Positions 1 to 64,000 of a stretch of 64,000 nucleotides of DNA are shown here, one piece after another (position 1 is the stretch's first letter; the number at the start of each line of letters is the position of its first letter). The notes beneath the pieces were generated by a model. It worked only from the letters and a program-made list of their open reading frames with translations. It did no database searches and was not told the DNA's origin. This DNA comes from Tessaracoccus palaemonis (GTDB lineage: Bacteria > Actinomycetota > Actinomycetes > Propionibacteriales > Propionibacteriaceae). The stretch is from positions 1,984,001-2,048,000 of the forward strand of contig NZ_CP079216.1 of the NCBI RefSeq assembly GCF_019316905.1, written 5' to 3'. The translations under genes were made by a program, and so were the position numbers.

Positions 1-101
1 TCGGGCGTCTGCTCGACATTGGTCTCCGGGAACGAGGCGGTGGAGACGCGCGCCGGTCGGGAGCGCACGTCATTCTCGAGATCATTGGTCAGGGTGGACA
101 T
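1..101 (-). CDS. Unidentified protein, N-terminal fragment (runs off the left edge)
   Basis: Only the first 33 codons are inside the window, starting at an ATG at 101 and reading MSTLTNDLENDVRSR and onward with no stop before base 1. A GGAG ribosome-binding site lies 5 nt upstream of the ATG. The gene starts 17 bp after the amidohydrolase stop on the same strand, so the two are probably co-transcribed. The visible part is polar, with no signal peptide or membrane segment yet, and too short to assign to a family. A transporter would be a reasonable partner for the amidohydrolase, but nothing here proves it. Confidence 0.6.
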   Translation of the reverse strand, partial: MSTLTNDLENDVRSRPARVSTASFPETNVEQTP

Positions 102-118
102 CGGTACTCCTTGGTTTG

Positions 119-1459
119 TCAGGCGATGGGCTGAGGGATGGGATCGGGATGTGTGAGCCGGCGTCTGAGACCGGCCGCGTACGCGGAGCGGGCCTCCTGT
201 GGCCCTGCACCGCCGGGCGAGTGCAGGCGGTTCGGATCGAAGGGCTCGACGGCCTGCGGAATGAAGCGATGCCCGTCGGTGAGGATGAATCGCAGGTTGC
301 GCAGCGAGGAAAGGTCAGCTGTCGGGTCGCCGTCGACGACGATGAGGTCCGCTGCGTAGCCCTGCGCCAGTACTCCGGTGCGGCCCGCCAGCCCGACGGC
401 GGCCGCGGCACGCGACGTGGCCGACAGGAGCACCTCGGTGATTGGCAGACCGGCCTCGTGGAGCTGTTCGAGCCCGTGGATGAAGGCGCTGGCTGGGATC
501 ACGGCACCGATGTCGTGACCGGTGACCAACCGGACGCCGTGGCGGTACAACTCGCCTGCCCGAGGAGCAATCGTCTCGCCGGCCACGGCGGGCCAGGACG
601 GCGGGCTGCAGACGTCCACGAAGGTTCCGTTGCGGGCCAGCTCGTCGGCGAGCTCACTGTCGAATGCCGTGCGCCCTTCCTTGTCGACGAAGCTCGCGTG
701 GGCGATGTAGTCGAACCCGGCACGGACAGCACGTCGGATTCCCTCGGTGCCGTGTGCATGAGCTGCGGTGTGGTGTCCGAGGCGGTGGGCCTCCTCCACC
801 ACCGTGCGAAGCTCCTCCTCGGTGAACTGCGCGTTCCACGGGGCGGTGCCCGCGGTCATGAACCCTCCTGTGGCCATCACCTTGATGACGTCGACGCCTG
901 CCTTGTGGTGGGCCCGCACCTCGGCTCGGATCTGGCTCAGGGAATCGACCTCCGCTCCGTTTCGCCAGGCATGTCCGCCCGTCGTGGTCAGCTGCGGCCC
1001 CGCGGCAACGATCCTGGGACCCGCGAGGATCCCGGAGGCGATCGCGTCCCGGAGCGCGACGTCCGCATAGTGGGGAGACCCGAGGCTCTGCACTGTTGTC
1101 ACGCCGAGGGAGGCGAGCTGACGGGCCATGGCGGCCGACGACAGCGCAGTGAGGGCCACCTCCCGGTCACCTTCGGGCCGGGGGTCAAGACGCGGGGCGT
1201 ACGAGCCAAGGTGCGCGTGCGTCTCGATGAGGCCGGGAAGGATCGTCGCGCCCGGATGGTGGACGGCCTGCTCCGCCCAGCGGTGAGGCAGGTCGGAGGC
1301 GGGACCGACCCAGACGATGCCGTCGCCGTCGGTGACGACTGCCCCGTCGATGATGGTTGCGGCACCCGTGGCGGGAAAGACCCTCGAGGCGATGATCACG
1401 TGGCTCTCACGCGGGGCAGCCGGATCGACATCACGGAGAGAATGGGCATATTCGGGCAT
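119..1459 (-). CDS. Amidohydrolase-superfamily metal-dependent hydrolase (imidazolonepropionase/Xaa-Pro dipeptidase-like)
   Basis: Cytoplasmic TIM-barrel hydrolase of about 446 residues with the amidohydrolase metal site. Visible: HAH motif in ETHAHLG near residue 81, a likely carboxylated Lys in DVIKVMATGG, His in HTAAHAHG, a further His in YIAHASF and the metal Asp in VTGHDIGA. The C-terminal GYAADLIVVDGDP segment is the small beta-sandwich that closes most COG1228 proteins. The ATG at 1459 is chosen because AAGGA sits 7 nt upstream; an upstream ATG at 1537 adds 26 residues without a ribosome-binding site. Substrate cannot be read from sequence: cyclic amides, dipeptides or carbamates are all possible. 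Followed after 17 bp by an unidentified gene in the same direction. Confidence 0.85.
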   Translation of the reverse strand: MPEYAHSLRDVDPAAPRESHVIIASRVFPATGAATIIDGAVVTDGDGIVWVGPASDLPHRWAEQAVHHPGATILPGLIETHAHLGSYAPRLDPRPEGDREVALTALSSAAMARQLASLGVTTVQSLGSPHYADVALRDAIASGILAGPRIVAAGPQLTTTGGHAWRNGAEVDSLSQIRAEVRAHHKAGVDVIKVMATGGFMTAGTAPWNAQFTEEELRTVVEEAHRLGHHTAAHAHGTEGIRRAVRAGFDYIAHASFVDKEGRTAFDSELADELARNGTFVDVCSPPSWPAVAGETIAPRAGELYRHGVRLVTGHDIGAVIPASAFIHGLEQLHEAGLPITEVLLSATSRAAAAVGLAGRTGVLAQGYAADLIVVDGDPTADLSSLRNLRFILTDGHRFIPQAVEPFDPNRLHSPGGAGPQEARSAYAAGLRRRLTHPDPIPQPIA

Positions 1460-1751
1460 GCCGAAGTCCTTATCTGAGGAAATGAATGCGTCGCCACCCA
1501 GGGTCCGCAATTCGGCCGGCAAAAGGGCACGTTGCATTCGTGACGCAATGGGGGTGACTCAATAACGCCCGGCAGGGGGCGCAGGTGGTCTGTCAGGACC
1601 TAGCAGATGGCTGCGGGTGCGAGACCCGGCCGGCGTACAGCGGTGTCAGTGGCTGCGTGCGGGTCAGCAGAAGCGACAGCAACAGCGGCAGGGGCTCATT
1701 CGCATGACGAAGGACGCGGCGGCCGAGCGACCGTGCATGCTCTCGTTCATG

Positions 1752-1782
1752 GGTTTCCCTTCAAGTGGCTGTACGGGAAACC
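1752..1782. repeat. Inverted repeat, 8-bp arms
   Basis: GGTTTCCC (1752-1759) and GGGAAACC (1775-1782) are perfect reverse complements separated by 15 nt. It lies beyond the 3' end of the transposase remnant and could be a hairpin or a leftover terminal repeat. No U-tract follows, so a classical terminator is not supported. Confidence 0.4.
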
Positions 1783-1864
1783 TAGCAGGAAGGAACCGGG
1801 AACGCAACGCCCGTCTCATTGATGGAAAAGAAATGGGGCTCTTCACGATCGAGGGTAAAGCGGC

Positions 1865-1963
1865 TCATCGCACATGGGGGTGCAGGTGTGGTCTGAAACC
1901 GCCGGCTTCGAGCAGACTCCGCGCGATGTACTGGGTGAGGTTCCCGAAGCCGAGGGCCTTCCA
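1865..1963 (-). pseudogene. Transposase C-terminal remnant (probable)
   Basis: The minus strand encodes a 32-residue open stretch ending in a stop at 1865, containing ALGFGNLTQYIARSLLEAGG followed by FRPHLHPHVR. This resembles, from memory, the C-terminal end of some actinobacterial IS transposases (FRNLTNYIARSLLE..GGFRP type). The open frame upstream does not continue as a transposase, so at most a tail survives. Family assignment is tentative. Confidence 0.4.
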
Positions 1964-2093
1964 ACACCCACCGCAGCCCACGCCGGGACTACCGGATGGG
2001 CGGTGAGAGACTCCATCATCGGGAGGCCTCGGCCCTCAACCGCGCACCGACGCGACCACACTGACACGGATCGGAGGGGGTTCGGTCGGTGCT

Positions 2094-3299
2094 TCAGCCG
2101 GTGGGGCGGAAGTTGATGGAGGTGGTGTCCATGATCCAGCCTCGGGTCGGCTGCTTCTCGGGTGGAGGATGATCGGGTGGGGGTATCTCGTCGGGGATGT
2201 CGCGTTCGATGGGCAGTCCGTGGCGGTTCGTGAACCTGAGTCCGGTCGGAGTGCCCGGATCGCCGGTGATAGTGAACTCTCCCTGGTGGTGTTCCCGGTG
2301 ATGCCTGGAACACAGCGAGATCAGCGTGTCCATGTCCGTGGAACCACCCTCTGACCAGTGGAACAGGTGGTGGTTCTCCAGGAACCCGGTCACGGTGCAG
2401 CCGGGGAACCGACAGCCCCCGTCGCGGTCCTCGATCAACCGGCGGGTGCGTTCGGGCACGATCCGCATACTGCGCCCCACGGAGACGGGTTTCGCTTCCT
2501 GGGTCCAGACGGGCTTCAGGGTCCCGTCGCAGGTCAGCTTCTTCATCAGCCGTGACGGTAACGAGCCACGTTTGTTGATCCAGCCGTTGCCGTCGGCGTC
2601 GAGGTGGACAAGGACGCGGTAGTGCTCTCGACGCGACGCCGGCGCGGCCTGGTGCAGGCTGCGGGATGCGCACTCCACGAGCCCGTCCGCCAGCGTGGCG
2701 TCGGGGTCGCCGGCGGTGAACAGGGCGTCCTTGGCTTCCCGAATGGCCTGTTCCACCAGGGCCCCGTCCAGGGGGTTCGCGTCGAACCGCAGCACGAACC
2801 GGCCATCGGTCAGACTCATCTGCAGTCTCGGTGCGTCATCGACCGGCGCCACGGGCTCGGGAGGATCCTCGACCGGTCCCGGGGTGCCGGGCTCGAACAG
2901 GTACTTCGGCAACACGCGGCGTAGCTGGGACACGGTCGCGGCCTGCACGAACTCGGTGACCGATTCGGCCTACTCGGCCGGCACATGGCGCGCCACGACG
3001 ACCAACCGATCAAGACTCACCGTCCCCCGCGCCAGCCGGGCCTCCAACCCAGGGAAGTCGCCCTTCCGACGCGCCACCGCCACGATGTCGGCGGCGCGGG
3101 AGGGTGAGACGGCGGTCATCAAGTGCAGCCAATGCTCAGGGGATCTGATCCCGCCACCGGACCAGCAGTTGGTCTCCAGCACCTCGACCATCAGATCCAC
3201 CAGATCGGCATTCAGCTGGGCGACCTGGCCCGCGATGACGCCAGCACGACGGGAGGCAACCTCCCACGCGTCCGCTCCGGCGTCACCCAACGAATCCAT
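2094..3299 (-). pseudogene. DUF222-HNH endonuclease, interrupted by one in-frame TAG
   Basis: Two open segments (3299-2973 and 2969-2094) lie in the same frame, separated only by a TAG at 2970-2972. Joined, they give about 401 residues, the normal size of the actinobacterial DUF222-HNH family. The first half carries the DUF222 start (MDSLGDAGADAWEVASRRAG); the second contains the HNH motif CRFPGCTVTGFLENHHLFHW...CSRHHREHH. Around the stop the reading is RHVPAE-stop-AESVTEF, where a Tyr codon (TAC or TAT) would fit, so a single-base change explains the break. The function of the family is unproven; such genes occur in many copies in actinobacteria and behave like mobile or selfish elements. 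An intact relative is at 36838-38154. Readthrough or a downstream start at GTG 2948 would still give the HNH half. Confidence 0.85.
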
Positions 3300-3304
3300 A
3301 CTTA

Positions 3305-3310
3305 ATCATA
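3305..3310 (-). promoter_or_regulatory. Leaderless-type -10 box of the DUF222-HNH pseudogene
   Basis: On the minus strand TATGAT ends 5 nt before the ATG at 3299, and no ribosome-binding site is present. The spacing places the transcription start at or next to the A of the ATG. Confidence 0.5.
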
Positions 3311-3421
3311 CACCCGTACGAATCCAGGGAGAAGGGTTCTCACCCCCGAAAACCGTTCAAAGTCCGGCCGGTCCGGCAGTCGCCCGGGTGGGCGGCGCCT
3401 ACCTATTGCCGAGGTCGGCTC

Positions 3422-4810
<1,389 letters not shown>

Positions 4811-4834
4811 CTACTGGGGTCGCGGTGATCCCAC

Positions 4835-4840
4835 TAGCAT
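4835..4840 (+). promoter_or_regulatory. Leaderless-type -10 box (TAGCAT)
   Basis: TAGCAT ends 6 nt before the ATG at 4847. There is no ribosome-binding site between them, so the mRNA probably begins at the start codon. Confidence 0.55.
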
Positions 4841-4846
4841 CGGGCC

Positions 4847-5992
4847 ATGACGACCACCCGCCGTGGGATCTCCGCCGACCAGCTGCTCGCCGGCCCTCGC
4901 GGCCGCAGGATGCTGCTCGACTTCGCCCAGGAGTTCGGGAGGGAGGCCGACGTCGCGGACAGGCACCCGCTCGGCTCCGCCGCCTTCGACGCCAGCTATC
5001 GACTGGCGAAGCTGGCCGGCCGGTCCGTCACGCGATTCGGATGGCCGCCCGTGGACCCGGAGGAGATCCCGTCGGCCATGCCGGCAGACGTCGCCGCCGC
5101 GCTCGAGACCTCGCCCCTGTCGACGCCCACCCCCCAGCTGCTGCGGTCGTGCCTGGCCAGCTCCGTCGACGCGGCCATGTACTGGCAGGGGCCGGACGGC
5201 GACGACCTGCTGTGCGCGGACCCGGCCGTAAGGGAGGCCCTGCGACGCGTTGCGGACCGGCTGTGCGCCGCGCCCGGGTCCGCCTGGCTGGCCGGGGGCT
5301 TCGAGCCCGGGCGGCAGGTGATCCTGGACTGGCAGGAGGCGCAGGATCCGCCGCCCCGCCCGGCTGTCGCGGTGCTGGCGACGTGGCGCGACGCGGTCTC
5401 GGAGGAGGAGGCCGTGGCCAGGCGAGAGCGCCCGGCAGACCCGGCCGCGAACTGGACCGGCGAGTGGTGGTCGACTCCCCCGCACGGGCTGCCCGTGACC
5501 TGCGGGGAGCTGTTCGACGCAACCCCGTCGGGGTTGTGGTTCGTCGAGGACGCCCTCGGGTGGGACCGGGCCACCGCGCGGCACGTGGCGCTCCCCCTCG
5601 ACGCACGCGTCCTCGAGATCGACGGACCCGGAGACTGGGCGTCGCTCTGCCGCGCGTACCCCTTCGAGGTCACCGCCCTGCGGCGCCACGACTGGTACCG
5701 CGCCACGGGCGGTGTCCTCGAGCCGGGGTGGGCGGGGCGCTGGCTGGTCCCGGACTGGGCCGCGGTCGCCGAGCACTACGACGCGGTGCACCTGAGCTAC
5801 GCCGGGTACCTGTCCGCGGCCGGACGGGCGATCCCCGTCGAGGGAGCCGTGCCGGGTGATCCCGCCTGCAGCCTGATCGCGGGATGGAACCCGGACGCCA
5901 CCTACTGGCTCACCGACCTCACGGACATCGACGGCGAGGCCGTCCCATGGCGCCGCGTGGAGGACGACGACGGCGACCAGGGCTGGGTCTAG
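4847..5992 (+). CDS. Unrecognised 381-residue cytoplasmic protein
   Basis: I do not recognise this family. The protein is soluble, acidic and rich in Trp, Asp, Ala and Pro, with no signal peptide and no membrane segment. Notable parts are MLLDFAQEFGREADVADRH near the N-terminus, a Trp-rich middle (NWTGEWWSTPPHGLP) and a C-terminal half with WLVPDWAAVAEHYDAVHLSY and WNPDATYWLTDL. No nucleotide-binding or metal motif is evident. Codon use and GC look like the neighbours, so recent transfer is not suggested. It overlaps the 3' end of the convergent ECF transporter gene by 4 nt. It begins at a leaderless-type promoter. Confidence 0.8.
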   Translation: MTTTRRGISADQLLAGPRGRRMLLDFAQEFGREADVADRHPLGSAAFDASYRLAKLAGRSVTRFGWPPVDPEEIPSAMPADVAAALETSPLSTPTPQLLRSCLASSVDAAMYWQGPDGDDLLCADPAVREALRRVADRLCAAPGSAWLAGGFEPGRQVILDWQEAQDPPPRPAVAVLATWRDAVSEEEAVARRERPADPAANWTGEWWSTPPHGLPVTCGELFDATPSGLWFVEDALGWDRATARHVALPLDARVLEIDGPGDWASLCRAYPFEVTALRRHDWYRATGGVLEPGWAGRWLVPDWAAVAEHYDAVHLSYAGYLSAAGRAIPVEGAVPGDPACSLIAGWNPDATYWLTDLTDIDGEAVPWRRVEDDDGDQGWV

Positions 5993-7944
5993 CGCTCCCT
6001 GGCTCTGCCGCCCGACGCGACGCCGCGGACCACCAGCGCCGCTGCGAGGTCGTTCGACGTGCGGATCGCGCCGACGAACAGCGGGATCAGGACGCTGAGC
6101 AGCGACCTGGTCCGCTGCACCGGGCCGCCGTCCAGGCGGGCGCCGCGCGACCGCTGGGCCTGGCGGATCTGATCGAGGCGTGCGGTCAGCGTCGGGATGA
6201 ACCGCACGGCGATCGTGACGACGAGGACCAGCTGCGTCGGCAACCGGGACGCGCGGGCCAGCGCGATCGCCCGCTCCGCGTCGAACCGCGCCAGCGCCCA
6301 CAGCGTCCACGTGAGCATGGCCAGCAGCCTCAGCACCAGCGACGCGGCGTAGGCGAGCGGGTTGGTCGCGAAGGTCGGGGGCAACAGGTAGCCGAAGACG
6401 CCGATCAGGGCGACGAGCGGGAGGATCGGCAGCAGCGCCGACCGGAGGCGCGACGCCCCGCCGGCGGTCAGCGCGAGCGCGACCAACCCCGCCACGAGCA
6501 TGGCGCCAAGAACCTGCCACGAGCTCAGCAGCGCCAGCGCGACGACGACCACGAGCAGGGTCGCGGCGACCAGCCGCGGGTCCCAGGGGCGCCGGGTGGG
6601 TGCGACCTCGGCCCTCGCGGTCCCGGCCTCCGGGGCCGACTGCGCGGGGGCGGTCAGGGTGACGACGCGGGTGGCCAGCGAGGCGAGCTCCTCGTCGTGC
6701 GTGACGAGCAGCACCGCCGCTCCCCCGGCGGCCGCGGCGGCGATCGCGCGAGCGACGGCGTCGAAGGAGGCGGCGTCCAGGCCGGCGGTCGGCTCGTCGA
6801 GGATCAGCAGGTCCGGGCCGGCAGCGAGCGCCGAGGCGACGGCCACCAGCTGTCGCGCCGAGCGGGACAGCCGCATGGGATGCAGCTCCGCCTCGCCGGC
6901 CAACCCGAGCGCGGCCAGCGCCCGGTCCACGCGCGCCCTGACCTCGTCGGGCGTGGCACCCTGACAGCGGGCGGCGTAGCCCGCCTCCTCCCGCACCGTC
7001 GAGGCGAACAGCTGCGCGTCCGGGTCCTGGAAGACCATCGCGACGAGACCATCGACGCGCACGGCGTCGCCGCCGTCGAGCAGGCCGGCGAGGCAGCGCG
7101 CGAGCGTGGACTTGCCCGACCCGTTGTCTCCCCGCAGCGCGACGACCTCGCCGCGCGCCACGGTCAGGTCGGCGCCGGACAGCGCCCGGACCCCGTTCGG
7201 GTAGGTGAAGTCGAGTCCCGACACGCGCGCGACCGGGGCACCCGGGTCTGCTGCGGAGGGCAGGGCGAGCCGCTCCCGCAGGCCGCCGGCCGCGGGGACC
7301 CGCAGGCCGAGGCCCCGGCACCGGTCCGCGTCGACGTACAGCCGCCCGGGCGTCCCGTCGTAGGCGACGCGGCCACTGCTGAGGACGATCACGCGGTCGG
7401 CCGCCGCCGCGACCACCGGATCCTGCGTCGTGACGAGCGACGAGACGCCGGCCAGCGCGTCGAGGACCGAGCGACGCCCCTCGGCGTCCAGCTCGGAGGT
7501 GGGGTCGTCGAGCACGACCAGGTCGGCGTCCCGGGCGAGCGCCCCCGCGATCGCGACGCGCTGCACCTGGCCTCCGCTGAGCTGCCCGGTGAGACGATCC
7601 TCAAACCCGGCCATGCCGACGCGTGCCAGCGCCGCGGCGACGGCCGTCTCCGCCACGTCGGCCGGTAGCCCATACCCCACGTCGTCGCCGACGCGCGGCT
7701 CGATGAGCGCGGCGGCCGCGTCCTGCGGGACGAAGCCCACGACGTCGGGCCGGTCCACGCGACCGGCGACGGCGGCGGGCGTCAGGTCGGGAATCAGCCC
7801 CACGACGGTCCGCGCGAGGGTACTCTTCCCGGCACCGGCGGCACCCAGGACGACCACCGACCCGCCAGCGGCCAGCTCGACGGTCACGTCATCCAGCGCG
7901 CGGGCGTCGTCGAAGTCGACCGTGAGGCCCTCGACCAGGGTCAC
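5989..7944 (-). CDS. ECF transporter energy module as one chain: ATPase-ATPase-EcfT fusion
   Basis: About 651 residues containing all three common parts of an ECF (energy-coupling factor) importer. ATPase 1: Walker A GAAGAGKSTLA, Q-loop VGFVPQD, signature LSGGQVQRVAIAG, Walker B LVVLDDPTSELD. ATPase 2: Walker A GDNGSGKSTLA, Q-loop MVFQDPDAQLFASTV, Walker B LLILDEPTAGLD, but the signature is degenerate (LSRSARQLVAVASAL). From about residue 465 the C-terminus is a multi-span membrane domain with EcfT-type cytosolic motifs (QAQRSRGARLDG and AALVVRGVAS). The GTG at 7944 overlaps the TGA of the S component upstream, so translation is coupled. Normally A, A' and T are separate proteins; the single chain fixes 1:1:1 stoichiometry. 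An upstream extension to 8136 is rejected because it reads through the S gene in another frame. Confidence 0.88.
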   Translation of the reverse strand: MTLVEGLTVDFDDARALDDVTVELAAGGSVVVLGAAGAGKSTLARTVVGLIPDLTPAAVAGRVDRPDVVGFVPQDAAAALIEPRVGDDVGYGLPADVAETAVAAALARVGMAGFEDRLTGQLSGGQVQRVAIAGALARDADLVVLDDPTSELDAEGRRSVLDALAGVSSLVTTQDPVVAAAADRVIVLSSGRVAYDGTPGRLYVDADRCRGLGLRVPAAGGLRERLALPSAADPGAPVARVSGLDFTYPNGVRALSGADLTVARGEVVALRGDNGSGKSTLARCLAGLLDGGDAVRVDGLVAMVFQDPDAQLFASTVREEAGYAARCQGATPDEVRARVDRALAALGLAGEAELHPMRLSRSARQLVAVASALAAGPDLLILDEPTAGLDAASFDAVARAIAAAAAGGAAVLLVTHDEELASLATRVVTLTAPAQSAPEAGTARAEVAPTRRPWDPRLVAATLLVVVVALALLSSWQVLGAMLVAGLVALALTAGGASRLRSALLPILPLVALIGVFGYLLPPTFATNPLAYAASLVLRLLAMLTWTLWALARFDAERAIALARASRLPTQLVLVVTIAVRFIPTLTARLDQIRQAQRSRGARLDGGPVQRTRSLLSVLIPLFVGAIRTSNDLAAALVVRGVASGGRARER

Positions 7945-8456
7945 TTCGTCGGCGTCTCCGCGAGCCCCGCCGCCGCGAGTGCCCTGGCGACGAGCACGCC
8001 GACGGCGACGTTCGCGGCCGCCCCGACCAGCAGGGGCACGAGCGACCCGATGAAGAAGCCCCAGCCGAACATCGGGACGAGCACCAGCGGAGCGACGACC
8101 GCGTTGACGACGACGGCCACGACCACGCCGAGCCATAGGTTGACGCGGCGCGCGAGCCAGCCGCCGGCGAGCACGGCGACGACCATCATGGCCGCCACGA
8201 TCAGGTGCACCGGCACCGTCAGGGGGAACCCGCTCGTGGCGGCGGTGAACAGGTGGCCGAGGAACGAGACGAGCGCCGCCTCGGGCATGGTGAACGCGAA
8301 AGCGGCGACGAAGGCCGGGGCCGCGTCGAACGCGACGGTGCCGACGGGGCTGGGGATCTTGATCAGCGCCCCGACGGCGCTGAGCGCGATGAGGATCGCG
8401 ACGCGGGCGATGCGCACGGCGGGGGCGACGGGTCGGTGGGTGGTGGCAGTGGTCAT
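7941..8456 (-). CDS. ECF transporter S component (substrate-specific membrane subunit)
   Basis: Small integral membrane protein of 171 residues with about six hydrophobic segments, matching S components that capture a vitamin or related small molecule and dock on the EcfA-A'-T module encoded next. Recognisable stretch: GALIKIPSPVGTVAFDAAPA followed by FVAAFAFTMPEAALVSFLGH, a pattern I associate with the ECF_trnsprt (PF12822) group including CblT/alpha-ribazole-type proteins; the substrate is not proven. ATG at 8456 lies 1 nt after the GntR stop and has AGGA 6 nt upstream. The stop overlaps the GTG of the energy-module gene, so gntR, S component and energy module form one operon. Confidence 0.82.
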   Translation of the reverse strand: MTTATTHRPVAPAVRIARVAILIALSAVGALIKIPSPVGTVAFDAAPAFVAAFAFTMPEAALVSFLGHLFTAATSGFPLTVPVHLIVAAMMVVAVLAGGWLARRVNLWLGVVVAVVVNAVVAPLVLVPMFGWGFFIGSLVPLLVGAAANVAVGVLVARALAAAGLAETPTK

Positions 8457-8457
8457 G

Positions 8458-9183
8458 TCAGTCCTGATCTGGATGGGTGTAGGTGAGCATGGACGCGAGG
8501 CCACCCTGGCCGTCGGCGCCCGTGGCGAGCCGGAAGCGGTCGCCGCGCAGCAGGGTGACGACGTCCTCGACGATCCGCCCGGAGGCGGCGCTGCCGATCC
8601 GGCGGACGCGCAGGAGCGGGGCTCCGGTCCTGCACCCGAGGACGGCGGCCGCCTCGTCGTCGGCGACGACCGCTGTCAGCTGCTCGCGGGCGACGACGGG
8701 GGCGAGCCCCAGTCGCGCCAGCTGGGCGTAGAGGGAGCCGTGGGCGACGGCCTCGACGTCGAGGTCGACGTCCCCGGGGACCAGCGAGGTCTCGTAGGAC
8801 ACCGTCGTGGCTGCGACGTCCCTGGTCCGCCGGAGCACGGTGACCTCTCCGGTCATCGGTCCCCCTGCCGGTGCGGGTGCCCGGTCCACGGACAGCAGGC
8901 GCACCGTCGAGGTGAGGCCGTGCCGGGACAGCTCCTGCGACAGGCCGGAGGCGACGGTGGCGGGCGCCTGGGAGACGAAGGTGCCGGCCCCCTGGCGCCG
9001 CGTGACGAGGCCCTCGTCAGCGAGGTCGGCGAGCACGTGACGCAGCAGGGTCCGGGTCACGCCGAGCTGGTCGGCGAGCTCGCGCTCGGGAGGCAGTCGG
9101 GTACCCGGGGCCAGGCCGGCCACGCGCAGCCGGATGCGCTCGGCCGCGCGACGGGACTCGTGATCGGAGGTCAATTGGTTCAT
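8458..9183 (-). CDS. GntR/HutC-family transcriptional regulator of the ECF operon
   Basis: Winged-helix repressor of about 241 residues. The N-terminus contains the GntR DNA-binding domain (LAPGTRLPPERELADQLGVT, then RTLLRHVLADLADEGLVTRRQGAGTFV). The C-terminal part is a UTRA ligand domain (RRTRDVAATTVSYETSLVP and VVAREQLTAVVADDEAAAVL). It is the first gene of the operon with the ECF S component and energy module, so it probably senses the imported compound. The ATG at 9183 is preferred; another ATG at 9198 would start inside the perfect palindrome that is the likely operator. Neither has a well-placed ribosome-binding site, so a leaderless or very short leader is likely. Confidence 0.85.
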   Translation of the reverse strand: MNQLTSDHESRRAAERIRLRVAGLAPGTRLPPERELADQLGVTRTLLRHVLADLADEGLVTRRQGAGTFVSQAPATVASGLSQELSRHGLTSTVRLLSVDRAPAPAGGPMTGEVTVLRRTRDVAATTVSYETSLVPGDVDLDVEAVAHGSLYAQLARLGLAPVVAREQLTAVVADDEAAAVLGCRTGAPLLRVRRIGSAASGRIVEDVVTLLRGDRFRLATGADGQGGLASMLTYTHPDQD

Positions 9184-9185
9184 AT

Positions 9186-9197
9186 TGGTTCGAACCA
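9186..9197. promoter_or_regulatory. Probable operator of the GntR regulator (perfect 12-bp palindrome)
   Basis: TGGTTCGAACCA is its own reverse complement. It has the GGT-N-ACC form of HutC/GntR operators (compare TGGTCTAGACCA for DasR/NagR-like proteins). It overlaps TATGGT (minus strand, 9199-9194), a plausible -10 box, directly before the regulator start. Binding here would block transcription of gntR and the ECF genes: negative autoregulation is inferred. Confidence 0.6.
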
Positions 9198-9235
9198 TAC
9201 TCCGGTGCCGCCCCGACGCGACGGCGGGGTGCCGA

Positions 9236-10375
9236 TCAGGCGGCCGGCTGTGGCTCCGGGGTGTTCTTGGCCGCCAGCTGGCCGCAGGCGCCGTCGATGT
9301 CCTGGCCCCGCGTGTCGCGCAGGGTCACGGGCACGCCGCGGCGCTCGAGCGTCTCGATGAACGCCTTCTCGTCGGCCTTGCGCGACGCCGTCCAGCGCGA
9401 TCCCGGCGTCGGGTTCAGCGGGATGAGGTTGACGTGCACCCAGCCCCAGTCGCCGCGGCGCTTGAGCACCTGGGCGAGGAGCTCTGCGCGCTCGACCTGA
9501 TCGTTGATGTCGCGCATCATGGCGTACTCGATCGAGACCCGGCGCTTGGTCGCCTTCGCGTACTCCCACGCGGCATCGACGACCTCGTCGACCTTGTACC
9601 GGTTGTTGATCGGCACGATCTCGTCGCGGAGCTCGTCATCGGGGGCGTGCAGCGACACGGCGAGCGTGAGCGGCAGCCCCTCCTCGGTGAGCTGCTGGAT
9701 GCGGGGCACCAGGCCGACCGTGGAGACCGTGATGCCGCGCGCGCTCATGCCGAACCCGTTGGGCCCGGGCTCCAGGAACGTTCGGATGGAGCCGAGCACC
9801 TGACGATAGTTGGCGAGCGGCTCCCCCATGCCCATGAACACGATGTTGTTGAGACGACCGGTGGTGCCGGGCACGGCGCCCGCGGCCAGCTGCTGGTCTG
9901 CCTTGAGCACCTGGGCGACGATCTCGGCCTGCGACAGGTTGCGCTTGAGGCCGCCCTGGCCGGTGGCGCAGAACGGGCATGCCATGCCGCAGCCCGCCTG
10001 CGAGGAGATGCAGAGCGTGGTGCGGTGCGTGTAGCGCATCAGGACCGACTCGAGCAGCGAGCCGTCGAACAGCTTCCACAGCGTCTTGACCGTGCGACCG
10101 TCGTCGGTGGCGCGCTGGGTCACCCTCTCGAGGAGCTCGGGGAACAGCTGCTCGCCGAGCTCGCCGCGGATCGCGGCCGGGATGTCGGTGAAGCGGGTGG
10201 CGTCGTCCTCGAGGCGGTCGAAGACGTGGCGGGAGATCTGGTCTGCACGGAACTTCGGGAGCCCGAGGCGGACGGTGGCGTCGACGCGCTCGTCGTGCGT
10301 GAGGTCGAACCAGTGGCGCGGCGGCTTACCGCGCATGGGCGGGTCGAAGACGATGGGCAGCATGGTGCCGGTCAT
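9236..10375 (-). CDS. rlmN: Dual-specificity 23S rRNA A2503 / tRNA A37 C2-methyltransferase RlmN
   Basis: Radical-SAM enzyme that methylates C2 of A2503 in 23S rRNA (and A37 in some tRNAs). The iron-sulfur motif CxxxCxxC is visible in [11 protein letters not shown], followed by [16 protein letters not shown] and [13 protein letters not shown]. The mechanistic Cys near the C-terminus is in [15 protein letters not shown]. The ATG at 10375 (MTGTMLP) gives 379 residues; the open frame runs to 10420 but that adds a non-conserved leader. It is the last gene of the rpsB-tsf-pyrH-frr-cdsA-rlmN block, 91 bp after cdsA. Confidence 0.95.
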
Positions 10376-10466
10376 GAAAAACTCAGGCTCTCCTCGGGAG
10401 GTTCCGCCGAACGGCGACAAGCCATTGTACGCGAGGAGCCCCGGAAGGCCGCATCGTCGAGGCCGG

Positions 10467-11327
10467 TCAGCCCCCGAGCGCCAGGTAGAGCACCAGCCAG
10501 CCGACGGGGACGGCCACCAGCATCGAGTCCAGGCGGTCCATCACGCCGCCGTGGCCGGGCAGGAAGTTCGACATGTCCTTGATGCCGGCGTCGCGCTTGA
10601 TGAGCGACTCGACGAGGTCGCCGACGGTGCCCGCGAGGCTGCAGAGGATACCGAGGACCAGGCCGGCCCACCACGAGGTGCCGAGCAGGAACACGCCCAT
10701 CAGCGCGCCGACGATCGCCGAGAAGGCGACGCCGCCCGCGAAGCCCTCCCATGTCTTGCTCGGGCTGATGGCGGGGGCCATCTTGTGGCGCCCGGTCAGG
10801 ACGCCGACGGCGAAGGCACCCGTGTCGGAGGCGATGACGCAGCAGATCACGGCGAGCATCCTGAGCCGTCCGTCGTCGGGAGTCATCAGCAGGGGCATGA
10901 ACACGCCGAGCATGGGGATGTAGGCGATGATGAAAGCGCTGGCGCTGACATCGCGGATGAAACCCTCGGCGCCGCGGAACAGGCGCGCGACGAGCGAGGC
11001 CAACAGGGTGGCCGCAAGGCATATCACCACCCAGGCGATCGGGACGATGCCGATGTCCCAGCGCGAGAAGAAGTACCCGCCGAGCACCGATGCCACGGTG
11101 CCGATGGCGATGGGCACGACCTCGGCCTTCATCCCCTTCCGCAGCAGGGCCCGGTGGATCTCGATCGAGGCAAGGCACAGGCCCAGCGCGACGACGGCCA
11201 CGAAGAACCACGGCGCCCACAGCAGGCCGACGGCGACGGCCAGGAAGATACCGACGCCCACGCCGATGGCCGCCGGGAGGTCCCGGCCGGCCTTCGGCGT
11301 GGTGGTGTGCGTCGGGGAATCGGTCAT
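10467..11327 (-). CDS. cdsA: Phosphatidate cytidylyltransferase
   Basis: Integral membrane enzyme making CDP-diacylglycerol from phosphatidate and CTP, the branch point for phosphatidylglycerol, cardiolipin and phosphatidylinositol. 286 residues with about eight hydrophobic segments. The C-terminal family signature is clear: [19 protein letters not shown] followed by [17 protein letters not shown]. An Asp-Thr pair in [12 protein letters not shown] and SPSKTWEG also fit. ATG at 11327 with GAGG 6 nt upstream, starting 1 nt after the frr stop, so the two are translationally linked. Confidence 0.96.
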
Positions 11328-11328
11328 C

Positions 11329-11886
11329 TCAGACCTCGGAGAGCTCGGCTTCCTTGTTCTTGAGGACCTCGTCGACGCTCTCGACGTACTTCTTGGTGGA
11401 GGCGTCGAGGGCCTTCTCGGCGCGGGTCAGGTCGTCCTCGCTGATCTCGCCCTCCTTCTGGGCCTTCTTCAAGGCGTCGATGGCGCCACGGCGGGCGTTG
11501 CGGACGGCGATCTTCGCGTCCTCGGCCTTGCCCTTGGCCATCTTGATGTACTCCTTGCGGCGCTCCTGGGTCAGCTGCGGCATCACGATGCGCACGGCGT
11601 TGCCGTCGTTGCTCGGGTTCACGCCGAGGTCGGCGTCACGGATGGCCTTCTCGATCGCGCCGATGGCGGAACGGTCGAAGGGGGTGATCAGCAGCGAGCG
11701 GGGGTCGGGCGACGTGAAGCTGGCAAGCTGCTGGATCGGGGTCGGCGCGCCGTAGTAGTCGGCCGTGAGCTTGTTGAACATCGCGGGGTGGGCGCGGCCG
11801 GTGCGGATGGTGGCCATGTCCTCGCGGGCGTAGTCGACGGCCTGCTGCATCTTGGCGGCCGCGTCCTTCGAGATGGTGTCGATCAT
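11329..11886 (-). CDS. frr: Ribosome recycling factor
   Basis: Splits post-termination ribosomes together with EF-G. 185 residues, the standard size, beginning MIDTISKDAAAKMQQAV and containing the conserved IRTGRAHPAMFNKL, TPIQQLASF and VRIVMPQLTQERRKEY segments. The ATG at 11886 has AAGGAG 6 nt upstream; the longer frame to 11946 runs into the end of pyrH and is not used. 28 bp downstream of pyrH and 1 nt before cdsA on the same strand. Confidence 0.97.
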   Translation of the reverse strand: MIDTISKDAAAKMQQAVDYAREDMATIRTGRAHPAMFNKLTADYYGAPTPIQQLASFTSPDPRSLLITPFDRSAIGAIEKAIRDADLGVNPSNDGNAVRIVMPQLTQERRKEYIKMAKGKAEDAKIAVRNARRGAIDALKKAQKEGEISEDDLTRAEKALDASTKKYVESVDEVLKNKEAELSEV

Positions 11887-11914
11887 GAGATCTCCTTGGG
11901 TTTCGACCGTCAGG

Positions 11915-12622
11915 TCAGCGGGTGAGGATGGTGCCGATGGGCTCACCGGCGACCGCGCGGGCGATGTTGCCGGGCACGGAAAGGTTGAAGAAGACCATGC
12001 GCAGGTCGTTGTCGCGGGCCAGCGAGATGGCCGTCGCGTCGGCGACCTTGAGGTTGGCCGCGAGGAACTGGTCGTAGGTCAGGGAGTCGAACTTGACAGC
12101 GTCGTCGTGGACGTTCGGGTCCTTGTTGTACACGCCGTCGGCGCCGCGCTTGCCCATCAGCAGCACCTCGGCCCCGATCTCGAGCGCGCGCTGGGCCGCG
12201 ACGGTGTCGGTCGAGAAGTACGGCATGCCGGAGCCGGCGCCGAAGATGACAAGGCGGCCCTTCTCCATGTGGCGCTCGGCGCGGCGCGGGATGTAGGGCT
12301 CGGCGACCTGCGCCATGCTGATGGCCGACTGCACGCGGGTCTCGATGCCCTCCTTCTCGCAGAAGTCCTGCAACGCGATGGAGTTCATCACGGTGCCGAG
12401 CATGCCCATGTAGTCGGCGCGGTCGCGGGCCATGCCGTTGGTGGATAGCTCCGCACCGCGGAAGTAGTTTCCTCCGCCCACGACGACCGCGACCTGGGTG
12501 CCGGACCGGACCACGTCGGCGATCTCCTTGGCGATGGCGGCGACGACCAGCGGGTCGACGCCGAGCTTGCCACCCCCGAACTCCTCGCCGGACAGCTTCA
12601 ACAACACTCGCTGGTATGCCAC
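11915..12622 (-). CDS. pyrH: UMP kinase
   Basis: Phosphorylates UMP to UDP in pyrimidine nucleotide synthesis; an amino-acid-kinase-fold hexamer. Motifs: [17 protein letters not shown] at the N-terminus, [13 protein letters not shown] for phosphate binding, [16 protein letters not shown] for UMP, and [11 protein letters not shown]-like [15 protein letters not shown]. The start is placed at GTG 12622 ([12 protein letters not shown]) because AGGAG lies 5 nt upstream; the ATG at 12655 is followed by a nonconserved leader and falls next to a strong hairpin. About 235 residues. Confidence 0.95.
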
Positions 12623-12658
12623 CAGTACTCCTGAACTTCGGTTGTGGTCAGACATGGC

Positions 12659-12692
12659 ACGTGCGCCGTAGCCCGAAGGCCACGGCGCACGT
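12659..12692. terminator. Strong hairpin between tsf and pyrH
   Basis: ACGTGCGCCGT (12659-12669) pairs perfectly with ACGGCGCACGT (12682-12692). The intervening 12 nt can extend the stem through GCC-CGAA-GGC. There is no U-tract on either strand, as is common for actinobacterial hairpins. On the minus strand it lies after tsf and before pyrH and could act as an attenuator or processing site separating rpsB-tsf from pyrH-frr. Confidence 0.6.
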
Positions 12693-12721
12693 AACTCTAC
12701 TTCACTTGGGGTGGGTGACGC

Positions 12722-13531
12722 TCACTCACCGATGGCGAAGCGAACGAAACGCACCACCTTGGTGGAGCCGTCGTTGAGCGCGTCGCCGACGGTCTTCTTG
12801 TCCTCCCAGACCGCGGCCTGGTCGACGAGCACGACGTCCTTGAAGAAGCCGCCGACGCGGCCCTCGACGATGCGGACGAGAGCCTTCTCGGGCTTGCCCT
12901 CCTCGCGGGCGGTGGCCTCGGCGATGCGACGCTCGCTCTCGACGAGGTCGGCCGGGACGTCGTCACGGTTCACCCAGCGGGGGGACATCGCGGCGATGTG
13001 CAGCGCGGTGGAGTGCACCAGGTCCTCGTCGCCCTCGAACTCGACCATCACGCCGACCTGCGGGGGCAGGTCCGCGGCGCGGCGGTGGAGGTAGAGGTGC
13101 GAGTTGGGGCCGAAGTTGGCGACGGCGGCCAGCGAGAGGTTCTCGCCGATCTTCGCGCCGAGGTGCTTGACGGCGTCGATGACCTTCTCGCCGGAGGCGA
13201 GGGTGGCATCGTTGGCGGCGTCGATGTCGGACGCGCCGGCGGCGGCGACCGCGTCGACGATCTGGTCGGCCAGGCCGACGAACTCGGCGTTCTTCGCGAC
13301 GAAGTCCGTCTCGGCGGCGAACTGGATCAGGACGCCGTCGCGGCCCGCGACGATGCCGTTGGTGGCCTCGCGGTCGGCGCGCTTCGCGGCCTTGGCGAGA
13401 CCCGAGATACGCAGGCCCTCGACGGCCTTCTCGAAGTCGCCGTCGGCCTCGACGAGGGCGTTCTTGGCGTCCATCATGCCCGCGCCGGTGGCGTCGCGGA
13501 GCTTCTTCACATCAGCGGCAGTGATTGCCAT
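12722..13531 (-). CDS. tsf: Translation elongation factor Ts
   Basis: Guanine-nucleotide exchange factor for EF-Tu. 269 residues. N-terminal UBA-like start AITAADVKKLRDATGAGMMD followed by AKNALVEADGDFEKAVEGLR is diagnostic, and the Tu-binding motif appears as FAAETDFVAKN. The C-terminal half carries two dimer-like subdomains ending VVRFVRFAIGE. It follows rpsB after 34 bp on the same strand. Confidence 0.97.
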   Translation of the reverse strand: MAITAADVKKLRDATGAGMMDAKNALVEADGDFEKAVEGLRISGLAKAAKRADREATNGIVAGRDGVLIQFAAETDFVAKNAEFVGLADQIVDAVAAAGASDIDAANDATLASGEKVIDAVKHLGAKIGENLSLAAVANFGPNSHLYLHRRAADLPPQVGVMVEFEGDEDLVHSTALHIAAMSPRWVNRDDVPADLVESERRIAEATAREEGKPEKALVRIVEGRVGGFFKDVVLVDQAAVWEDKKTVGDALNDGSTKVVRFVRFAIGE

Positions 13532-13565
13532 GTGTCGGTTCTTCCCGTCTTCTCGAGTGTGGAGA

Positions 13566-14453
13566 TCAGTTGGCTTCGGTGGCCTCGGCGGCGGGAGCCT
13601 CGGCAGCGGGAGCCTCGACGGCCTCGACGGCCTCGGTCAGCTCGGCGGCCTGGGCGTCGGTGGCCTCCTCGGCGACCTCGGCGGGAGCCTGGTCGGCGCC
13701 AAGGAGCTCGCGCTCCCAGTCGGGCATGGGCTCGGCCTGGGCCTCGTCACCGGACTTGCCGGCGGAGCGCTCGATGAGGCCCTCGGCGACGGCGTCGGCG
13801 ATGATGCGGGTCAGCAGGGCGACGGAGCGGATCGCGTCGTCGTTGCCCGGAACGGCGTAGTCGACCTCGTCGGGGTCGCAGTTGGTGTCGAGGATGCCGA
13901 CGACCGGGATGTTCAGCTTGCGGGCCTCGTCAACGGCGAGGTGCTCCTTCTTGGTGTCGACGATCCACACGGCCTGCGGGGTCTTGGCCATGTCGCGGAT
14001 GCCGCCGAGGGTCTTGTCGAGCTTGGTGCGCTCGCGGTCGAGCTGCAGGAGCTCCTTCTTCGTCAGGCCGCTGGAGGCAGCGGTGTCGGAGTCGAGGGCC
14101 TCGAGCTCCTTCAGGCGCTGGATCCGCTTGGTGACGGTGTGGAAGTTGGTGAGCATGCCGCCGAGCCAACGCTGGTTGACATAGGGCATGCCGACGCGGG
14201 TGGCCTGCTCGGCGATTGCCTCCTGGGCCTGCTTCTTGGTGCCGACGAACAGGACCTGTCCGCCGCGGGCGACGGTGCTCTTGACGAACTTGTACGCCTT
14301 GTCGATGTAGGTCAGCGACAGCTGCAGGTCGATGATGTAGATGCCGTTGCGCTCGGTGAAGATGAATCGCTTCATCTTGGGGTTCCAGCGACGGGTCTGG
14401 TGCCCGAAGTGGACGCCGCTCTCGAGCAGCTGACGCGTGGTGACGACGGCCAT
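13566..14453 (-). CDS. rpsB: 30S ribosomal protein S2
   Basis: Small-subunit protein of 295 residues starting [20 protein letters not shown], with [47 protein letters not shown] and [21 protein letters not shown]. An acidic, Ala/Glu-rich C-terminal tail of about 60 residues ([20 protein letters not shown]) is usual in actinobacterial S2. ATG at 14453 has AAGGA 7 nt upstream. Promoter and a leader of roughly 120 nt lie upstream, suitable for S2 autoregulation. Confidence 0.97.
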
Positions 14454-14558
14454 GGCCGTTCCTTTCGTAGGTTCTTGCCTGATGCGCCCGTCCGCCGCAC
14501 CCGCCGTTGCGGGACCCTGCGACGGCCGACGGTCTCCCGTGCAGCGCATGCGTTGTCA

Positions 14559-14611
14559 ACCCGTGCGGGTTGCGACCGCCCATCTTACGCCCGCGACCTC
14601 GCGGGCGACAA
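14559..14611 (-). promoter_or_regulatory. rpsB promoter and start of its structured leader
   Basis: On the minus strand TTGTCG (14611-14606) and TAAGAT (14587-14582) are spaced 18 nt and fit a housekeeping promoter. Transcription would start near 14575, giving a leader of about 120 nt. The leader begins with a hairpin, AACCC-GCAC-GGGTT (14571-14558). A GCCCGCG/CGCGGGC hairpin (14589-14606) overlaps the spacer. S2 leader autoregulation is known in bacteria; here it is inferred from leader length only. Confidence 0.45.
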
Positions 14612-14687
14612 ACCGCGGGTACCCTGCCCTGTCCACAGGCGGCACGCTCCTCGACGCGCGACGGCCCGGTTCGGTCATCACTGTCAT

Positions 14688-15572
14688 ATGCGACGTCTCC
14701 TGCTGCTCCTCGTCACCGTCCTCGCGCTCCTTTCCGGCCCTCGCCCGGCCCAGGCAGAGGGCCTCAGGCTGACCCGTCCGGTGGACGGCGAGGTGCTGCG
14801 AGCCTTCGACGACGTGGGCCGCTATGCGGCGGGGCATCGGGGAGTCGACCTGGCCGGCGAGGTCGGCCAGAGCGTGACCGCGGGCGCCGCAGGCACCGTG
14901 TCCTTCGCGGGCACCGTCGCCGGGACGGCCACGGTCTCGGTGGACCACGGCAACGGCTGGCGCACGACCTATCAGCCCGTGCGGGCCGCGGTATCGGCAG
15001 GGACGGTGGTCGCGGCGGGCGAGGTCATCGGCACGCTGCTGGCCGGGCACTGCCCGCGGGCCTGCCTGCACTGGGGGCTGACGGACGGGGCGGACTACGC
15101 GGACCCGCTCGGCTACCTCGACGCCCCGGTCGTCGCGCTCCTCCCCCTCGGGGCCTCGCCGCCGACGCCCCGGACCATCGGGCCCGCGCGCTCCTCGCCG
15201 GGCGGGCTGCCCGTGCAGGGGCGGATCACCTCACGCTTTGGGATGCGGGTGCATCCGATCACCGGCGTGACATCACTCCACGACGGCTCCGACATCGCCG
15301 CGGACTGCGGCACGGCGGTGGTGACCCCGTGGGCGGGGACGGTGACCCGGACACTCTGGAACCCGGCCTACGGATGGCGGGTGTTCGTCGACCACGGCAC
15401 CGCTCTGGTGACCGCCTACAACCACCTGCCCGGTATCGAGGTGCAGGTGGGGCAGCGGCTCGGCACCGGAGAGCGGCTCGGCAGCGTCGGGACGACGGGC
15501 CTGTCGACGGGGTGCCACCTGCACTGGATGGCCTGGCGGGATGGGCAGCTGATCGACCCGCTCACCCTGTGA
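14688..15572 (+). CDS. Secreted M23-family protein with two tandem LytM domains
   Basis: 294 residues with a Sec signal peptide (MRRLLLLLVTVLALLSGPRP ending AQA-E). Two peptidase M23 (LytM) domains follow. Domain 1 (about 25-150) has GHRGVDLAG (HxxxD) but CLHWG in place of the usual HxH, a feature I associate with the actinobacterial proteins encoded beside rpsB. Domain 2 (about 175-294) has ITSRFGMRVHPITG, SLHDGSDIA and the canonical CHLHWMAW. Role: peptidoglycan endopeptidase or amidase activator. Domain 2 probably carries metal and activity; domain 1 may be structural. Divergent from rpsB. The ATG at 14688 starts the signal peptide; no clear ribosome-binding site. Confidence 0.88.
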   Translation: MRRLLLLLVTVLALLSGPRPAQAEGLRLTRPVDGEVLRAFDDVGRYAAGHRGVDLAGEVGQSVTAGAAGTVSFAGTVAGTATVSVDHGNGWRTTYQPVRAAVSAGTVVAAGEVIGTLLAGHCPRACLHWGLTDGADYADPLGYLDAPVVALLPLGASPPTPRTIGPARSSPGGLPVQGRITSRFGMRVHPITGVTSLHDGSDIAADCGTAVVTPWAGTVTRTLWNPAYGWRVFVDHGTALVTAYNHLPGIEVQVGQRLGTGERLGSVGTTGLSTGCHLHWMAWRDGQLIDPLTL

Positions 15573-15575
15573 CCC

Positions 15576-16472
15576 TCAGGCCCGGGGATGCGCCTGGCGG
15601 TAGGCCTGGTTGAGCCGCTCGGAGGTGACATGCGTGTAGATCTGGGTGGTGGCGACCGACGCGTGGCCGAGCATCTCCTGCACGCTGCGCAGGTCCGCGC
15701 CGCCCTCCACGAGGTGTGTCGCCATGGCGTGCCGAAGGGCGTGCGGGCCGACCCCCTCCCCCGGTCCGGTGGCGGCGTGCACGACTCGGCGGGCGACCCG
15801 CGGGTCGAGGGCGCCGCCGCGCTCACCGAGGAAGACCGTGTCGGGGCTGGCCGGGCCGGCCAGCTCCGGCCGCCTCACCAGCCAGGCCTTCAGCGCAGCA
15901 AGGGCCGGCGCACCGAGCGGGACGGTGCGCTCCTTGCCCCCCTTGCCCAGAACCATGACGGCGCGCCGCTCGCCGTCGACGTCGCGCAGCCGCAGCCCCA
16001 CCAGTTCGGAGACGCGCAGCCCGCTCGAGTAGAGGATCTCCAGCAGGGCGGCGTCGCGCACCGCGATCGCACTGCCCTCCTCCACCGCGCGAACCTCGGC
16101 GCCGTCGAGCACCTCGGCCATGGTGTCGGCGGACAGCACCTTCGGCAGGCGCCCGCCCCGCTTCGGCGCCTTCAGGCGGGCCGCGGGGTCGGCCGCCACA
16201 TATCCCTCTCGGGCGGCCCACGCGAAGAACCCCCGCACGCACGCGACGCGACGCTGCACGGTGGCGGGCGCGGCCTCGGCGTCGGCCATCGCCGCGAGCC
16301 AGCCGCGCAGCCCCCCCAGCGTGACAGCCGACGGCGGCACCGCCACCTGCGCGGCGAGGTCGGTGAGGTCGGAGGCGTAGGCGCGCACGGTGTGCACGGA
16401 CAGTCCCCGCTCGGCCGTCAGGTGGGAGCGGTACTCGTCGATCAGGGCGTCCCAGCCGGGCGCGAGGTCCAT
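15576..16472 (-). CDS. xerC: Tyrosine recombinase XerC
   Basis: Site-specific recombinase that, with XerD, resolves chromosome dimers at dif. 298 residues: N-terminal SAM-like core-binding domain (YRSHLTAERGLSVHTVRAYA) and C-terminal catalytic domain with Arg in YSSGLRVSELVGL, Lys in VLGKGGKERTVPL, HxxR in HALRHAMATHL, His in MLGHASVATTQ and nucleophile Tyr in QIYTHV. Location between the rpsB block and def agrees with chromosomal xerC rather than a phage integrase. The ATG at 16472 is used; a start at 16502 is possible. Convergent with the M23 gene, 3 bp apart. Confidence 0.93.
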   Translation of the reverse strand: MDLAPGWDALIDEYRSHLTAERGLSVHTVRAYASDLTDLAAQVAVPPSAVTLGGLRGWLAAMADAEAAPATVQRRVACVRGFFAWAAREGYVAADPAARLKAPKRGGRLPKVLSADTMAEVLDGAEVRAVEEGSAIAVRDAALLEILYSSGLRVSELVGLRLRDVDGERRAVMVLGKGGKERTVPLGAPALAALKAWLVRRPELAGPASPDTVFLGERGGALDPRVARRVVHAATGPGEGVGPHALRHAMATHLVEGGADLRSVQEMLGHASVATTQIYTHVTSERLNQAYRQAHPRA

Positions 16473-16567
16473 GCCGCCCAGTCTGGCCCGGACCCACCGC
16501 AAGCGGGGCCACCGCCACGCGGTGCGGCATACTTGACCACTGTTGTAGACGAGCAGGAGGACGCCGC

Positions 16568-17215
16568 ATGAGCACGCAGCCGGATCTGACCAAGGGCGGC
16601 AGGATCCTGCCCATCACACGGTGGGGCACCCCTGTGATGCACCAGCAGACCGAGCCCGTGACCGAGTTCGGCGAGGATCTCCACACGCTGGTGCGCGACA
16701 TGTTCGCGACCATGCGCGCCGCCGAGGGCGTCGGACTGGCCGCGACGCAGGTCGGCGTGGGGCTGGCCGTGTTCATCTACGAGTGCCCCGACGGCGACGA
16801 CCGGATCCGCCGCGGCGTGGTCTGCAACCCGGTGGTCACCCTCCCCGAGGGCAGGGACCGCAACCTCGACCCGTCGGAGGAGGGCTGCCTGTCGTGGCCG
16901 GGCGGCTACCAGAGCGTCCCCCGCCCCGACCTGTCCACCTGCACCGGCCAGGACGCGTTCGGCAACGACATCACGATCGACGGCACCGGGCTGCTCGCCC
17001 GCTGCCTCCAGCACGAGACCGACCACCTGAACGGCACCGTCTTCGGCGACCGCCTCTCGGCGCGTTCGCGCCGCAAGCTCGACAGCCAGGTCGAGGAGCT
17101 GGCCTGGCGCTACCCGGACGACTGGCCCGTCTCCCCCAAGGCGAAGGCCGCCACCCCGCCCGGCTCAACCGAGCCGCAGGCCGAGCCCACCCCGAAGGGC
17201 CCGCAGCGCCGCTGA
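16568..17215 (+). CDS. def: Peptide deformylase
   Basis: Removes the N-formyl group from nascent proteins. 215 residues with all three family motifs: GVGLAATQ (motif 1), EEGCLSWPG (motif 2, metal Cys) and QHETDHLNG (motif 3, HExxH). A Pro/Ala-rich C-terminal tail follows. The ATG at 16568 has AGGAGG 7 nt upstream. Divergent from xerC; 107 bp before the GH42 gene. Confidence 0.96.
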   Translation: MSTQPDLTKGGRILPITRWGTPVMHQQTEPVTEFGEDLHTLVRDMFATMRAAEGVGLAATQVGVGLAVFIYECPDGDDRIRRGVVCNPVVTLPEGRDRNLDPSEEGCLSWPGGYQSVPRPDLSTCTGQDAFGNDITIDGTGLLARCLQHETDHLNGTVFGDRLSARSRRKLDSQVEELAWRYPDDWPVSPKAKAATPPGSTEPQAEPTPKGPQRR

Positions 17216-17265
17216 CCCGTCCGGCACGGGCGTCGCGACCGCCTCCACCATCACTTATCTAGTGG

Positions 17266-17279
17266 TTACTTGGTAAACT
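17266..17279 (+). promoter_or_regulatory. Candidate operator and -10 box of the GH42 gene
   Basis: TTACTTGGTAA (17266-17276) has 4-bp arms TTAC/GTAA around TTG and overlaps TAAACT (17274-17279), a TANNNT -10 box 43 nt before the GTG of the beta-galactosidase. The regulator most likely to bind is the TetR protein encoded just after that gene. This is inferred from position and symmetry. Confidence 0.4.
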
Positions 17280-17322
17280 CGCCCTCATCGCCAACGAGGG
17301 CGAGCTGACAAGGGAGAGCGCC

Positions 17323-19377
17323 GTGACGACGAACCGTGCGACGAACGACCGCCTGCTGTACGGGGCGGCCTACTACGAGGAGTACCTGCCCTGCGACCGA
17401 GTCGAGGCGGACGCCGGCATGATGCGCGACGCCGGCCTGAACGTCGTGCGCATCGCAGAGTCCACCTGGAGTTCGCTCGAGCCGCAGCCCGGGGTCTTCG
17501 ACCTCAGCCACGTCGACAAGGCGCTGGAGACCATGGCGGCTGCCGGGATGAAGGTCATCGTCGGCACCCCGACGTACGCGGTGCCGGCCTGGCTGGTCGC
17601 CTCGCACCCCGAGGTGCTGGCGGAGACGTCCCGCGGTGAGGCGCGCTACGGCGCCCGCCAGATTATGGACATCACCTCGCCGGCGTACCTGTTCCACGCC
17701 GAGCGCGCGATGCGGGCCCTGCTGAGCCACGTGGCGGACCACCCCGCGGTCATCGGCTTCCAGGTCGACAACGAGACCAAGTACTACGACACCGCCTCGG
17801 TCGGGGCGCAGAGGGCCTTCGTCAAGCACCTGAAGGCCCGCTTCGACGGCGACCTCGGCGCCCTGAACGACGCGTTCGGCCTGGCCTACTGGTCGAACCG
17901 CGTGGATGCCTGGGAGGACTTCCCGGATGTCCGCGGCACGATCAACGGCTCGCTCGGGGCCGCGTGGGACGAGTTCCGCCGCTCGCTGGTGGACAACTTC
18001 CTGGGCTGGCAGGCCGGCATCGTGCGCGAGTACGCGCGCGAGGACCAGTTCGTGACGCAGAACTTCGACTTCGACTGGGCGCCGGGCTGGTCCTACGGGC
18101 TGCAGCCCGCCGTGAACCACTTCACCGCCGCCCGCACGGTCGACCTGGCGGGCGTCGACATCTACCACCCGACACAGTCGCAGCTGACCGGGCGCGAGAT
18201 CGCGTTCGGCGGCGACATGACGCGCTCGATCAAGGGCGGCGCGAACTACCTCGTGCTCGAGACCCAGGCGCAGGGCCAGATGGGCTGGCTCCCCTACCCC
18301 GGCCAGCTGCGGCTGCATGCCTACAGCCACCTCGCGAGCGGGGCCGACGGCGTCATGTACTGGCACTGGCACTCGCTGCACAACTCCTTCGAGACGTACT
18401 GGAAGGGGCTGCTGTCTCACGACTTCGAGACCAACCCCACCTACGACGAGGCCGCCGTCGTCGGGCGCGAGTGGGCCGAGCACTCGCCCTCGCTGCTGCA
18501 CCTGCGCAAGGCCAACCGCGTCGCGGTGATGGTGAGCAACGAGGCCCTCACGGCGCTGAAGTGGTTCACGCTCGAGACGGGCTTCCCGGAGTTCGCCGGG
18601 CCGTCGGCGACCTACAACGACGTGCTCCGCTGGGTCTACGACGCGCTGTTCGACCTGAACGTCGAGGTGGACTTCGTCCCCGTCGACGCGGACCTCTCGA
18701 CGTACGACGTGCTGCTGACTCCGGCGCTGTACACGGCGTCGGAGGAGACGCTCGCCTCGCTGCGGGCCTTCGTCGAGCGCGGCGGCCACCTGGTCTCGAC
18801 GCTCCGCACGGCAGTGGCCGACGAGCACGTCAAGGTCTGGCACGACCGGGCGCCGCACGCGCTGACGGACGTCTTCGGCATGACGTACAACCAGTTCACC
18901 AGGCCCGACGGGGCGCTGATCGCCCCCGGCGCGGCGCTCGCACCGCTGGTCGACGGCGCCGATCAGGCGGCCGGGAGGCTGCTGGAGCTGCTCGTGCCGC
19001 GGGGCGCCGACGTCCTGGCCGGTTACGACCACCCGGCGTGGTCCGACTACGCCGCGGTCACGCGCAACCGGTTCGGCGACGGCACCGCTACGTATGTGGC
19101 GACCGTCACGTCGCCGGAGGTGCTGCGGGGCGTCCTCGAGCTGGTGCTGCGTGAGGCCGGGCTGTGGTCCTGGCCGCAGGACCTGGCGGGGACGGTCACC
19201 GTCCGGCGCGGGACCAACGGCCGCGGCCGCGAGATCACCTATCTGCTGAACTACTCCGGCTCCCCGGTGACGATCGACTCCCCCGTGGCCGGCACGACGG
19301 TGCTGGACGGCGTCGAGATCGCCGAGGGCGCGCCCGTCACCGTCGACGCCTGGGACCTGGCGATCATCGAGTCCTGA
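17323..19377 (+). CDS. GH42 beta-galactosidase
   Basis: Cytoplasmic glycosidase releasing terminal beta-galactose, typically from plant galactan or galacto-oligosaccharides. 684 residues, the usual GH42 size. N-terminal TIM barrel: YGAAYYEEYLP, acid/base Glu in GFQVDNETKYYDT, nucleophile Glu in YLVLETQAQGQMGW, and MYWHWHSLHNSFETYWKG. Then the trimerisation beta/alpha domain (ALTALKWFTLETGFPEF onward) and a C-terminal beta domain (REITYLLNYSGSPVTI). No signal peptide. GTG start at 17323 with GGGAG upstream. Single gene followed by a TetR regulator. The exact galactoside is unknown. Confidence 0.95.
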   Translation: MTTNRATNDRLLYGAAYYEEYLPCDRVEADAGMMRDAGLNVVRIAESTWSSLEPQPGVFDLSHVDKALETMAAAGMKVIVGTPTYAVPAWLVASHPEVLAETSRGEARYGARQIMDITSPAYLFHAERAMRALLSHVADHPAVIGFQVDNETKYYDTASVGAQRAFVKHLKARFDGDLGALNDAFGLAYWSNRVDAWEDFPDVRGTINGSLGAAWDEFRRSLVDNFLGWQAGIVREYAREDQFVTQNFDFDWAPGWSYGLQPAVNHFTAARTVDLAGVDIYHPTQSQLTGREIAFGGDMTRSIKGGANYLVLETQAQGQMGWLPYPGQLRLHAYSHLASGADGVMYWHWHSLHNSFETYWKGLLSHDFETNPTYDEAAVVGREWAEHSPSLLHLRKANRVAVMVSNEALTALKWFTLETGFPEFAGPSATYNDVLRWVYDALFDLNVEVDFVPVDADLSTYDVLLTPALYTASEETLASLRAFVERGGHLVSTLRTAVADEHVKVWHDRAPHALTDVFGMTYNQFTRPDGALIAPGAALAPLVDGADQAAGRLLELLVPRGADVLAGYDHPAWSDYAAVTRNRFGDGTATYVATVTSPEVLRGVLELVLREAGLWSWPQDLAGTVTVRRGTNGRGREITYLLNYSGSPVTIDSPVAGTTVLDGVEIAEGAPVTVDAWDLAIIES

Positions 19378-19423
19378 CCCCGGTGGTCCATGCCATGCCC
19401 CGTGCGCCCCGCGTCCCACGCGG

Positions 19424-19429
19424 TACGTT
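19424..19429 (+). promoter_or_regulatory. Leaderless-type -10 box of the TetR gene (TACGTT)
   Basis: TACGTT ends 7 nt before the GTG at 19437, which has no ribosome-binding site. This also decides the start codon over the upstream ATG at 19395. Confidence 0.5.
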
Positions 19430-19436
19430 GGGTGAC

Positions 19437-20075
19437 GTGCCGAGCCAGACGACCCCCCGCAGACGCGTCCGCCTGACGCCGGAGGTGCGTCGTCGCCAGA
19501 TCGTTGACGCCGCCGTGCGGCTGGTCGGCGAGCGGGGCTTCTACGGCGTCTCCCTGCAGGATGTCGCGGACGCCGTGGACCTGACGCAGCCGGGGCTGCT
19601 GCACTACGTGGGCTCCAAGGACGGCCTGCTGCGGCTGCTGGTCGAGGAGGGCTACGACCGCCGCTTCGACCCCGAGGACTACATCGCGACCGGGGACCCG
19701 TCGGCCACGCACCCCGACGGCGCCTCGCTGCCCGGCTACCTGCGCTACCTGGTGGCCCACAATGCGGAGAACCCGCAGCTGATGCGGCTCTACATGGTGC
19801 TGGGCGTCGAGGCCGCCTCCCCGGAGCACCCGGCCCACGACTACTTCCGCAACCGCCCGGACGCCGTGTGGGGGCTGTACTCCGGCACGCGGTGGCGGCT
19901 GCCGGAGGCGGTCGGCGCCTGGAAGGACCAGCGCGGCCTGGTCGAGATGGCGATCGCGGCCATGGACGGGATGCAGATCCGCTCGTTCCGCGAGCCCCCC
20001 ATCGACCTGGTCGAGGAATGGGACCGCTACGAGCGCGTCCTCTTCCCGTCGCCGCTGTGGGACGACTGCCGCTGA
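19437..20075 (+). CDS. TetR-family transcriptional regulator
   Basis: 212 residues. N-terminal helix-turn-helix: RRRQIVDAAVRLVGERGFYG followed by VSLQDVADAVDLTQPGLLHYVGSKDGLLRLLV, the standard TetR DNA-binding layout. The C-terminal ligand domain (about 75-212) contains LPGYLRYLVAHNAENPQLMR and MAIAAMDGMQIRS. It lies 59 bp downstream of the GH42 gene on the same strand and probably controls it; this is a context inference. It ends just before a cluster of dispersed repeats. Confidence 0.88.
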   Translation: MPSQTTPRRRVRLTPEVRRRQIVDAAVRLVGERGFYGVSLQDVADAVDLTQPGLLHYVGSKDGLLRLLVEEGYDRRFDPEDYIATGDPSATHPDGASLPGYLRYLVAHNAENPQLMRLYMVLGVEAASPEHPAHDYFRNRPDAVWGLYSGTRWRLPEAVGAWKDQRGLVEMAIAAMDGMQIRSFREPPIDLVEEWDRYERVLFPSPLWDDCR

Positions 20076-20082
20076 CCGCGGG

Positions 20083-20304
20083 TCGTTGAGCTTGTCGAAC
20101 GCCAACCCGGTTCGTTGAGCTTGTCGAAACGCCCTGAGCGCAGCGAAGGGTCCCAACCCAACCACCGCCACGTCTCGCTCCGCTCGACGCCCTTCGACGA
20201 GCTCAGGGAACCGAAGACGAGCTCAGGGAACCGAAGACAAGCTCAGGCAACCGCAACCGGTTCGTTGAGCCTGTCGAAACGCCCTGAGCGCAGCGAAGGG
20301 TCCC
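20083..20304. repeat. Cluster of dispersed actinobacterial palindromic repeats
   Basis: Two 46-bp direct copies (20109-20154 and 20259-20304) differ at one base; each contains TTCGTTGAGCYTGTCGAAAC and CCCTGAGCGCAGCGAAGGG. Between them, 20-bp units of GCTCAGGGAACCGAAGACRA recur at 20201, 20221 and, degenerate, 20241. The element lies between convergent tetR and the SpoU methylase gene. Its translation gives SLSKRPERSEG, a frequent false ORF. A related cluster is at 34360-34575. Confidence 0.85.
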
Positions 20305-20313
20305 GCCCGACAG

Positions 20314-21087
20314 TCAGCGCAGCGCGTAGGCGAAGATCGACGCGGCGGTGGCGACGTTGAGTGAGTCGACCAGGTCCGTCATCGGGATGGTCACGTGGTC
20401 ATCGGCGGCGGCCAGCCAGGCGTCGCTCAGCCCGCTGCCCTCGGTGCCGAGCAGCAGCGCGAGCTTCTCCGGCGCCTCGTAGTCCTTCAGCGGGACGGCG
20501 CGCGGCGACAACGTGGACGCGACCAGCCGGAAGCCGGCCTCCTTCAGCCGGGCGAGGTCGGCGTCTCCGTCGAGGCGGCGCCAGGGCAGCTCCAGCGAGG
20601 CGCCCATCGACGACTTGATGGCGCGACGGTAGAGCGGGTCCGCTCCCCCGGCCGAGACGAGCACCCCGTCCCAGCCCAGCCCGGCGGCGACGCGGATGAT
20701 GGCGCCGGTGTTGGCGTGGTCGACGACCTCCTCGCACACGATGAGGCGGCGCGCCTCGAGCAGCTGGTCCCAGCCGGCCTCCGCGGGGCGGTCGAAGGAG
20801 CCGAGCGCGCCGCGGTGCACGTGGAAGCCGCTGACCTTCTCGATCAGCTTCTCGGTGGCGACGTAGACGGGCACGTCGGGGAACCGCTCCAGGAGGGGCT
20901 CGAGGTCGGCGAGCCAGCGGGGCTGCAGCAGCAGCGAGCGGGGTCGGCAGCCGGCGGCGAACGCGCGCTCGATGATCTTCAGCCCCTCGGCGATGAAGCG
21001 CTCCTCGCCGCGGCGCAGCTGCGCGTCGCGCAGGCCGACGAAGTCGGCCAGTCGGGGGTCGGCGGCGTCCGTGATGTCGATCTGCAC
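20314..21087 (-). CDS. TrmH/SpoU-family RNA 2'-O-methyltransferase
   Basis: 257 residues. N-terminal SpoU substrate-binding domain (LRRGEERFIAEGLKIIERAF) and a C-terminal SPOUT knot: VDHANTGAIIRVAAGLGWDG (motif 1 with Asn), LLLGTEGSGLSDAWL (motif 2, SAM loop) and IPMTDLVDSLNVATAASIFA (motif 3). It 2'-O-methylates a ribose in rRNA or tRNA; the target is not decidable. GTG start at 21087 sits 6 nt after TAGCCT, so the transcript is probably leaderless. Confidence 0.9.
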   Translation of the reverse strand: MQIDITDAADPRLADFVGLRDAQLRRGEERFIAEGLKIIERAFAAGCRPRSLLLQPRWLADLEPLLERFPDVPVYVATEKLIEKVSGFHVHRGALGSFDRPAEAGWDQLLEARRLIVCEEVVDHANTGAIIRVAAGLGWDGVLVSAGGADPLYRRAIKSSMGASLELPWRRLDGDADLARLKEAGFRLVASTLSPRAVPLKDYEAPEKLALLLGTEGSGLSDAWLAAADDHVTIPMTDLVDSLNVATAASIFAYALR

Positions 21088-21093
21088 CCGACG

Positions 21094-21131
21094 AGGCTAC
21101 CCCGACGTGGAGGATGGCATGCCGCTAGCCT
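21094..21131. promoter_or_regulatory. Face-to-face leaderless promoters
   Basis: TAGCCT occurs on the minus strand at 21099-21094, 6 nt before the GTG at 21087, and on the plus strand at 21126-21131, 6 nt before the GTG at 21138. The two -10 boxes are identical and 26 bp apart, so their -35 regions must overlap and initiation in the two directions may compete. Confidence 0.55.
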
Positions 21132-21137
21132 GAGCCG

Positions 21138-22100
21138 GTGAAGTTCAAGCCGGACCCGATCCTGGTCATCATCCTCGGCACGCTCGCGCTGGCGCTGGTG
21201 CTGCCGGTGAGCGGCACCGCCGCCGACGTGCTGGAGGTCGTGACGAACGTCGGCATCTTCGTCCTGTTCTTCGGCTACGGCGCGCGCCTGTCCGGCGCGG
21301 AGGCGCTCGCGGGGGTCCGGAACTGGAAGCTGCACCTGGCCATCCTGGGCTGCACGTTCGTGGTGTTCCCGCTGATCGCGCTCCCGATCCTGGCCATCCC
21401 CGACGCGATCCTGTCCGAGCCGATGCGCATCGGACTGGTCTTCCTGTGCCTGGTGCCGTCGACGGTGCAGTCGAGCGTGACTTTCACGTCGCTGGCGGGC
21501 GGCAACATCGCCTCCGCGATGGTGGCGGCGACCGCGTCGAACGTGATCGGCGTGATCGTCACGCCCCTGCTGGCGATGCTGTTCATCCCTGCCTCGAGCG
21601 GCGGCGCGATCGGGTTCGACCAGCTGCTCGACGTCGTCGTGAAGCTGCTGCTGCCCTTCGTGCTGGGGCAGGCCTCCCGGTTCGTGACCGCGTCGTTCAT
21701 GGCGCGGCACCGGTCGCGGCTGAGGCTGCTGGACCAGGCGGTGATCTTCCTGATCGTCTACGGCGCCTTCTCGCACCTGCGCGTCTCCGGCGTGTGGCGC
21801 CAGGTGGCGTGGACCGACCTCGTGCTCATCGTCGTGATCGTCGCGGCGGTGCTGGCCTTCATGTTCTGGTTCACCTGGCACGTGGGCGGCTGGCTCGGCT
21901 TCGACCGCGCCAACCGGATCGCCGTGATGTTCTGCGGCACCAAGAAGTCGCTCGCGACCGGCGTGCCGATGGCGAGCGTGCTGTTCTCCGCCAGCGCGGT
22001 CAGCGTGATCGTGATCCCGCTGATGCTCTACCACCAGCTCCAGCTGCTGGTCAGCAGCTTCCTGGCCGGCCGCCTGCGTCGGGGGACGCCCTCGGGCTAG
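21138..22100 (+). CDS. Bile acid:sodium symporter-like (SBF) transporter
   Basis: 320 residues with about nine or ten hydrophobic segments, full length for the SBF-like (PF13593, YfeH) family. Seen: FFGYGARLSGAEALAGVRNW, LCLVPSTVQSSVTFTSLAGG, NIASAMVAATASNVIGV and FCGTKKSLATGVPMASVLFS, where the two crossover-like Pro/Ser/Asn-rich segments resemble the sodium sites of this fold. Substrate unknown. GTG start, leaderless-type promoter. The 3' end overlaps the convergent SPFH gene by 4 nt. Confidence 0.85.
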   Translation: MKFKPDPILVIILGTLALALVLPVSGTAADVLEVVTNVGIFVLFFGYGARLSGAEALAGVRNWKLHLAILGCTFVVFPLIALPILAIPDAILSEPMRIGLVFLCLVPSTVQSSVTFTSLAGGNIASAMVAATASNVIGVIVTPLLAMLFIPASSGGAIGFDQLLDVVVKLLLPFVLGQASRFVTASFMARHRSRLRLLDQAVIFLIVYGAFSHLRVSGVWRQVAWTDLVLIVVIVAAVLAFMFWFTWHVGGWLGFDRANRIAVMFCGTKKSLATGVPMASVLFSASAVSVIVIPLMLYHQLQLLVSSFLAGRLRRGTPSG

Positions 22101-23293
22101 ACGTGGAAATCCGGACCGGCGGATGGCTGACCGTCAGGGGACCCGCCCGACGACGCCGGGTCGACGGCGTCCCCGATGGCCGGCGCACCGTGCGGGTGCG
22201 GAGTGTTGCCGCCCAGGGTCCGCTTGGCGCGGGGGGCATCCAGGGACTGGGCCTCCGAGATCGCCTTCTCCACGGTCTTGTTCGAGAGCTCGCGGTCGCG
22301 GCGGGCCTGCTCCTCGATCTCGGCCTGCACGTCGACCCGCTCGGGCGCAGTGAACTGCGCGGCAGCCCTGGAGACGTACTCGCGGACGTCCCTCTCGCCG
22401 GACACCTGGCCGAGTCCCTTCAGTGCGTCGTTCAGCTCGCTCGGGACGATCCACACCTTGTTCGCGTCCCCGGCAGCCAGCTTCGGCATCATCTGCATGT
22501 ACTGGTAGGCCAGCAGCGCCTGGTCGGGCTGCCCGGCGTGGATGGCTTCGAACACCGCGGTGATGGCCTGCGCCTCGCCCTCGGCGCGGAGCATCTGCGC
22601 CTGCCGGTCGGCCTGGGCGCGCAGCACCTGCGCCTCGCGGTCGCCCTGCGCCCTGAGGATCGCTGCCTCGCGGTCGCCGCCCGCGGCGAGGATCTGCGAC
22701 TGGCGCTGGCCCTCGGCCAGCAGGATCTGGGCGCGCTTGTCGCGCTCGGCGCGCGCGCCCTTCTCCATGGCGTCGCGGATGGTGGGCGGCGGCTCGATCG
22801 CGCGCAGCTCCACGCGGTTGACCTTGATACCCCACTTGCCGGTGGCGTCGTCGAGCACGGCGCGCAGCCGCTGGTTGATCTCCTCGCGCGACGTCAGCGC
22901 GGCCTCGAGGTCCATGCCTCCGATGATGTTGCGCAGCGTCGTCATGGTGAGCTGCTCGATGGCGGCGCGGTAATTCTGCGCCTCGTAGGCCGCCCGCACC
23001 GGGTCGACGATCTGGAAGTAGATCACCGAGTCGATCGACACCATCAGGTTGTCCTCGGTGATCACGCCCTGCGGCGGGAACGGGACGACCTGCTCGCGCA
23101 TGTCGAGCGTGTAGCGGATCTGGTCGAAGAACGGGACGACGAGGTGCGGCCCGGGCTCGAGCGCCTTGCGGAACTTGCCGAGCCGCTCGACGATCGCGAC
23201 CTGCTGCTGCCGGATGATCTTCAGCGTCGCCATCAGCAGCAGCACGACGAGGATCGCGAGCGCGATGAGGACGAAGACACTCATGTCGGGCAT
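22097..23293 (-). CDS. SPFH/band-7 (stomatin-like, QmcA-type) membrane scaffold protein
   Basis: 398 residues. A single N-terminal membrane helix (VFVLIALAILVVLLLMATLK) is followed by the SPFH domain (QQQVAIVERLGKFRKALEPG; YFQIVDPVRAAYEAQNYRAA; VNRVELRAIEPPPTIRDAME). A long helical region has an 11-residue repeat between about 192 and 245 (GDREAAILRAQ, GDREAQVLRAQ, ADRQAQMLRAE), suited to oligomeric coiled coil. The tail is Pro/Gly-rich and disordered. Organises membrane microdomains or guards membrane proteases; its partner NfeD is encoded 6 bp upstream. Confidence 0.93.
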   Translation of the reverse strand: MPDMSVFVLIALAILVVLLLMATLKIIRQQQVAIVERLGKFRKALEPGPHLVVPFFDQIRYTLDMREQVVPFPPQGVITEDNLMVSIDSVIYFQIVDPVRAAYEAQNYRAAIEQLTMTTLRNIIGGMDLEAALTSREEINQRLRAVLDDATGKWGIKVNRVELRAIEPPPTIRDAMEKGARAERDKRAQILLAEGQRQSQILAAGGDREAAILRAQGDREAQVLRAQADRQAQMLRAEGEAQAITAVFEAIHAGQPDQALLAYQYMQMMPKLAAGDANKVWIVPSELNDALKGLGQVSGERDVREYVSRAAAQFTAPERVDVQAEIEEQARRDRELSNKTVEKAISEAQSLDAPRAKRTLGGNTPHPHGAPAIGDAVDPASSGGSPDGQPSAGPDFHV

Positions 23294-23299
23294 GGCGGA

Positions 23300-23776
23300 C
23301 TACCTTCCGAGCGGGCGGTTTGTCGGGTAGACGAGCAGCACGATGCCCTCGATGCCGAGCACCTCGATGCTCTCGCCCGCCTCGATGGTCATGGACGGAT
23401 CGTAGGACCGCGCGGGCCACGTCTCGCCCTGGATGGTGACCTCCCCGCTGCTGCCCGTGATGGGCACGGAGTTGGTCGTCTGGGAGCCGATCAGGTTGTC
23501 GAGGCTGGAGCGGTAGCCGGGCGCCCGGCGCACGCGCTCGAGCAGGGTCGGGCGCAGCAGGAACAGCGTGGCGACGGCGGTGGCGAGCGCGACCAGCGCC
23601 TGCAGCCACACCATCGACGGGAAGATCAGTGCGGTGACGCCCCCCATCAGCGCGCCGGAGGCGAGCATGAGCAGCGTCAGGTCGAGCGTGAGCAGCTCGG
23701 CGGCGGCGAGCAGAAGCGCGAGGATCCCCCACCCGGCCCACAGGTGGCTGGAGATCCAGTCGAAGAACTCGCTCAT
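23300..23776 (-). CDS. NfeD-like membrane protein
   Basis: 158 residues: hydrophobic segments in the first 75 residues (WGILALLLAAAELLTLDLTL, then MLASGALMGGVTALIFPSMV) followed by a C-terminal OB-fold NfeD domain (GSSGEVTIQGETWPARSYDP, then IEAGESIEVLGIEGIVLLV). NfeD short forms pair with SPFH proteins. The ATG at 23776 overlaps the stop of the upstream ABC ATPase (ATGA), and the SPFH gene follows after 6 bp, so the three form an operon. Confidence 0.9.
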   Translation of the reverse strand: MSEFFDWISSHLWAGWGILALLLAAAELLTLDLTLLMLASGALMGGVTALIFPSMVWLQALVALATAVATLFLLRPTLLERVRRAPGYRSSLDNLIGSQTTNSVPITGSSGEVTIQGETWPARSYDPSMTIEAGESIEVLGIEGIVLLVYPTNRPLGR

Positions 23777-24558
23777 CTGATTCCCCGGGCGCTCCACCTG
23801 CCGTCGACGTGCCCGACCTCGAGCGGCAGCCCGAAGGCCGCCGACAGGTTGGCCGCGGTCAGCGTCTGCCCGATCGGGCCCTCCGCGACGACGCGGCCGT
23901 GGTCCAGCAGCAGGCAGTGCGTGATGCCGTCGGGGATCTCCTCGACGTGGTGCGTGACGAGCACCGTCGCCGGGGAGTCGGGGTCGAGGCACAGGTCGGA
24001 CAGGGTCTGTACGAGGGCCTCGCGGCCGGCCAGGTCGAGGCCCCCGGCGGGCTCGTCGAGCAGCAGGAGCTCGGGGTCGGTCATCAGCGAGCGGGCGATC
24101 TGGACCCGCTTGCGTTCGCCCTCGCTCAGGGTGCCGAAGGTCCGGTCGGCCAGGTGGTCGACGCGCAGCGAGGCGAGCAGCTCGTCCGCGCGGGCGACGT
24201 CGTACTCGTCGTACTCCTCGCGCCAGCGCCCCACGATGGCGTAGGCGGCCGAGAGCACCACGTCACGGACGGTCTCGTGGTCGGGGATGCGGTGTGCCAG
24301 CGCCGAGGACGTGAGCCCGATGCGCGGGCGCAGCTCGAAAATGTCGACGGCCCCGACGACCTCACCCAGCAGACCGACGACGCCGTCGCTCGGGTACATC
24401 TGTGCCGACAGCAGCTGCAGCAGGGTGGTCTTGCCGGCGCCGTTGGGGCCGATCACGACCCACCTCTCGCCCTCGTCGACGATGAGGGAGATGCTGTCCA
24501 ACAGGACGGCGTCCCCGCGCCTGACCGTAACCCCCGCGAGTTCTGCCACCGATGCCAT
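23773..24558 (-). CDS. ABC transporter ATP-binding protein (stand-alone, YlmA/ModF-like)
   Basis: 261 residues, one ATPase domain: Walker A IGPNGAGKTTLLQLLS, Walker B LLLLDEPAGGLD, H-loop VLVTHHVEEIP; the signature is LSEGERKRVQIARSLM, the variant found in this subgroup. No membrane partner is encoded nearby; the downstream genes are nfeD and SPFH. The true partner and substrate are unknown. The ATG at 24558 follows TAGGTT by 6 nt, a leaderless-type promoter. Confidence 0.88.
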   Translation of the reverse strand: MASVAELAGVTVRRGDAVLLDSISLIVDEGERWVVIGPNGAGKTTLLQLLSAQMYPSDGVVGLLGEVVGAVDIFELRPRIGLTSSALAHRIPDHETVRDVVLSAAYAIVGRWREEYDEYDVARADELLASLRVDHLADRTFGTLSEGERKRVQIARSLMTDPELLLLDEPAGGLDLAGREALVQTLSDLCLDPDSPATVLVTHHVEEIPDGITHCLLLDHGRVVAEGPIGQTLTAANLSAAFGLPLEVGHVDGRWSARGIR

Positions 24559-24564
24559 GCGACC

Positions 24565-24570
24565 AACCTA
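24565..24570 (-). promoter_or_regulatory. Leaderless-type -10 box (TAGGTT) of the ABC-nfeD-SPFH operon
   Basis: TAGGTT on the minus strand ends 6 nt before the ATG at 24558; no ribosome-binding site is present. Confidence 0.55.
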
Positions 24571-24594
24571 CTAGGGTTCGCCCCTCGAAGTGGG

Positions 24595-25368
24595 TCAGGC
24601 GCCGGTGGAGTGCAGCCCGCCGTCGACGTGGACCATCTCGCCGGTGGTGGCGGGGAACCAGTCGCTCAGCAGGGCGACGACGGCCTTGGCCGACGGCACC
24701 GCGTCCGAGGAGTCCCACGACAGCGGCGCGCGCTCGGCCCAGATGTCGTTGAACGACGCGGCTCCGGGGATCGCCTTCTTCGCGACGGTGTCGACGGGGC
24801 CGGCCGCGACCAGGTTGCAGCGGATGCCGTCGGGTCCGAGGTAGCGGGCGAGGTAGCGCGACGTGGACTCGAGCGCGGCCTTGGCGACGCCCATCCAGTC
24901 GTAGGCCGGCCAGGAGACGCGCGCGTCGAACGTCAGGCCGACGACGCTCGCGCCGGTGTTCAGCACGGGCTTCGCGGCCATGGTCAGCGACTGCAGCGAG
25001 TACGCCGAGATGTGCAGCGCGTTGCCGACGGTGTCCCAGTCGGTCGTCAGGAACGCGCCGCCCAGCGCCTTCTCCGGGTCGGCATAGGCGATGGAGTGCA
25101 CGATGCCGTCGAGCCCGCCGGTGAGGTGTTCCTCGAGCTTCGCCGGCAGCGCGGCGAGGTGCTCGGGGTCGGTGATGTCGAGCTCGATGATCGGCGGGAC
25201 CGTCTCCAGCTTCGACAGCGCCCGCGTGGCGGGGGCGACGGCGCGGCCGGCGGCGGACACCACGACGTTGGCGCCCTCCCGCTGCGCGATCTCGACGACG
25301 GCGTACGCGATGGACGTGCGCATGGTGACGCCCGTCACCAGGATGTTCTTGCCCTCAAGCAGACCCAT
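24595..25368 (-). CDS. fabI: NADH-dependent enoyl-ACP reductase
   Basis: Last reductive step of type II fatty acid elongation. 257 residues of the SDR superfamily with FabI/InhA features: the modified glycine motif VTGVTMRTSIAYAV, and the catalytic Tyr-x6-Lys in YDWMGVAKAALES. The C-terminus ends TTGEMVHVDGGLHSTGA. ATG at 25368 with AAAGG upstream. Starts 13 bp after fabG on the same strand, the same order as mabA-inhA in mycobacteria. It is the presumed target for triclosan/isoniazid-class inhibitors; sensitivity cannot be read here. Confidence 0.95.
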   Translation of the reverse strand: MGLLEGKNILVTGVTMRTSIAYAVVEIAQREGANVVVSAAGRAVAPATRALSKLETVPPIIELDITDPEHLAALPAKLEEHLTGGLDGIVHSIAYADPEKALGGAFLTTDWDTVGNALHISAYSLQSLTMAAKPVLNTGASVVGLTFDARVSWPAYDWMGVAKAALESTSRYLARYLGPDGIRCNLVAAGPVDTVAKKAIPGAASFNDIWAERAPLSWDSSDAVPSAKAVVALLSDWFPATTGEMVHVDGGLHSTGA

Positions 25369-25381
25369 GTTCAGTTGCCTT

Positions 25382-26095
25382 TCAGTGACCCATGCCGAGG
25401 CCGCCGTCGACGGGCAGCACGGCTCCGGAGATGTAGCCAGCCTGGTCGCTGGCGAGGAAGAGCGCGGTGGAGGCGACGTCGTCGACGCTGCCGAGGCGGC
25501 CCGCGGGGATCCGCTTCTTGTAGTCCGCGATGACGTCGTCGCCGAGGACCGCGGTCATGTCGGTGTCGATGAAGCCGGGCGCGACGACGTTGCACGTCAC
25601 GCCGCGGGTGCCGATCTCGCGCGTCACGCTGCGGGCCATGCCCACCAGCGCAGCCTTGGAGGAGGAATAGTTGACCTGGCCGGGCGAGCCGAGCAGCGCC
25701 ACGACCGAGGAGACGAGCACGATGCGGCCGAAGCGGGCGCGCATCATTGCGCGGGACGCGCGACGGACGACGCGGAAGGTGCCGGTGAGGTTGGTGTCGA
25801 TGACGGTGTCCCAGTCGTCGTCCGACATGCGCATCAGCAGCGTGTCCTTCGTCACGCCCGCGTTGGCGATGAGGATCTCGACGAAGCCAAGCTCGGCCTC
25901 GACGTGCTCGAAGGCCGCGTCGACCTGGACCTGGTCGGTGATGTCGCACACCACGGGCAGGACCCCGTCGGGGACTCCTCCGGAGCGGCAGGTGGCGGCG
26001 ACGCGGTACCCGGCGTCGCGGAACGCCTCTGCGATGGCCCGGCCGATGCCTTTCGAGCCGCCGGTCACCAGGACTACTCGTGCTTGATCTGTCAC
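25382..26095 (-). CDS. fabG: 3-oxoacyl-ACP reductase
   Basis: NADPH-dependent ketoreductase of fatty acid synthesis. About 237 residues: N-terminal TGGSKGIGRAIAEAF (TGxxxGIG), NAGVTKDTLLMRMSDDDW, catalytic Ser in VLVSSVVALLG and YxxxK in YSSSKAALVGMARSV, and C-terminal SGAVLPVDGGLGMGH. The GTG at 26095 (VTDQARVVLVTGG) is chosen because it lies 8 nt after TAAGTT; the frame stays open to 26128 but adds a non-conserved leader. First gene of the fabG-fabI operon, divergent from DUF3099. Confidence 0.93.
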   Translation of the reverse strand: MTDQARVVLVTGGSKGIGRAIAEAFRDAGYRVAATCRSGGVPDGVLPVVCDITDQVQVDAAFEHVEAELGFVEILIANAGVTKDTLLMRMSDDDWDTVIDTNLTGTFRVVRRASRAMMRARFGRIVLVSSVVALLGSPGQVNYSSSKAALVGMARSVTREIGTRGVTCNVVAPGFIDTDMTAVLGDDVIADYKKRIPAGRLGSVDDVASTALFLASDQAGYISGAVLPVDGGLGMGH

Positions 26096-26103
26096 AAGGC
26101 AGC

Positions 26104-26109
26104 AACTTA
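26104..26109 (-). promoter_or_regulatory. Leaderless-type -10 box of fabG-fabI (TAAGTT)
   Basis: TAAGTT on the minus strand ends 8 nt before the chosen GTG of fabG. Confidence 0.45.
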
Positions 26110-26173
26110 CCGCAGGGCGGGGGTTCACCCCTGAGCGGACTCACGGGCGGCTCCCGCGGGGGTGGCGCGCGGC

Positions 26174-26179
26174 TAAGCT
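26174..26179 (+). promoter_or_regulatory. Leaderless-type -10 box (TAAGCT)
   Basis: TAAGCT ends 7 nt before the ATG at 26187; no ribosome-binding site lies between. Confidence 0.55.
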
Positions 26180-26186
26180 GGCGGCC

Positions 26187-26516
26187 ATGTCCAGGAGCAG
26201 CGACGCGACGCTCATCACGAGCGCGCGGAAGGGCGCCAGCCTCGACGTGGCGGAGCGGCAGCGCCGCTACCTGATCACGATGGGGCTCCGCACCGCCTGC
26301 TTCATCGCCTTCCTGTTCGTGCCCGGCTGGTGGAAGGTGGCGTGCCTGATCGGCGCAGCGGTGCTGCCCGCCGTCGGCGTCCTGCTCGCCAACAACGCCG
26401 ACCACCACACACCGGCAACGGTGGCCGACGACGAGGACCCGTCGCCGCGCCCCGCCATCGCCCCCGGCCCCGTGGTGAGGGGCACCGTCGAGAACGAGGA
26501 GACTGACCACCCGTGA
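26187..26516 (+). CDS. DUF3099 membrane protein
   Basis: 109 residues. Conserved start LITSARKGASLDVAERQRRY followed by LITMGLRTACFIAF and a second hydrophobic segment (CLIGAAVLPAVGVLLANNAD), which is the DUF3099 pattern of actinobacteria. The C-terminal tail is hydrophilic. Function unknown. Its stop overlaps the GTG of the SURF1 gene, so translation is coupled. Confidence 0.85.
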   Translation: MSRSSDATLITSARKGASLDVAERQRRYLITMGLRTACFIAFLFVPGWWKVACLIGAAVLPAVGVLLANNADHHTPATVADDEDPSPRPAIAPGPVVRGTVENEETDHP

Positions 26517-27319
26517 GACGACAGGTAATGCGCTGGATCAGCATGGGGGTGCTGGTCGTGGTGCTCGTGACGGCCTTCATCATGCTCGGCCGCTGGCAGC
26601 TGGACCGGCTGGAGCAGCGCCGGGAGCGTAACTCGGCGGTCGTGGCGCACGAGAACGACGAGGTGCAGCACTACACCGACGTGATGAACAAGACGATCGA
26701 GGAGGGTGACCAGTGGTTCACGGTCACCGCCACGGGCACGTTCGAGCCACAGCAGTTCCAGGTCCGCTACCGCACCCACGACAACGCCTACGGCACCGAG
26801 GTCGTCGGGGTGCTGACGACGCAGGAGGGGGACCACCTCCTGGTCGACCGCGGGTTCCTGGCGCGCGAGTCCGGTCAGCCCGACGGCGAGATGCCGCCGG
26901 TCATGACGGGCGAGGTCACCATCACCGGCTACGTGCACCGCAACGAGTACGGCGACGAGAACGCCCAGACCCCGCACGGGGACCAGGTGCGGCTGATCAA
27001 CTCCGACTCGCTGGGCGAGGCACTGGGCATGGACCTGGTCAACGGCTACGTGATCCTGATCGAGTCGGATCCTGCCGACACCGGCGGCCTGACGCCGCTC
27101 GGCACGCCCGAGCTCACGGAGGGGTCGCACTTCAGCTACGCGCTGCAGTGGTTCTCGTTCGCGGCCATCGCCGTCGGAGGGCTCGTGGTGCTGATCCGCG
27201 CCGACATCCGCGACCGGAAGAAGGCGAAGCGGAAGGCCGCGGAGGCTGCGGCCTCCCCAGAGTCGCCGGTGGGCTCCCCCGACGCGGTCGACGCGGGCGG
27301 CAAGGTCGGCGGCTCGTGA
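26513..27319 (+). CDS. SURF1-family cytochrome oxidase assembly protein
   Basis: 268 residues with the two-helix SURF1 architecture: N-terminal membrane helix (VLVVVLVTAFIMLGRWQLDR, including the family LGxWQxxR pattern), an external beta domain containing VLTTQEGDHLLVDRGFL, and a C-terminal helix preceded by HFSYALQWFSFAAIAVG, the other family hallmark. Helps insert haem a into cytochrome c oxidase, consistent with ctaA and ctaB elsewhere in the window. GTG start overlaps the DUF3099 stop; the stop overlaps the next start. Confidence 0.93.
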   Translation: MRRQVMRWISMGVLVVVLVTAFIMLGRWQLDRLEQRRERNSAVVAHENDEVQHYTDVMNKTIEEGDQWFTVTATGTFEPQQFQVRYRTHDNAYGTEVVGVLTTQEGDHLLVDRGFLARESGQPDGEMPPVMTGEVTITGYVHRNEYGDENAQTPHGDQVRLINSDSLGEALGMDLVNGYVILIESDPADTGGLTPLGTPELTEGSHFSYALQWFSFAAIAVGGLVVLIRADIRDRKKAKRKAAEAAASPESPVGSPDAVDAGGKVGGS

Positions 27320-28110
27320 GCGGACTCGACTGGACCCGCTGCCCGCACTGCTCGCTGCCGCTGGGCCGCGTCGAGGGCTCGCTGCGCTGCGCCGCGGGCC
27401 ACGGCTACGACGTCGCCAGGCAGGGTTACGTGAACCTGCTCGGCCGGGCTGCCCCGGCCAACGCCGACACCCCGGCCATGCTCGAGGCCCGAGCCAGCTT
27501 CCTCGCGACGGGTCGGTACCGGCCCATCGCCGACGCGATCGACTCCCGTGTCGGCGATGCGAGGCGGATCGTCGAGGTAGGCGCCGGCACCGGCTGGTAC
27601 CTGGCCCGCGCGCTCGACGCGTCCCCCGCCGCGGAGGGGCTGGCGACCGACGTGTCCGTCGCCGCCGCGAAGCGCTGCGCCAGAGCCCACCCGCGGATGG
27701 ACGCGGTCGTCGCGGACACCTGGGTGGGGCTGCCCGTGCAGGACGGGGCCGTCGACCTGGTGCTGTGCGTCTTCGCCCCGCGCAACGCGGCCGACTTCGC
27801 CCGCATCCTCGCCCCGGGCGGGCGGCTGGTCGTCGTCGTCCCCCGCGCCGGGCACCTGGCCGAACTCCGTGAGCGGGACGGCCTACTGGAGGTCGCCGAC
27901 GACAAGGCGGACGCGCTCGTCGCCTCCCTCGGCGACGCGGGCTGGGCACACCTCGGCGGCGAGCGGGTCTCCGGATCCATGGACCTGACCGCGCGGGAGG
28001 CCGCCGACCTGGTCGGCATGGGGCCGAACGCCTTCCACGAGCACGGCGATGCGGCCGCCCCCATCACGACCACCCTCGACGTCGACGTGCTGGAGTTCGC
28101 ACGCCCCTGA
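27316..28110 (+). CDS. RlmA-like 23S rRNA (guanine-N1)-methyltransferase
   Basis: 264 residues. N-terminal zinc finger CPHC...CAAGHGYD followed by VARQGYVNLL, the layout of RlmA(I)/RlmA(II)/TlrB enzymes that methylate G745 or G748. Next is a Rossmann SAM domain with IVEVGAGTGWYLARAL and VDLVLCVFAPRNAADFARIL. TlrB homologues can alter tylosin sensitivity, but a housekeeping role is more likely here. GTG start at 27316 overlaps the SURF1 stop (GTGA). Confidence 0.88.
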   Translation: MSGLDWTRCPHCSLPLGRVEGSLRCAAGHGYDVARQGYVNLLGRAAPANADTPAMLEARASFLATGRYRPIADAIDSRVGDARRIVEVGAGTGWYLARALDASPAAEGLATDVSVAAAKRCARAHPRMDAVVADTWVGLPVQDGAVDLVLCVFAPRNAADFARILAPGGRLVVVVPRAGHLAELRERDGLLEVADDKADALVASLGDAGWAHLGGERVSGSMDLTAREAADLVGMGPNAFHEHGDAAAPITTTLDVDVLEFARP

Positions 28111-28126
28111 GCCGCGTGATGCTGGC

Positions 28127-28132
28127 TAGAGT
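28127..28132 (+). promoter_or_regulatory. Leaderless-type -10 box (TAGAGT) of the GPH-GH13 operon
   Basis: TAGAGT ends 7 nt before the ATG at 28140. This start is preferred over an upstream one at 28116 because it fits the promoter and the family N-terminus. Confidence 0.55.
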
Positions 28133-28139
28133 GACGGCC

Positions 28140-29498
28140 ATGCGCAACGCAGCGGGCACCCGCTGGGGATTCGGACTGGGCACGCTCGGGCGCGACATGG
28201 TCGCCGCGCTCGTGTCGCTGTACCTGATGTTCTACCTCACCGACGTGCTGGACATCTCGGGCGCCCAGCTGGGCGTCATCACGACGATCCTGGTGGTCAT
28301 GCGCGTCTTCGACGCGGTCAACGACCCCGTGATGGGCGTCATCGTCGACAACACGCACACGCGCTGGGGCAAGTTCCGGCCCTGGATCTTCTGGGGAGCG
28401 CTCGCCTGGGCCGTCGCGACGCTGCTGATGTTCTTCGACTTCGGCGCCGACGGCTGGGGCTATGTCATCGCGTTCACGGTGATCTACCTGGTCTATGAGG
28501 TGTCCTACACCATCAACGACATCGCGTTCTGGTCGATGCTGCCGGCCCTGACCAAGGACCAGAAGGAGCGCGAGAAGATCGCGGGCGTCGCGCGGATCTG
28601 CGCGAACGTCGGGCTGTTCTCGGTGGTCGTCGGCCTGGTGCCGGTCACCGCCGCGCTGACCGAGGCGCTGGGCTCCGCGGAGGCAGCGTGGTTCGCGTTG
28701 GCCGCGGCGCTGGTGGTCATCATGCTGGTGTTCCAGACGTTCACGCTCCTGTTCGCGCGGGAGCAGGTGGCTGCGGAGCCGCAGTCCACCCCGCTGCGGG
28801 AGCTGTTCCAGGTGATCTGGCGCAACGACCAGCTGATGTGGGTGACGCTGGCGATGATCGCCTACATGGCCGGATACCTGACCACGACGTCGTTCGGCCT
28901 CTACTACTTCAAGTACATCTTCGGCGACGAGGGCGCGTATCCGATCTTCGCCGCGGTGCTGGGCGTAACCCAGATCGTGGCGCTGGCGCTGTTCCCCGTC
29001 GTGTCGAAGCGGCTGACGCGCGGCCGCATCCACCTGACCGCCACGGTGCTGTCCATCGCCGGCTACGCCGTGTTCTGGCTGTCCGGCACGTCTCTCGGGC
29101 TCGTCGGGGTCGCCGGCGTGCTGCTCTTCACCGGGCAGGGCGCCATCCAGCTGCTGCTGGTGATGTTCATCGCGGACAGCGTCGAGTACGGCGAGTGGAA
29201 GCTCGGCCGCCGCAACGAGTCGGTCACGTTCTCGCTGCAGCCGTTCATCTACAAGCTGGGCAACGCGATCGCGTCGGGCGTCGTCGGCGCGACGGTGATC
29301 GCGTCGGGCATCGACCGCGCGGCCGGCCCCGCCGACGTGACCGCCGAGGGGGCCGGGCTGTTCAAGGTCGCGATGCTGGCCCTGCCCGCCGCGCTGATGG
29401 CGGCGAGCTGGCTGATCATGCGGGCCGGGTACCGGCTCGACGAGGCCACCTACGCCGGCATCGTCGCGGACCTGGAGGAGCGACATGCCACTCGATAA
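28140..29498 (+). CDS. Glycoside-pentoside-hexuronide (GPH) family sugar:cation symporter
   Basis: 452 residues, 12 predicted membrane segments. GPH signatures: VFDAVNDPVMGVIVDNTHTR followed by WGKFRPWI between helices 2 and 3, YEVSYTINDIAFWSMLPALT, and EYGEWKLGRRNESVTFSLQP in the late cytosolic loop. It imports a di- or oligosaccharide or glycoside with Na+ or H+. The 3' end overlaps the GH13 gene by 14 nt, so the sugar is probably an alpha-glucoside cleaved by that enzyme. Confidence 0.92.
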   Translation: MRNAAGTRWGFGLGTLGRDMVAALVSLYLMFYLTDVLDISGAQLGVITTILVVMRVFDAVNDPVMGVIVDNTHTRWGKFRPWIFWGALAWAVATLLMFFDFGADGWGYVIAFTVIYLVYEVSYTINDIAFWSMLPALTKDQKEREKIAGVARICANVGLFSVVVGLVPVTAALTEALGSAEAAWFALAAALVVIMLVFQTFTLLFAREQVAAEPQSTPLRELFQVIWRNDQLMWVTLAMIAYMAGYLTTTSFGLYYFKYIFGDEGAYPIFAAVLGVTQIVALALFPVVSKRLTRGRIHLTATVLSIAGYAVFWLSGTSLGLVGVAGVLLFTGQGAIQLLLVMFIADSVEYGEWKLGRRNESVTFSLQPFIYKLGNAIASGVVGATVIASGIDRAAGPADVTAEGAGLFKVAMLALPAALMAASWLIMRAGYRLDEATYAGIVADLEERHATR

Positions 29499-31443
29499 GG
29501 GAGACCGGCTCGGCGACCTGTACGCGACGCCGGTCGGGCGCGACGTGATCGACAAGATCCTGCTGCAGTCGGCGCTCCCCCGCGGCCTGGTGAAGGCCGT
29601 CTCGGGGCTGCGGATCGGGACGGTGGACAAGCTCACCGACCGCCTGATGGGGCCCGGCGTGATGGAGACGGTCCTCGGCCTGGTCAACGCGGAGCCGGAC
29701 GTGCCGCTGACCGGCGAGGCCGAGGGCGACGACCCCTGGTGGCGCTCCGCCGTGTTCTACCAGGTCTATCCCCGCTCGTTCGCGGACTCCGACGGCGACG
29801 GCGTCGGCGACATCCGGGGCATCATCGAACACCTCGACCACCTGGAGGACCTCGGCGTCGACTGCCTGTGGCTCTCCCCCATCTTCGCCTCCCCGAACCG
29901 GGACATGGGCTACGACATCAGCGACTACCGCGCGGTGATGGACGAGATGGGCACGCTGGCCGACGTCGACGACCTGATCGCCGGCTGCCACGAGCGCGGC
30001 ATGCGGATCATCCTCGACCTCGTCGTCAACCACACCTCCGACGAGCACGAGTGGTTCCGCCGCGCCGTCGCCGACCCGGACGGGCCGTACGGCCGCTACT
30101 ACTTCCTCGAGGAAGGTACCGAGGACGCGCCGCCGAACAACTGGAAGTCGTTCTTCTCCGGCCCGGCGTGGCGCTGGATCCCGGAGGCGAAGCGGTGGGC
30201 GCTTCACCTGTTCGCCGACTCGCAGATGGATCTGCGCTGGGACAATCCCGACGTGCAGCGCGAGGTGGCCGACGTCGTGCAGTGGTGGCTGGGCCGCGGC
30301 ATCGACGGCTTCCGCCTCGACGTCATCAACTACATCTCCAAGGCGCCCGGCCTGCCGGACGGTCACCCCTTCGTCGGGCAGCTGCTGGAGTTCACCGGGG
30401 TCGAGCACTACTTCTACGGACCCAGGCTGGGCGAGTTCCTGCGGACGCTGCGCCGCGACGGGTTCACGCGGGACCGGCCGCCGGCCTCGACGCCGCGGGA
30501 GCGGCTGGCCGACGGCGCGCTGGGCGGCCCGCTGCCCGCCGACGAGGTGGGCGTGATGGTCGGCGAGACCCCCGGCATCGGCGTTGAGCTCGGCCGGATG
30601 CTGAGCGCCCGGGGCCGCGACGAGCTGGACCTGACGTTCAACTTCGACGTGCTCGAGCCGCCCGGACGCGTGCGCTGGGACAGCTACGCCTACGACCCGG
30701 AGTACCTGAAGCGCTACTGGCGCGACTACCTGGCGAGGCTCGGCCCGCGCGACTGGATCTCGGTGTTCCTCGACAACCACGACAACCCGCGGATGCTCAG
30801 CAAGATCGGGGCGGGGCGCGAGGCCGACCCCGCCGTCCGCACGGCCATCGGCAAGCTGCTGGCCACGCTGCAGCTGACGATGCGCGGCACTCCCTTCCTG
30901 TTCCAGGGTCAGGAGCTGGGGGCCGTGAACCAGGAGTTCGCGTCGCTGGACGACCTGCGCGACGTCGAGTCGATCAACCGCCTGCCGGAGCTGATGGCCT
31001 CCGGCCTGGGGCCCCGCGCGGCGTGGGCGCAGATCCTGTCGGGCACCAGGGACCACGCGCGGGTGCCGATGCGGTGGACGCCGGGCGGCGGCTTCACCAC
31101 CGGGGTCCCGTGGCTCGCCGGCACCGACGAGGTCCCCGGCTTCTCCGCGGCCGAGCAGGCCGCCGACCCTGACTCCGTGTACTCCTGGCACCGCGCGCTG
31201 ATCGCGCTGCGCCGTCGGCACCCGGCGCTGACCCGCGGGTCACTCACCTGGGTCGCGCCGCGCCGCCGCAACTACCTCGCCTACGTGCGCGAACTGGGCG
31301 GGGAGGCCTTCCTGGTCGAGTGCAACGCGTCGGACACGGCGATGCGTCGCCCGTCCGCCGCCCCGCCGGCCGAGCCGGTGCTGGGGATCAGGGACGGGCG
31401 CCGCCTGGCTCCGTGGGAGGCGAGCGTGAGCCGGGTGCTGTGA
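29485..31443 (+). CDS. GH13 alpha-glucosidase with a conserved-looking N-terminal extension
   Basis: 652 residues. The catalytic (beta/alpha)8 domain starts at about residue 85 (WWRSAVFYQVYPRSFADSDG). Regions: DLVVNHTSDEHEWF, nucleophile Asp in GIDGFRLDVIN, acid/base Glu in GVMVGETPG, stabilising Asp in FLDNHDNPRM. It resembles oligo-1,6-glucosidase/alpha-glucosidase enzymes. The first 80 residues (LGDLYATPVGRDVIDKILLQ, then SALPRGLVKAV...) are not part of the GH13 fold and look helical. No signal peptide: acts on sugar imported by the overlapping GPH symporter. An ATG at 29485 is assigned within the transporter 3' end. Confidence 0.92.
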   Translation: MPLDKGDRLGDLYATPVGRDVIDKILLQSALPRGLVKAVSGLRIGTVDKLTDRLMGPGVMETVLGLVNAEPDVPLTGEAEGDDPWWRSAVFYQVYPRSFADSDGDGVGDIRGIIEHLDHLEDLGVDCLWLSPIFASPNRDMGYDISDYRAVMDEMGTLADVDDLIAGCHERGMRIILDLVVNHTSDEHEWFRRAVADPDGPYGRYYFLEEGTEDAPPNNWKSFFSGPAWRWIPEAKRWALHLFADSQMDLRWDNPDVQREVADVVQWWLGRGIDGFRLDVINYISKAPGLPDGHPFVGQLLEFTGVEHYFYGPRLGEFLRTLRRDGFTRDRPPASTPRERLADGALGGPLPADEVGVMVGETPGIGVELGRMLSARGRDELDLTFNFDVLEPPGRVRWDSYAYDPEYLKRYWRDYLARLGPRDWISVFLDNHDNPRMLSKIGAGREADPAVRTAIGKLLATLQLTMRGTPFLFQGQELGAVNQEFASLDDLRDVESINRLPELMASGLGPRAAWAQILSGTRDHARVPMRWTPGGGFTTGVPWLAGTDEVPGFSAAEQAADPDSVYSWHRALIALRRRHPALTRGSLTWVAPRRRNYLAYVRELGGEAFLVECNASDTAMRRPSAAPPAEPVLGIRDGRRLAPWEASVSRVL

Positions 31444-31466
31444 CGCCTCACCGTGGACTGGCCCTG

Positions 31467-33065
<1,599 letters not shown>

Positions 33066-33161
33066 CTACCCATTTTCCCCGCTGCGCCCGCAGAGTCCAA
33101 ACCGCGCCCCGTCGTCCCCGTCCGACCACACCCCGACACCCCGGATCTGCCGGACCTTCTC

Positions 33162-33303
33162 CGAAAATCGACCAGTGCCCGCTTCTCCCCGGTCCGGTCA
33201 CGAGAATCGCCCACTGCCTTCGGCCGCCGCGAGCGCGAAAAGCGACCACTGCCCGCTTCTCCCCGGTCATTCGAGGAGAAGCGACCACTGCCCGCTTTTC
33301 GTG
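33162..33303. repeat. Four-unit hairpin repeat in the 320-bp gap before rarD
   Basis: Four related units begin near 33162, 33201, 33236 and 33275, spaced 35-39 bp. The core is GCGACCACTGCCCGCTTCTC (units 3 and 4), with AATCGACCAGTGCCCGCTTC in unit 1 and a degenerate unit 2. Each good unit can fold: GAGAAGC or GAAAAGC pairs with GCTTCTC or GCTTTTC across GACCACTGCCC. Units 1 and 3 end with TCCCCGGTC. No gene is seen in 33066-33385. Confidence 0.75.
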
Positions 33304-33385
33304 AGGGGCCGGACGACGTGGGCGGCGAAGGCCCGTTGGGGACGGCGGTGCGCCGGGTCAGCCAAGGCGACGACCGTTCGCCGCG

Positions 33386-34276
33386 TCAGCCCAGGCGACG
33401 GCGACGCGCGAGGAGGACCGCGTCGACGGCGAAGATCAGCACCGCGACCCACACCAGCGCGAAACCCGCCCAGCGGGCCGCGGGCATTGGCTCGCCGAAG
33501 GCCAGCCAGCCGACAAGGAACTGGCCGATCGGCGCGAGGTACTGCAGCATGCCGATCGTCACCAGCGACACCTTCCGGGCCGCGTCGGCGAACAGGATCA
33601 GCGGGATGGCGGTGACGATGCCCGTCGTCGCCATCAGCAGGCCGTAGCCGCTGAACAGGTCGACGGTGCCCCCGCCGGTGACACCGAGGTAGATCAAGTA
33701 GCCGAGCGCGATCGGCGCGACGGCGGCGGTCTCCATGGCGAGGCCGGGGGTCGGCGCGACGGAGCGGCCGGCCAGCTTCTTCACGAGCGAGTACGTCCCG
33801 AAGCTCAGCGCCAGGGTGATCGCGATGAACGGGAACTCGCCGTAGGCGACGACCAGCACCACCACCGCCGCGGCCCCGAATCCGAGCGCGATCCACTGCG
33901 CCCTCCGGAGCCGCTCCCCCAGCACCAGGACGCCGAGCAGCGTGACGGCAAGGGGGTTGATGAAGTACCCCAGTGCCGCGTCGAGCGTCCGCCCCGTCGC
34001 GACGCCGTAGACGTAGGTCGTCCAGTTGATCGCGATCAGCAGACCGGCGACGCCGAGCACGAGGGCGGAGCGTCGGTCGCGGAGGATGGCGCGCAGCTGG
34101 CCGAGGCTGCGCGTGACGGCGAGCAGCAGCAGGCAGAAGACCAGCGACCACAACGCGCGGTAGGCCACGACCTCGAACGCACCCGACCTGGCGAACAGCA
34201 CGAAGTAGAGCGGGAACAGCCCCCACAGCGCATAGGCGGTGATGCCGCTGATCAGGCCGGTCTTCGTCTTCTCCAC
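33386..34276 (-). CDS. rarD: RarD/EamA-family drug-metabolite transporter
   Basis: 296 residues, ten hydrophobic segments in two EamA halves. N-terminus TGLISGITAYALWGLFPLYF, then VVAYRALWSLVFCLLLLA and AINWTTYVYGVATGRTLDAALG, typical of RarD. Probable exporter of a small metabolite; the natural substrate of RarD is unsettled. GTG start at 34276, 6 nt after TAGTCT, no ribosome-binding site. Confidence 0.9.
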   Translation of the reverse strand: MEKTKTGLISGITAYALWGLFPLYFVLFARSGAFEVVAYRALWSLVFCLLLLAVTRSLGQLRAILRDRRSALVLGVAGLLIAINWTTYVYGVATGRTLDAALGYFINPLAVTLLGVLVLGERLRRAQWIALGFGAAAVVVLVVAYGEFPFIAITLALSFGTYSLVKKLAGRSVAPTPGLAMETAAVAPIALGYLIYLGVTGGGTVDLFSGYGLLMATTGIVTAIPLILFADAARKVSLVTIGMLQYLAPIGQFLVGWLAFGEPMPAARWAGFALVWVAVLIFAVDAVLLARRRRLG

Positions 34277-34282
34277 CGGCCC

Positions 34283-34288
34283 AGACTA
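34283..34288 (-). promoter_or_regulatory. Leaderless-type -10 box (TAGTCT) of rarD
   Basis: TAGTCT on the minus strand ends 6 nt before the GTG at 34276. Confidence 0.55.
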
Positions 34289-34359
34289 GGGGCGCCGCGC
34301 CCGGCGGCTCGGCGTCGTCTCGCCGCCTGCCCCGTCGCCCATGAGCCCCGCCGGATCTG

Positions 34360-34575
34360 GGACCCTCGCTGCGCTCGGGGCGTTTCGACAGGCTCAACGA
34401 CCCGTGGTTCCCTGAGCTTGTCCCGGTTCCCTGAGCTTGTCCCGGTTCCCTGAGCTTGCGCCGGTTCCCTGAGCTTGTCGAAGGGCGCCGAGCGGAGCGA
34501 GGTGTCGAACTCGGCCTGGCACCCCTCGCTTCGCTCAGGGCGTTTCGACAGGCCTGTGCTGAGCCTGTCGAAGTG
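34360..34575. repeat. Second cluster of dispersed palindromic repeats, with a 19-bp tandem array
   Basis: Four head-to-tail 19-bp units built on GGTTCCCTGAGCTTGTCCC begin at 34406, 34425, 34444 and 34463. Around them are CGTTTCGACAGGCTCAACGA (34381-34400), CTTCGCTCAGGGCGTTTCGA (from about 34529) and a further GAGCCTGTCGAAGTGCTCAA at 34561. Units are related to the cluster at 20083-20304 in both orientations. The 34277-34592 gap contains no gene. Confidence 0.85.
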
Positions 34576-34592
34576 CTCAACGAGCCACCGCC

Positions 34593-35420
34593 TCAGCCCA
34601 GCCCGGCCAGGAAGTCGAGGATCGCCTTCTCCCACTCCTCCTTGTGCGACAGGTTCGCCCCGTGCGGCCCACCCTCGATCGGGACGACCTCGGCCTGCGG
34701 GATGTAGTTCTTCATGCGCGCGGCCGACGGCTGGTACGGCACGTTCTGGTCCTGCGTCCCGTGCACCACGAGGGTCGGGACCTTGATGGCCTCGCAGTCC
34801 TTGCGCAGGTCCGTCGCCCAGATCAGGATGCACGCGACGGCGTTGACGGGGTCGCTCTGGTGCGCGATCCGCAGCGCCTCCGCGCGGACCTCCTCGGGCA
34901 CCTGGATACCCGCGTCGTTGCTGAAGAACGTGGTGATGAACGAGTCGAGGAAGCCGTCGCGGTCGTCGCGGCAGCTCTCGGCCATCCCGGTGAAGCCGTC
35001 GATAGGCATGCCGCCGTCGGGATTGTCGTCGGTGATGCACAGCGCGGGCGTGATCGCGCCGGAGAAGATCGCCCCGGCGATGCGCCACGGGTCGTGGCGG
35101 CCCAGGAACCGTGCGACCTCGCCCCCGCCCATCGAGAACCCGAGGATGACGCCGTCCCGGAGGTCGAGTGCCTCCAGCACGACGGCGAGGTCGTCGGCCA
35201 GCTCGTCGTAGTCGACGGCGACCTGCGGCTTGTCGGACTGGCCGAACCCGCGCCGGTCGTAGGTCACGACCCGGTATCCGGCCGACGCGAACGTCGGGAT
35301 GTTCGCCGTGAACGACTCCCCCGACAACGGCCAGCCATGGATGAGGACCAGCGGGCGACCGTCACCGCCCGAGTCGGTGTAGTGCAGGTTGACGCCGCTG
35401 GGCGTGGTGAGAGTTGGCAT
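34593..35420 (-). CDS. Alpha/beta hydrolase (non-haem chloroperoxidase/esterase type)
   Basis: 275 residues. Oxyanion region LVLIHGWPLSGESF, YDRRGFGQSDKP, nucleophile Ser in LGFSMGGGEVARF, Asp in VVHGTQDQNVPY and His in GGPHGANLSH complete the triad. Closest in pattern to arylesterases and cofactor-free haloperoxidases. No signal peptide. ATG at 35420 preceded by AAGGAG. The reading frame continues upstream to 35882 without a credible domain, so that extension is rejected. Confidence 0.9.
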   Translation of the reverse strand: MPTLTTPSGVNLHYTDSGGDGRPLVLIHGWPLSGESFTANIPTFASAGYRVVTYDRRGFGQSDKPQVAVDYDELADDLAVVLEALDLRDGVILGFSMGGGEVARFLGRHDPWRIAGAIFSGAITPALCITDDNPDGGMPIDGFTGMAESCRDDRDGFLDSFITTFFSNDAGIQVPEEVRAEALRIAHQSDPVNAVACILIWATDLRKDCEAIKVPTLVVHGTQDQNVPYQPSAARMKNYIPQAEVVPIEGGPHGANLSHKEEWEKAILDFLAGLG

Positions 35421-35634
35421 CGTTGCTCCTTCTCGTGGGCCTATACCTGGAAAATACCGGAGCGCGGGTCGACCCTGAAGATCTGGTGGCAGATGAGGTG
35501 GAGTTCCACACCGACAGGGCCCTGCCTGATCACCGACTTGTTGCTCGGATAGGGTTTCGGACTGCCCCTCCCTGCGCTGATCGGCGCCCCAGGCAGCGGG
35601 AATCTGCGATGGCAACAGCCGGAAGGGCGTATCC

Positions 35635-36549
35635 GTGGACCAGCAGCCGAGCACCTCGGTCATCATCGTCGTCAAGAACGGTGCGCCCCACATCGGGCGA
35701 CAGCTGGATGCACTCGCGAGACAGGTCGACGCACCCACCTTCGAGGTGATCATCTCCGATAATGGATCGACCGATGGGACCCGCGACGTCGTCCACCGCT
35801 GGGCAGCCGAGCAACGGCCCGCGTTCGAGCTACGCGTCGTCGACGCCGGGGCCAAACCAGGGATCTCCTTTGCGAAGAACACGGCCGCGCGCGTTGCGAA
35901 AGGGTCCGTGTTCGCATTCTGCGACTCCGATGATGAGGTGTCTGAGCGCTGGGTTTCGATCGCTCATTCCAGCATCACCCCCACTGTCGACGCCGTGGGA
36001 GGCCGGGCGGTCGTTGCGGAGGGCTCCGGACGCGATCAGTTACCCGAGGGATTGTGGTCCTTCGGATATCTGCCCTTTGCCCTGGGAGGCAGTTTCGCCG
36101 TCAGCCGTGAGGCCTACTTCGACATCGGCGGTTTCGACGAGTCGCTGCCGCCGTACGGGTTTGAGGACGTCGATGTGTCCTGGCGGATTCAGGAGGCGGG
36201 CTACGCACTGGCGTACGAGCACGATCTGTGGATCACCTTCATCCCCACGCCTCGGTCACGGGTTGTCCGCAAGGAGTTCCTCTCCTCCAAGGCCCGCGTC
36301 GCGCTGGCACAGCGCCATCCACACTTCGTGGACCGCCCCTATTCGCTCGGCTACTGCGTCCGCGATCTTGCCACCCACGCGGCCCTCCTGCCCATCAGGC
36401 TTCTCCGCCCACGCCATTCCCGCATCCGGGAGGTGAAATGGCTCGTCGATTCCGCAGGACGACTGGCGGGCTACTGGCATTACTACACACTCAAGCGCGA
36501 CAGCTTGCCTGTGCTTCTCAGGGAACCGCAGTTGGGCGAGGCAATTTGA
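35635..36549 (+). CDS. Glycosyltransferase family 2
   Basis: 304 residues. GT-A fold: SVIIVVKNGAPHIGRQLDAL, VIISDNGSTDGTRD, metal-binding DxD in AFCDSDDE, and acceptor-side FDESLPPYGFEDVDVSWRIQ (ED motif). Transfers a sugar from a nucleotide donor, probably to a cell-surface polysaccharide or lipid carrier. No membrane helix is obvious. GTG start at 35635 preceded by GGAAGGG. No other polysaccharide genes are adjacent, so it is an isolated accessory gene. Confidence 0.88.
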   Translation: MDQQPSTSVIIVVKNGAPHIGRQLDALARQVDAPTFEVIISDNGSTDGTRDVVHRWAAEQRPAFELRVVDAGAKPGISFAKNTAARVAKGSVFAFCDSDDEVSERWVSIAHSSITPTVDAVGGRAVVAEGSGRDQLPEGLWSFGYLPFALGGSFAVSREAYFDIGGFDESLPPYGFEDVDVSWRIQEAGYALAYEHDLWITFIPTPRSRVVRKEFLSSKARVALAQRHPHFVDRPYSLGYCVRDLATHAALLPIRLLRPRHSRIREVKWLVDSAGRLAGYWHYYTLKRDSLPVLLREPQLGEAI

Positions 36550-36627
36550 TCGACGCTCCCGGTGTCACGTCATCGCCGGAGTCGGTTCACTGCTGGTTGA
36601 CACCCCGGGCGTGATCCGAGATTTCCC

Positions 36628-36703
36628 AGACGCCAACGATATGCACAGACGCCAAGGGTATTCGCGCGTATTTCGTTGGCGTCTGCGTATTTCGTTGGCG
36701 TCT
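36628..36703. repeat. Long imperfect inverted repeat (about 32-bp arms)
   Basis: The left arm carries AGACGCCAACGATATGCACA followed by GACGCCAAGGGTA; the right arm carries TTTCGTTGGCGTCTGCGTAT followed by TTCGTTGGCGTCT, its near reverse complement. GACGCCAA occurs twice on the left and TTGGCGTC twice on the right, so alternative pairings exist. Only about 10 nt separate the arms. It lies after the GT2 gene and before the DUF222-HNH gene and could form a large RNA hairpin or cruciform. Confidence 0.75.
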
Positions 36704-36837
36704 ACGGAAGGGGCGGCCGACAGGAAACAGCGGCCTCCGACAACAAGCGTGTAACGATTGAATAACGGTTGGGCCGATTAGGCACATTCGCCTATTCCGA
36801 CGCACTTTCTGTCAGTCCCGACGGCTGTACTAGAGGT

Positions 36838-38154
36838 ATGGAAACGACGCCGGCAGCCGAGCTCGCGCAGTACCTCGACGGTACCGTGCAGCAGCTCGCC
36901 CACGCCCGCGTCGCCGGGCTGAGCTTCGCCGAACAGGTCAAGATCCTCCACCTCCTCGCCGGCTTCGAAGACCGCGTCGCCGCCCTCCGATCCACCATCA
37001 TCCGCGAAGCAGACCTCGCCGCCACGAAGAGCACCGACCTCGCCCCACTGATCCACGCCACCTCGCGCGTCACCGCGCGCGAAGCCGCCGCACAGGTCCG
37101 CCTCGCCAAAGACCTCGAGACCTACCCCCTGCTCAGGGATGCCTGGAGCGACGGCACCCTCTCCCAGGCCCAGCTCCGCGGCATCATCCGCGGCCTGCGC
37201 CGCATCCCCATCACGCTCGGCCCCGCCCAACTCGACACCGCGCAGCAGGAACTCCTCCAGTGGCACGACCAGCTCGACCCCCAGGCCTACGAACACCTCG
37301 CCGCACACCTCGGCACCCTCCTCAACCCCCACGCCGCCGACCAGGCCGAAGCCCGCAAGATCGAACTCGACGCCCGCACCGCCCACGCCACCCGCGAAAT
37401 CCTCATCGCCGACGACCACGCCGGCTCCACCCTCATCCACGGCCGCGTCCCCCGCGCCATCGGCGAAGCCCTCCGCGCCCAACTCGACGCACTCATCCCC
37501 ACCGCCCAGTCCTACGCCGACGCCGGCGAGCCCGTCCCCTCCATGGCCGCGCGCAGAGCCGACGCCCTCGAGGAATGGACCGCACGCCTCGCCGGAGACC
37601 ACACCCTCCCCTCCAAAGCCGGCGACCGGCCCGTGATCTACCTCACCATGACCGCCACCGAAGCAGACAACCGCGAAACCCAGGCCACCCTCCTCAACAC
37701 CGGCGAACGGCTCTCCGCAGCCGAGACCCGCCGGCTCGCCTGCGACGCCCGCTTCGCCCGCCTCGTCCTGAACGCCGAAGGCGCCCCCCTCGACCTCGGC
37801 CAGACCAGACGACTCTTCACCGGCCCACTACGCCGCGCGCTCGCCGCCCGCGACCGCGGCTGCGCCTTCCCCGGCTGCGACGCACCCCCCATCGCCTGCG
37901 AAGGACACCACATCAACCCCTGGCAGAACGGCGGAGAAACGAAACTCACCAACGCCGCCCTCCTCTGCCCCGCCCACCACCGACTCGTCGAACCCGACCC
38001 CGCCAGACCACCCGAACTCCAATGGCAGGTCCACCTCGACCCCGACACCCTGCTCCCCGCCTTCACCCCACCCACCACCATGCCCGGCAACAGACAACCA
38101 CGCATCCACCACCGCTACCTCCTCCAGCGGGAGGTCTACAGGCTGAGGCGCTGA
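36838..38154 (+). CDS. DUF222 domain HNH endonuclease (intact copy)
   Basis: 438 residues. N-terminal DUF222 helical domain (VAGLSFAEQVKILHLLAGFE; ATSRVTAREAAAQVRLAKDL) and C-terminal HNH nuclease: CAFPGCDAPPIACEGHHINP, W..GGET, and LLCPAHHRLV. The role of the family is not established; copies are scattered in actinobacterial genomes. The ATG at 36838 is used; an upstream TTG at 36769 adds a non-conserved leader. The third codon positions favour C strongly and the G content is low compared with neighbours, so the codon style differs. Its end overlaps the convergent kinase gene by 19 nt. Confidence 0.9.
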   Translation: METTPAAELAQYLDGTVQQLAHARVAGLSFAEQVKILHLLAGFEDRVAALRSTIIREADLAATKSTDLAPLIHATSRVTAREAAAQVRLAKDLETYPLLRDAWSDGTLSQAQLRGIIRGLRRIPITLGPAQLDTAQQELLQWHDQLDPQAYEHLAAHLGTLLNPHAADQAEARKIELDARTAHATREILIADDHAGSTLIHGRVPRAIGEALRAQLDALIPTAQSYADAGEPVPSMAARRADALEEWTARLAGDHTLPSKAGDRPVIYLTMTATEADNRETQATLLNTGERLSAAETRRLACDARFARLVLNAEGAPLDLGQTRRLFTGPLRRALAARDRGCAFPGCDAPPIACEGHHINPWQNGGETKLTNAALLCPAHHRLVEPDPARPPELQWQVHLDPDTLLPAFTPPTTMPGNRQPRIHHRYLLQREVYRLRR

Positions 38155-39143
38155 CGGAGTCCGTGGCGGAGCTGTGCCGTCGCCCGGGCGTAGCTCGGGT
38201 CGGCGCCCTCTTCACGCGACCGCGCGTCGCAGTGCAGGCTGTTCTGGAACCTCTCGTGCAGTTCCCACGCGTCGCGGCGCGCACGGAGCCCGGCGGGGTC
38301 CTCGGGCGGTGACCCGAGCGAGCGTGACTCCTCGACGTACGCGCGGATGAAACGGTCGATCGCGGCGTCGTCCATCGGGACGTACCAGCGACCACCCATG
38401 ATGGTGCCGCCGATCATGGCCAGGTCGTTCGCGACGTCGCCGATCCGCGACCACTCCCAGTCGATGAATCGCGGCACCCCGTCGTCGCCGACGACGACGT
38501 TGGTCGCGACGAGGTCCGCGTGCACGAACGCGTAGGTGATCGCCTCGAACTCCCCCGCCACGTCGTCGAGCCGACGGTGGATCTCACCGGCCAGCCGACG
38601 CGCCTCGGGCGTGTCGCCGACCTCCGGGTGATGCGCCGCCCACCACTCCGCACCCGCGTCGAACTCCGCGACCAGGTCCAGCCGGTCCACGTCCTCGACC
38701 GGGAATCGCCGACGGTGCAGGCGCGCCAGCTGGCCGGCGTGGCGGGCCAGCAGCGCGTCGTCCCACTCCCCGGCCGGCACGTGACGACCGGCCACGTGCG
38801 ACGACACCAGGTACGGGTGCCCCAGCGCGTTGTCCGACGCCTCGTCGACGGCGAGCGGCACCGACCCGACCCCGGCCGGGATCAGCGGAGCCGCGCGCAA
38901 CTCCCCGGCCATCCCGCGCGGCAGCTCGTCGACGGGCCGAACCGGCAGCCGGAACACCAGCGAGCCTCGCCCGTCGCTCGCCAGCCAGGCGGCGTAGCTC
39001 TCCCCCACCCCCAGCGCCTCGACGCGCACCACCGCCGGGTCCAGCGCGACGGGCAGCGCCAGCCCGCCGGCGCGCAGCACGCCCTCGAGCCGCGCACCAG
39101 CGACGAAGGCCGCCCGCCGGAACTCTCCGGGGGCGGCCTTCAC
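38136..39143 (-). CDS. Aminoglycoside phosphotransferase-fold kinase
   Basis: About 335 residues of the APH/choline kinase superfamily. Catalytic loop FVHADLVATNVVV (HxDxxxxN) and metal Asp in RFIDWEWSRIGDVAND; an N-terminal lobe with SYAAWLASDGRGSLVFRLPV supplies the phosphate-binding lysine-equivalent region, though the Lys is not obvious. Phosphorylates a small hydroxyl metabolite; real aminoglycoside resistance is not implied. GTG at 39143 is 8 bp after the DUF59 gene stop; a TTG at 39167 would overlap that gene. It may be co-transcribed with the suf operon. Confidence 0.82.
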   Translation of the reverse strand: MKAAPGEFRRAAFVAGARLEGVLRAGGLALPVALDPAVVRVEALGVGESYAAWLASDGRGSLVFRLPVRPVDELPRGMAGELRAAPLIPAGVGSVPLAVDEASDNALGHPYLVSSHVAGRHVPAGEWDDALLARHAGQLARLHRRRFPVEDVDRLDLVAEFDAGAEWWAAHHPEVGDTPEARRLAGEIHRRLDDVAGEFEAITYAFVHADLVATNVVVGDDGVPRFIDWEWSRIGDVANDLAMIGGTIMGGRWYVPMDDAAIDRFIRAYVEESRSLGSPPEDPAGLRARRDAWELHERFQNSLHCDARSREEGADPSYARATAQLRHGLRQRLSL

Positions 39144-39150
39144 GTGGTCA

Positions 39151-39546
39151 TCAGAGGTTGTAGCCAATGGCGCGCAGCTGCTCGCGGCCGTCCTCGGTGA
39201 TCATCTCCAGCGTCCACGGCGGCAGCCAGACCCAGTTGATCGTCACGGAGTTCGCCAGCGTGTCCAGCACGTACTTGGTGTCGTACTCGATCTTGTCGGT
39301 CAGCGGGCAGGTGGGCGACGTCAGGGTCATGTCGAGCGTGACGTTGCCCTGCTCGTCGACCTGGCAGCCGTACAGCAGGCCGAGGTCGACGACGTTGACC
39401 ATCAGCTCGGGGTCGACGACGTCCTTCATCGCCTCGATGATCTCGTCACGGGTGGCGACGGCGGTCGCCTTGGGGGCGTCGACGGCGTCGACGTCGGGCA
39501 GTTCGTCGCGGACCAGGTCGCTGGGCCGCTGTTCAGCGTCGTACAT
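39151..39546 (-). CDS. DUF59/MIP18-family iron-sulfur assembly factor (SufT-like)
   Basis: 131 residues. Conserved core DEIIEAMKDVVDPELMVNVV, DLGLLYGCQVDE and the Cys of LTSPTCPLTDKIE, which is the DUF59 (PaaD/SufT) pattern; the short acidic N-terminal extension is normal for actinobacteria. Assists Fe-S cluster delivery. ATG at 39546 preceded by AAGGAG; start and sufU stop overlap by one base. Last gene of the suf operon proper. Confidence 0.92.
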   Translation of the reverse strand: MYDAEQRPSDLVRDELPDVDAVDAPKATAVATRDEIIEAMKDVVDPELMVNVVDLGLLYGCQVDEQGNVTLDMTLTSPTCPLTDKIEYDTKYVLDTLANSVTINWVWLPPWTLEMITEDGREQLRAIGYNL

Positions 39547-39986
39547 CACTTCTCCTTGGCGGTGGCTTGCAGGGCGGCATCGCGCAGGGCGGACCACCCG
39601 AGGAGGGCGCACTTCACGCGCGCCGGGAACTTGGACACTCCGGCGAAGGCGATGGCGTCCTCGAAGACGTCCTCGTCGGGTTCGATCCTGCCCTGCGACT
39701 GCATCATCTCCAGGAACCGGTCGTGCAGGTCGAGCGCGTGCCCGACCGAGCCGCCGATGAGCAGGTCGGTCATCACGGAGGTGGAGGCCTGCGAGATGGA
39801 GCAGCCCTCGGCGTCGTACGAGATGTCGGTGACGGTGTCACCGTCGACCTTGACCCGCAGCGTCAGCTCGTCGCCGCACGAGGGGTTCACGTGGTGCACC
39901 TCGACGTCGCCGGCGCGCAGTCCCGCGTGGTGCTTCTCGCGGTAGTGGTCGAGGATGATCGTCTGGTACAGCTCGTCGATGTTCAC
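39546..39986 (-). CDS. sufU: Fe-S assembly sulfur acceptor SufU
   Basis: 146 residues, IscU-fold zinc protein that accepts persulfide sulfur from SufS. Zinc/sulfur ligands: Cys in NPSCGDELTL, Cys in DAEGCSISQAS and Cys in FPARVKCALLGW. SufU-specific 18-21-residue insertion is present between the second and third Cys regions. GTG at 39986 overlaps the sufS stop (GTGA) and follows GGGAGGAG. Confidence 0.94.
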   Translation of the reverse strand: MNIDELYQTIILDHYREKHHAGLRAGDVEVHHVNPSCGDELTLRVKVDGDTVTDISYDAEGCSISQASTSVMTDLLIGGSVGHALDLHDRFLEMMQSQGRIEPDEDVFEDAIAFAGVSKFPARVKCALLGWSALRDAALQATAKEK

Positions 39987-41230
39987 TTGACTCCTCCCAG
40001 TCGCGGCGCGAAGTAGTCGCGCGTGAACACTAGCGCGTCGGCCAGTGCGTCGATCTCGGCGGGTGTGGTGTAGAGGTAGCTCGACGCGCGCGTGGAGCTC
40101 TGGTGCCCGAGCCGCCTGTGGAGCGGCCTGGCGCAGTGGTGCCCGCCGCGGATGGCGACGCCGCGCGAGTCGAGGACCTGCATCACGTCGTGCGGGTGGA
40201 CCCCGTCGAGGTTGAAGGAGATGGCGCTGCCGCGTTCGACGGCCTCGGTCGGGCCGAGGATGGTGAGCCCGTCGATCGCGGTCAGCTTCGCCAGCGCGTA
40301 GGCGGTGATCTCGTGCTCGTGCGCCTCGATGGCGTCCATGCCGATGCCGGTCAGGAAGTCGACGGCGGCGCCCAGCCCGACGGCCTGCGCGATCGGGGGC
40401 GTGCCGGCCTCGAAGCGCGCGGGCGGCGCGGCGTAGGTGGAGCGCTCCATCTCGACGATCTCGATCATCTCGCCGCCGCCGAGGAACGGGGGCAGGGACT
40501 CGAGCAGGTCGTAGCGTCCCCACAGGACGCCGACGCCGGTCGGGCCGCACATCTTGTGGCCCGTGAAGGCGACGAGGTCGGCGCCCAGCGTCGCGACGTC
40601 GATCGCCTGGTGCGGGACGGCCTGCGACGCGTCGACCACCATCACCGCGCCGACGGCGTGCGCCTGAGCTGCGATGTCGGCGACGGGGTTACGCGTGCCG
40701 AGCACGTTGCTGACCCAGGTCAGCGACACGACCTTCGTGCGCTCGTTGATCAGCGAGTCCCGCTCGGCGGCCTCGAGGTCGAGCCGGCCCTCGTCGGTGA
40801 CGTCGAACCAGCGCAGCGTCGCGCCGGTGCGCTGGGCGACCAGCTGCCACGGGACGATGTTCGAGTGGTGCTCCATGACGGAGATGACGATCTCGTCGCC
40901 GGGGCCGAGCTTCGCGCCGAGGGTGTTGGCCGCGAGGTTGAGCGCCTCGGAGGCGTTCTTCGTGAAGACGATCTCCTCGGGCCGGCCGGCTCCGACGAAC
41001 GTCGCGACGTTCGCGCGGGCCCCCTCGAAGGCGCCTGTCGCCTCGGCGCCGAGCAGGTGCATGGCGCGCGCGACGTTCGCGTTGTGCTGCAGGTAGTGCT
41101 CGGCGATGGCGTCGACGACCTGCTGCGGCTTCTGCGAGGTGTTGGCCGAGTCGAGGTAGACCAGCGGGTAGTCACCCACCCCGCGCTGCAGGATCGGGAA
41201 GAGCTGCCGGATGGCTTCGACGTCGTACAC
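39983..41230 (-). CDS. sufS: Cysteine desulfurase SufS
   Basis: PLP enzyme taking sulfur from cysteine. About 415 residues. Seen: YLDSANTSQKPQQVVDAIAE, FTKNASEALNLAANTLG, VISVMEHHSNIVPWQLV, PLP lysine in VAFTGHKMCGPTGVG, and the active Cys near RGGHHCARPLHRRL. GTG at 41230 preferred because GAGGA is 5 nt upstream; another GTG at 41242 lacks this. 83 bp after sufC. Confidence 0.95.
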   Translation of the reverse strand: MYDVEAIRQLFPILQRGVGDYPLVYLDSANTSQKPQQVVDAIAEHYLQHNANVARAMHLLGAEATGAFEGARANVATFVGAGRPEEIVFTKNASEALNLAANTLGAKLGPGDEIVISVMEHHSNIVPWQLVAQRTGATLRWFDVTDEGRLDLEAAERDSLINERTKVVSLTWVSNVLGTRNPVADIAAQAHAVGAVMVVDASQAVPHQAIDVATLGADLVAFTGHKMCGPTGVGVLWGRYDLLESLPPFLGGGEMIEIVEMERSTYAAPPARFEAGTPPIAQAVGLGAAVDFLTGIGMDAIEAHEHEITAYALAKLTAIDGLTILGPTEAVERGSAISFNLDGVHPHDVMQVLDSRGVAIRGGHHCARPLHRRLGHQSSTRASSYLYTTPAEIDALADALVFTRDYFAPRLGGVK

Positions 41231-41313
41231 GGGATTCCTCACCTTGGCTGAGCTGTCTGAAGAGTGTGCCGGCGGGCCCGCCGTGCGGCGGACCCACCGG
41301 GACCGGGCAACGG

Positions 41314-42084
41314 TCAGACGCCCGCAGCCTCGTTGGCCCGGACGTAGGACTCGTAGCCCTCGGCCTCGAGCTTGTCGGCGAGCTCACGGCCGCCGGTCTC
41401 GACGACCTTGCCGTCGACGAACACGTGCACGACGGTGGGCTCGATGTAGCGCAGGATGCGCGTGTAATGCGTGATGAGCACGACGGCGCGGTCGCCCTGC
41501 CCGGCGTAGCGGTTCACGCCCTCGGAGACGACCTTCAGCGCGTCGATGTCGAGGCCGGAGTCGGTCTCGTCGAGGATCGCGGCCTTCGGGTTGAGCAGCT
41601 CGAGCTGCGCGATCTCGTGGCGCTTCTTCTCGCCGCCGGAGAACCCCTCGTTGACCGAGCGGCCGGCGAAGGTCTTGTCCAGCTGCATGCGGCCGAGCGC
41701 GGACTCGACGTCCTTGACCCAGTGGCGGACCTTGGGCGCCTGACCGGCGAGGGCGGTCTTGGCGGTGCGCAGGAAGTTCGCGACGGAGACGCCGGGGACC
41801 TCGACGGGGTACTGCATGGCCAGGAACAGGCCGGCGCGGGCGCGCTCGTCGACCGTCAGGTCGGTCAGCTCGACGCCGTCGAGCTTCACGGAGCCGGAGG
41901 TGATCTTGTACTTCGGGTGCCCGGCGATGGCGTAGGCCATCGTGGACTTGCCGGAACCGTTGGGGCCCATGATGGCGTGGATCTCACCGGGGTTGATGGT
42001 GAGGTTGACGCCCTTGAGGATCGGCTTGTCGCCCTCCTCGGTGATGACGTCGGCGTGCAGGTCGGTGATGACGAGCGTGGACAT
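41314..42084 (-). CDS. sufC: Fe-S assembly ATPase SufC
   Basis: 256-residue ABC-type ATPase of the SufBCD scaffold. Walker A GPNGSGKSTMAYAIAGHPKY, signature FSGGEKKRHEIAQLELLN, Walker B AILDETDSGLDIDALK, H-loop VVLITHYTRIL. The ETDSGLD Walker B and HPKY element are hallmarks of SufC. ATG at 42084 with AGGAG upstream; 21 bp after the Rieske gene. Confidence 0.96.
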   Translation of the reverse strand: MSTLVITDLHADVITEEGDKPILKGVNLTINPGEIHAIMGPNGSGKSTMAYAIAGHPKYKITSGSVKLDGVELTDLTVDERARAGLFLAMQYPVEVPGVSVANFLRTAKTALAGQAPKVRHWVKDVESALGRMQLDKTFAGRSVNEGFSGGEKKRHEIAQLELLNPKAAILDETDSGLDIDALKVVSEGVNRYAGQGDRAVVLITHYTRILRYIEPTVVHVFVDGKVVETGGRELADKLEAEGYESYVRANEAAGV

Positions 42085-42105
42085 GGTAAGCGGTACTCCT
42101 AGATG

Positions 42106-42432
42106 TCAGAAGGAAAGTGGGTTGTCGGGGTCGACCTGGATGTCGTCACCCGAGAGACGGACGGGAAACACGCGGACGGGCTGCGTGGCGGGCGGGTTGA
42201 GCGGAGCGCCGGTGCGCAGGTCGAAGCTCGATCCGTGCAGGTAGCACTCAATGCTGCAGCCGTACACGTCGCCTTCGCTGAGCGCCACCTTGCCGTGGCT
42301 GCACTCGTCCTCGATGGCGTACAGGTCGCCCTGCTGCCGCACGATCGCCACCGTCAGCTCGTCCGTCACGTCGCAGGCGAGCGGCGTGTCGTCGACGAGC
42401 TCATCGACGGTGGCGACGGTGCGGAAACTCAC
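42106..42432 (-). CDS. Rieske [2Fe-2S] ferredoxin in the suf operon
   Basis: 108 residues. Rieske ligands are CSH (residues in EDECSHGKVALSEG) and C-x2-H in CSIECYLHGSSFDL, spaced as in the family. NirD/biphenyl-dioxygenase-ferredoxin-like electron carrier; in actinobacterial suf operons a non-haem ferredoxin is common between sufD and sufC. GTG at 42432 overlaps the sufD stop. Confidence 0.93.
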   Translation of the reverse strand: MSFRTVATVDELVDDTPLACDVTDELTVAIVRQQGDLYAIEDECSHGKVALSEGDVYGCSIECYLHGSSFDLRTGAPLNPPATQPVRVFPVRLSGDDIQVDPDNPLSF

Positions 42433-43601
42433 GCCTCGACCGCCGTGCGGGTCGTGCCGTGCACCAGCTCGAGCTCGCGCTCGACCTGGGCGAGGAGCTT
42501 CTCCTCGATGCTGTCGACGCCGATCCGGCGGATGATGTCGTTGAAGAAGCCGTGCACGATCAGGCGACGCGCCTCCTCCTCCGGGACGCCGCGGCTCATC
42601 AGGTAGAAGAGCTGCGTGTCGTCGAAGCGACCCGTGGTCGAGCTGTGGCCGGCGCCGACGATCTCGCCGGTCTCGATCTCCAGGTTCGGCACGGAGTCGG
42701 CCTGGCAGCCGTCGGTGAGCACGAGGTTCTTGTTGGCCTCGTAGGTCTCGATACCCAGCGCCACCTTGCGGATCAGCACGTCGCCGATCCACACGGAGTG
42801 CGCGCCCTCGCCCTGCAGCGCGCCGCGGTAGTCGACGTTGCTGGCGGTGTTGGGCTGGTTGTGGTCGACGAACAGGCGGTGCTGGACGTGCTGGCCGCCG
42901 TCGACGAAGTACAGGCCGTAGGCGTGCAGGTCGCCGCCCGGGCCCTCGTAGCGGGCGTTCTCCTGCAGGCGGATGACGCCGCCCATCGAGGCGGTGATCG
43001 CCTTGACCTGGGCGTCGCGGCCGATGCTCAGCGAGCGCTGACCGCCGTGCACCGCGTCGGCCTCCCAGTCCTGCAGCGTCACGAGGTTCAGCTGCGCGCC
43101 GTCGCCGACGCGGATGTCGGTCTTCTCGGCGTAGGAGGCGGTGCCGCGGTGCACGATGACCAGCGTCAGCTGTGCGTGGCGACCGATGCGGATGATGGTG
43201 TGGCCGTAGAGGTTGCCCCCGTCGGCCTCGAGCGTCAGGGTGATGGGCTCGTGCGCGACGAAGTCGTCGGGCACCTCGATCAGCTGTGCGCCGCCCGACA
43301 GGTCGTGGGCCAGCGCGGCGATGCGGTCGACGGGGGCCTCGACGGACAGTTCGCGCGCCTCGTCGACGCTCAGCTGACGGACGGTGACGCCCTCGGGGAG
43401 GGCCTCGGCCCAGTTCGGGGTGGCGCCGGTCGCGGTCTCGTCGAGCAGCTTCCTGAAGCGCTTGACGGGGGTGAAGCGCCAGATCTCCTCGCGGCCCGTG
43501 GGCATGGGGTGGTCGGCGATGCTCCACGACGGGGTGGGGTGCAGGTGCGACTCGACGGTCTCGATCGCCTCAGCGACGTTCGGCACGGTTGCGGTAGTCA
43601 A
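42429..43601 (-). CDS. sufD: Fe-S cluster assembly protein SufD
   Basis: 390 residues of the SufB/D beta-helix family. C-terminal core EIVGAGHSSTTGRFDDTQLF and YLMSRGVPEEEARRLIVHGF is diagnostic; it pairs with SufB, with SufC bound below. Predicted TTG start at 43601 with AAGG 6 nt upstream. Its stop overlaps the Rieske start. Confidence 0.95.
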   Translation of the reverse strand: MTTATVPNVAEAIETVESHLHPTPSWSIADHPMPTGREEIWRFTPVKRFRKLLDETATGATPNWAEALPEGVTVRQLSVDEARELSVEAPVDRIAALAHDLSGGAQLIEVPDDFVAHEPITLTLEADGGNLYGHTIIRIGRHAQLTLVIVHRGTASYAEKTDIRVGDGAQLNLVTLQDWEADAVHGGQRSLSIGRDAQVKAITASMGGVIRLQENARYEGPGGDLHAYGLYFVDGGQHVQHRLFVDHNQPNTASNVDYRGALQGEGAHSVWIGDVLIRKVALGIETYEANKNLVLTDGCQADSVPNLEIETGEIVGAGHSSTTGRFDDTQLFYLMSRGVPEEEARRLIVHGFFNDIIRRIGVDSIEEKLLAQVERELELVHGTTRTAVEA

Positions 43602-43640
43602 TTGTTGCCTTGTCCTTATCTCGTTGTCGTGCCGGCGGCG

Positions 43641-45083
43641 TCAGCCGACCGCGCCTTCCATCTGGAGCTCGATGAGCCGGTTCAGCTCCAGGGCGTACTC
43701 CATCGGGAGCTCGCGCGCGATGGGCTCGATGAAGCCGCGCACGATCATCGCCATCGCCTCGTCCTCCTCCATGCCGCGGCTCATCAGGTAGAACAGCTGG
43801 TCGTCGGAGACCTTGGACACGGTGGCCTCGTGCGCCATGGACACGTCGTCCTCGCGCACGTCGACGTAGGGGTAGGTGTCGGAGCGCGACACGTTGTCCA
43901 CCAGCAGGGCGTCGCACTTGACCGACGACGACGAGAAGCTCGCGCCGGGGTCGACCTGCACGAGGCCGCGGTAGGACGCGCGGCCGCCGGCGCGTGCGAC
44001 GGACTTGCTGATGATCGAGCTGGAGGTGTGCGGGGCGCAGTGCACCATCTTGGAGCCGGTGTCCTGGTGCTGGCCCTCGCCCGCGAACGCGATCGACAGG
44101 GTCTCGCCGCGCGCGTTCTCGCCCATCAGGTAGACGGCGGGGTACTTCATGGTGACCTTGGAACCGATGTTGCCGTCAATCCACTCCATGGTCGCGCCCT
44201 CCTCGCAGGTGGCGCGCTTGGTGACCAGGTTGTACACGTTGTTCGACCAGTTCTGGATCGTCGTGTAGCGGCAGCGGGCGCCCTTCTTCACGATGATCTC
44301 GACGACGGCGGAGTGCAGCGAGTCCGACTTGTAGATCGGGGCGGTGCAGCCCTCGACGTAGTGCACGTACGCGCCCTCGTCGACGATGATCAGCGTCCGC
44401 TCGAACTGGCCCATGTTCTCCGTGTTGATGCGGAAGTAGGCCTGCAGCGGGATGGACACCTGCACGCCCTTGGGCACGTAGATGAAGGAGCCGCCCGACC
44501 AGACGGCCGTGTTCAGCGACGCGAACTTGTTGTCTCCGACGGGGATGACGGTGCCGAAGTACTCCTGGAAGATCTCCGGGTGCTCCTTGAGCGCGGTGTC
44601 GGTGTCGAGGAAGATGACGCCCTGACGCTCGAGCTCCTCGTTGATCTTGTGGTAGACCACCTCGGACTCGTACTGGGCCGCGACACCCGCGACGAGGCGG
44701 GCCTTCTCGGCCTCCGGGATGCCGAGCCGGTCGTAGGTGTTCTTGATGTCCTCGGGCAGGTCCTCCCAGGTCTGGGCCTGCTTCTCGGTGGACCGCACGA
44801 AGTACTTGATGTTGTCGAAGTCGATGTCCGTCAGGTCGGCGCCCCACTTCGGCATGGGCTTCTTGTCGAACAGGCGCAGGGCCTTGAGTCGGAGCTCACG
44901 CATCCACTCCGGCTCGTCCTTCATGTGCGAGATGTTGTTGACGACGTCCTCGTTGAGGCCGCGCTTGGCCGACGAGCCGGCCACGTCCTTGTCGTGCCAT
45001 CCCCACTGGTAGTTGGAGAGGGCCTCGATGTGCTCGTCCTGGGTGGCGCCCAGCCCGGGCGCCTGGGGAGCTGTCTGAGTCAT
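43641..45083 (-). CDS. sufB: Fe-S cluster assembly protein SufB
   Basis: 480 residues, full length, no intein inserted (many actinobacterial sufB genes carry one). Motifs: [80 protein letters not shown] and [20 protein letters not shown]. Scaffold for Fe-S cluster formation. ATG at 45083, 6 bp after sufR. Confidence 0.97.
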
Positions 45084-45089
45084 CTGCGT

Positions 45090-45788
45090 CTACTTTCTCT
45101 TGGGGATGCGGGGAGTCGGAAGGGGGCGGGGGACGTGCGTGGTGCACACCCCGTCGCCGTGGGCGATGGTCGCGAGCCGCTGGACGTGGGAGTCCAGCAG
45201 CCGCGAGAAGAGCAGGGTCTCGACCTCGCAGAACACCGGGAACTCGGCAGCCACGTGGGCCACCGGGCAGTGGTGCTGCAGGAGCTGGTCTCCCGAGGCC
45301 ACCGGCCTGACCGACGGGGCGTACCCGTCGACGGCGAGCGCCTCTACCAGCGCATCGATCGGCGGGGCGTCGGGATGGTCGGCGCGGTTCTGCCGGAACC
45401 TCGCCTCGACCTCGTCGAGCCGGTCCTTGGCCAGCTCGCGGATCGCGGTGGGCCCGGTGGCGGCGACGAGGCGACGCAGCGCGGCGATCGCCAGGTCGTC
45501 GTAGGCCTGGCGGAACTCGGCGCGACCCTCGTCGGTCAGCACGAACACCTTCGACGGGCGTCCCCGGCCGCGGGAGCCGTAGACGCGCTCGGCCCGCGAG
45601 GCGAGGGTCCCCTCGTCGAGGAGCGCAGCGAGGTGACGGCGGATCGCCGCAGGGGTCAGCTCGAGCTTGTCGGCGAGCTGTTTGGCGGTCTGCGGACCGT
45701 CGTTCAGGATCAGTTGCACGACGCGCTGACGCGTAGGCACGTCGGCTTCAGCCTGGGTCGGGTTCGGAGCGTGGAGCTCTGTAGTCAT
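45090..45788 (-). CDS. sufR: SufR-type Fe-S-sensing transcriptional repressor
   Basis: 232 residues. N-terminal winged helix (TRQRVVQLILNDGPQTAKQL, AAIRRHLAALLDEGTL) and wing GSRGRGRPSKVF. C-terminal Cys residues in LQHHCPVAHVAAEFPVFCEV and GDGVCTTHVP fit the [4Fe-4S]-binding site of SufR. First gene of the suf operon, so it represses the operon when holo. ATG at 45788 has GGAGG 8 nt upstream; a GTG at 45797 is less likely. Confidence 0.92.
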   Translation of the reverse strand: MTTELHAPNPTQAEADVPTRQRVVQLILNDGPQTAKQLADKLELTPAAIRRHLAALLDEGTLASRAERVYGSRGRGRPSKVFVLTDEGRAEFRQAYDDLAIAALRRLVAATGPTAIRELAKDRLDEVEARFRQNRADHPDAPPIDALVEALAVDGYAPSVRPVASGDQLLQHHCPVAHVAAEFPVFCEVETLLFSRLLDSHVQRLATIAHGDGVCTTHVPRPLPTPRIPKRK

Positions 45789-45875
45789 GTCGGTCACCTC
45801 CAGCCGCGCATGTCCGGGTCGTGGTCAACCCAATTACCACATGCCAGTGTTGCCAATTCGTTCGCCGCGTTCAAG

Positions 45876-45894
45876 TGAGGGTTCCCTTACCTCA
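45876..45894. promoter_or_regulatory. Candidate DtxR/IdeR iron box between sufR and the ABC operon
   Basis: On the minus strand TGAGGTAAGGGAACCCTCA matches 13 of 19 positions of the IdeR/DtxR consensus TTAGGTTAGGCTAACCTAA and has symmetric TGAGG/CCTCA ends. It lies 88 bp upstream of the sufR ATG and 82 bp upstream of the ABC ATPase GTG, so it could control either side. Iron control of suf is established in related bacteria; here it is inferred from the motif. Confidence 0.45.
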
Positions 45895-45963
45895 GGGGCC
45901 GGTAGGCCGCATTTACGCAACACGGTACCCGCCTCGTGGGCGCACTTCCGGCGCCGCCTCGAC

Positions 45964-45969
45964 TAGGCT
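45964..45969 (+). promoter_or_regulatory. Leaderless-type -10 box (TAGGCT)
   Basis: TAGGCT ends 6 nt before the GTG at 45976; no ribosome-binding site separates them. Confidence 0.55.
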
Positions 45970-45975
45970 GAGGCC

Positions 45976-46677
45976 GTGACTGCCCTCGAAGCCCATGACC
46001 TGACGGTGACGTTCGGGCAAACCACGGCGCTCGACGGCCTGACCCTGAGCGCCGCAGACGGCCGGATCACTGCCCTGCTGGGTCCGAACGGGGCCGGGAA
46101 GACCACCTTCATCCGCTGCTGCACCGGCCTGGCAGAGCCGAATTCGGGAACCCTACGGGTCCTCGGAATGCCGGCCGGATCCCCGGGTGTGCTCCCCCGG
46201 ATCGGCCTGATGCCCCAGTCGACCGGCGCCTGGTCGGGAATTCGGGCAGGGGAGCTGCTGCGCTACCTGGCTTCGCTGTACGCGAACCCGCAGCCCGTCG
46301 ACGACCTGATCGACCTGCTCGGCATCGCGCCCTTCGTATCCACGCCGTACCGGCGGCTCTCCGGCGGGCAGCAGCAGGCCGTCAACCTGGCCGGCGCGCT
46401 GATCGGGCGCCCGGAGCTCGTCTTCCTCGACGAGCCCACCGCGGGCCTCGACCCGCGCGCCCGCCGCCTGACCTGGGATCTGGTGACGGCGGCCCGCGAC
46501 GCCGGCGTCGCCGTGCTGCTGACGACGCACGACATGGTGGAGGCGGCACAGCTGGCCGACCACGTGCACATCATCGACGGCGGCCGCGTCACCGCCAGCG
46601 GCACCGTCGCCGAGCTCGCGGTCGACGACAGCCTCGAGACGGCCTACCTGCGGCACACGACGGGAGCCGCCAGGTGA
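45976..46677 (+). CDS. ABC-2 type transporter ATP-binding protein
   Basis: 233 residues. Walker A GPNGAGKTTFIRCCTG, signature LSGGQQQAVNLAGAL, Walker B LVFLDEPTAGLD, H-loop LLTTHDMVEAAQ. Forms an exporter with the permease whose GTG overlaps its stop. The set ABC ATPase, permease, ctaA next to sufR is conserved in actinobacteria including mycobacteria, so a link with haem/Fe-S or oxidase assembly has been supposed; substrate unproven. Confidence 0.93.
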   Translation: MTALEAHDLTVTFGQTTALDGLTLSAADGRITALLGPNGAGKTTFIRCCTGLAEPNSGTLRVLGMPAGSPGVLPRIGLMPQSTGAWSGIRAGELLRYLASLYANPQPVDDLIDLLGIAPFVSTPYRRLSGGQQQAVNLAGALIGRPELVFLDEPTAGLDPRARRLTWDLVTAARDAGVAVLLTTHDMVEAAQLADHVHIIDGGRVTASGTVAELAVDDSLETAYLRHTTGAAR

Positions 46678-47435
46678 CCACGCTCGACCTCACGCCCCGT
46701 CCCGGGGCCGCCCCCGTGACCCGACGCGTTCTCGCGCACGCCCGCACTGAGGCCGGGCTGATCCTGCGCAACGGCGAGCAGATTCTGCTCGCGATCGTGA
46801 TCCCGCTCGGCGTGCTCGTCGGCGCGGCGCTGTTCGGCGACACCCTCGGGCTCGGCCTGACCACGTCCGCGCCGTCGATCCTCGGCCTGGTGATGTGGAG
46901 CTCCTGCCTGACGACGCTCGCGATCTCGACGGGCTTCGAGCGCCGCTACAACGTGCTGGAGCGGATGGCCGCCACTCCCCTCGGCCGCCCAGGCATCCTG
47001 GCCGGGAAGGGACTCGCGATCGCCCTGATCACGCTGGGCCAGGTGGTCGTCCTCGCGCTGGCCGCGCTCGCGCTCGGCTGGCGGCCCACGCCGACGCTGG
47101 GCGGCCTCGTCGTGGCGGTGCTCGTCTCCGTGCTGTCGATGGGCGCCTTCGCGGGCCTGGGCCTGGCGATCGCCGGCTCGCTGCGGCCCGAGGCGACGCT
47201 CGGCGTCGCGAACCTGCTGTACCTGGTCGGCATGCCGCTCGGCATCCTCATCCCGCTCGATCGCTTCCCCGGCTGGGCCGGGACCGTCATCTCGTGCCTG
47301 CCTACCGGGGCGCTCGGCGAGACGCTGCGGGCCGCCGCCGTCGGGCCGGTCCCCGGCTGGCCGATCCTCGTCGCGGCGCTGTGGTGCGCCGCAACCCTGG
47401 CCCTCGCCTGGAAGGTGTTCCGATGGACCTCATGA
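46674..47435 (+). CDS. ABC-2 type transporter permease
   Basis: 253 residues with six hydrophobic segments (ILLAIVIPLGVLVGAALFGD; ITLGQVVVLALAALALGW; VAVLVSVLSMGAFAGLGLAI). Partner of the ATPase above; GTGA overlap couples them. The stop overlaps the ctaA coding region. Confidence 0.9.
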   Translation: MTTLDLTPRPGAAPVTRRVLAHARTEAGLILRNGEQILLAIVIPLGVLVGAALFGDTLGLGLTTSAPSILGLVMWSSCLTTLAISTGFERRYNVLERMAATPLGRPGILAGKGLAIALITLGQVVVLALAALALGWRPTPTLGGLVVAVLVSVLSMGAFAGLGLAIAGSLRPEATLGVANLLYLVGMPLGILIPLDRFPGWAGTVISCLPTGALGETLRAAAVGPVPGWPILVAALWCAATLALAWKVFRWTS

Positions 47436-48352
47436 AGAAGCTCGTCGCCGGGGAGAAGGCGCTGCGGCGCTGGCTCTGGGCGTCGCTGGTGGGCAACATG
47501 GCGATCGTCGTCACGGGCGCGATCGTCCGGCTCACCAGCTCGGGCCTCGGCTGCCCCACCTGGCCGAAGTGCACCGACGAGAGCTACGTGCCCCACCCCG
47601 AGTCCGGCATCCACGGGCTGATCGAGTTCGGCAACCGGACGCTGACGTTCGTGCTGATCGCCGTCGCGCTCGGCGCGTTCTTCGCCGCCTGGGTGAACCG
47701 CGGCCGCCGCTCGACGCTGTGGCGCCTGACGCTGGGCATCGGGATCGGCATCCCGTTCCAGGGCGTCATCGGCGGCTTCACCGTGTGGTCGGGGCTCAAC
47801 CCGTTCGTGGTCGCGCTGCACCTGCTGCTGTCCGTCGTCCTCATCGTGCTGTGCGTGCTCGCCCTGCGGATCGGCTACCGTGTCGTCCCCACCCCGGTCG
47901 GCCGGGCGGCGCGCCTCGTCGTCCTCGCGACCTTCGCCGCGACGATGCTGTCGATCTGGGTCGGCACGGTCGTCACAGGCTCCGGCCCGCACGCGGGCGA
48001 CCTCGACGCCGTCCGGACCGGGTTCGACATCGAGGTCGTCTCCCGGCTGCACGGCCTGTCGGCCTGGCTGGTCGTCGCGTGCACCGTCGCGTCGCTGTGG
48101 CTGCTCCGCGGCACCGGCCGCCCCGCGCACGCCACGCGGCTGCTGCTCGGCACCGTCCTGCTGCAGGGCGTGATCGGCTACACGCAGTACTTCCTGGGCG
48201 TGCCGGCCTGGATCGTCGCCCTGCATATGGTGGGGATGACGCTCGTGGCCGCGGCCTCCGCCTGGCTCCTGTTCTCCACGGCCGGCTCGCCGGCCGCGCC
48301 CACCACCACCGATCCCTCGAGGAGTGTCCATGCCGAATCCGGTACTGACTGA
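47423..48352 (+). CDS. ctaA: Haem A synthase CtaA (COX15 type)
   Basis: Oxidises the C8 methyl of haem O to the formyl group of haem A for cytochrome aa3. 309 residues, eight membrane helices. Histidines: GIHGLIEFGNR (HxxxE), VVALHLLLSV, VSRLHGLSAW and IVALHMVGM; the first external loop has the Cys pair in GLGCPTWPKC. ATG at 47423 with GGAAGG 7 nt upstream; a second ATG at 47432 forms ATGA with the permease stop. Overlaps the M3 peptidase start by 23 nt. Confidence 0.94.
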   Translation: MDLMKKLVAGEKALRRWLWASLVGNMAIVVTGAIVRLTSSGLGCPTWPKCTDESYVPHPESGIHGLIEFGNRTLTFVLIAVALGAFFAAWVNRGRRSTLWRLTLGIGIGIPFQGVIGGFTVWSGLNPFVVALHLLLSVVLIVLCVLALRIGYRVVPTPVGRAARLVVLATFAATMLSIWVGTVVTGSGPHAGDLDAVRTGFDIEVVSRLHGLSAWLVVACTVASLWLLRGTGRPAHATRLLLGTVLLQGVIGYTQYFLGVPAWIVALHMVGMTLVAAASAWLLFSTAGSPAAPTTTDPSRSVHAESGTD

Positions 48353-50306
48353 AGAGCTTGACTTCCTGCTGCCCGACTTCGCGGCGGCCACCGCGGCCGA
48401 CTACCGCGCCGCCATCGAGGCGGGCATGGACTCGCACCTGACCGGGCTCGTGTCGCTGCGCGACAACCCCGAGCCGCCCACCGTCGCCAACGTGCTCGGC
48501 GCCTGGGACGACGCCGAGGCCGTGCTCCGCCGGGCGCTCAGCGCGTTCTGGGCCGTCCGCTCGTCCAACGCGACCGACGAACTCGACGCCATCGACGAGG
48601 AGTTCTCCCCGCTGCTGGCCGAGCACAACGACGCGATCTTCCTCGACCGCGGCCTCTACGCGCGCCTCGAGGCGCTGCAGGCCCGCATCGACGCGGGCGA
48701 AGTGGAGGCCGACGAGGAGGACCGCTACGCGCTCGACGAGACGCTGCGCTCCTTCCGCCGCGCGGGCGTCACGCTCGACGACGCGCAGCAGGACCGCCTC
48801 CGCGAGCTGAACAAGGAGCTGGCGAACCTCTCGACGCGCTTCGAGGTCCTCAACCGCGGCGCCCGCAACGCGGGCGGCTTCGCCGTCACCGAGGCGGAGC
48901 TGGCCGGGCTCGGCGACGCCGAGCGCGAGGCGCTGCGCACCGAGGACGGCGGCTACCGCATCGAGCTGGTCAACACCACGCAGCAGTTCCTGGCCGCGAA
49001 GCTCACCGACGCCGGCGTGCGCGCCCGGCTGCTGGCCGCCTCGACCGGCAGGGCGCTGGGCGGCGAGTTCGACACCCGCGGGGTCGTCGTCGCCACCGCG
49101 CGGGCGCGGGCCGAGCGCGCCGCGCTGCTGGGCTACGCGAACCACGCCGCGCTGATCGCCGACGCCGGCTGCGCCAAGACCACCGACGCGATCTTCGACA
49201 TGGAGGTGCCGCTGGCCCGCGCCGCCCTGGCGAAGGCCCGCGAGGAGGCGAAGGTACTGGCCGCGCGCTACGCCGAGCTCAACCCCGGCGCCGAGTTCAC
49301 CGCCGCCGACTGGACCTTCGTCGAGGCGATCGTCCGGAAGGAGCGCTACGCGTTCGACGAGTCGGAGCTCGGCGAGTACCTGCAGGTCGACAAGGTGCTG
49401 GCCGCCGTCTACGCCGCGGCCGAGGAGCTGTACGGGCTGACGTTCGTGCCCCGCGAGGACCTCGTCGGGCACGCCCCCGGCTCCCAGGTCTACGAGGTGC
49501 ACGACGAGCAGGGCGTCATCGGCGCCTTCGTGATGGACTTCTGGGCCCGCCCCACCAAGAACGGCGGGGCGTGGATGAGCAACATCGTCGACCAGTCGCT
49601 GCGCGACCAGACGCTGCCGGTGGTCACCAACAACTGCAACTACACGCCCGGCACCACCACGATCACGTGGGACGGCGTCATCACGATGTTCCACGAGTTC
49701 GGCCACGCGCTGCACGGCCTGCTGGCGCACTCGCGCTACGCGTCGCGGTCCGGGACGAACACCCCGCGGGACTTCGTCGAGTTCCCGAGCCAGGTCAACG
49801 AGCACTGGGCCTGGACGCCCGGCCGCGTGCTGCCCGCCGAGTGGGTGGCGCGGCTCACGGAGGCCGACAGGTTCGGCCAGGGCTACGCGACCGCCGAGAC
49901 CGAGATCGCGGCCCTGCTGGACATGGTGTGGCACACGACCCCGCTCGACGAGCTGCCGACGTCGGCCGACGAGGTGGAGGCCTTCGAGTCCGCCGCGCTG
50001 GAGAAGCTCGGCCTGGCCGACCCGCTGGTCCCGCCGCGCTACCGCACCTCGTACTTCGCGCACATCTGGGGCGGCGGCTACGCGGCCAGCTACTACGGCT
50101 ACGCCTGGGCCAAGGTCATGGACGCCGACGCCGTTGCGTGGTTCGAGGAGCAGACCGGCAGCGTCCGCGAGGCCGGCGAGCACTTCCGCCGCACCCTGCT
50201 GCAGCCCGGTGGCTCCGTCGACCCGATGGAGACCTACCGCCGGTTCCGCGGCCGCGACCCGCAGCTGCAGGCCCTCCTCGACCGCCTCGGCCTGACCCTC
50301 GGCTGA
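48330..50306 (+). CDS. M3-family zinc metallopeptidase (Dcp/oligopeptidase A type)
   Basis: 658 residues. HExxH in ITMFHEFGHALHGLLAHSRY, then DFVEFPSQVNEHWAWTPGR (third zinc ligand Glu) and YFAHIWGGGYAASYYGYAWA near the C-terminus. A cytosolic dipeptidyl carboxypeptidase or oligopeptidase clearing peptides. No signal peptide. ATG at 48330 has GAGGAG 5 nt upstream and lies inside the ctaA 3' end. Confidence 0.94.
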   Translation: MPNPVLTEELDFLLPDFAAATAADYRAAIEAGMDSHLTGLVSLRDNPEPPTVANVLGAWDDAEAVLRRALSAFWAVRSSNATDELDAIDEEFSPLLAEHNDAIFLDRGLYARLEALQARIDAGEVEADEEDRYALDETLRSFRRAGVTLDDAQQDRLRELNKELANLSTRFEVLNRGARNAGGFAVTEAELAGLGDAEREALRTEDGGYRIELVNTTQQFLAAKLTDAGVRARLLAASTGRALGGEFDTRGVVVATARARAERAALLGYANHAALIADAGCAKTTDAIFDMEVPLARAALAKAREEAKVLAARYAELNPGAEFTAADWTFVEAIVRKERYAFDESELGEYLQVDKVLAAVYAAAEELYGLTFVPREDLVGHAPGSQVYEVHDEQGVIGAFVMDFWARPTKNGGAWMSNIVDQSLRDQTLPVVTNNCNYTPGTTTITWDGVITMFHEFGHALHGLLAHSRYASRSGTNTPRDFVEFPSQVNEHWAWTPGRVLPAEWVARLTEADRFGQGYATAETEIAALLDMVWHTTPLDELPTSADEVEAFESAALEKLGLADPLVPPRYRTSYFAHIWGGGYAASYYGYAWAKVMDADAVAWFEEQTGSVREAGEHFRRTLLQPGGSVDPMETYRRFRGRDPQLQALLDRLGLTLG

Positions 50307-50315
50307 GGACTGACC

Positions 50316-50891
50316 ATGGGCGTCGGGGAGTCGCTGCTGCGGGAACTGGAGACCGTCCGCGGCAACCTGATCGGCAATCTCTCCGGCCTCGATGAGCGCG
50401 CCGCGCGGCTCCCCCGAACGCCCACGGGCACCAACCTGGCGGGGCTCGTCAAGCACTGCTGCTTCATCGAGCACGGCTACCTGGTCGCCTGCGTCGGGCG
50501 CGACGCGGTGCCGGGCGTCGCAGAGCCGGACTTCGACGCCGACCCGAACGCGGACCTGTACCTGGCCGCCGGCGAGTCGGTCGCCGGGGTGCTGGAGCTG
50601 TACGCCCGCGTCGGCGAGGCCGTGCGTGCCTCGGTGGAGGCGCTGCCGCTGGACGCGCCAGGCCGCGTGCCGTGGTGGGGCGACCGCGGCGAGACGACGC
50701 TGGGACACCTCCTGGTGCACACGCTCGGCGACCTGGCCCAGCACGCCGGGCAGGCCGACATCCTCCGCGAGCAGGCCGACGGCACCGTCGGCCTGCGCTC
50801 CCCCGGCGACAACATCGGCGAGCCCGCCGACGGCTGGGAGGCCCACGTCGCGCGGCTCACCACGCTGGCGGAGCAGGCCGGGCGGGCCTGA
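50316..50891 (+). CDS. DinB/DUF664-family protein
   Basis: 191 residues, four-helix bundle of the DinB (YfiT-like) metal-dependent superfamily. His candidates: LVKHCCFIEHGYL near the start and LVHTLGDLAQHAGQADILRE in the last helix. Homologues include thiol (bacillithiol/mycothiol) transferases; the activity here is unknown. Begins 9 bp after the M3 gene, same strand. Confidence 0.88.
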   Translation: MGVGESLLRELETVRGNLIGNLSGLDERAARLPRTPTGTNLAGLVKHCCFIEHGYLVACVGRDAVPGVAEPDFDADPNADLYLAAGESVAGVLELYARVGEAVRASVEALPLDAPGRVPWWGDRGETTLGHLLVHTLGDLAQHAGQADILREQADGTVGLRSPGDNIGEPADGWEAHVARLTTLAEQAGRA

Positions 50892-50895
50892 GCCG

Positions 50896-52332
50896 TCAGG
50901 TGTGGGCGCCCTCCGCGGGTGCGCGCTCCTCCGCGGGCCGGCGGACGAAGAAGGAGCACACGACGCCCGCGGTCCAGATGGCGCCGGCGCCGAGGAAGGC
51001 CCAGTGCGCGCCGACCAGCATCGCGGCGGCCTCGCTCGGGGCGGTGGCAGACGCCGCGGCGCTCTGCGTCGCGAAGATCGTGACGAACACCGCGGTGCCC
51101 GCCGCGCCCGCGACCTGCTGCGTGGCTCCCATCACCGCGGACCCGTGCGCGTAGAGGCTCTCGGGCAGCGACCCGAGGCCGACGGTGAACAGGGGTGTGA
51201 AGAGGCAGGCGAAGCCGAGGCTCAGCACGATGTGCGAGGCCATCACGGCCCACCAGGGCGTGGCGAGCGAGATGGTGCTGAGGAAGGCGAACACGGCCAG
51301 CACCGCGAGGCTGGCCGGCACCACCAGCACGCGCGGCCCGAGCCGGTCGTAGAGCCGGCCGACCACCGGCGACAGCAGGCCCATCGCGATGCCGCCGGGC
51401 AGCAGCATCAGCCCGACCTGCAGCGGGGCCAGCCCGAAGGCGCGCTGGAGCAGCAGCGGGAGCATGATGATGGTCCCGAACAGCGCCATCATCGCCACGG
51501 CCATCATCACCACCGACACCGTGAACGAGGAGACGGTGAAGGTTCGCAGATCGAGGAAGGCGGCGTCGCGGCCCTGCAGCACGAGCTGGCGGGCGACGAA
51601 GGCGACCAGCGCCCCGACCCCGATGCCGATGGACAGCCAGGGCTGCCACCACGCGACGTGCTTGGCGCCGATCAGGCTGAGCCCGTAGACCAGCGGCCCG
51701 AACGCCAGGATGGTCAGCGGCACCGAGACCAGGTCGAGCGGGGTGTCGACGGGGCGGCCGACGTTGACGAGCCGCCGGCGCCCGAGCAGCAGCATCACCG
51801 CGGCGACGGGAGCGACGAGGCAGAACACGTAGCGCCAGCTGCCCAGCTGCAGCAGCACCCCGGACAGCGTCGGCCCGATGGCGGGGGCGACCGCGATCAC
51901 CATGGAGATGTTGCCCATCATGGCGCCGCGGTTGTCGGCCGGCACGAGCCTCATCACGGTGGTCATCAGCAGGGGCATCATGACGGCGGTGCCGGAGGCC
52001 TGCACGATGCGCCCGAGCAGCAGCACGGGGAAGCCGGGCGCGAGCGCGCACACGGCCGTGCCGATCGTGAAGGTGGTCATGGCGATCGTGAACACCTGGC
52101 GGGTCGTGAGCCTGTCGAGCAGCCACCCGGTGACGGGGATCACGACGGCCATCGTCAGCAGGAACGCGGTGGTCAGCCACTGCGCGGTGCGCTCGGTGAC
52201 GCCGAGCGAGGCCATGATGCTGCTCAGCGCCACGTTCATCGTCGTCTCGTTGAGGATGACGATGAAGGCGGCGACGATCAGGACCCCGATGACTCCCCTG
52301 GGAGCGTCGGGTCCGGGCGCTGCAGCGGACAT
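50896..52332 (-). CDS. DHA2 (EmrB/QacA) family MFS efflux transporter
   Basis: 478 residues, 14 hydrophobic segments. Seen: LNETTMNVALSSIMASLGVT in helix 1, WLLDRLTTRQV (motif A), RIVQASGTAVMMPLLMTTVM and VAPAIGPTLSGVLLQLGSWR (motif C), typical of the DHA2 group. Proton-driven export of drugs or other toxic compounds. ATG at 52332 preceded by GGGGGGAG; the frame upstream to 52359 lacks support. Convergent with the DinB gene 4 bp away. Confidence 0.92.
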   Translation of the reverse strand: MSAAAPGPDAPRGVIGVLIVAAFIVILNETTMNVALSSIMASLGVTERTAQWLTTAFLLTMAVVIPVTGWLLDRLTTRQVFTIAMTTFTIGTAVCALAPGFPVLLLGRIVQASGTAVMMPLLMTTVMRLVPADNRGAMMGNISMVIAVAPAIGPTLSGVLLQLGSWRYVFCLVAPVAAVMLLLGRRRLVNVGRPVDTPLDLVSVPLTILAFGPLVYGLSLIGAKHVAWWQPWLSIGIGVGALVAFVARQLVLQGRDAAFLDLRTFTVSSFTVSVVMMAVAMMALFGTIIMLPLLLQRAFGLAPLQVGLMLLPGGIAMGLLSPVVGRLYDRLGPRVLVVPASLAVLAVFAFLSTISLATPWWAVMASHIVLSLGFACLFTPLFTVGLGSLPESLYAHGSAVMGATQQVAGAAGTAVFVTIFATQSAAASATAPSEAAAMLVGAHWAFLGAGAIWTAGVVCSFFVRRPAEERAPAEGAHT

Positions 52333-52374
52333 GTCTCCCCCCTCGGTCGGGGGACACACTAACCCCGGCGGGGC

Positions 52375-54093
52375 TCAGCGACCGCTGCGCCGCAATCCGG
52401 CCAGCGCGACGGCGAGCACGGAGGTCAGCACGATGGCGGCGGTGGGCGCCAGCGAGGTCCAGGGTGCGCGCTCGACGTAGTCGAGGCCCTCGCTGAGCAG
52501 GAGGCCCCAGTCGGGCGTCGGGGGCTGGGCGCCGAGCCCGAGGAAGCCGAGGGAGGCGAGCGCCAGGGCGACGCCGGGCAGCCTGAGCAGCGCGTGCCGG
52601 ATCAGCGGCCACAGGGTCGCGGGCAGTACGTGGCGTACCCAGATCTCGAGGCGGGAGACGCCCGAGAGCGGCAACCAGCGCACGTGGGGCTGCGCCAGCG
52701 CCTCGTCGATCAGCGCCGCCGCGTGCGTGGTGAGCGGCGGCCACGTCACCCACAGCACGGCGACGGCGGCCCCGGCCACGGACGGGCCGGTGAGGGCGGC
52801 GATGATGACGCCGGCCAGGATGGTGGGGGTCGCGTTGGCGATCTCGGCCGGGCCGCGGGCCGCCTCGCCCGCGACGGCGAGCACCAGGCCGACCAGGACC
52901 GCGGCGGCGACGATGAGCAGGGCGGGCGCCAGCGTGCTGAGCGTGCCGTGCGCCACGCGGGCGATGAGGTCGCGGCCGCTGGCGTCGGCGCCGAAGGGCA
53001 GCTGGAGGCTGGGCGCGGCGAGACGCTCGTAGGCGATGGAGTACGGGTCGCGGGGCAGGCCGACGGCGAGGATCAGGGCCATGGCGCCCAGCGAGATCCC
53101 GGCGGCCCAGCGCGCTCCCACGCCGTCGCCGCGGTGCTCCGGCGGCGCCGGGAGGCTGCCCGGCTCTAGCCGGCCGCCGCGCAGCGCCCACCGGGCGACG
53201 CCCGTGAGGACCCCGACGGCCACCGCGGCGGCGGCCATCAGCAGGATGCCCGCCTGCAGCGCGGGCAGGTCCTGGGACTTGGCCGCGCCGAGCAGGTAGC
53301 GGCCGATGCCGGGGATGGCGAAGATCTGTTCGACGGCGACCGCGCCGCCGAGCAGGCCGATCAGCGCGAGGCCGAACTGGTCGACGACGGCGGCCCCGGC
53401 GCGGCGCAGGACCCCGCCGAGGATCACGGTGCGGGGCGCGTCGGCCAGCCGCCACACGTCGACCCAGCTTTCCTCGGACACGCCGGCGACGGCGTCGCTG
53501 AGGAGGCGCCCCAGCAGTCCGCCCGCGGGGATGCCGAGCGACAGGGCCGGGAGGACGGCCGTGTCGAGGCCGGTCCAGCCGTAGGGCGGCATCCACTGCA
53601 GCTGGACGGCGACGACGATCAGCAGTGCGCTGCCGAGCAGGAACTCCGGGAGGGCGGTGAGCGCGACGCCTACGGGGCCGGAGCCGCGCTGCGGGCGGTC
53701 GCGGAGGACGCGTCGACAGGCGGGCAGCACCAGCAGCGCGGCGATCACGACGGCCACCAGCAGAGCGAACCCGGCCAGCGTCAGCGAGACGCCGAAGGCG
53801 CGGACCGCGGACGGCCCCACGGAGCCGCCGCTGACCCAGGAGGTGCCGAGGTCGCCCCGCAGCACCCCGGCCCACCAGCGCAGGCTGATGGCCACGGGGC
53901 CGTCGTCGAGCCCGAGCTCGGCGCGGACCTGCGCGAGGGCCTCCGGGGTGGCCTCGAGGTCCGCGTACCGGGCCCGCAGCACGGAGGCCGCGGGGTCCCG
54001 GCGCGACAGCCAGGGCAGGGCCCCGGCCAGGAGCAGCAGGACGACGACGGACCCGATGCGGGAGGCGACGCCCAGCGCCCTGCTATGACGCAT
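52375..54093 (-). CDS. Peptide/nickel-class ABC importer permease, DppB and DppC fused
   Basis: 572 residues, two permeases in one chain. The DppB-like half (1-305) has an N-terminal helix, WWAGVLRGDLGTSWVSGG, then the BPD_transp_1 core ending IFAIPGIGRYLLGAAKSQD. The DppC-like half (about 330-572) contains QLPFGADASGRDLIARVAHG and LASLGFLGLGAQPPTPDWG, signatures of the C permease. Usually these are separate genes. The start overlaps the substrate-binding protein stop by 11 nt. Confidence 0.9.
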   Translation of the reverse strand: MRHSRALGVASRIGSVVVLLLLAGALPWLSRRDPAASVLRARYADLEATPEALAQVRAELGLDDGPVAISLRWWAGVLRGDLGTSWVSGGSVGPSAVRAFGVSLTLAGFALLVAVVIAALLVLPACRRVLRDRPQRGSGPVGVALTALPEFLLGSALLIVVAVQLQWMPPYGWTGLDTAVLPALSLGIPAGGLLGRLLSDAVAGVSEESWVDVWRLADAPRTVILGGVLRRAGAAVVDQFGLALIGLLGGAVAVEQIFAIPGIGRYLLGAAKSQDLPALQAGILLMAAAAVAVGVLTGVARWALRGGRLEPGSLPAPPEHRGDGVGARWAAGISLGAMALILAVGLPRDPYSIAYERLAAPSLQLPFGADASGRDLIARVAHGTLSTLAPALLIVAAAVLVGLVLAVAGEAARGPAEIANATPTILAGVIIAALTGPSVAGAAVAVLWVTWPPLTTHAAALIDEALAQPHVRWLPLSGVSRLEIWVRHVLPATLWPLIRHALLRLPGVALALASLGFLGLGAQPPTPDWGLLLSEGLDYVERAPWTSLAPTAAIVLTSVLAVALAGLRRSGR

Positions 54094-55621
54094 GCACGCT
54101 CGTCCCGGGCGTGATGAGCATGCGCTCGCGCGGGTCGCGCTCGGCGCCGGTGACGCCGGCGGCCTCGCCCTGGATGACGCGCTCGTGCAGCAGCGGGATG
54201 GCGGCGTCGGCGGCCAGGATGGAGGCCTCGGCGAGCATGGTGGCGTGGTGGCGGTCGTCGCCGGCCTCGGTGGCCGAGGCCCGGGCGATCAGCTCGTCGA
54301 CGGTCTCGTCGCACAGCTGGGCGATGGAGAAGCCGCCGTCGCAGGAGAAGTCCGAGGCGAGGTAGGCGACGGGGTCGCCGGAGTCGAGGACGGTGGCGCG
54401 GGACAGGATGAAGGCGTCGAAGGCGCCGTCGAGCGCGTCGGCCTCGATGAACTGGTACTCGCGGACGTCCTGCGTGACGACGAAGCCCGCGGCCTCGAGC
54501 TGCTGCTCGATCAGGACGGCGACCTCGGGCAGCTCGGCGCGGTCGGTGAAGGTGCCGAGCGTGATCTCGACCCCGTCGACGGTGGCGGCCTCGGCCCGGC
54601 CGGCCAGGATCTCGCGGTAGTCGGCGTCGTCGCGGTGGTCGGCGGCCCAGGCCAGCGCGGGGCCGAGCAGGCCGGCGGCCTCGTCGGCGCGGCCCTCGTA
54701 CACGCTCGCGATGATGGAGGCGCGTTCGATCGCCTCGCGGGCGGCGGCGCGGACGGCCGGGTCGGCGAAGGGGCCGGACTCGGTGTTCAGGTACAGGGTA
54801 TTGGTGCGCGGCATCGGCACCTCCGTGAGGAGGTCCTCGTCGATGCTGGCGGCCTGGCCCGCGGGGACGGCCTCGACGATGTCGGCGGTGCCGGTGCGGA
54901 GCGCGGCGGCGCGGGCGGTGCCGGACGGGACATAGGTCGCGTCGATGCCGGACGCCTTGGCCTTCTCGCCCCAGTAGTCGTCGTAGCGTTCGAGCGTGGC
55001 GCCGGTGACGCCGTCGATCGTGGTGAGCTCGAACGCGCCGGTGCCGGTGCCGAGCGGGCTGACGCCCGAGTCGGTGTACGCGGCGGGGGCGAGGATGACG
55101 AGCTGGGGGCTGGAGAGCCGGTTGGCGAGCAGCGGGTCGGGGTCCGCGGTGCTGACGACGACGGTGTCGCCGTCGAGAGTGACGGACATGTCGATGCCGT
55201 CGAGGATGCGCGGCGTCGGGGAGGCGTCGATCGCCTGCTGCAGGGAGTTGGCGACGGCCTCCGGTGTCAGGGACTCGCCATTGTGGAAGGTCACGCCGTC
55301 GCGGATGGTGAGGCGCAGCGTGTCGTCGCCGACGCGCTCCCAGGAGGTGGCGAGCGCGGGCTGCACGGAGTCGTCGTCGCCGAGCGTGACGAGCGTCTCC
55401 GCCGTAGACCAGCGCGACAGCTTGAACGCGTCGTCGCTGAGCGGGCTCAGCCCGGAGCGCGGGGGCTGCAGCATGGCGAGCGCGATGCGGTCGTCGCCGG
55501 CGGAGCCCGCTCCGGTCGCGGCCTCGGGCGATTCGGCGAAGCAGCCGGTGGCCAGCAGCGTGGCGGCCAGGGAACCGGCCGCGAGCAGCTTCAGTCGGGC
55601 GGGGCGAGGGGTTCGGGTCAT
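54083..55621 (-). CDS. ABC importer substrate-binding lipoprotein (SBP family 5)
   Basis: 512 residues. Lipobox in LAATLLATGCFAES gives a lipid-anchored extracytoplasmic protein. SBP_bac_5 features: ATSWERVGDDTLRLTIRDGV followed by TFHNGESLTPEAV, and ERYDDYWG. The family binds peptides, nickel or metallophore-like ligands. The operon promoter has a Fur/Zur-type box, favouring a metal complex over plain peptides. Starts in the operon after the two ATPases, with a 4-bp overlap. Confidence 0.92.
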   Translation of the reverse strand: MTRTPRPARLKLLAAGSLAATLLATGCFAESPEAATGAGSAGDDRIALAMLQPPRSGLSPLSDDAFKLSRWSTAETLVTLGDDDSVQPALATSWERVGDDTLRLTIRDGVTFHNGESLTPEAVANSLQQAIDASPTPRILDGIDMSVTLDGDTVVVSTADPDPLLANRLSSPQLVILAPAAYTDSGVSPLGTGTGAFELTTIDGVTGATLERYDDYWGEKAKASGIDATYVPSGTARAAALRTGTADIVEAVPAGQAASIDEDLLTEVPMPRTNTLYLNTESGPFADPAVRAAAREAIERASIIASVYEGRADEAAGLLGPALAWAADHRDDADYREILAGRAEAATVDGVEITLGTFTDRAELPEVAVLIEQQLEAAGFVVTQDVREYQFIEADALDGAFDAFILSRATVLDSGDPVAYLASDFSCDGGFSIAQLCDETVDELIARASATEAGDDRHHATMLAEASILAADAAIPLLHERVIQGEAAGVTGAERDPRERMLITPGTSVHAS

Positions 55622-56292
55622 CGTCGTCCTTCCGGGGCGGTGATGGTCACGGTGTGCGCGCAGCGGGCTGCGAGCGCAGGGTCATGGGTGACGAGCAGCA
55701 GCGCGGTGCCGGTGACCTCGGCCACCTGGAACAGCGCGTCGGCGACCGCCGCGGCGGTCGGGCCGTCGAGGGCGCTGGTGGGCTCGTCGGCCACCAGGAC
55801 GGCGGGACCCATGGCGACCGCCCGGGCGATGGCCGCGCGCTGCGCCTGGCCTCCGGACACCTCCCGGGGGGTGCGGTCGAGAAGCGCGGCGTCCAGCCGG
55901 GCGAGGCGAGCCGCGCGCTCGATGCGCTCGGTGGCGTCGTGGTCCCCCAGGAGCCGGGCGGCGGCCAGCCCGATCGACCGGCGCAGCGTCCAGCCGGGCA
56001 CGAACGCGGCGGCCGGGTCCTGCGGGATGCCCTGGACCAGGTGCCGGTCGGCGCGCCGCGCGGCGGCCGAGGCCGAGATCCACGGCCGCCCGTCGACGTG
56101 CACGATGCCGCCGGTCGGGCGCCTCAGCCCGAGGACGACGTCTGCCAGGGTGGACTTGCCGGACCCGGAGCGGCCGACGACGGCGACGCTCTCCCCCGGC
56201 TCGACGCCGAGGTCGACCCGGTCGAGGACATGGCGGGCGCGGGCGCCGCGACCGTAGGCGGCGGTCACGCCGCGCAGTTCGAGGGCGGTCAT
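55618..56292 (-). CDS. ABC importer ATPase (DppF/NikE-like)
   Basis: 224 residues. Walker A VGRSGSGKSTLADVVLGLRR, signature VSGGQAQRAAIARAVAM, Walker B VLVADEPTSALDGPTA, H-loop LLVTHDPALAA. The C-terminal oligopeptide (oligo_HPY) extension and cysteine are absent, so it is a short form. The start overlaps the previous ATPase stop and its stop overlaps the lipoprotein start. Confidence 0.9.
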   Translation of the reverse strand: MTALELRGVTAAYGRGARARHVLDRVDLGVEPGESVAVVGRSGSGKSTLADVVLGLRRPTGGIVHVDGRPWISASAAARRADRHLVQGIPQDPAAAFVPGWTLRRSIGLAAARLLGDHDATERIERAARLARLDAALLDRTPREVSGGQAQRAAIARAVAMGPAVLVADEPTSALDGPTAAAVADALFQVAEVTGTALLLVTHDPALAARCAHTVTITAPEGRR

Positions 56293-56924
56293 GCGTCGGA
56301 ACTCTCCAGGCGGTCGGCGGAGACGCAGATGCGGCGGGTGGCCAGCGCGTCGGCGACGGCCTCGTCGTGCGTGGCGACGACCAGCGTCTGCTCCGGCTCG
56401 ACGACCGCGGTCAGCAGGTCGAGGATCTGGTCGCGGGTGTCGTGGTCGAGGGCGCTGGTCGGCTCGTCGGCGAGGATCACGCGGGCCCGGGTGAGGACCG
56501 CCAGGGCGAGGGCGGCTCGCTGGCGCTGCCCGCCGCTCATCTCCGCGGGGCGGCGTCCCTGCAGCGCGTCGTCGTCGAGCCCCACGCGGTCGAGCACGCG
56601 CCCGACCTCCGCCCAGTCGGCCCGGGTGACGAGCCCCAGCTGGCGGCGCAGCGGGATCAGGGGGTGCAGCGCGTCGAGACCGCGCTGCGGGACGATGCCG
56701 ATGCGGGTCAGCTCCGTGGCTCGCTCCCCGGACAGCGTCAGCCCGGCGGGCACGCGGCCGGCGAGCGCGCGCAGGAGCATCGACTTGCCGCTGCCCGATG
56801 CGCCGGTCACGGCGACCCGCTCGCCGGCCGCCAGGTCGAGGGCGTCGACCCGCAGCAGCTCCCGGCCGTCGCGGGTCGCGACGGCGACGCCCCGGAGGGA
56901 CAGCAGCGCGGCACAGGAAGACAT
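56289..56924 (-). CDS. ABC importer ATPase (DppD/NikD-like)
   Basis: 211 residues from ATG 56924, or 215 from ATG 56936. Walker A VTGASGSGKSMLLRALAG (Ser followed by Met rather than Thr/Leu), signature MSGGQRQRAALALAVL, Walker B VILADEPTSALDHDTRD, H-loop LVVATHDEAVA. First gene of the operon ATPase-ATPase-lipoprotein-fused permease. Both ATG candidates lie under or beside a Fur/Zur-type box; neither has a good ribosome-binding site. Confidence 0.85.
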   Translation of the reverse strand: MSSCAALLSLRGVAVATRDGRELLRVDALDLAAGERVAVTGASGSGKSMLLRALAGRVPAGLTLSGERATELTRIGIVPQRGLDALHPLIPLRRQLGLVTRADWAEVGRVLDRVGLDDDALQGRRPAEMSGGQRQRAALALAVLTRARVILADEPTSALDHDTRDQILDLLTAVVEPEQTLVVATHDEAVADALATRRICVSADRLESSDA

Positions 56925-56926
56925 AG

Positions 56927-56941
56927 TGATAATCATTCTCT
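56927..56941. promoter_or_regulatory. Fur/Zur-type metal-regulator box at the start of the ABC importer operon
   Basis: Minus strand AGAGAATGATTATCA matches 12 of 15 positions of the actinobacterial Zur box TGAAAATGATTTTCA. Read on the plus strand, TGATAAT has the complete left half of the Fur-family 7-1-7 motif. It overlaps the first ATG. Zinc (or another metal) repression of the importer is inferred; TTATAG just upstream may be the -10. Confidence 0.6.
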
Positions 56942-56958
56942 ATAACGGCCCGTGGCGC

Positions 56959-57010
56959 AAATCGGACCGTTCCGTACGGTTGGGTGTTCAGCCCAGGTAG
57001 CGCAGCGGCG
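56959..57010 (-). repeat. Decayed copy of the DUF4921 gene 3' end (52 bp, copy 1)
   Basis: 47 of 52 positions match 61851-61902, including 25 identical bases that encode the last codons PLRYLG and the stop of the DUF4921 gene. It begins right after the Type ISP stop codon, in the same orientation. It marks one border of the restriction-modification gene. Confidence 0.9.
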
Positions 57011-60000
57011 TCAGAGGCTGAGTGCTGGGAGTGCGTTGACGATCTTCATCGTCTCGACCGACACGGTGACGACCCTCTTGACCAGGTCCACGATGTAACG
57101 GGGATCGCCCTGTTCACGCGAGTAGGCGTTGGGGTCGTTGACGATCCCGGAGGCTTTGTCCGTCTTGATCCAGTAGCGGTCGATGATCCACTCCAGCGCC
57201 GAGCGGGAACCCAGCTGGTACTCGTGGGCTTCCTCCGGGATGCCGCTCAGCCTCACATGCGGGTTGAAGAGCAGCGTGGAGCGATCCGCCTTCGAGACGA
57301 ACCGCATCTTCCTGTCCGTGACGGAGAACAGCTCGAACTCGTCCACACCCGCCGCCGGGGTGACAATCTCATCCAGCGGGTACGGGGCCACCTGCTCGTA
57401 GCCGGTGTGCAGGTCCAGCAGTTGCTTGCCTGCAGCCACGAACGCCAGGAAGTCCGGTGCAGAAGCCGCCAGCGGGATCCGCGGCAACTGCTTCTTCAGA
57501 TCCGCCGCATAACGGGTCCGGTAGTCAGATGAATGCAGCACGCCGTAGACGTAGGAGAAGATGTCGTCCTTGCTGACCCGAGGACCGAACGCCTCGCGGT
57601 ACTGGACCAGGGCCTCGTCGGTGATGTTGTCGACCCGCCGGTAACCATCAACGACCTCACCCTGATCCGGATCGAACAGCATGCCCGAGGGCTCGGCGCG
57701 TTTCGCCGCGAGCACGTAGGTCCAGCGCGGGAAGAACTGGGCCGCATCGACGTAGAGCTTGCTATCAGGCAGCAGCTCCGAAGCCAGCACAGAAAAAGGC
57801 GTCCGCTGGTTCGGCTCGATGACCTGGAAGCCGATGTTGGGCGTGTGGGGGGTGGGGAAGTACTTGCGATTCTTCCCCGGAACGGAGTTCATAACGTCGT
57901 CGAAGTAGACAGCCTGCCGAGTGAAGGGGCGGTACATGGACGTACGCAGGCTGTCGTTGTGGAACTGGGCGGTAAGGCCCTTGATGGCCATGCGCTTGAT
58001 ATCGCGCGACCAACTGATCTGGGTGGGGTCGTTGAGCAGATCACGATCGTCGGTGACATGTCGGGCCGCTTCGGCGTTGTAAGTGTTGATCATGCGACGC
58101 ATGTTGGTTTCGACCGCGGCTGCGGAGAAGTTGTAGCACCAAGCATCACGGGTCGTTTCGACGCCACGTCCATGGATTGTGAAGATGTCGTTGATGGCTG
58201 TGTGACTGGTGAACGTGTCGTCGCGGAGGTTCAGCCAGTCGCCGTGAGCGTTGGGCTGGATCCGGCTCCAGGAGGGGTCACGGAGGGTGGCTTTGGTGAG
58301 GATGCCCAGTTTGGTGTCCCGGTCGAGGTAATCCCCGATGTCGCGGTAGTGGATGGTGGCGGGTCCGGTGTGGCCGGGCGTCTTGACGCCGAGGGTGATG
58401 GCCACGGTGTTCCGGCTACCGGATCCGAAGATCTTCCCGCCCTCCTTGCGGGACAGCTCGCCGGCGGTGCGCTGGTTTCCGCGGAGGTTGAAGACCCAGA
58501 TCTCGCTGAACTCCTGCTGGAGCGACAGGCGCATGCCGTCTGCGGTGTTGCCGTCCAGCCAGCCTCCGTTGGAAACGAAGGCCATGATGCCGCGTTCCCC
58601 GAGGCGGTCGGTTGCCCAGCGGTGCGCGCGGATGTAGGAGTCGTAGAGGCTGTTCTTGTTCGTCGCGGTCGACAGCCCGGCATAGGTGTCGCGGATCCGG
58701 GCGTCGAGGGTGGGGTAGGAGGGGTTGGCGTTGTTGTCGTTGGCGCTGGTCTGCCCCACCGAGTAGGGCGGGTTGCCGATGATGACGGTGATGTCGGTGG
58801 CCAGCTGGATCGCGATGCGTTCGCTGTTTGCGGGGATCAGGGAGGTGTCGGCGCGGTCACCTTCCTCGCTGATCTGGAACGTGTCGGTCAGGGTCGCGCC
58901 CGGGAACGGCAGGTAGTCGGTGCTGCCGGTGACGGCTTCGTAGGTGGCTTCGATGTTGACGGCCGCGATGTAGTAGGCCAGCAGCATGATCTCGTTGCAC
59001 AGCAACTCGGAGGTGTATTTGCGGGCTAGGTCGGCAGGGGTGATGATGCCCGATTCGAGGAGGCGCACGATGAAGGTGCCGGTGCCGGTGAACGGGTCGA
59101 GGATCGTCACGCCCTCATCCGTGAGGCCCTGACCGAAGTGGCGGCGGCTGAGTTCGTCGGCGGCGCGCAGCATGAAGTCGACCACCTCCACGGGGGTGTA
59201 GACGATGCCGAGGGCCTCGGCCTGCTTCGGGAAGGCGTTCTTGAAGAACTTCTCGTACAGGTCGTGGATCACGGTCTGTCGACCGGCGGCGTCGGTGACC
59301 TGGGAGGCACGCACCCGCACGGAGTCGTAAAAGCGCTCCAGTGCGGCGGTCTCGCTGTCGAGTCCCTGGCCCTCAAGGACGTCGAGCATGGTCTGCATGC
59401 TGATGGAAACCGGGTTGGATGAGGCGAACCCGGAGCCGCCGAACAGGGCATCGAAAACGGGTGCGGTGATCAGGTGCTGCGACAGCATCGAGATCGCGTC
59501 ATCGCGGGTGACCCGCTCGTTCAGGTTGGCGCGCAGCCCGCTGAGGAACGCGTCGAAGGTGGCAGTGACCTCGCGACTGGAGCTGGCCAGGATCTGGTTG
59601 ATGCGGGCGATCTGAGCTGCCGACATCGTCGCGACGTCGGCGGCCCATTGGTCCCAGTATTCGCGGGTGCCGACCTTGGCCACGATGCGGGCATAGATCG
59701 AATCTCGCCACGCATCCAACGCCAGCAACGGCAACTGAAGGCCCTTGCCCTCGGTGCCGCTGTCGGTATTGGGGGTGTCGGGCGTATCGATGATGAGTTT
59801 TCCGGAGGGATCAGTGCCGCCGTTGAGGTTGATCGACTGCACAAGCGACTCGAACCGGTCATCGTGGGCACGCAACGCGTTGAGGACGTCCCAGACGACC
59901 TTGAACCGCTTATTGTCCTTCAGCGCATCCTCGGGCTTGACGCCGACGGGGACCGCCACCGGCAAGATGATGTAGCCGTACTCCTTGCCGGGGGCCTTAC

Positions 60001-61755
60001 GCATCACACGGCCTACCGACTGCACCACGTCGACGGGAGAGTTCCTCGGGGACAGGAACATCACCGCATCCAGCGCTGGCACGTCGACCCCCTCGGACAG
60101 GCAGCGGGCGTTGGTCAGGATCCGGCACTGCCCTGCCGGCACGGGAGCTTTGAGCCACTTGAGCTGCTCGCCGCGCTCCAAAGCGTTCATGGTGCCGTCG
60201 ACATGGTGGGCCTCGACCGCGAGATGAGCGGTGGCATCAAAACCGCCAGCAGCTTCGACCACTGTCTCGAATGCCTCTGCCACGCGCTTGGAGCTCCTGA
60301 TGTTCTCCAGGAACCCCACCGCCCGGCGCATCGGCAATGCGCCGGGCGGGAACGACGGGTTGGGATCGCCCTGATGGGAGCGCTTGGCCAGCGAGTTCCA
60401 GCAGCCTAGGATTTTCGCCGCGTCATCAAGTGGGATCTCCAGCTCGTTGGTGGCGACCATGTCTTGCACGGGGCCGGTCATCTGGTCCTCGGAGACCACC
60501 AGCACCAACACCTTGTAGTCGGTCAGCAGATCCAGTTCAACGGCCTCGCCGAACCCGAGGCGGTGGAACACTGGCCCGAAAACCGTCTCGTCATCCATCG
60601 ACGAGAGCACCGCGCCATGCTCGTCTGCCTTCTTCGCGACCTCATCGCCGAACATCCGAGGAGTCGCGGTCATGTAGAGCCGCTTTCCCCCGCGAATGTA
60701 GGTGGAATCGTGGACCTTCACAAACGCCGACTCGTCCGCACCCGACAGCGTCACACCCGTGGTGCGATGCGCCTCGTCGCACAGGATCAGGTCGAAGTCC
60801 GGGGCGCCGGCCTTCTGCGCCCGGGCCACCACGTCCAGGGACTGGTAGGTGGAGAACACCACATTCAGGCCTGCCAGTCGCTTGCCTGCGGTCAGCCGCC
60901 CGGTTAGTACCTCGGCGTCAGTGGTGGCCGGCAGCGGCAGGTCGTGGGGGCTGATGTCCTCGGCCGCGCACGAGGCCTTCGAATCGGAGCACACGACATT
61001 GGCCCGCAGATCCAACGTGGCCTGTGCGGTCCACTCCCTCAGAGTCTGTGCAACGAGCTGGATCGACGGCGCCAGGAACAGCACCCGAAGCCCCCCCCCG
61101 CTTCCTTGGCCATCGACTCGGCGAGCTTCAATGACGTGAATGTCTTGCCCGTGCCGCAGGCCGAGATCCACTGACCCCGGTCAGAGGAAGCGAAGCCCTC
61201 CAGGATCTTCTCGATCGCAGAAACCTGGTGAGGACGGGCGGCAAACCTCGTGCCCCTCGCCAAGTTCAGGTCGAGGGGCCTGGCCGGGTTCGCGACGACC
61301 CAGTCGATGGGGGAAGCAGCGATCTCCGGCAGCCCGATGCGCTGGACCGGAATCGCCTGATCGTCCAGCGCATCCTCAGCATGCGATGTCCACTTGTCGG
61401 TGGTGGAGATGATGATCCGATTCGTGAACCCGACCCCATCCCACGATTTTCCCGATGCGGTGAAGAACGAGTCGATGCTGCTCTTGGCCAGGGGTTGGGT
61501 GGGGGCATAGAACTTGCACTGGATCGCCGTCCACTCGTCGGTGGCCCTGTCCTGGGCCACCAGGTCGATACCCACATCGGCCGTACTGCCGCGATGCGCC
61601 CAGTCGATCCACCGCGACACGTTCTTGTACTGGGAGGAAAGCATCGGGTCGTGCGCGAAGTAGCCGACCATCAACTCCTCGAACTTCGTCCCCTTCTCGG
61701 AGTTCGTCGGCAACTTGTCGAGCGAAGCGATCACGTCATCGATGGTTGTCAGCAC
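57011..61755 (-). pseudogene. Type ISP restriction-modification enzyme, frameshifted at a G9 tract (probably phase-variable, OFF)
   Basis: Single-chain enzyme that translocates on DNA, methylates and cuts. Two frames overlap at nine G in the coding strand (61099-61091); one extra G joins them into about 1,581 residues, the normal size of LlaGI/LlaBIII enzymes. Order: Mrr-like nuclease (GIDL with Asp near 64, QCK near 79-81); helicase with ACGTGKT near 199-205, CDEAHR near 326-331, MTATPR, QSVGRVMRK near 579-587; gamma-type adenine methylase with DPFTGTGTF near 887 and NPPY near 995; C-terminal target-recognition region. As sequenced, translation stops at 238 residues, leaving nuclease plus Walker A, so neither cutting nor methylation is expected. 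The region looks less GC-rich than the neighbours. GTG start at 61755 follows TACATT by 5 nt. A homopolymer sequencing error is the main alternative. Confidence 0.9.
61091..61099 (-). repeat. Nine-G homopolymer tract in the Type ISP gene
   Basis: Coding strand reads GAAGC, nine G, CTTCGG. In-frame fusion needs 2+n divisible by 3, so n of 7 or 10 is ON and n of 9 is OFF. It lies about 20 codons after the helicase Walker A motif, where slipped-strand mispairing would switch the whole enzyme. Confidence 0.85.
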
Positions 61756-61760
61756 GCTTC

Positions 61761-61766
61761 AATGTA
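61761..61766 (-). promoter_or_regulatory. Leaderless-type -10 box (TACATT) of the Type ISP gene
   Basis: TACATT on the minus strand ends 5 nt before the GTG at 61755, without a ribosome-binding site. Confidence 0.45.
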
Positions 61767-61809
61767 TACCGTTATCCGCCCCGGCCCGTGGCCGGGTTCT
61801 GATGTGCAG

Positions 61810-61844
61810 CCTGAGAAGATCAGTGGGTCGATCGCCTCCACGAG
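61810..61844 (-). pseudogene. Decayed copy of the ctaB 3' end
   Basis: 31 of 35 positions match 63166-63200, the end of ctaB. Its minus-strand translation is LVEAIDPLIFSG against [10 protein letters not shown]-stop in ctaB; the stop TGA has become TCA. Same orientation as ctaB. Together with the DUF4921 tail copy at 56959 it brackets the Type ISP gene. Confidence 0.85.
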
Positions 61845-61850
61845 ACGGCC

Positions 61851-61902
61851 AAGTCGGATCGTTCCGTGCGGTTGGCCGTTCAGCCCAGGTAGCGCAGCGG
61901 CG
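61851..61902 (-). repeat. DUF4921 gene 3' end and flank (52 bp, copy 2, native)
   Basis: Native counterpart of 56959-57010; covers the last seven codons and stop of the DUF4921 gene plus about 29 bp downstream. Five mismatches separate the copies, four of them in the noncoding flank and none inside the 25-bp core. Confidence 0.9.
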
Positions 61903-63160
61903 CGGGCCCCGGATCCCCGCCGATCCGGACGGAGTCCGCGACCGCGCCCGATGCCTGCAGCGCCACGAGCCGTGTCACCACGCGCTCGTGCAGTGCCGCG
62001 GGCGAGACGGTGTTGAGGTAGATCCGGGTGGCCCCCTCGAAGCCCGCCAGCGTGGAGACGCGCCACTTCAGCAGCACGCGCCACGGCATCGCCGTCGCGA
62101 CGCCGGGCGGCTGGTAGTACCACTCCTCGTTGCACGGCACGTCCGCCCCGGTGGCGGCGTGCATGGCGTGCAGCAGGTCGCTGACGGAGTCGAGCTCGGC
62201 GCGCGTGTGCTCCCACGGCCGGGTGTGCGGGCTGCGGGAGGCGATCTCGATCGTCGGATACCGGTGCCCGAACCCGGCCCACGCGACGGCGTGCTCCGTG
62301 GTGGCGATGATCAGCCCGGCGGCCGCGGCGTGGTCCACCCCGGCGGCGTTGAAGAGGTCGGGCTCCGCCTCGAGCCGCGCCAGCGTCGCCTCCTGCGATG
62401 CACCCAGCTCGTCGATGGCGACGAGCTGCTTGTGCAGGTGGTCGAACGACGCGCCCGCGGGGCGCAGCCAGTTCTGGAAGACCGCGACGTAGCGGGCGTA
62501 CGGGTTGACTGCGTACAGCCGCCGCGCGGAGTCGGCGGCGAAGCCGACGAACGCGCGGTGCTCGTCGGGGCTCAGCGTGCCCGACGACGCGAGGCCGGAG
62601 TCGTCCACTGCGCCGTCGGTGAAGTGGCGGCGGGCGATCACGACGTCGTGGCCGCCCCCGAAGAAGCCGTCGGCCCTGGCGAGCCGCTCGTCCTCGGCCA
62701 GCTCACCGGGGTCCTCCCCCGCGGCCCGCAGCTTTGCGTCGATCACGCGCAGGACGTGGGCGCGGCCGGCGGGGTCGGCCAGGTAGTCGGCGCGGCGTCT
62801 CGCAATCCTCGGGGCCACCTCGTAGCCGTGGTTGAGGCGCCAGTAGTCGTAGCTCAGGATCTCGAACAGGTTGGGCACCCGGCGGAAGTCGGCGACGGTG
62901 TCGAACAGTCGGGCGGCCGGCAGCCAGTCGAACGTCGCCCCCGCCACCATGCGGGCCTTCTCCGGCGGCGTGTCGAGGTAGCGGTCCTGGCAGAAGGCGC
63001 ACTCGCGAGTGCGGCGCTCGTCGGTCAGCGGACGGGGATCAGGATGCGGGAGGCCCAGCGGGCGGTTGCCGCGGCCGGGCACCGTCCACACCTGGGTGCC
63101 GGTGAACGGGTTGACCTGCTTGACGGTGCCGTCGGGCAGCGTCTGGAGGAACCGTGGCAC
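61880..63160 (-). CDS. DUF4921-family protein (GalT/HIT-like nucleotidyltransferase fold)
   Basis: 426 residues. Features of the galactose-1-phosphate uridylyltransferase fold: Cys pair in RECAFCQDRYLDTPPEK and the HIT-like FDHLHKQLVAIDE. VNPFTGTQVWTVPGRGNRPL at the N-terminus is distinctive of DUF4921. Activity unknown; a nucleotidyl transfer or hydrolysis is plausible. GTG start at 63160, 8 bp after ctaB on the same strand. Its 3' end is duplicated 4.9 kb away. Confidence 0.88.
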   Translation of the reverse strand: MPRFLQTLPDGTVKQVNPFTGTQVWTVPGRGNRPLGLPHPDPRPLTDERRTRECAFCQDRYLDTPPEKARMVAGATFDWLPAARLFDTVADFRRVPNLFEILSYDYWRLNHGYEVAPRIARRRADYLADPAGRAHVLRVIDAKLRAAGEDPGELAEDERLARADGFFGGGHDVVIARRHFTDGAVDDSGLASSGTLSPDEHRAFVGFAADSARRLYAVNPYARYVAVFQNWLRPAGASFDHLHKQLVAIDELGASQEATLARLEAEPDLFNAAGVDHAAAAGLIIATTEHAVAWAGFGHRYPTIEIASRSPHTRPWEHTRAELDSVSDLLHAMHAATGADVPCNEEWYYQPPGVATAMPWRVLLKWRVSTLAGFEGATRIYLNTVSPAALHERVVTRLVALQASGAVADSVRIGGDPGPAPLRYLG

Positions 63161-63167
63161 ACGGGCC

Positions 63168-64000
63168 TCAGAAGATCAGCGGGTCGATCGCCACCGCGAG
63201 GAACAGCAGCGCGAGATATGTGTTCGACCAGTGGAACAGGCGCATGGCCTTCAGCTGGGCGCCCTCGAGTCCGGCACGGGCCCGCGACCAGAGTGCCCAG
63301 GCCTCCCGCAGCATCACGGCACCGAACACGGCCGCGGCCACGGGGTACAGCCATCCCGTCGGGGCCAGCGGCCACAGCAGCAGCGAAACGGCGACGGTCG
63401 CCACCGAGTACCAGAAGATGCGCTTGGCAACCCGCGGGGCACCCATCACCACGGGCAGCATCGGCACGCCCGCAGCGGCGTAGTCGTCCTTGTAGCGGAA
63501 GCTCAACGCCCAGGTGTGCGGGGGCGTCCAGAGGAAGACCACCGCGAACAGGACCAGCGGGGGCCAGGCCACCGCCCCGGTGACGGCCGTCCAGCCGATC
63601 AGGGGCGGGAAGCAGCCGGCGATGCCGCCCCAGACGATGTTCTGCGACGTGCGGCGCTTCAGCCACATCGTGTAGACGAAGATGTAGAAGGCGTTCGCGG
63701 CCAGCGCCAGGATGGCCGAGAGCCAGTTCGCGCCGAAGCCGAGGATGACCGTCGCGAGGACCGCCAGCACGGCACCGAAGGTCGTCGCGGCCGCGGGAGT
63801 GACCTGGTGCCGCGGCACGGGACGGCGTCGGGTGCGGCGCATTACCTCGTCGATGTCGGCATCCAGCACACAGTTGAACGTGTTCGCGGACGCGGCCGCG
63901 AACAGGCCGCCCACGAACGTCACCAGCATGAGCTGCCACGGCGGCACGCCACCGGCGGCCAGGAACATGGCAGGCAGGGTCGTGACGAGCAGCAACTCGA
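63168..64000 (-). CDS. ctaB: Protohaem IX farnesyltransferase CtaB, partial at right edge
   Basis: UbiA-family membrane prenyltransferase converting haem B to haem O, used by CtaA. The visible 277 codons lack only the N-terminus (the frame is open to base 64000). Seen: [20 protein letters not shown] (first Asp-rich motif with NxxxDxxxD), [35 protein letters not shown] and the second loop [19 protein letters not shown]. Seven to nine hydrophobic helices. Its 3' end is duplicated at 61810-61844. Confidence 0.96.

Follow-up and report, generated by a model that had tools for sequence, protein, structure and literature searches.

A nine-G tract interrupts a putatively phase-variable Type ISP restriction-modification gene in Tessaracoccus palaemonis

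Background

Phase-variable restriction has been studied mostly in host-adapted Gram-negative pathogens. A 2016 report by Anjum is said to describe such an enzyme in Campylobacter jejuni, the Type IIG product of gene Cj0031c, together with its repeat mechanism. In the Type ISP enzymes LlaGI (5ffj) and LlaBIII (4xqk), an Mrr nuclease, an SF2 motor, a coupler, a gamma methylase and a recognition domain follow one another on a single chain; one report gives the PD-QXK nuclease motif as typical of the class (PMC3874165). Two Type ISP frameshifts of Helicobacter pylori 26695 were not caused by sequence repeats, according to the authors (PMC3936762). In Streptomyces coelicolor, Pgl switches at 10^-2 to 10^-4 through a G tract in pglX, which counts 8 or 7 bases (PMC4365076). 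No description of a phase-variable Type ISP system was found in the open-access literature searched, in agreement with an earlier note on the present locus, which knew of none in actinobacteria.

The DNA analysed, referred to below as the window, is a stretch of 64,000 nucleotides from the genome of Tessaracoccus palaemonis.

Results

Structure of the interrupted gene

The Type ISP gene lies on the minus strand and, by the sequence and the list of open reading frames, is split into two overlapping open frames which meet, as the earlier note had claimed, at a homopolymer of exactly nine G (61091..61099). The 5' frame (61039..61755; 238 aa as read, GTG start) encodes the Mrr-family nuclease domain and the helicase Walker A, passes through the tract into ...AKEAGGGFGCC... 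and reaches a stop, out of frame, just past it. The overlapping minus-strand frame, 61171-57011, goes on as LRVLFLAPSIQLVAQTLREW... down to 57011; its portion beyond the tract (57011..61090; 1,359 codons and a stop) encodes the rest of the helicase, the coupler, the gamma methyltransferase and the C-terminal recognition domain. The tract is a slippable coding repeat whose length decides whether a full-length product is encoded, and the frame arithmetic behind the claim that ten or seven G would make the frame continuous is correct. In the single assembly the domains are distributed over two frames, not carried by one uninterrupted chain.

The Type ISP identity proposed earlier is supported by Pfam matches and by homologues of known structure. 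At the N-terminus, the Mrr_cat_2 nuclease domain (61282..61653, minus strand like the other domains and motifs of the gene; Pfam, 4e-43) includes DVGIDLVA and IQCK, which agree with the PD-QXK pattern. The SF2 motor, which aligns to LlaGI and LlaBIII, has in the same frame the Walker A GTGKT (61141..61155), 41 nt upstream of the tract, and in the second frame the motif II DEAH (60767..60778; motif scan and LlaGI/LlaBIII alignment), TATP and the motif VI QSVGRVMR, the last near the end of a Pfam Helicase_C domain (59996..60220). The 1,359-residue frame also carries the ISP_coupler domain (59285..59659; Pfam), methyltransferase motifs I, DPFTGTG (59078..59098), and IV, NPPY (58763..58774), both located by motif scan and alignment, and the C-terminal specificity domain Type_ISP_C (57083..58189; Pfam); its N6_Mtase match scores 20.8 bits, with a cut-off of 20.4. 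The two pieces, unjoined, match one PADLOC model, PDLC03597, at positions 3-216 and 219-1639 of 1646, and LlaBIII at residues 14-225 and 229-1574, so that homology extends over nearly the whole LlaBIII length. Alignment to LlaBIII places the tract in the loop after the Walker A helix, before the next strand.

Outside the tract, no second stop or frameshift was seen across the approximately 1,580 codons of the gene, and all eight tested motifs are present in the two pieces; the further inactivating mutations which the earlier note had named as grounds for rejecting its reading are not visible. On this sequence evidence, the locus is supported as a single-chain Type ISP restriction-modification gene that is split in the present assembly and shows no other damage. 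A pseudogene, in which a one-off frameshift killed the enzyme and decay is under way, would explain the broken frame, and a decayed Type ISP remnant is known in another genome (G036); the clean remainder of the gene and a break located exactly at a slippable tract make this explanation improbable.

While the frame is interrupted, translation of the downstream piece might also begin at an internal start and yield a methylase without nuclease. An alternative-frame GTG is found at 61171, ahead of the tract, and H. pylori HP0669, a methylase and specificity fragment of a Type ISP gene, is active alone (PMC3936762). Little probability is given to this alternative, as no clear ribosome site was recognized by eye at 61171 and the start falls within the translated upstream frame.

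The gene is flanked by a 53-nt direct repeat. The upstream copy (61850..61902) is made up of the 3' end of the neighbour gene (61880-63160) and sequence downstream of it; the other (56958..57010), 91% identical, abuts the ISP stop codon. The pair is a probable footprint of cassette insertion; among 53 loci with usable flanks, this one included, only the T. palaemonis gene shows flanking direct repeats.

The tract among Type ISP relatives

A nine-G run is unsurprising for the composition of the window, where one is observed and 2.02 are expected; when the window is shuffled by dinucleotides, at least one is present in 76 of 100 shuffles. In the comparison with homologues suggested in the earlier note, none of 35 other Type ISP loci exceeds six G at the site, the longest run at the junction being 6 in two of them, 4 in two and 2-3 in 31. 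The junction reads GGC GGC/GGG/GGA TCA/TCG in four of the closest named relatives, and the ISP genes of relatives within the genus are without a long tract there. Inserts found in the junction loop of relatives include NERAQAGQGEH and NRKVMGDDGDEP; since the relatives vary in this way, a change of length at this point should be tolerated.

Both parts of the enzyme are found as one piece each, in a single frame, in 31 of 42 other ISP loci, the others being cut by contig ends, truncated or frame-broken. The locus of G036 is a remnant with an internal deletion and several frame changes. In a neighbouring species, T. coleopterorum (L038, with the same coordinates as G005), whose assembly is 60% complete, the ISP match breaks up into 13 pieces that lie in different frames. 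Repeats occur elsewhere in the class: the ISP gene of genome G018, from another species, holds a C24 that keeps the frame, and in two Akkermansia ISP genes a tract lies close to the start, either a G9, in frame, or a C8, which leaves the start codon out of frame. A G23 in the ISP gene of L022/L266 was not counted, because tract and following sequence lie at the extreme end of a metagenome contig and resemble read junk.

Sister tracts in the same genome

Long G runs are uncommon in the 3.2-Mb genome, which contains exact runs of seven (48), eight (1), nine (5), ten (2) and eleven (1) G. Four of the nine runs of at least eight G are coding by inspection of open reading frames, and three of these four are located in DNA methyltransferase genes belonging to three unrelated defence systems: the Type ISP gene (G9, off), HmaB (ten G at genome positions 2882401-2882410, on) and a DrmMI-like methylase (eleven at 3166944-3166954, off). 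The fourth, a G8 in a small prophage ORF, is also seemingly frame-shifted, and may point to errors of assembly where G runs are long.

According to such an explanation, every cell would have an in-frame tract and the gene would be constitutively on. Long G runs are a classic source of consensus error, the prophage run fits, and the 13-piece locus of T. coleopterorum indicates that errors of this kind do occur in the genus. The source assembly, however, is one contig, 100% complete, and of the 30 G7 loci read, out of 48, 18 look coding and 17 of these keep the frame, so the assembly is not generally indel-ridden. Moreover, an error explains the one-base offset, but not the location of three of four coding long tracts in defence methyltransferases. 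This explanation is considered unlikely, though less so than the pseudogene or the internal start.

The sister tracts were followed into related loci. Of 30 HmaB loci read, two, from two genomes, carry a tract near methylase motif I, each at a different spot. In the DrmMI-like family of Propionibacteriaceae, a repeat is present at the methylase/recognition junction in all 13 readable copies, while its unit changes between copies (poly-G, poly-C, GA or ACAG). The frame is open at five of these junctions and shifted at seven; the thirteenth lies at a contig end and gives no frame call. Two of the seven shifted copies (L309 and G010 L310/L318) carry a further frame change, and decay or poor assembly may account for some of the 'off' copies. 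Slippage of transcription or translation, which homopolymers can provoke, might restore the frame in some products of the Type ISP gene, with low constitutive expression and no genetic switch, and the frame overlap is compatible with it; GA and ACAG repeats at the same DrmMI-like site fit slippage of DNA, not a conserved recoding signal, and recoding is given a low probability.

In six plasmid relatives outside Propionibacteriaceae (one each from Streptomyces and Nocardioides, two each from Rhodococcus and Deinococcus) the junction was not found by motif, and over the match plus 1.2 kb the only repeats were an A7 in one Rhodococcus and, in both Deinococcus, an A9 some 0.9 kb beyond the match. 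Within the scope of these six relatives, the junction repeat thus looks specific to the lineage.

Long tracts in other genomes of the genus

Coding tracts of at least nine G were found at 11 sites in 94 stretches of other genomes of the genus, a count derived from a crude two-sided coding test, such that some sites may be chance open frames. The test failed to pick up the source genome's own methylase tract (L077), and the poly-G rows of L158, L210, L212, L216 and L238 had been dropped beforehand as artefact-like. Only one of the 11 sites, an HsdR, is related to restriction-modification, as is one of the 10 tract-spanning frames given to Pfam. The use of long G tracts as a general marker of defence genes in the genus is thus unsupported.

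Discussion

Phase variation is the best reading of the Type ISP gene, on sequence evidence that comes mainly from elsewhere than the tract site; the one genome of the species covered shows a single tract length there. As two unrelated defence methyltransferases of the genome carry like tracts, the ISP tract is best seen as a member of a switching set; that the gene is otherwise intact, has a slippable G tract and belongs to a small group of anti-phage loci, each switching independently, is judged likely. The earlier note had called the gene phase-variable and caught OFF. The tract and frames stand as described and so does the broken frame; switching is a deduction, backed by the two sister tracts and by the alternating frames of the 13 DrmMI-like junctions, and the OFF call, resting on a single assembly, is inseparable from a one-base consensus error.

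In the proposed mechanism, slipped-strand mispairing at replication would frequently lengthen or shorten the tract by one base. In the ON state, a full-length enzyme would unite nuclease, motor, methylase and recognition; in the OFF state, which the interrupted assembly would represent, a truncated nuclease stub would be made, without motor or methylase. Independent switching at several loci would make the cells of a clone differ in phage resistance and in methylation pattern. Slippage within the strain, an OFF state in cells and a benefit against phage are inferred, and T. palaemonis probably gambles by random on/off switching of several anti-phage defences. A broader proposal is slightly favoured: a multi-locus defence phasome, in which Type ISP, Hma and a helicase/DrmMI-like methylase/probable McrBC system would be under independent slippage switches, giving a clone up to eight resistance/methylation states, and mutability of the junction would be selected in Propionibacteriaceae. 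Selected mutability is suggested by the persistence of a repeat in all readable DrmMI-like copies while its unit is replaced.

A putative slippage device is now seen in an actinobacterial family, in the Type ISP class as well as in Hma and DrmMI-like systems. With cutting and marking on a single chain, an ISP switch brings on both at once, and a cell that passes from OFF to ON has to survive while its chromosome is unmethylated; how ISP enzymes avoid self-cleavage can be tested directly on this passage. The DrmMI-like repeat, with its exchanged units, is likewise a natural experiment on selection for mutability.

Among known systems, the C. jejuni Type IIG enzyme is reportedly similar in being phase-variable with restriction and methylation on one chain, but is of another type, without translocating motor, and from another phylum. 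The H. pylori loci HP0667-HP0669 and JHP0612-JHP0613 also correspond to a frameshift-broken Type ISP gene; in 26695 the frameshifts are not repeat-borne, according to the authors (PMC3936762), whereas the T. palaemonis break is at a G9. Pgl of S. coelicolor is likewise an actinobacterial defence methyltransferase with a G-tract switch (PMC4365076); it is BREX-type and multi-gene, while the T. palaemonis ISP gene combines restriction and modification on one chain. LlaGI and LlaBIII share that single-chain architecture, from which the T. palaemonis gene is distinguished by the nine-G tract after the Walker A helix and by the split of its frame.

Structure of the split gene

The genome of Tessaracoccus palaemonis (G000) is a single contig of 3,204,344 bases, of which the window covers G000:C1:1984001-2048000; unlabelled positions refer to the window. 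Named relatives put the genome in Propionibacteriaceae close to Tessaracoccus, the best protein match being T. coleopterorum, at 79%. The Type ISP restriction-modification gene lies on the minus strand (57011-61755), where a frame of 238 residues (61755-61039) overlaps a longer one, ending at 57011, at a run of nine Gs (61099-61091) which lies in coding sequence and shifts the frame. The meeting of two frames at this tract, reported in an earlier note, was confirmed by both the sequence and the ORFs. Pfam domains assigned to the upstream frame are Mrr_cat_2 and the beginning of the helicase, while the remaining helicase, ISP_coupler, N6_Mtase and Type_ISP_C are found in the 1,359 codons past the tract. 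Without being joined, the two pieces match adjacent parts of a single PADLOC model (3-216 and 219-1639 of 1646) and align to residues 14-225 and 229-1574 of the Type ISP enzyme LlaBIII (PDB 4xqk). All eight motifs sought (nuclease D, QxK, Walker A, DEAH, TATP, motif VI, methylase motif I and NPPY) were detected; domains, model, structural match and motifs thus bear out the nuclease, helicase, methylase and recognition regions proposed in the note. Further inactivating mutations in the gene were also looked for and none was seen: past the tract, ORF reading reveals no stop before 57011, and alignment to relatives reveals no change of frame.

Aligned to LlaBIII, the tract falls in the loop following the Walker A helix. 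Comparison with homologues, as the note had suggested, covered 35 ISP loci. The longest G run at this junction is 2 or 3 in 31 of them and 4 in two, and it reaches 6 in the other two, those of C. hylobatis (L009) and Nocardioides currus (L008). Among the closest named relatives, four have GGC GGC/GGG/GGA TCA/TCG at this point. Because loop length at the junction differs between relatives, extra glycines should be tolerated. GGG accounts for 20 of the 103 glycine codons of the gene, tract excluded. From base composition, 2.02 nine-G runs are expected in the window, so that nine Gs are not improbable there. Over the whole 3.2-Mb genome, however, such runs are few, exact runs numbering 48 for G7, 1 for G8, 5 for G9, 2 for G10 and 1 for G11: the fall in number with length breaks at G8, runs of at least nine (n=8) outnumbering G8 (n=1).

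The gene lies between two copies of a 53-nt direct repeat (61850-61902 and 56958-57010, 91% identical), which consists of the upstream gene's 3' end together with the sequence downstream of that gene. Flanks could be used at 52 other ISP loci, and none of these has such a repeat within 900 nt. The G+C content of the gene, 0.636, is lower than that of its neighbors (0.70-0.78), and the gene was probably inserted as a single-gene cassette. The repeat resembles a footprint of insertion, and the cassette carries no integrase.

Long tracts in the genome and in the genus

The surroundings of all nine G runs of at least 8 in the genome were inspected, and each was classified as coding or intergenic by ORF inspection. 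Four G9 and one G10 are intergenic. Besides the ISP tract, the coding ones are a 10-base tract, in frame, in a methylase named HmaB by PADLOC (genome 2882401, L080:10402-10411), an 11-base tract, frame shifted, in a methylase whose nearest models are DrmMI and Type IIG (genome 3166944), and a G8, apparently shifted, in a small prophage ORF (genome 327859, about 327860; L075:1699-1706). In the same prophage-like region, an intergenic G10 (L075:1501-1510, genome 327662-327671) is contained within an inverted repeat. Three of the four coding tracts are therefore held by DNA methyltransferase genes of three unrelated defence systems, the chance of which is of the order of 10^-5 if such genes fill about 1% of the genome, a guessed share for a class chosen post hoc. 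As a control, 30 of the 48 G7 loci were examined. The sequence on both sides of the run looks coding in 18, of which 17 are in frame and one, with a low coding score, is shifted.

The genus was sampled outside this genome at 83 of 100 exact-G9 places, 12 of 34 exact-G10 places and five longer runs, for 99 stretches, five of which were excluded as artefact-like before a two-sided coding test. This test, which also missed the methylase tract of T. palaemonis itself, was passed by 11 sites, including a UvrA-like gene (shifted), a biotin carboxylase, a TPP enzyme and a hydrolase. Only one is related to restriction-modification, a Type I HsdR gene by Pfam, with an in-frame C9 (L229:2502-2510) in another species (G038); in this genus a long coding tract therefore does not, in general, indicate a defence gene. 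For comparison, an indel-ridden assembly (G005) exemplified assembly noise and a deleted remnant (G036) true decay.

Tracts in HmaB and ISP genes of other genomes

The HmaB search yielded 37 matches in 32 of 198 genomes; two of the 30 loci read have a tract. In T. palaemonis, where PADLOC places HmaB between HmaA and HmaC, an in-frame C10 encodes prolines immediately ahead of methylase motif I; in genome G050 an in-frame G10 (L280:1857-1866) lies inside the motif I glycines. The ISP scan covered 72 loci, several being the same genome twice, of which 71 matched, and mononucleotide runs of at least 8 occur in six: the G9 described here and those of G018, L022, L266, L028 and L031. The runs of L022 and L266 were dropped as contig-end junk. 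In G018, a different species of the genus, a mid-contig C24 on the coding strand (L085, plus strand, 7895-7918) provides, in frame, eight proline codons separating the methylase from the recognition part of an intact gene. Two Akkermansia MAG genes have start-proximal tracts. The L031 gene has a single in-frame ATG ahead of its conserved part, located before a G9 (354-362), and a GTG at the border of the tract. With the C8 of L028 (5202-5209), the corresponding ATG falls out of frame, which leaves a TTG. Such arrangements make a phase-variable Type ISP enzyme in another phylum possible. The G9 tract of a different Akkermansia gene is described as varying in culture (PMC13055324).

A family of DrmMI-like methylases

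The DrmMI-like methylase (L081:7835-11750, genome 3163834-3167749) is preceded by DruE-like and DpdE-like helicases and followed by putative McrB and McrC genes, a probable naming based on resemblance to annotated operons of Nocardioides pNOCA01 and Deinococcus radiodurans MP1. The operon (L081:47-16288) thus comprises two large helicases, an N-6 methylase and probable McrB/McrC; a like-ordered one is present in pNOCA01 and, broken up by other genes, in MP1. The first recognition-domain-like ORF is immediately followed by a second (L081:11726-12586), which looks similar to it by eye and may be an alternative specificity cassette.

Homologues (L304-L318) were searched in 198 family genomes, 13 of which were positive, with 16 matches at 16 loci. 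L310 and L318 represent one site, while L315 (32-35% identity) and L317 end short of the junction at which the methylase meets the recognition domain. All 13 Propionibacteriaceae copies reaching this junction carry a simple repeat there: C11 (T. palaemonis), G11, G10, G9, G8, G9, C11, G10, (GA)12, (ACAG)7, truncated where its contig ends, (ACAG)23, (AG)11 and G12. Five copies (L305, L306, L312, L313, L316) are open past the repeat for 261-295 residues; L312 and L313, which read MMPL and failed the automatic LPL/IPL motif test, were counted in frame by open length and translation. Seven stop 8-36 residues past the repeat, the recognition domain continuing in another frame, and L311 was assigned to neither group. 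Two of the shifted copies have a second frame change, L309 past the tract and G010 (L310/L318) near residue 750. Genome G054 displays both states, one per contig (G8 shifted, G9 open). This family offers the strongest evidence that defence methylases are switched by slippage in the lineage.

Proposed switching and comparison with known systems

Type ISP enzymes recognize an asymmetric site, translocate with ATP on unmodified DNA and cleave where two enzymes coming from head-to-head sites meet (PMC4666363, PMC3874165). Slippage at the tract would remove motor, methylase and recognition at once; phage and foreign DNA would be let into OFF cells and restricted in ON cells. The tract and the frames on which the note had based its claim of phase variation stand; switching itself is a well-supported reading of the sequence, not demonstrated in cells. 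Of more interest than the single ISP gene is the wider pattern, in which one genome has tracts in three defence methylases and every readable copy of the DrmMI-like family has a repeat at the same junction.

No repeat-driven Type ISP switch is described in the portions available of the mostly open-access literature searched on Type ISP enzymes and phase variation, nor was a report on phase variation and restriction in Propionibacteriaceae found in a likewise mostly open-access search. The Type ISP frameshifts of H. pylori 26695 are stated not to be caused by repeats (PMC3936762). In S. coelicolor, the G tract of pglX is given as 8 or 7, with Pgl switching at 10^-2 to 10^-4 (PMC4365076). This gene is the nearest actinobacterial precedent for the ISP tract. 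In Type IIG enzymes, restriction and methylation are reportedly switched on one chain (work attributed to Anjum, 2016), the same arrangement as proposed here for the ISP gene.
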